Shown here: positions 1-10,429 of the stretch, piece by piece
How the letters are laid out: each line of letters opens with the position of its first letter
How positions within the stretch are numbered: position 1 is the stretch's first letter
Origin: Brucellaceae bacterium
GTDB lineage: Bacteria; Pseudomonadota; Alphaproteobacteria; Rhizobiales; Rhizobiaceae
Length of the DNA stretch: 10,429 nucleotides
NCBI GenBank assembly: GCA_031253705.1
Contig: JAIRVW010000089.1
Coordinates: 1 to 10,429, forward strand
Reading direction: 5' to 3'
The notes under the pieces: generated by a model
The model's database searches: none
What the model saw: only the letters and a program-made list of their open reading frames with translations
What the model was told of the DNA's origin: nothing
Made by a program: the position numbers and the translations under genes

Positions 1-191
1 AGCGCGAAAATATTACGGGTTGTTTCAGGATATTCACTGAAGAAGGTGGCGCCGATATAAATTGCCAGCGAACCGTAGAGATAGAAATCATACCATTCAA
101 ATACAGTACCGAGTGATGAGGCAAAAATAACCTTGCGCTCTTCCTTGGTCATCTTAGGAGCGCGTTCACGCGCACCATCAATTGCTGCCAT
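1..191 (-). CDS. MHS-family MFS transporter, N-terminal part
   Basis: This is the first 63 codons of a gene that leaves the window at its left edge. The start ATG (complement of 189-191) is preceded on the minus strand by GGGAGG about 7 nt upstream, a strong ribosome-binding site. A charged cytosolic N-terminus (residues 1-20) is followed by SLGTVFEWYDFYLYGSLA, the first-helix signature of the metabolite:H+ symporter (MHS) branch of the major facilitator superfamily (ProP, KgtP and ShiA type). Such proteins are 12-helix inner-membrane symporters for organic acids, betaines or similar solutes. The substrate cannot be told from this fragment. The family call is firm. Confidence 0.88.
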   Translation of the reverse strand, partial: MAAIDGARERAPKMTKEERKVIFASSLGTVFEWYDFYLYGSLAIYIGATFFSEYPETTRNIFA

Positions 192-538
192 AATTTGTCC
201 TCCCGGATAAACCCAGCGACAGTTCCCTTATTGTCACCGGATGATGAATTCTCTGCCTTTCAATCATGCGAATTATGTTTCATAGCCGGACAAGCCGGAG
301 GTGCCTGCAATCGCGCGGTTTCTGTCGCCGCCTGGCAAAGCAGTCACAAACAGAATGAACTGAAAACGGAATTTGCGTCAGTATTCTTTAGTATAATAGT
401 GGTGGAATATTTTTCTCCGCAGCGCGGATACGGCAGTCACAAATTGCAAAATTGATATTTTCATAAAGAATACGGGGCGTTCGGGATATAAACGGCAATT
501 GACTCTTGGCAAAATCGGGTTAAAAGCAGCAGTGAATT
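192..538. other. Intergenic region between divergent transporter and asd leader
   Basis: About 350 bp separate the divergent transporter gene from the asd leader, and no convincing gene lies here. A plus-frame of 86 codons (195-455) has no ribosome-binding site and an unnatural composition. A TATAAT hexamer occurs at 392-397, but only TTGCGT 13 nt upstream could serve as a -35, so it is not a good promoter. Nothing else clear is seen. Confidence 0.6.
499..526 (+). promoter_or_regulatory. Candidate promoter of the asd leader transcript
   Basis: TTGACT (499-504) is a good -35 match. It lies 16 nt before TAAAAG (521-526), a weak -10. Transcription would start near 533, just before the leader Shine-Dalgarno (AGGAG, 539-543). 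This is read by eye; a promoter further upstream remains possible. Confidence 0.3.
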
Positions 539-550
539 AGGAGACAACGC

Positions 551-709
551 GTGGAATCCCTCGCTTCGCCATCAGTTTTGCCAGCATTTCCCGGAAACAT
601 TTCCGGCGGCGGAGCTATGGGCTTATCTTCTCCTGCATTCGGTATTACCAAAACGGCCATGATTGCCCTGAAGACAATCACCTCGAAAACGACCACCAAA
701 ACGGTCTGA
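551..709 (+). CDS. Thr/Lys-rich leader peptide of asd (putative attenuator peptide)
   Basis: This is an open frame of 52 codons starting GTG, with AGGAG (539-543) 7 nt upstream, and ending TGA at 707-709. Residues 1-30 are nondescript (Ser, Pro, Gly, Ala). Residues 32-52 hold 8 Thr, 4 Lys, 3 Ile and 1 Met among 21 residues, ending MIALKTITSKTTTKTV. All four amino acids derive from aspartate through aspartate semialdehyde, the product of the next gene. The layout recalls the E. coli thr operon leader peptide (thrL): regulatory codons just before the stop, then RNA hairpins. ATG codons at 617 and 659 are in frame and could start shorter versions, but neither has as good a ribosome-binding site. 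The inferred role is cis regulation, not a stable protein. Confidence 0.6.
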   Translation: MESLASPSVLPAFPGNISGGGAMGLSSPAFGITKTAMIALKTITSKTTTKTV

Positions 710-710
710 T

Positions 711-777
711 CCCTTGGCCTGCTCACCCTCTCCCGGGTTAGGCCCGGGGCGGAGAACCTGCGTGGCCACGGGTTTTC
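711..777 (+). promoter_or_regulatory. asd: Putative transcription attenuator of asd (competing hairpins)
   Basis: Two mutually exclusive structures can be drawn. The terminator-like hairpin pairs AACC (755-758) with GGTT (771-774) and CGT (761-763) with ACG (768-770), with a two-base bulge and a GGCC loop; it runs into TTTT at 773-776. The alternative pairs CCCTTGGCC (711-719) with GGCCACGGG (764-772), 8 of 9 positions, and destroys that hairpin. The 711-719 arm begins 1 nt after the leader stop codon, so a ribosome reaching the stop would cover it and favour termination. A ribosome stalled on Thr or Lys codons would leave it free. A GC hairpin, CCCGGG-TTAGG-CCCGGG (732-748), lies inside the alternative. 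The weak point is the short U-tract. Confidence 0.5.
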
Positions 778-812
778 TGGTGTGAAAGCGGAGAGGGACA
801 GGAGATTTTCAC

Positions 813-1844
813 ATGGGTTTCAAAGTTGCTGTTGTCGGCGCCACAGGAAATGTGGGTCGCGAAATGCTCAATATTCTCGAAGAACGCGGTTTTCCGGCCT
901 CTGAAGTGGTGGCACTTGCGTCCCGCCGCAGTCAGGGTTCGGAAGTATCTTACGGCGATAAAACGCTGAAAGTTAAAGCGCTCGACACCTATGATTTTTC
1001 CGATACTGACATTTGTCTGATGTCGGCCGGTGGTAATATTTCCAAGGAATGGTCGCCGAAAATCGGTGCGCAGGGCTGCGTTGTTATCGATAACTCATCC
1101 GCATGGCGCTATGATGCTGATGTGCCGCTGATCGTGCCGGAAGTGAATCCGGATGCGATTGAAGGTTTCCGTAAGCGCAATATCATTGCCAATCCGAACT
1201 GCTCGACTGCCCAGCTCGTTGTTGCGCTCAAGCCTTTGCATGATGTGGCCACCATCAAGCGTATTGTTGTTGCGACCTATCAGTCGGTTTCCGGTGCGGG
1301 TAAAGAAGGTATGGACGAGCTGTTCCAGCAGTCCCGTGCGGTTTTTGTTGCTGATCCTGTCACAGCACAGAAATTCACCAAGCGCATCGCTTTCAACGTT
1401 ATTCCGCATATTGATTCCTTCATGGAAGACGGTTCCACCAAAGAAGAGTGGAAGGTTATGGCGGAAACCAAGAAAATGCTGGATCCGAAGATCAAGGTTT
1501 CCTGCACCGCTGTGCGCGTTCCGGTCTTTATCGGTCACTCCGAAGCCGTGAATATCGAATTCGACAAGCCGATCAGCGCTGATGAAGCCCGTGATATCCT
1601 GCGTGATGCGCCGGGTTGTCAGGTTGTCGATAAGCATGAAGACGGCGGCTATATCACCCCGTATGAAAGCGCTGGCGAAGACGCGACATTCATCTCGCGT
1701 ATCCGTGAAGACATCACACTGGAAAACGGTCTGTCGATGTGGATCGTTGCGGATAACCTGCGCAAAGGTGCGGCACTGAATACAATTCAGATCGCTGAAC
1801 TGTTGCTGGAACGCAATCTGATCAAGCCGAAATCAGCTGCCTGA
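813..1844 (+). CDS. asd: Aspartate-semialdehyde dehydrogenase
   Basis: This enzyme reduces aspartyl-4-phosphate to L-aspartate-4-semialdehyde with NADPH, the branch point for lysine/diaminopimelate, threonine, isoleucine and methionine. It acts in the cytosol. The 343 residues are the usual length. The Rossmann loop GATGNVG is at residues 9-15, the catalytic cysteine is Cys130 in NPNCST, QSVSGAG is at 157-163, and Arg235 and His242 (RVPVFIGH) match the conserved substrate-binding and catalytic residues. The start is supported by AGGAG (800-804) 8 nt upstream. The gene stands alone between the leader region and a strong terminator, so the leader peptide probably controls only asd. Because diaminopimelate is needed for the cell wall, asd is normally essential. 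Identification is secure. Confidence 0.97.
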   Translation: MGFKVAVVGATGNVGREMLNILEERGFPASEVVALASRRSQGSEVSYGDKTLKVKALDTYDFSDTDICLMSAGGNISKEWSPKIGAQGCVVIDNSSAWRYDADVPLIVPEVNPDAIEGFRKRNIIANPNCSTAQLVVALKPLHDVATIKRIVVATYQSVSGAGKEGMDELFQQSRAVFVADPVTAQKFTKRIAFNVIPHIDSFMEDGSTKEEWKVMAETKKMLDPKIKVSCTAVRVPVFIGHSEAVNIEFDKPISADEARDILRDAPGCQVVDKHEDGGYITPYESAGEDATFISRIREDITLENGLSMWIVADNLRKGAALNTIQIAELLLERNLIKPKSAA

Positions 1845-1865
1845 TTTTGGTATAAGTTTGAAAGA

Positions 1866-1892
1866 AAAAGGCGCGGTTTCCGCGCCTTTTTT
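1866..1892 (+). terminator. Rho-independent terminator of asd
   Basis: AAAAGGCGCGG (1866-1876) and CCGCGCCTTTT (1880-1890) form an 11-bp stem with a three-base loop that ends in a T-run through 1892. It lies about 20 nt after the asd stop codon. Confidence 0.92.
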
Positions 1893-1898
1893 GTGAAA

Positions 1899-1950
1899 GC
1901 GTATCCCCAAAAGTGTGAAGCGGTTTTGGGAAAAGATACGCGTAAGATCA
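1899..1950 (+). repeat. Palindromic intergenic repeat, Rhizobiales type
   Basis: An imperfect hairpin has an outer stem GCGTATC (1899-1905) with GATACGC (1935-1941) and an inner stem CCCAAAA (1906-1912) with TTTTGGG (1924-1930), around a loop containing GTGTGAAGCGG. A short tail, CGTAAGATCA, follows. The core AAAAGTGnGnAGCGGTTTTG recurs on the opposite strand in the array at 3865-4016 and, degenerated, at 4933-4983. It resembles the small palindromic elements scattered between genes in Rhizobiales genomes. Confidence 0.7.
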
Positions 1951-1956
1951 AGAGAA

Positions 1957-1985
1957 AGAGTATTTCAGTTTAACTGAAATACTCT
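1957..1985 (-). terminator. Perfect 29-nt palindrome, probable terminator of the YihY-like gene
   Basis: Two 14-nt arms (1957-1970 and 1972-1985) are exact reverse complements around one base. The palindrome begins one base after the minus-strand stop codon. On that strand it is followed by a pyrimidine-rich TTTCTCTT, an imperfect U-tract. On the plus strand there is no T-run. A terminator or 3'-end stabilising hairpin of the membrane protein mRNA is most likely. Confidence 0.65.
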
Positions 1986-1986
1986 G

Positions 1987-2832
1987 TCATTGCTGTTCGC
2001 GATTGCGGTACTGCATGATGGCGGCGTTGACTTCCGCGCCGATAATGAAAATCGCGGCGATAATATAGAGAAACACAATCGCCACCATGATCGAGGCCAG
2101 ACCGGCATAGGTGGTGACATAGCTGGCAAAGCTTTCCAGATAGCGGGCAAAAGCCGTGGCACCGGCCAGCCATGCAATCAGGGTCAGGGCAATGCCGGGC
2201 AGAATATCAACCAGCGATCTTTGCCCTGCAGGCAGCCAGATATGCACGACAAACAGGCCGAAGATCAGCACGGACAGCGCAATCGCATAGCGCCAGAAGC
2301 TGAATGAGACAGACATGGTCTCCAGTGCCGGTACCCATTGTTCAGCCAGACGGATCGCCAGCGGTGCCAGAATCAGCAAAAAGCTGATGGCCATAATGCT
2401 GAGTGTGGCGACGATAACGAAGCCCAGACTTTGCGCACGGCAAAACAGGATGGAGCGGGTATCGGTGACACGATAGGCGCGGTTGAGCGCAACGCGCAGT
2501 GCCTCAACGCCATTGGAGGCAAAATAGGCGGCGGCAATCACACTCAGCGTCAGAAGATCGCCGCGCTGAATCGTCAGCACGTTCTGTACTTCACGGGCAA
2601 TCGGTGCGGCAATGGCCGGTGGCCAGGTGTCAAAAATCACATGCACAGCCGTATCGGAAAAGGCATCTGCTCCGAGAAAACTGGCAAGTGCGGTGGCAAA
2701 AATCAGAAACGGGAACAGTGCCATCAGGCTGGATAGTGCAATATGAGACGCAAACGCCCAGCCGTCATCGGATATAAAATGGCCGATGGCATCGGTCAGA
2801 GTCTGTCTGAGGAAACGGATTATTTTTCGCAT
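1987..2832 (-). CDS. YihY/virulence factor BrkB family inner-membrane protein
   Basis: This is a polytopic membrane protein of about 281 residues, the usual family size. A cytosolic amphipathic N-terminus leads to SDDGWAFASHIALSSLMALFP; the pattern ASHIALSSLMALFPFLIF is typical of the first helix of the family. About five further hydrophobic segments follow, one containing LFVVHIWLPAG and another GLASIMVAIVFLYIIAAIFIIGAE. The molecular function is unsettled; the old ribonuclease BN label for E. coli YihY was an error. ATG at 2832 is preferred because AAAGGAA lies about 10 nt upstream, whereas an in-frame GTG at 2859 has no Shine-Dalgarno. The gene is convergent with asd and divergent from the short-chain dehydrogenase gene. 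Confidence 0.88.
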   Translation of the reverse strand: MRKIIRFLRQTLTDAIGHFISDDGWAFASHIALSSLMALFPFLIFATALASFLGADAFSDTAVHVIFDTWPPAIAAPIAREVQNVLTIQRGDLLTLSVIAAAYFASNGVEALRVALNRAYRVTDTRSILFCRAQSLGFVIVATLSIMAISFLLILAPLAIRLAEQWVPALETMSVSFSFWRYAIALSVLIFGLFVVHIWLPAGQRSLVDILPGIALTLIAWLAGATAFARYLESFASYVTTYAGLASIMVAIVFLYIIAAIFIIGAEVNAAIMQYRNREQQ

Positions 2833-2964
2833 AGACAGAAGATTCCTTTGGTTCGGCACATCATATTATGTCTGTTGCAGCGCTGACTACATGTTTGTGT
2901 GGTATAACCGACGATAAGTCAAAAACTCAACGTGTATAAAGCTCTGCGGACAGGAATTGCAATT

Positions 2965-3858
2965 ATGTCAGCCCGTAAACCAACGGATAAAGACCAGTCT
3001 ATGGCGTCAAATGCGCAAACCTCACCTGTTCAGCAGAAAACAATTCTGATTACGGGCTGTTCCAGCGGCATCGGCGCCTATTGTGCTGAGGCACTGAAAC
3101 AACGCGGCTGGCGGGTTTTTGCGACTGCCCGTAAAAATGAGGATCTGGCCTATTTGCGGGAACAGGGGTTTGAGGCTTTCTATCTGGATTATTGCGAGCC
3201 GGACTCGATTGCCGCAGTGGCAGATAGCGTATTGCAAGCCTGCAATTATCAGCTGGATGCTTTGTTCAATAATGGTGCTTATGCGCAACCGGGGGCTGTT
3301 GAAGATTTGCCGATGGAGGCATTGCGCCTGCAGTTTGAAGCCAATTTCTTCGGCTGGCAGGATCTGACACAGCGGTTGATTCCTGCCATGCGGGCGCGAA
3401 AACAAGGGCGTCTGGTACATTGCTCGTCTATTCTGGGGCTTGTGCCGATGAAATGGCGCGGTGCCTATGTTTCTTCCAAATTCGCCCTGGAGGGGCTGAT
3501 GCTGGTGCAGAGCATGGAACTCGAAGGTTCCGGTATTTCTGTTTCCATGATCGAACCGGGGCCGATCACCAGCAAATTTGCGGTTAATGCAGCCGCTTTT
3601 GCGCAGCGCTACATTGATATGGAAGCGTCGGTACATGCAGAAGACTACCGGCGGCAATTTGCCAAATTACAGGGCGGCGGTACGAAATCTTCGGTGAAAC
3701 TTGGACCGGATGCCGTGTTCGGGGTTTTGTTGCACGCATTGGAAAGTGACCGTCCGCGTCCGCATTATCCGGTAACGCGTCCCGCAAAACTCGGTATTCT
3801 GGCCAAGCGCCTGCTGCCGTCCCGCTGGCTTTATAAAATGCTGTCCGATCAGTCGTAA
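2965..3858 (+). CDS. Short-chain dehydrogenase/reductase (classical SDR)
   Basis: This is a cytosolic NAD(P)-dependent oxidoreductase of 297 residues from the preferred start. The cofactor motif TGCSSGIG is at residues 30-37 and FNNGAY (101-106) stands for the NNAG motif. Catalytic residues are Asn127, Ser155, Tyr168 and Lys172 (YVSSK), and EPGP (197-200) follows. An N-terminal extension of about 25 residues precedes the first strand. It resembles SDRs annotated as YbbO-like; YbbO of E. coli is an NADP-dependent aldehyde reductase, but the substrate here is unknown. The ATG at 2965 has CAGGAA about 8 nt upstream. An in-frame GTG at 2932 lacks a ribosome-binding site, and ATG at 3001 has none either. 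Confidence 0.9.
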   Translation: MSARKPTDKDQSMASNAQTSPVQQKTILITGCSSGIGAYCAEALKQRGWRVFATARKNEDLAYLREQGFEAFYLDYCEPDSIAAVADSVLQACNYQLDALFNNGAYAQPGAVEDLPMEALRLQFEANFFGWQDLTQRLIPAMRARKQGRLVHCSSILGLVPMKWRGAYVSSKFALEGLMLVQSMELEGSGISVSMIEPGPITSKFAVNAAAFAQRYIDMEASVHAEDYRRQFAKLQGGGTKSSVKLGPDAVFGVLLHALESDRPRPHYPVTRPAKLGILAKRLLPSRWLYKMLSDQS

Positions 3859-3864
3859 AAGACA

Positions 3865-4016
3865 GTGCAAAACCGCTACGCACTTTTGCTGGAAACGCCG
3901 GTTTGTTTAGTCGCATTATCCTTGCGCAAAACCGCTACGCACTTTTGCGGGAAATGCCGGTTTGTTTAGTCGCATTATCCTTGCGCAAAACCGTTACACA
4001 CTTTTGCGGGAAATGC
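3865..4016. repeat. 59-bp tandem repeat array (2.6 copies) of a palindromic element
   Basis: Units start at 3865, 3924 and 3983, exactly 59 bp apart. The first two differ at 3 positions, and the third is truncated at 4016 with two further changes. Each carries GCGCAAAACCG...CACTTTTGC, the reverse complement of the core in the 1899-1950 repeat. With the GCATT of the preceding unit, units 2 and 3 can form long hairpins (for example GCATT 3913-3917 with AATGC 3953-3957, enclosing GCGCAAAA with TTTTGCG). The array begins 6 nt after the dehydrogenase stop codon and may serve as its 3' end. Confidence 0.85.
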
Positions 4017-4066
4017 TCTATCTGCCTTAAAAAGCTTCTGTTACACATTGGAAGGGAAAGAAAGAG

Positions 4067-4090
4067 GACTGTCTGCAGACAGTCGGGAGG
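4067..4090 (+). promoter_or_regulatory. 18-bp palindrome abutting the Shine-Dalgarno of the twin-TM gene
   Basis: GACTGTCTGCAGACAGTC (4067-4084) is a perfect palindrome and can form a 7-bp RNA hairpin with a TGCA loop. GGGAGG (4085-4090), the ribosome-binding site, follows with no gap. It could be an operator or a hairpin influencing translation or mRNA stability. Confidence 0.5.
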
Positions 4091-4095
4091 AAATG

Positions 4096-4287
4096 ATGGA
4101 CAGCGGTTTTAAATTTGCGGCGATCCTTGCCATGATCGCAGTGGCAGTTGTGCTGTTGCTCGGCTTGCGTAATATGATGCGCAACGGTGACGGAAACACA
4201 TCCAACAAGCTGATGCGTCTGCGTATTATGTTTCAGTTTATCGCCGTGGTGCTGATGGTAGGTGCGCTTTATTTCGCCCGCCGGTGA
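4096..4287 (+). CDS. HIG1-like twin transmembrane protein
   Basis: This small inner-membrane protein of 63 residues has two hydrophobic helices (about 5-24 and 44-60) joined by a polar loop. SNKLMRLRIMFQ (36-47), just before the second helix, resembles the MRxRVxxQ signature of HIG1-domain proteins, which associate with respiratory complexes in mitochondria; a function for the bacterial form is not established. GGGAGG (4085-4090) is 5 nt from ATG 4096 but only 2 nt from the adjacent in-frame ATG 4093, so 4096 is preferred. The adenosyltransferase gene starts 37 nt after the stop, so the two are probably co-transcribed. I recall the same pairing in related alphaproteobacteria. Confidence 0.8.
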   Translation: MDSGFKFAAILAMIAVAVVLLLGLRNMMRNGDGNTSNKLMRLRIMFQFIAVVLMVGALYFARR

Positions 4288-4324
4288 GGTTTCGTCTGAA
4301 AAATAAGAAACGGGTGGGGCGTTC

Positions 4325-4930
4325 TTGGTTAAGCTGAACAAAATTTACACACGCACCGGAGATGACGGCACAACAGGTCTGGCCTGTGGCCCGAGACGCA
4401 GAAAAGATGACCTGCGGATTGTTGCCTGTGGTGAGGTTGATGAGCTCAACGCATCAATCGGGCTGGCGCGGTTGTATACGGCGCTGATCCTGCCGGATGT
4501 TGATACGATGCTGACAAGGATACAGAATGATCTCTTTGACTTCGGTGCTGATATTGCCACCCCAGTTGCTGTTTCAGATTCTGCCTCCGGTACTGTTGAA
4601 GATCTCGGCTATGAGCCTTTGAGAATTGTGGATACGCAGGTTGACCGTCTGGAGCAGGAAATTGATGTGCTGAATGCACGGCTTGAACCTCTGCGCTCCT
4701 TTATTTTACCCGGCGGCTCACCGGCTGCAGCGCATCTGCATATGGCGCGGACGATTGCACGGCGCGCTGAGCGAGCCATGGTGGCGCTGGCAGCGCAGGC
4801 TGATGAGCAGGTTTCTGATGCTGCCCTGCGCTATATCAACCGCCTTTCAGACCTGTTGTTTGTGGCTGCCCGTATTGCGAATAATCAGGGGCGGGATGAT
4901 ATTTTATGGGTGCCGGCGCTGACGCGCTGA
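4325..4930 (+). CDS. Cob(I)alamin adenosyltransferase, PduO type
   Basis: The enzyme transfers the 5'-deoxyadenosyl group of ATP to cob(I)alamin or cob(I)yrinic acid a,c-diamide, giving adenosylcobalamin, the cofactor of methylmalonyl-CoA mutase and related enzymes. The 201 residues fit the PduO family, which forms trimers of five-helix bundles. The ATP-binding N-terminal motif TRTGDDGTTGL is at 9-19, GEVDELNA at 36-43, FILPGG at 126-131, RTIARRAER at 142-150 and YINRLSDLLFVAAR at 170-183. The frame begins with TTG (4325-4327), translated MVKLNKIYTRTGDDG, which matches where relatives begin; GGGTGGGG lies about 5 nt upstream and no ATG or GTG fits. It is probably the second gene of a unit with the twin-TM gene. 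Confidence 0.95.
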   Translation: MVKLNKIYTRTGDDGTTGLACGPRRRKDDLRIVACGEVDELNASIGLARLYTALILPDVDTMLTRIQNDLFDFGADIATPVAVSDSASGTVEDLGYEPLRIVDTQVDRLEQEIDVLNARLEPLRSFILPGGSPAAAHLHMARTIARRAERAMVALAAQADEQVSDAALRYINRLSDLLFVAARIANNQGRDDILWVPALTR

Positions 4931-4932
4931 GA

Positions 4933-5005
4933 GCATGTCGCGGAAAAGCGGGTAGCGGTTTGCTGACACAATGCGCGTTAAATTTTGTATATTTTTGCGA
5001 CATGC
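4933..5005 (+). repeat. Degenerate palindromic repeat with 9-bp terminal inverted repeats
   Basis: GCATGTCGC (4933-4941) and GCGACATGC (4997-5005) are perfect inverted repeats. The left part, with AAAAGCGGGTAGCGGTTTGC and ATGCGCGTTAAA, is a diverged copy of the repeat at 1899-1950. It starts 2 nt after the adenosyltransferase stop codon and may act as a 3'-end structure, though no T-run follows the second arm. Confidence 0.6.
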
Positions 5006-5112
5006 CTGTTCAGGTTTCGAAGATGGTTATGACGATATTTCATAGCCTTGCCATTGGTTGTGATTGACCTCTTTATGGTTCAGAATTACGGTCTTATGAA
5101 ATTTCTGAAATC

Positions 5113-5204
5113 TCCGTCAGTATTGTCAGATCAATACGGGCGGTGCATCAGGCGCGTTTGCGATAGAGTTTTAGCATGTCGGCTTCAGGCAAGTTACTGA
5201 CGGA
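5113..5204. other. Potential structured RNA element upstream of etfB
   Basis: TCCGTCAGTA (5113-5122) and TACTGACGGA (5195-5204) are perfect 10-bp inverted arms. Pairing can continue inward, with a two-base bulge, through TTG (5123-5125) and CAA (5190-5192), then U-G and C-G pairs. The 60-nt interior has no obvious strong fold. It could be part of a 5' untranslated leader or a small RNA; no known riboswitch is recognised. Confidence 0.35.
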
Positions 5205-5280
5205 GCCATGGTTTAAAACTGTATCTGACTGAGAGGCAGGCGGGCACAGGCCGGAAAAGGGGTCTATGTCTTGCCGAAGA

Positions 5281-5298
5281 GAACAGCAAATGCTGTTC
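5281..5298 (+). promoter_or_regulatory. 18-bp palindrome before the etfB ribosome-binding site
   Basis: GAACAGCA and TGCTGTTC are perfect 8-bp arms around AA. As RNA they form a 7-bp stem with an AAAT loop, 4 nt upstream of the GGAGAGG (5303-5309) that serves etfB. It may be an operator or a translational/stability hairpin. The regulator is unknown. Confidence 0.45.
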
Positions 5299-5320
5299 CA
5301 ATGGAGAGGATCTTAACGGA

Positions 5321-6070
5321 ATGAAAGTTCTGGTCGCAGTTAAGCGGGTTGTTGATTACAACGTCAAAATCCGGGTCAAAAGTGACGGTTCAGGCGTTGA
5401 GCTGACCAATGTCAAAATGTCGATGAACCCGTTTGATGAAATCGCGGTTGAAGAAGCGCTGAAGCTGAAAGAAGCCGGTAAGGTTTCTGAAGTTGTTGTT
5501 GTGTCTATCGGCCCTGCACAGGCACAGGAAACCCTGCGTACTGCTCTGGCTATGGGGGCTGACCGCGCTATCCTCGTTAAAAATGACGATGTCGTTGAGC
5601 CGCTTGCCGTTGCAAAAATTCTGAAAGGCGTTGTTACTGCAGAAGAGCCGAAGCTGGTTATTCTCGGCAAACAGGCCATTGATGATGATGCAAACCAGAC
5701 CGGTCAGATGTTGTCAGCCCTGCTTGGCTGGGCACAGGCGACTTTTGCCTCTGAAGTTGAGCTGTCCGATGCGTCTGCCAATGTAACCCGTGAAGTTGAC
5801 GGCGGCTTGCAGACCATTGAAGTGAAACTGCCAGCGATCATCACCACCGATCTGCGTCTGAACCAGCCGCGCTATGCTTCTCTGCCGAATATTATGAAGG
5901 CGAAGAAGAAGCCTCTCGATGAGAAGACGCCGGCTGATTACGGTGTTGATACTGCACCGCGCCTGAAAATCCTTAAAACCGAAGAACCATCCGGCCGTAA
6001 AGCCGGTGTGAAAGTGGCTTCCGTTGCCGAGCTTGTTGATAAGCTCAAGAACGAAGCAGGCGTATTGTAA
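5321..6070 (+). CDS. etfB: Electron transfer flavoprotein subunit beta
   Basis: This subunit with EtfA forms the soluble heterodimer that takes electrons from acyl-CoA and other dehydrogenases and passes them to ETF:ubiquinone oxidoreductase. The beta subunit holds AMP. The 249 residues are the normal length. [14 protein letters not shown] (36-49), [17 protein letters not shown] (114-130) and the dehydrogenase-recognition loop [18 protein letters not shown] (175-192), followed by KAKKKP (193-198), identify it. The last segment corresponds to the lysine-rich loop that is methylated in mammalian ETF-beta. GGAGAGG is 11 nt upstream of the ATG. The stop lies 24 nt before etfA, so the two form an operon. 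This is the group I ETF of aerobic oxidation, not the bifurcating kind, judged from the loop sequence. Confidence 0.97.
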
Positions 6071-6094
6071 GCGGGTCAGGACAGGAAAACGATT

Positions 6095-7024
6095 ATGGCT
6101 ATTCTTCTTTTTGCAGAACACGATAATGCAAGCCTTTCCGACCAGACTGCAAAGGCTCTGACCGCAGCGCTCGCTATCGGCGGTGACGTGGATGTATTGG
6201 TTGCAGGTAAAGGCGCAAAAGCTGCCGCAGATGCTGCTGCCAAGCTGAAAGGCGTGCGCAAAGTGCTGCTTGCTGAAAGCGATGCTCTGGAAAACCGTCT
6301 GGCAGAGCCAACTGCTGCATTGCTGGTTGGTCTTGCCGGTTCTTATGACACTGTGATTGCGCCTGCCACAACCTCGGGCAAAAACGTGCTGCCGCGCGTT
6401 GCAGCACTTCTCGATGTTGCACAGGTATCGGAAATCATTGAAGTTGTGTCTCCGACTGTCTTTAAGCGTCCGATCTATGCCGGTAACGCGATTCAGACCG
6501 TTGAAACCACCGATGCCAAGAAGGTCATCACTGTACGTACAGCATCATTTGCTGCGGCCGGTGAAGGCGGTTCCGCTGCGGTTGAAAGCGTTGATGCAGG
6601 TAATGATCCGGCAGTATCGAAATTTGTTGAGGCAAAAATCTCCGGCGGTGACCGTCCGGAACTGACTTCGGCAAAGATCATTATTTCCGGTGGCCGTGCT
6701 CTCGGCTCCGCTGAGAAGTTTAACGAAGTGATCACACCGGTTGCTGACAAGCTCGGCGCTGCGATTGGTGCCAGCCGTGCGGCTGTTGATGCGGGCTATG
6801 CACCGAATGACTGGCAGGTTGGCCAGACCGGTAAAGTGGTTGCGCCTCAATTGTATATCGCTTGCGGTATTTCCGGTGCGATCCAGCATCTGGCCGGTAT
6901 GAAAGATTCCAAAGTGATCGTTGCGATCAACAAGGATGAAGAAGCTCCGATTTTCCAGGTTGCTGATTACGGTCTGGTCGGTGATCTGTTCACCATTCTG
7001 CCGGAACTGGAAAAAGCCCTCTGA
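6095..7024 (+). CDS. etfA: Electron transfer flavoprotein subunit alpha
   Basis: This is the FAD-carrying subunit of ETF and the partner of EtfB encoded just upstream. The 309 residues match the usual length. The N-terminal domain (1-185) has the ETF alpha/beta fold. The C-terminal FAD domain shows SGGRALGS (198-205), SRAAVDAGY (227-235), [11 protein letters not shown] (241-251), [13 protein letters not shown] (257-269) and [20 protein letters not shown] (278-297), which bind the flavin. AGGACAGGA lies about 8 nt upstream of the ATG. Both genes share high GCT, GTT and CGT codon use, typical of well-expressed genes here. ETF-QO, the membrane acceptor, is not in the window. Confidence 0.97.
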
Positions 7025-7035
7025 GCAGGGATCAT

Positions 7036-7055
7036 GACAATCAGGCATGATTGTC
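7036..7055 (+). terminator. Stem-loop after etfA
   Basis: GACAATCA (7036-7043) and TGATTGTC (7048-7055) form an 8-bp stem with a GGCA loop, 12 nt after the etfA stop. It has no proper T-run and stands before the main terminator, so it may be a 3' stabilising hairpin. Confidence 0.5.
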
Positions 7056-7066
7056 TTTGATATTAT

Positions 7067-7104
7067 AACGCGTCCGGATATTTAATCCGGACGCGTTTTG
7101 TTTT
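7067..7104 (+). terminator. Rho-independent terminator of etfBA
   Basis: AACGCGTCCGGAT (7067-7079) pairs perfectly with ATCCGGACGCGTT (7085-7097) around an ATTTA loop, followed by TTTTGTTTT overlapping the stem end. It separates etfBA from the next gene. Confidence 0.93.
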
Positions 7105-7128
7105 AATCAGGGGCAGGGCATTTCACAG

Positions 7129-7204
7129 TCAAATTGAATCAATTTGATGCCGGTGACAATGCGACCCAAAAAGAAGCCGGAGCGAGCGCTATGATTCAAT
7201 TTGA
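7129..7204. promoter_or_regulatory. Candidate operator: three TCAAnTTGA sites upstream of hbd
   Basis: The 9-mer TCAANTTGA, itself palindromic, occurs at 7129-7137, 7139-7147 and 7196-7204. The first two start 10 bp apart, one helical turn, and together make a 19-bp palindrome. A further inverted repeat CATGAG-GCTG-CTCATG is at 7230-7245. The spacing and repetition suggest cooperative binding of a regulator of the hydroxyacyl-CoA dehydrogenase gene. The regulator is not identified. Confidence 0.4.
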
Positions 7205-7299
7205 ACGTAATCCGCTCTAGACTTATTTGCATGAGGCTGCTCATGTAGCTGAGGCTTTAGTGCTGTAAATTTATTGATACGAAGGGATCGGAGCGGATC

Positions 7300-8181
7300 A
7301 TGAGTTTTACAATCAAAACAGTAGGTATCATCGGCGCAGGGCAGATGGGTAATGGTATTGCTCATGTTTGCGCGCTGGCAGGCTTTGATGTGCTGCTGCA
7401 TGATGCTTCGCTTGAGCGGCTTGAAAACGGTATTGCCACGATCAGCGGGAATATGGCGCGTCAGGTGGCTTCCGGTAAACTGGCTGAAGATGCCCGTATT
7501 GCCGGTCTGGCTCTGATCAAACCTGCCAAAACCGTGGCTGATCTGGCGCCTTGCGATCTGGTGATTGAGGCTGCGACGGAAAATGAAGCCATCAAGAAGC
7601 AGATTTTTGCGCAGGTCTGCCCGCATCTGCACAGCAATGCTATTCTGGCGACCAATACATCTTCGATCTCCATCACCCGTCTTGCTGCCACAACCGATCG
7701 TCCTGAGCGTTTTATCGGTATTCACTTTATGAATCCGGTGCCGGTGATGAAGCTGGTTGAGCTGATCCGCGGTATCGCCACAGAAGAACCGACCTTTGCC
7801 GCTTCGACGGATTTCGTGCAGAAGCTGGGCAAAACGATTACGGTTTCCGCTGACTTCCCTGCCTTTATCGTCAACCGTATCTTGCTGCCAATGATCAATG
7901 AAGCGATCTATACGCTTTATGAAGGTGTGGGCACTGTGGATGCGATTGATACTGCAATGAAGCTTGGTGCCAATCATCCGATGGGCCCGTTGCAGCTGGC
8001 GGATTTCATTGGTCTGGATACCTGCCTGTCGATTATGCAGGTGCTCTATGATGGTCTGTCAGATTCCAAATATCGTCCGTGCCCGCTGCTGGTGAAATAT
8101 GTTGAAGCCGGTTGGCTGGGGCGTAAAACCGGGCGCGGCTTCTATGACTATCGCGGCGATGAGCCTGTACCGACCCGTTAA
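7300..8181 (+). CDS. hbd: 3-hydroxybutyryl-CoA dehydrogenase
   Basis: This enzyme oxidises (S)-3-hydroxybutyryl-CoA to acetoacetyl-CoA with NAD, or the reverse, in short-chain beta-oxidation and C4 metabolism. The 293 residues are the size of single-domain Hbd. The dinucleotide fold has GAGQMG at 12-17, with Asp35 at the end of the second strand favouring NAD. The catalytic set appears as Ser in NTSS (119-122), His142 in HFMNP, Glu154 and Asn192 in IVNRIL. HPMGPLQLADFIGLD (226-240) and GWLGRKTGRGFYDY (271-284) mark the C-terminal dimerisation domain. GGAG lies 6 nt before the ATG. It is downstream of etfBA but separated by a strong terminator, so it has its own promoter; reduced ETF and NADH are both products of acyl-CoA oxidation. 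Confidence 0.95.
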   Translation: MSFTIKTVGIIGAGQMGNGIAHVCALAGFDVLLHDASLERLENGIATISGNMARQVASGKLAEDARIAGLALIKPAKTVADLAPCDLVIEAATENEAIKKQIFAQVCPHLHSNAILATNTSSISITRLAATTDRPERFIGIHFMNPVPVMKLVELIRGIATEEPTFAASTDFVQKLGKTITVSADFPAFIVNRILLPMINEAIYTLYEGVGTVDAIDTAMKLGANHPMGPLQLADFIGLDTCLSIMQVLYDGLSDSKYRPCPLLVKYVEAGWLGRKTGRGFYDYRGDEPVPTR

Positions 8182-8213
8182 TATTTGCTCATATTCTGAG
8201 CTCTGAATTGCTG

Positions 8214-8250
8214 AAAACCCTGCATTTGATCGAAAAATGCAGGGTTTTTT
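8214..8250 (+). terminator. Rho-independent terminator of hbd
   Basis: AAAACCCTGCATTT (8214-8227) pairs with AAATGCAGGGTTTT (8235-8248), with a seven-base loop and a T-run to 8250. Confidence 0.93.
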
Positions 8251-8308
8251 ATCGGGTTAATAAATAAAAGGTTATTTTTAACAGGTCGTTAAGGATGGTG
8301 ATTCACGC

Positions 8309-8340
8309 AATATTCACCTTTCACCGCTAATATTTACCTT
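8309..8340 (+). promoter_or_regulatory. 12-bp direct repeats 20 bp apart, candidate activator site
   Basis: AATATTCACCTT (8309-8320) and AATATTTACCTT (8329-8340) differ at one base and start exactly 20 bp apart, two helical turns. Additional TTCAC pentamers lie at 8302, 8320 and 8344. The pair ends 10 nt before a possible -35 of the small-protein gene, the usual place for an activator that binds in tandem. Confidence 0.4.
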
Positions 8341-8350
8341 AAATTCACTG

Positions 8351-8378
8351 TTGCGATTTGCGCTTCAGAAAAAATAAT
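8351..8378 (+). promoter_or_regulatory. Candidate promoter of the 42-aa gene
   Basis: TTGCGA (8351-8356) is followed after 16 nt by AATAAT (8373-8378), five of six bases of a consensus -10; TAATAA at 8375-8380 with 18-nt spacing is an alternative. It lies about 30 nt before the small ORF start. Confidence 0.4.
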
Positions 8379-8406
8379 AATTCTAAATTAATCAGGGTGT
8401 AGAGTG

Positions 8407-8535
8407 ATGGGTCTGATCGTTCAGTTTCGTCAAATTGTTAAAGTTATTCGTGAATTTCTGGCACCAAGCTATCGTCCGGAACGCCATTATATGCGTGGTC
8501 CCGGCCCTGCCTGTGCAGCCCGTCTTTCACACTAA
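8407..8535 (+). CDS. Hypothetical small protein, 42 aa
   Basis: An ATG-started frame of 42 codons ends at TAA 8533-8535, and no family is recognised. Residues 1-19 (MGLIVQFRQIVKVIREFLA) could form an amphipathic helix of alternating hydrophobic and basic residues. The C-terminal half, SYRPERHYMRGPGPACAARL, is Arg, Pro and Gly rich with one Cys. Codon choice (CGT, CTG, GTT, GAA) matches the neighbouring real genes. A modest Shine-Dalgarno (AGGG about 9 nt upstream), a promoter candidate before it and a strong terminator after it make an independent transcription unit. A chance ORF cannot be excluded. Confidence 0.55.
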   Translation: MGLIVQFRQIVKVIREFLAPSYRPERHYMRGPGPACAARLSH

Positions 8536-8584
8536 TATTTGGTTTTACCGGATAGCTCCCAGATCCGGTGAACGACAGAACGAG

Positions 8585-8618
8585 AAAAGCCGGCTCATGA
8601 GCCGGCTTTTGTATTTTT
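8585..8618. terminator. Bidirectional terminator between the small gene and cysK
   Basis: Positions 8585-8610 form a perfect 26-nt palindrome (arms AAAAGCCGGCTCA and TGAGCCGGCTTTT) with T-runs on both strands; on the plus strand GTATTTTT follows. It serves the plus-strand small gene and the minus-strand cysK, whose stop is at 8636. Confidence 0.9.
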
Positions 8619-8635
8619 GAACAGTTGAAAGCCGA

Positions 8636-9604
8636 TCAGGCGTCAAGGCCGTCAAACAGAGCGGTTGAGAGATAGCGCTCGGCAAAAGACGGAATGATAA
8701 CGACGATATTTTTGCCTTTGTTTTCCGGACGTTTACCCACTTCAACCGCGGCTTTCAGTGCAGCGCCTGAGGAAATGCCAACCGGAATACCTTCTACGCG
8801 GGCAATCTGGCGCGCATAGGCGAAGGCGTCTTCATTGGCGACCTGAATGATTTCATCATAAACGCCGGTATCCAGTGTTTTCGGTGCAAAGCCGGCACCA
8901 ATACCCTGAATTTTATGCGGACCAGGATTGCCGCCGGACAGCACAGGCGAATCTTTCGGTTCAACCGCAATAACCTTGAAGGATGGTTTGCGGGCTTTCA
9001 GAACCTGACCAACGCCGGTGATGGTGCCGCCGGTGCCGATTCCGGAAACCAGAATATCGGCTTCGCCATTGGTATCATTCCAGATTTCTTCCGCAGTGGT
9101 TTTGCGATGCACTTCCGGATTGGCAGCATTTTCAAACTGCTGCGGGATGATGGCATCCGGATTACCGGCTGCGAGTTCTTCAGCCTTGGCAATTGCGCCC
9201 TTCATACCTTTGGCACCTTCGGTCAGCACCAGTTCCGCGCCGAGCAGTTTGAGCAGCTTGCGGCGCTCAATCGACATGGTTTCAGGCATAGTGAGAATCA
9301 GGCTGTAGCCTTTGGCAGCGGCAGCAAAAGCCAGAGCGATACCGGTATTGCCGGAAGTCGGCTCAATAAAGACGGTTTTACCCGGAACGGCTTTGCCTTC
9401 TGCTTCAAGGCTTTCAATCATCGCCAGACCGATACGGTCTTTAACACTGGCCAGCGGATTGAAGAATTCAAGCTTAACGAGAAGATTGGCGACAACACCG
9501 TTTTCGCGGGCAAATTTATCCGCGCGCACAAGCGGGGTGTTACCGATTGTATCAACAATAGAAGAGTAAATACGGCCGCGGCCTGGCTTGTTAGAATCGC
9601 TCAT
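8636..9604 (-). CDS. cysK: Cysteine synthase A (O-acetylserine sulfhydrylase)
   Basis: This enzyme makes L-cysteine from O-acetyl-L-serine and sulfide with pyridoxal phosphate, in the cytosol. The 322 residues are the usual length. The Schiff-base lysine is Lys55 in NPLASVKDR; the substrate loop TSGNTG is at 83-88, the phosphate-binding [10 protein letters not shown] at 188-197 and GISSGAA at 276-282. The end [14 protein letters not shown] is characteristic of CysK, and no C-terminal CBS domain is present, which argues against cystathionine beta-synthase. ATG at 9604 has AGGAG 8 nt upstream; an in-frame upstream ATG at 9634 has no ribosome-binding site. The gene stands alone, divergent from the universal stress protein gene. 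Confidence 0.96.
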
Positions 9605-9652
9605 ACCAAATCTCCTGATCTTTTCGCAAATCATAGGGCCTGAAGGCTCAGG

Positions 9653-9732
9653 ATTATAGAAGCAGGCTTCCAGATTATGTGATCAAATTAGAATAATATT
9701 CTATCAAGTTGAAAATTTAGAATTATTTTATA
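9653..9732 (-). promoter_or_regulatory. cysK: Candidate cysK promoter and upstream palindromes
   Basis: On the minus strand a consensus TATAAT lies at 9658-9653 with no good -35 at 16-18 nt, which suggests an activator is needed. GAAGCAGGCTTC (9659-9670) is an inverted repeat abutting the -10. Further upstream are the palindrome TAGAATAATATTCTA (9689-9703) and a TTTAGAA-TTA-TTTTATA stretch (9716-9732). The regulator is unknown; in many proteobacteria cysK responds to sulfur supply through CysB. Confidence 0.35.
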
Positions 9733-9816
9733 GCTGAATGATGACGGTCTTTGTTTGTCACGCATTGCCGGTTTCAAAATTTACAATGAAACTGAGGAAT
9801 TGGATCACAAACATTT

Positions 9817-9858
9817 TTGATTGCAATCAATGTAATTTCTACTGTCAATTCTTAGATA
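9817..9858 (+). promoter_or_regulatory. FNR/FixK-type box and promoter of the universal stress gene
   Basis: TTGATTGCAATCAA (9817-9830) is a perfect TTGAT-N4-ATCAA anaerobox as bound by FnrN, FixK or FNR. A -10-like TAGATA is at 9853-9858, putting the transcription start near 9865 and the box centre at about -41, the standard position for activation. Low-oxygen induction of the following gene is inferred. Confidence 0.7.
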
Positions 9859-9919
9859 AATAATATGAAGTGCTGTTCAGCTATTGTTTAGCAGGCACTG
9901 TAAGAAGGAAGGGCGAAAA

Positions 9920-10369
9920 ATGTATAAGCATATTTTAGTGGCAACTGATGGTTCAGAGCTTGCCAATAAAGGTCTGGAACAGGCGATTGGTCTGGCCAAA
10001 GAGCTTTCCGCTAAAATCACAGTTCTGACGGTAACGGATCTGTTTCCGAGCTACGGCATTGTTGTGGCACCGGGACTGAGCACATCGCCGGAAATTTTTG
10101 AAGAATACCGCACCTCTATGGCGGAACAGGCCAAGGCCATTGTGCAGCAGGCAATTGCCAAAGCACGTGATGCCGGTGTGACTGTGGAGGGCCTGCATAT
10201 TGAAAACCAGTCGCCGGCAGTTGGAATTGTTGAAGCTGCAGAAACCCATCAGGCAGAACTGATTGTGGTTGCTTCGCACGGCCGTCGCGGTGTGAACAAG
10301 CTGCTGCTCGGCAGTCAGGCTGCTGAAGTGCTGTCTTTGAGCAAAGTACCGGTGCTGGTTGTAAAGTAA
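9920..10369 (+). CDS. Universal stress protein, UspA family
   Basis: This is a single-domain cytosolic Usp of 149 residues. The start motif YKHILVATDGSELA holds the conserved Asp10 of the nucleotide site. The C-terminal VVASHGRRGVNKLLLGSQA (about 116-134) gives G-9x-G-S (Gly121, Gly131, Ser132); the first Gly of the classical G-2x-G is Ala118, as in many ATP-binding Usps. The last strand is VPVLVV. ATG 9920 is preceded by AAGGAAGGG; the longer frame from ATG 9884 adds 12 residues absent from the family. With the FNR-type box upstream, a role in survival under oxygen limitation is likely, as for FNR/Anr-controlled Usps of other proteobacteria. Confidence 0.93.
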   Translation: MYKHILVATDGSELANKGLEQAIGLAKELSAKITVLTVTDLFPSYGIVVAPGLSTSPEIFEEYRTSMAEQAKAIVQQAIAKARDAGVTVEGLHIENQSPAVGIVEAAETHQAELIVVASHGRRGVNKLLLGSQAAEVLSLSKVPVLVVK

Positions 10370-10393
10370 CCAACCGTAATTGAGGGAATAAAA

Positions 10394-10424
10394 AAACGGC
10401 GCCGAGAGCGCCGTTTCTTTTTTA
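10394..10424 (+). terminator. Rho-independent terminator of the universal stress gene
   Basis: AAACGGCGC (10394-10402) pairs with GCGCCGTTT (10408-10416) around CGAGA, followed by CTTTTTTATT. Confidence 0.92.
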
Positions 10425-10429
10425 TTAGG

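Follow-up and report, generated by a model that had tools for sequence, protein, structure and literature searches.

The window analyzed here, a stretch of 10,429 nucleotides (nt), comes from a genome that is 62% complete and close to Pseudochrobactrum. It carries a gene whose product is 99% identical to a Pseudochrobactrum saccharolyticum protein and which we take to be asd, a name adopted from a preliminary description of the same DNA that fits the known features of the family. Lysine, threonine, methionine, and isoleucine, as well as diaminopimelate for the cell wall, all derive from the product of Asd. Upstream of asd lies a short open reading frame (ORF) ending in a cluster of Thr and Lys codons, preceded by a candidate promoter.

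499 to 526, + strand: candidate promoter TTGAC-N17-TAAAAG, recognized from its sequence and the conserved position of TTGAC
539 to 543, + strand: Shine-Dalgarno sequence AGGAG of the leader ORF, recognized from sequence, 7 nt before the GTG
551 to 709, + strand: leader ORF of 52 codons with a GTG start and a TGA stop at 707-709; the Thr/Lys cluster lies within the last 21 codons
671 to 703, + strand: putative control codons AAG ACA ATC ACC TCG AAA ACG ACC ACC AAA ACG, from sequence and family comparison
800 to 804, + strand: Shine-Dalgarno sequence AGGAG of asd, recognized from sequence
813 to 1844, + strand: asd, aspartate-semialdehyde dehydrogenase, an ORF of 343 amino acids

Translation of the leader ORF yields a 52-amino-acid product with the C-terminal end ...ITKTAMIALKTITSKTTTKTV, in which T, K, I, or M account for 16 of the last 21 residues, and a gap of 103 nt separates the leader stop from the asd start. 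The preliminary description had reported these properties, together with two downstream segments, 711-719 (CCCTTGGCC) and 764-772 (GGCCACGGG), and a hairpin at approximately 752-777 with TTTT at 773-776; all were present, and every position held when rechecked against the window sequence. The same genome contains the leader region once more, in a slightly altered version at one end of a different contig (L296, G000:C405:1-1500), which suggests a mixed-strain assembly.

The ORF had been read as a Thr/Lys leader peptide controlling asd, and a conserved reading frame in relatives had been proposed as the check. For each asd upstream region, the best ORF tail within 330 nt of asd was scored by the number of T, K, I, and M in its last 12 residues. 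The family sample comprised 98 of 101 genomes, as G006, G043, and G044 were without a full asd match and were omitted. A score of at least 7 of 12 was reached by 88 of the 98 regions versus 2 of the 98 reverse complements, and by 1.3% of 1,960 dinucleotide shuffles treated with the same selection rule; these controls rule out a chance Thr/Lys ORF, and the conserved frame supports the proposed leader peptide. For the analyses below, 89 leaders were kept. Six regions had no ORF at 6 of 12 (L022, L039, L052, L082, L088, and L095), and three more were omitted from the structure tests, namely, L023, with its leader far upstream, and L089 and L097, from AT-rich reduced genomes.

The last 12 residues of the 89 leaders consisted of 41% T, 23% K, 5.6% I, and 2.3% M, values enriched by selection because the leaders were chosen at a score of at least 6 of 12. 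Judged by this composition, Thr and Lys carry the leader signal, and Ile and Met hardly contribute. The commonest leader end was KTTTKTV-stop, and in 72 of 89 leaders the final Thr or Lys codon lay two codons before the stop. Counting back from the stop, codons 2 to 7 varied most at their third position, which was not so in the stop-adjacent codon.

Among relatives identified by name, 79 of 80 loci reached at least 7 of 12 (a raw count); those with a leader included Pseudochrobactrum, Brucella, Mesorhizobium, Phyllobacterium, Agrobacterium, Aureimonas, and Bartonella. When the 101 family genomes were searched with a DNA pattern that joins TTKTV-stop to the GGCC motif after it, 17 matches in 16 genomes were obtained. 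All of them lay directly 5′ of asd except the second copy, at a contig end, in the genome of the window; the pattern in reversed form gave none. A covariance model derived from this region in 55 family sequences was applied with strict filters to 297 genomes of the order; 49 of them gave a single match apiece, and 12 of these 49 belonged to the window's own family. In a further search, of 100 out of 295 loci, the 113 matches included antisense ones, and the resulting alignment (A2) did not enter any count. Of the 37 matches from other families, 28 were inspected and 27 precede asd, with ORF tails scoring 6 to 11 of 12; the match in L134, with no asd visible, looks spurious. In a sample of approximately one genome per family of the order (53 genomes, reduced to 49 with the window's own set aside and G114, G116, and G147 omitted), 19 of 49 asd upstream regions reached a score of 7, one of them from the window's own family, and 30 fell below this threshold; 11 of these 30 scored 5 or 6, with tails that were similar in some cases and dissimilar in others. 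In other orders of the class, an asd match was found in 103 of 115 genomes, and the 29 loci nearest by Asd, besides the window, were inspected. One of these (L219) belonged to the same order and had no leader, and another (L246) had no recognized start; of the 27 remaining, a Thr/Lys leader was found in 1 (L231). By these comparisons, the leader element is widespread in Hyphomicrobiales and absent or unrecognized in many of its families. In L231, the ORF tail TTTKKTKTVA precedes asd and is followed by GGCCCGC...GCGGGCC and TTCGTC. By eye this resembles a classical attenuator, unlike the helices described below for the family, and is perhaps independent.

Short leaders, with approximately 11 to 13 codons from the last in-frame ATG, were noted in L016, L047, L060, L062, L066, L075, L087, L181, and L190 and contained Ile besides Thr and Lys. 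In two of these, L016 and L066, the ATG lies only 8 to 11 nt after the −10 position, so that their transcripts may be leaderless. Leaders of Bartonella (L163 and L169) end in IIGHKKTTKKII, which is Lys and Ile rich with fewer Thr. The N-terminus MRGLLMALFAFDFPGH, or its end, was common to leaders of Mesorhizobium, Aminobacter, and similar genera (L010, L027, L028, L165, L196, and others). Such shared N-termini bear on whether the peptide itself could act in trans like peTrpL, its Thr/Lys richness then being a property of the peptide. The N-terminus MRGLLMAL.AFDFPGH recurs in some genera, and peTrpL of Sinorhizobium meliloti has a role in trans (excerpts of PMC7298713); however, N-termini vary widely among genera, while the Thr/Lys codons stay clustered at a constant spacing from the stop, which makes action in trans very improbable.

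For transcription to include the leader, it must start upstream of it; the preliminary description had named a start downstream of 709 as an outcome that would speak against its reading. Such a start is unlikely, because TTGAC-N17-TAAAAG lies at 499-526 and TTGAC is conserved 5′ of the leader. Of 89 family leaders, 70 have a TTGAC 160 to 225 nt 5′ of their stop, versus 4 of 89 reverse complements; for 19 short leaders, the distance from the last TTGAC to the stop was 71 to 86 nt. From the position of the candidate promoter, transcription would start near 532-535. A consensus promoter and terminator scan was uninformative. The placement of TTGAC supports an arrangement in which a promoter lies 5′ of a leader ORF ending in a Thr/Lys codon cluster.

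The region 3′ of the leader stop was strongly patterned. Helices in it were assessed by a partner-swap test, in which the pairing energy of a segment with its own partner is compared with that obtained with the partner from another genome, and on a structure-blind MAFFT alignment of 55 sequences. Relatedness inflates both the z values and the covariation counts, and controls on the same sequences matter for that reason. The following pairings were considered.

711 to 749, + strand: H1, a putative antisequestor hairpin with pairs 711-714/746-749 and 716-721/739-744, weak pairs 725-728/735-738, and the loop at 729-734
726 to 733, + strand: 5′ strand of P1, CCCTCTCC, anti-Shine-Dalgarno-like, covarying with 790-797
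790 to 797, + strand: 3′ strand of P1, GGAGAGGG, identified by covariation, ending 2 nt before the asd Shine-Dalgarno sequence
731 to 749, + strand: P2, an alternative hairpin (731-738/742-749) predicted by folding with 707-719 masked, sharing 739-749 with H1
752 to 777, + strand: P3, the hairpin first described as a terminator, weakly covarying and read here as a variable spacer hairpin

In the preliminary description, the 752-777 hairpin was an intrinsic terminator and 711-719/764-772 its antiterminator, that is, classical transcription attenuation. The window offers both segments, and the hairpin folds stably there and has its TTTT; many of the 55 sequences keep GGCC in it. The hairpin also covaries, albeit weakly, its values on the MAFFT alignment being reached by 19 and 47 of 500 shuffles. 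The antiterminator pairing did not covary. In the 65 of 89 leaders whose stop lies more than 100 nt from the last base of the asd start codon, its swap gave a z of −1.3, with 201 of 2,000 permutations as good, and on the MAFFT alignment its percentage paired was reached by 348 and its covariation score by 490 of 500 shuffles. The partner of 711-719 is instead 739-749. Of the two helices expected to covary, the hairpin thus did so weakly and the antiterminator failed to. Nor does the hairpin carry a conserved U-tract: between the leader stop and asd, TTTTT occurs in 2 and TTTT in 16 of 89 leaders, and by eye the hairpin was not seen in short-leader relatives. The consensus scan reported no terminator in 250-1950, which is weak evidence since it also missed the 1870-1892 hairpin. 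This hairpin, GGCGCGG-TTT-CCGCGCC followed by a T-run, is an evident terminator after asd. The 752-777 terminator with its 711-719/764-772 antiterminator is therefore unsupported and was rejected on the missing covariation of the antiterminator and the missing conserved U-tract, the two features by which a thr/trp-type attenuator would be recognized, and classical transcription attenuation as first drawn appears distinctly improbable.

Two helices absent from the preliminary description, H1 and P1, did covary. With the first 18 nt after the stop paired against nt 24 to 62, H1 had an energy of −22.3 kcal/mol with its own partner versus −18.7 kcal/mol when swapped (z, −11.8; 0 of 2,000 permutations; n = 89). 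For P1, with the H1 loop paired against a stretch that runs from 40 to 8 nt 5′ of the last base of the asd start codon, the values were −11.6 versus −10.0 (z, −8.4; 0 of 2,000 permutations; n = 89); a first version with fixed windows gave a z of −4.5 (0 of 2,000). A control pairing swapped among the family leaders gave a z of −0.7, and P2 hardly covaries (z for its region, −1.8; 71 of 2,000). With one genome per family (n = 25), z was −4.0 for H1 (0 of 5,000) and −2.6 for P1 (31 of 5,000), and the controls gave +1.6 and −0.9. This set comprised the window and 24 of the 49 order-level regions, drawn from those scoring at least 5; left out by hand were L248, from the window's own family, and L267, L279, L280, L285, and L292, which were from that family or were not Thr/Lys leaders.

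On the MAFFT alignment, none of 500 shuffles reached the percentage paired or the covariation score of P1, and those of H1 were reached by 5 and 9, respectively. When H1 was slid by +1 column, covariation was 0.238 versus 0.224 in register and 42 versus 12 cells were changed on both sides, with fewer cells paired (73.0 versus 81.6%); this was put down to MAFFT misregistering two clades. Sliding P1 by −1 column tied its covariation at 0.237, again with fewer cells paired. Two-sided changes in P1 include CTCACC/GGTGAG in L017, CCCCTCC/GGAGGGG in L029, CTCTTCC/GGAAGAG in L083, and CGCTCCCC/GGGGAGCG in L112. Both helices are also kept in L163, of Bartonella. In several short-leader relatives, an extra hairpin seen by eye (e.g., CGCTTGTC/GACGAGCG) competes with P1 for its 5′ strand.

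The two helices also hold constant positions relative to the genes. H1 begins 0 to 2 nt after the leader stop in all 89 leaders (the search window being the first 18 nt from there), and in the window its 5′ arm, 711-721, begins 1 nt after the stop. For the 3′ strand of P1, the median distance from its end to the asd start is 17 nt, and this distance is at most 20 nt in 73 of 89. No four-T run was found within 8 nt after P1 in any of the 89. Thus, P1 is a covarying helix within the asd ribosome-binding region, as is characteristic of translation attenuators. In the window, it ends at 797 and the AGGAG of asd occupies 800-804, so the helix does not include the Shine-Dalgarno sequence itself. Together these comparisons support a structure in which H1 directly follows the leader stop and its apical CU-rich segment would pair alternatively, as P1, with a purine strand 5′ of the asd Shine-Dalgarno sequence. 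The window had no Rfam match at gathering scores, and 480-840 had none up to an E value of 1, and a lysine riboswitch or another riboswitch was rejected on this basis.

The C-rich segment 711-734 could also be read as the start of a Rho-dependent output. After ribosome release at the leader stop, this C-rich, G-poor RNA would load Rho, H1 or a stalled ribosome would hide it, and P1 would be secondary. In excerpts of PMC12218461, uORF-dependent attenuation of an S. meliloti DUF1127 gene needs accessible C-rich codons. A Rho output would leave the covariation of P1 between the H1 loop and the asd ribosome-binding region unexplained, and we regard it as unlikely.

We consider it reasonably probable that the leader peptide serves to attenuate asd in response to the supply of Thr and Lys, with the initiation of translation as the most likely point of action. 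A short ORF rich in codons for amino acids made from the Asd product lies 5′ of a biosynthetic gene, as in other leader-peptide attenuators. The output is likely translational because the conserved helix nearest asd, P1, sits at the ribosome-binding region; the element would thus work like translation attenuation, although it is not filed here as a classical case, since P1 in the window stops short of AGGAG. A ribosome covers approximately 12 nt beyond the first base of its A-site codon. At the leader stop of the window it would therefore reach to approximately 719, the end of 711-719, and at the last Lys codon to approximately 710, a placement that fits the earlier proposal that 711-719 is coverable by a ribosome at the stop. 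As long as charged tRNA is plentiful, translation would run through to the leader stop, where the ribosome would cover 707-719 and block H1; P2 and P1 would then form, and P1 would hinder binding of the 30S subunit at asd. When Thr or Lys is short, the ribosome would stall on the codon cluster and leave 711-721 free, and H1 would fold before the 3′ strand of P1 is transcribed and be kinetically trapped, permitting asd translation. We infer that H1 excludes P1.

Folding predictions agree with the early steps of this scheme. H1 was the lowest-energy fold of the nascent window RNA with 711 onward free, and nascent RNA with the stalled footprint, leaving the 5′ arm free, formed at least 6 H1 pairs in 76 of 89 leaders. 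With the stop-codon footprint masked, the window formed P2, which shares bases with H1, in its place. Equilibrium folding of the complete RNA, with the ribosome footprint at three positions, did not reproduce the switch. P1 pairing was high in every state. Compared with a ribosome at the stall position, one at the stop raised it in 37 of 89 leaders and lowered it in 39, and the Shine-Dalgarno sequence of asd became less accessible at the stop in only 20 of 89 and more accessible in 41. As P1 dominates at equilibrium in all ribosome states, the switch must be kinetic. The barrier from nascent to final fold was at least 10 kcal/mol in 69 of 89 leaders and 18.4 kcal/mol for the window, as estimated by a direct-path heuristic that can overestimate; the median among the 82 whose folds differ was 17.8, the nascent fold not being H1 in every case. 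A trapped H1 is plausible on these models and is the weakest link of the scheme.

Coexistence of H1 and P1 as a pseudoknot could in principle weaken their mutual exclusion. The two together might set basal asd translation, with the ribosome simply melting H1. The internal loop of H1 looks long enough in many relatives to accommodate P1 with the lower stem intact. However, the H1 loops of some short-leader relatives have approximately 10 nt, nearly all of them P1 strand, and in the window P2 competes with H1. A pseudoknot of this kind seems quite doubtful, and alternative pairing of H1 and P1 is retained as the preferred reading.

Several known systems share features with the asd leader. A main survey of proteobacterial attenuators, that of Vitreschak et al. 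from 2004, reportedly does not list asd. In Escherichia coli, thrL contains Thr and Ile codons at which ribosomes stall, and an intrinsic terminator acts on thrABC. The asd leader is alike in its Thr-codon-rich ORF and in controlling a gene of the same pathway and differs in combining Thr with Lys, in its target, and in having no conserved terminator. In the erm and cat translation attenuators, the position of the leader ribosome decides whether the downstream ribosome-binding site is sequestered, as is proposed here for asd; those systems respond to antibiotic-induced stalling, control resistance genes, and do not sense amino acids. The trpL attenuator of S. meliloti uses a transcription terminator, by which it differs from the asd leader. 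In excerpts of PMC10117765, this rnTrpL/peTrpL system of a member of the same order likewise places an amino acid gene under the control of a leader ORF. Its trpL is leaderless, which may also hold for the short-leader relatives described above, and, as a further difference, the system yields an sRNA. Actinobacterial cys leaders, as far as excerpts of PMC1262725 describe them, also encode leader peptides without obvious terminators. In the actinobacterial LEU element of the same source, a run of leucine codons pairs with the Shine-Dalgarno sequence; unlike this, in the asd leader a segment 3′ of the stop would pair beside the Shine-Dalgarno sequence and be held in a hairpin abutting the stop. 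The asd RNA motif RF01732 is a structured RNA named for the same gene but is from Lactobacillales (excerpts of PMC2864571), and the window lacks an Rfam match. The sRNAs AbcR and alpha-r14 (NfeR1) present a CU-rich unpaired or loop segment complementary to ribosome-binding sites and act in trans, whereas the segment of the asd leader would act in cis (excerpts of PMC7143759).

The closest precedent is the SEP5 small ORF of Sinorhizobium meliloti, which contains six codons for Thr and three for Lys toward its 3′ end and lies in the 5′-UTR of a gene named "aspartate dehydrogenase" (Hadjeras et al. 2023; excerpts of PMC10117765), presumably asd. SEP5 is translated, as seen by Ribo-seq and by Western blotting of a tagged product, and was called "possibly a leader peptide" and "conserved only in Sinorhizobium" in the same excerpts. 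Compared by description rather than by sequence, SEP5 and the window leader are alike in codon content and location. The excerpted text of PMC10117765 gives no RNA structure or mechanism, whereas the comparisons made here place a leader of this kind in the majority of the family and in many other families of the order, together with two covarying helices. Apart from PMC10117765, no account of such an asd leader was found in the open-access literature searched. For one genus, Sinorhizobium, the idea of such a leader has thus been published in part, and the breadth of the element and the H1/P1 switch were not found in those excerpts.

Chances appear about even that the element represents a hitherto undescribed cis-acting class, widespread in Hyphomicrobiales, in which the leader ribosome senses two end products, Thr and Lys, and gates translation rather than transcription of asd, the gene at the branch point of the pathway, through co-transcriptional trapping and the hiding or release of an anti-Shine-Dalgarno loop carried in a stop-abutting hairpin. 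If true, this conserved switch would be the first worked-out control of such a kind for asd in rhizobia and their relatives in the literature searched, and it would give a role to the translated small ORF SEP5. It would also allow amino acid attenuation of a translational, kinetically trapped kind to be tested cleanly in alphaproteobacteria.
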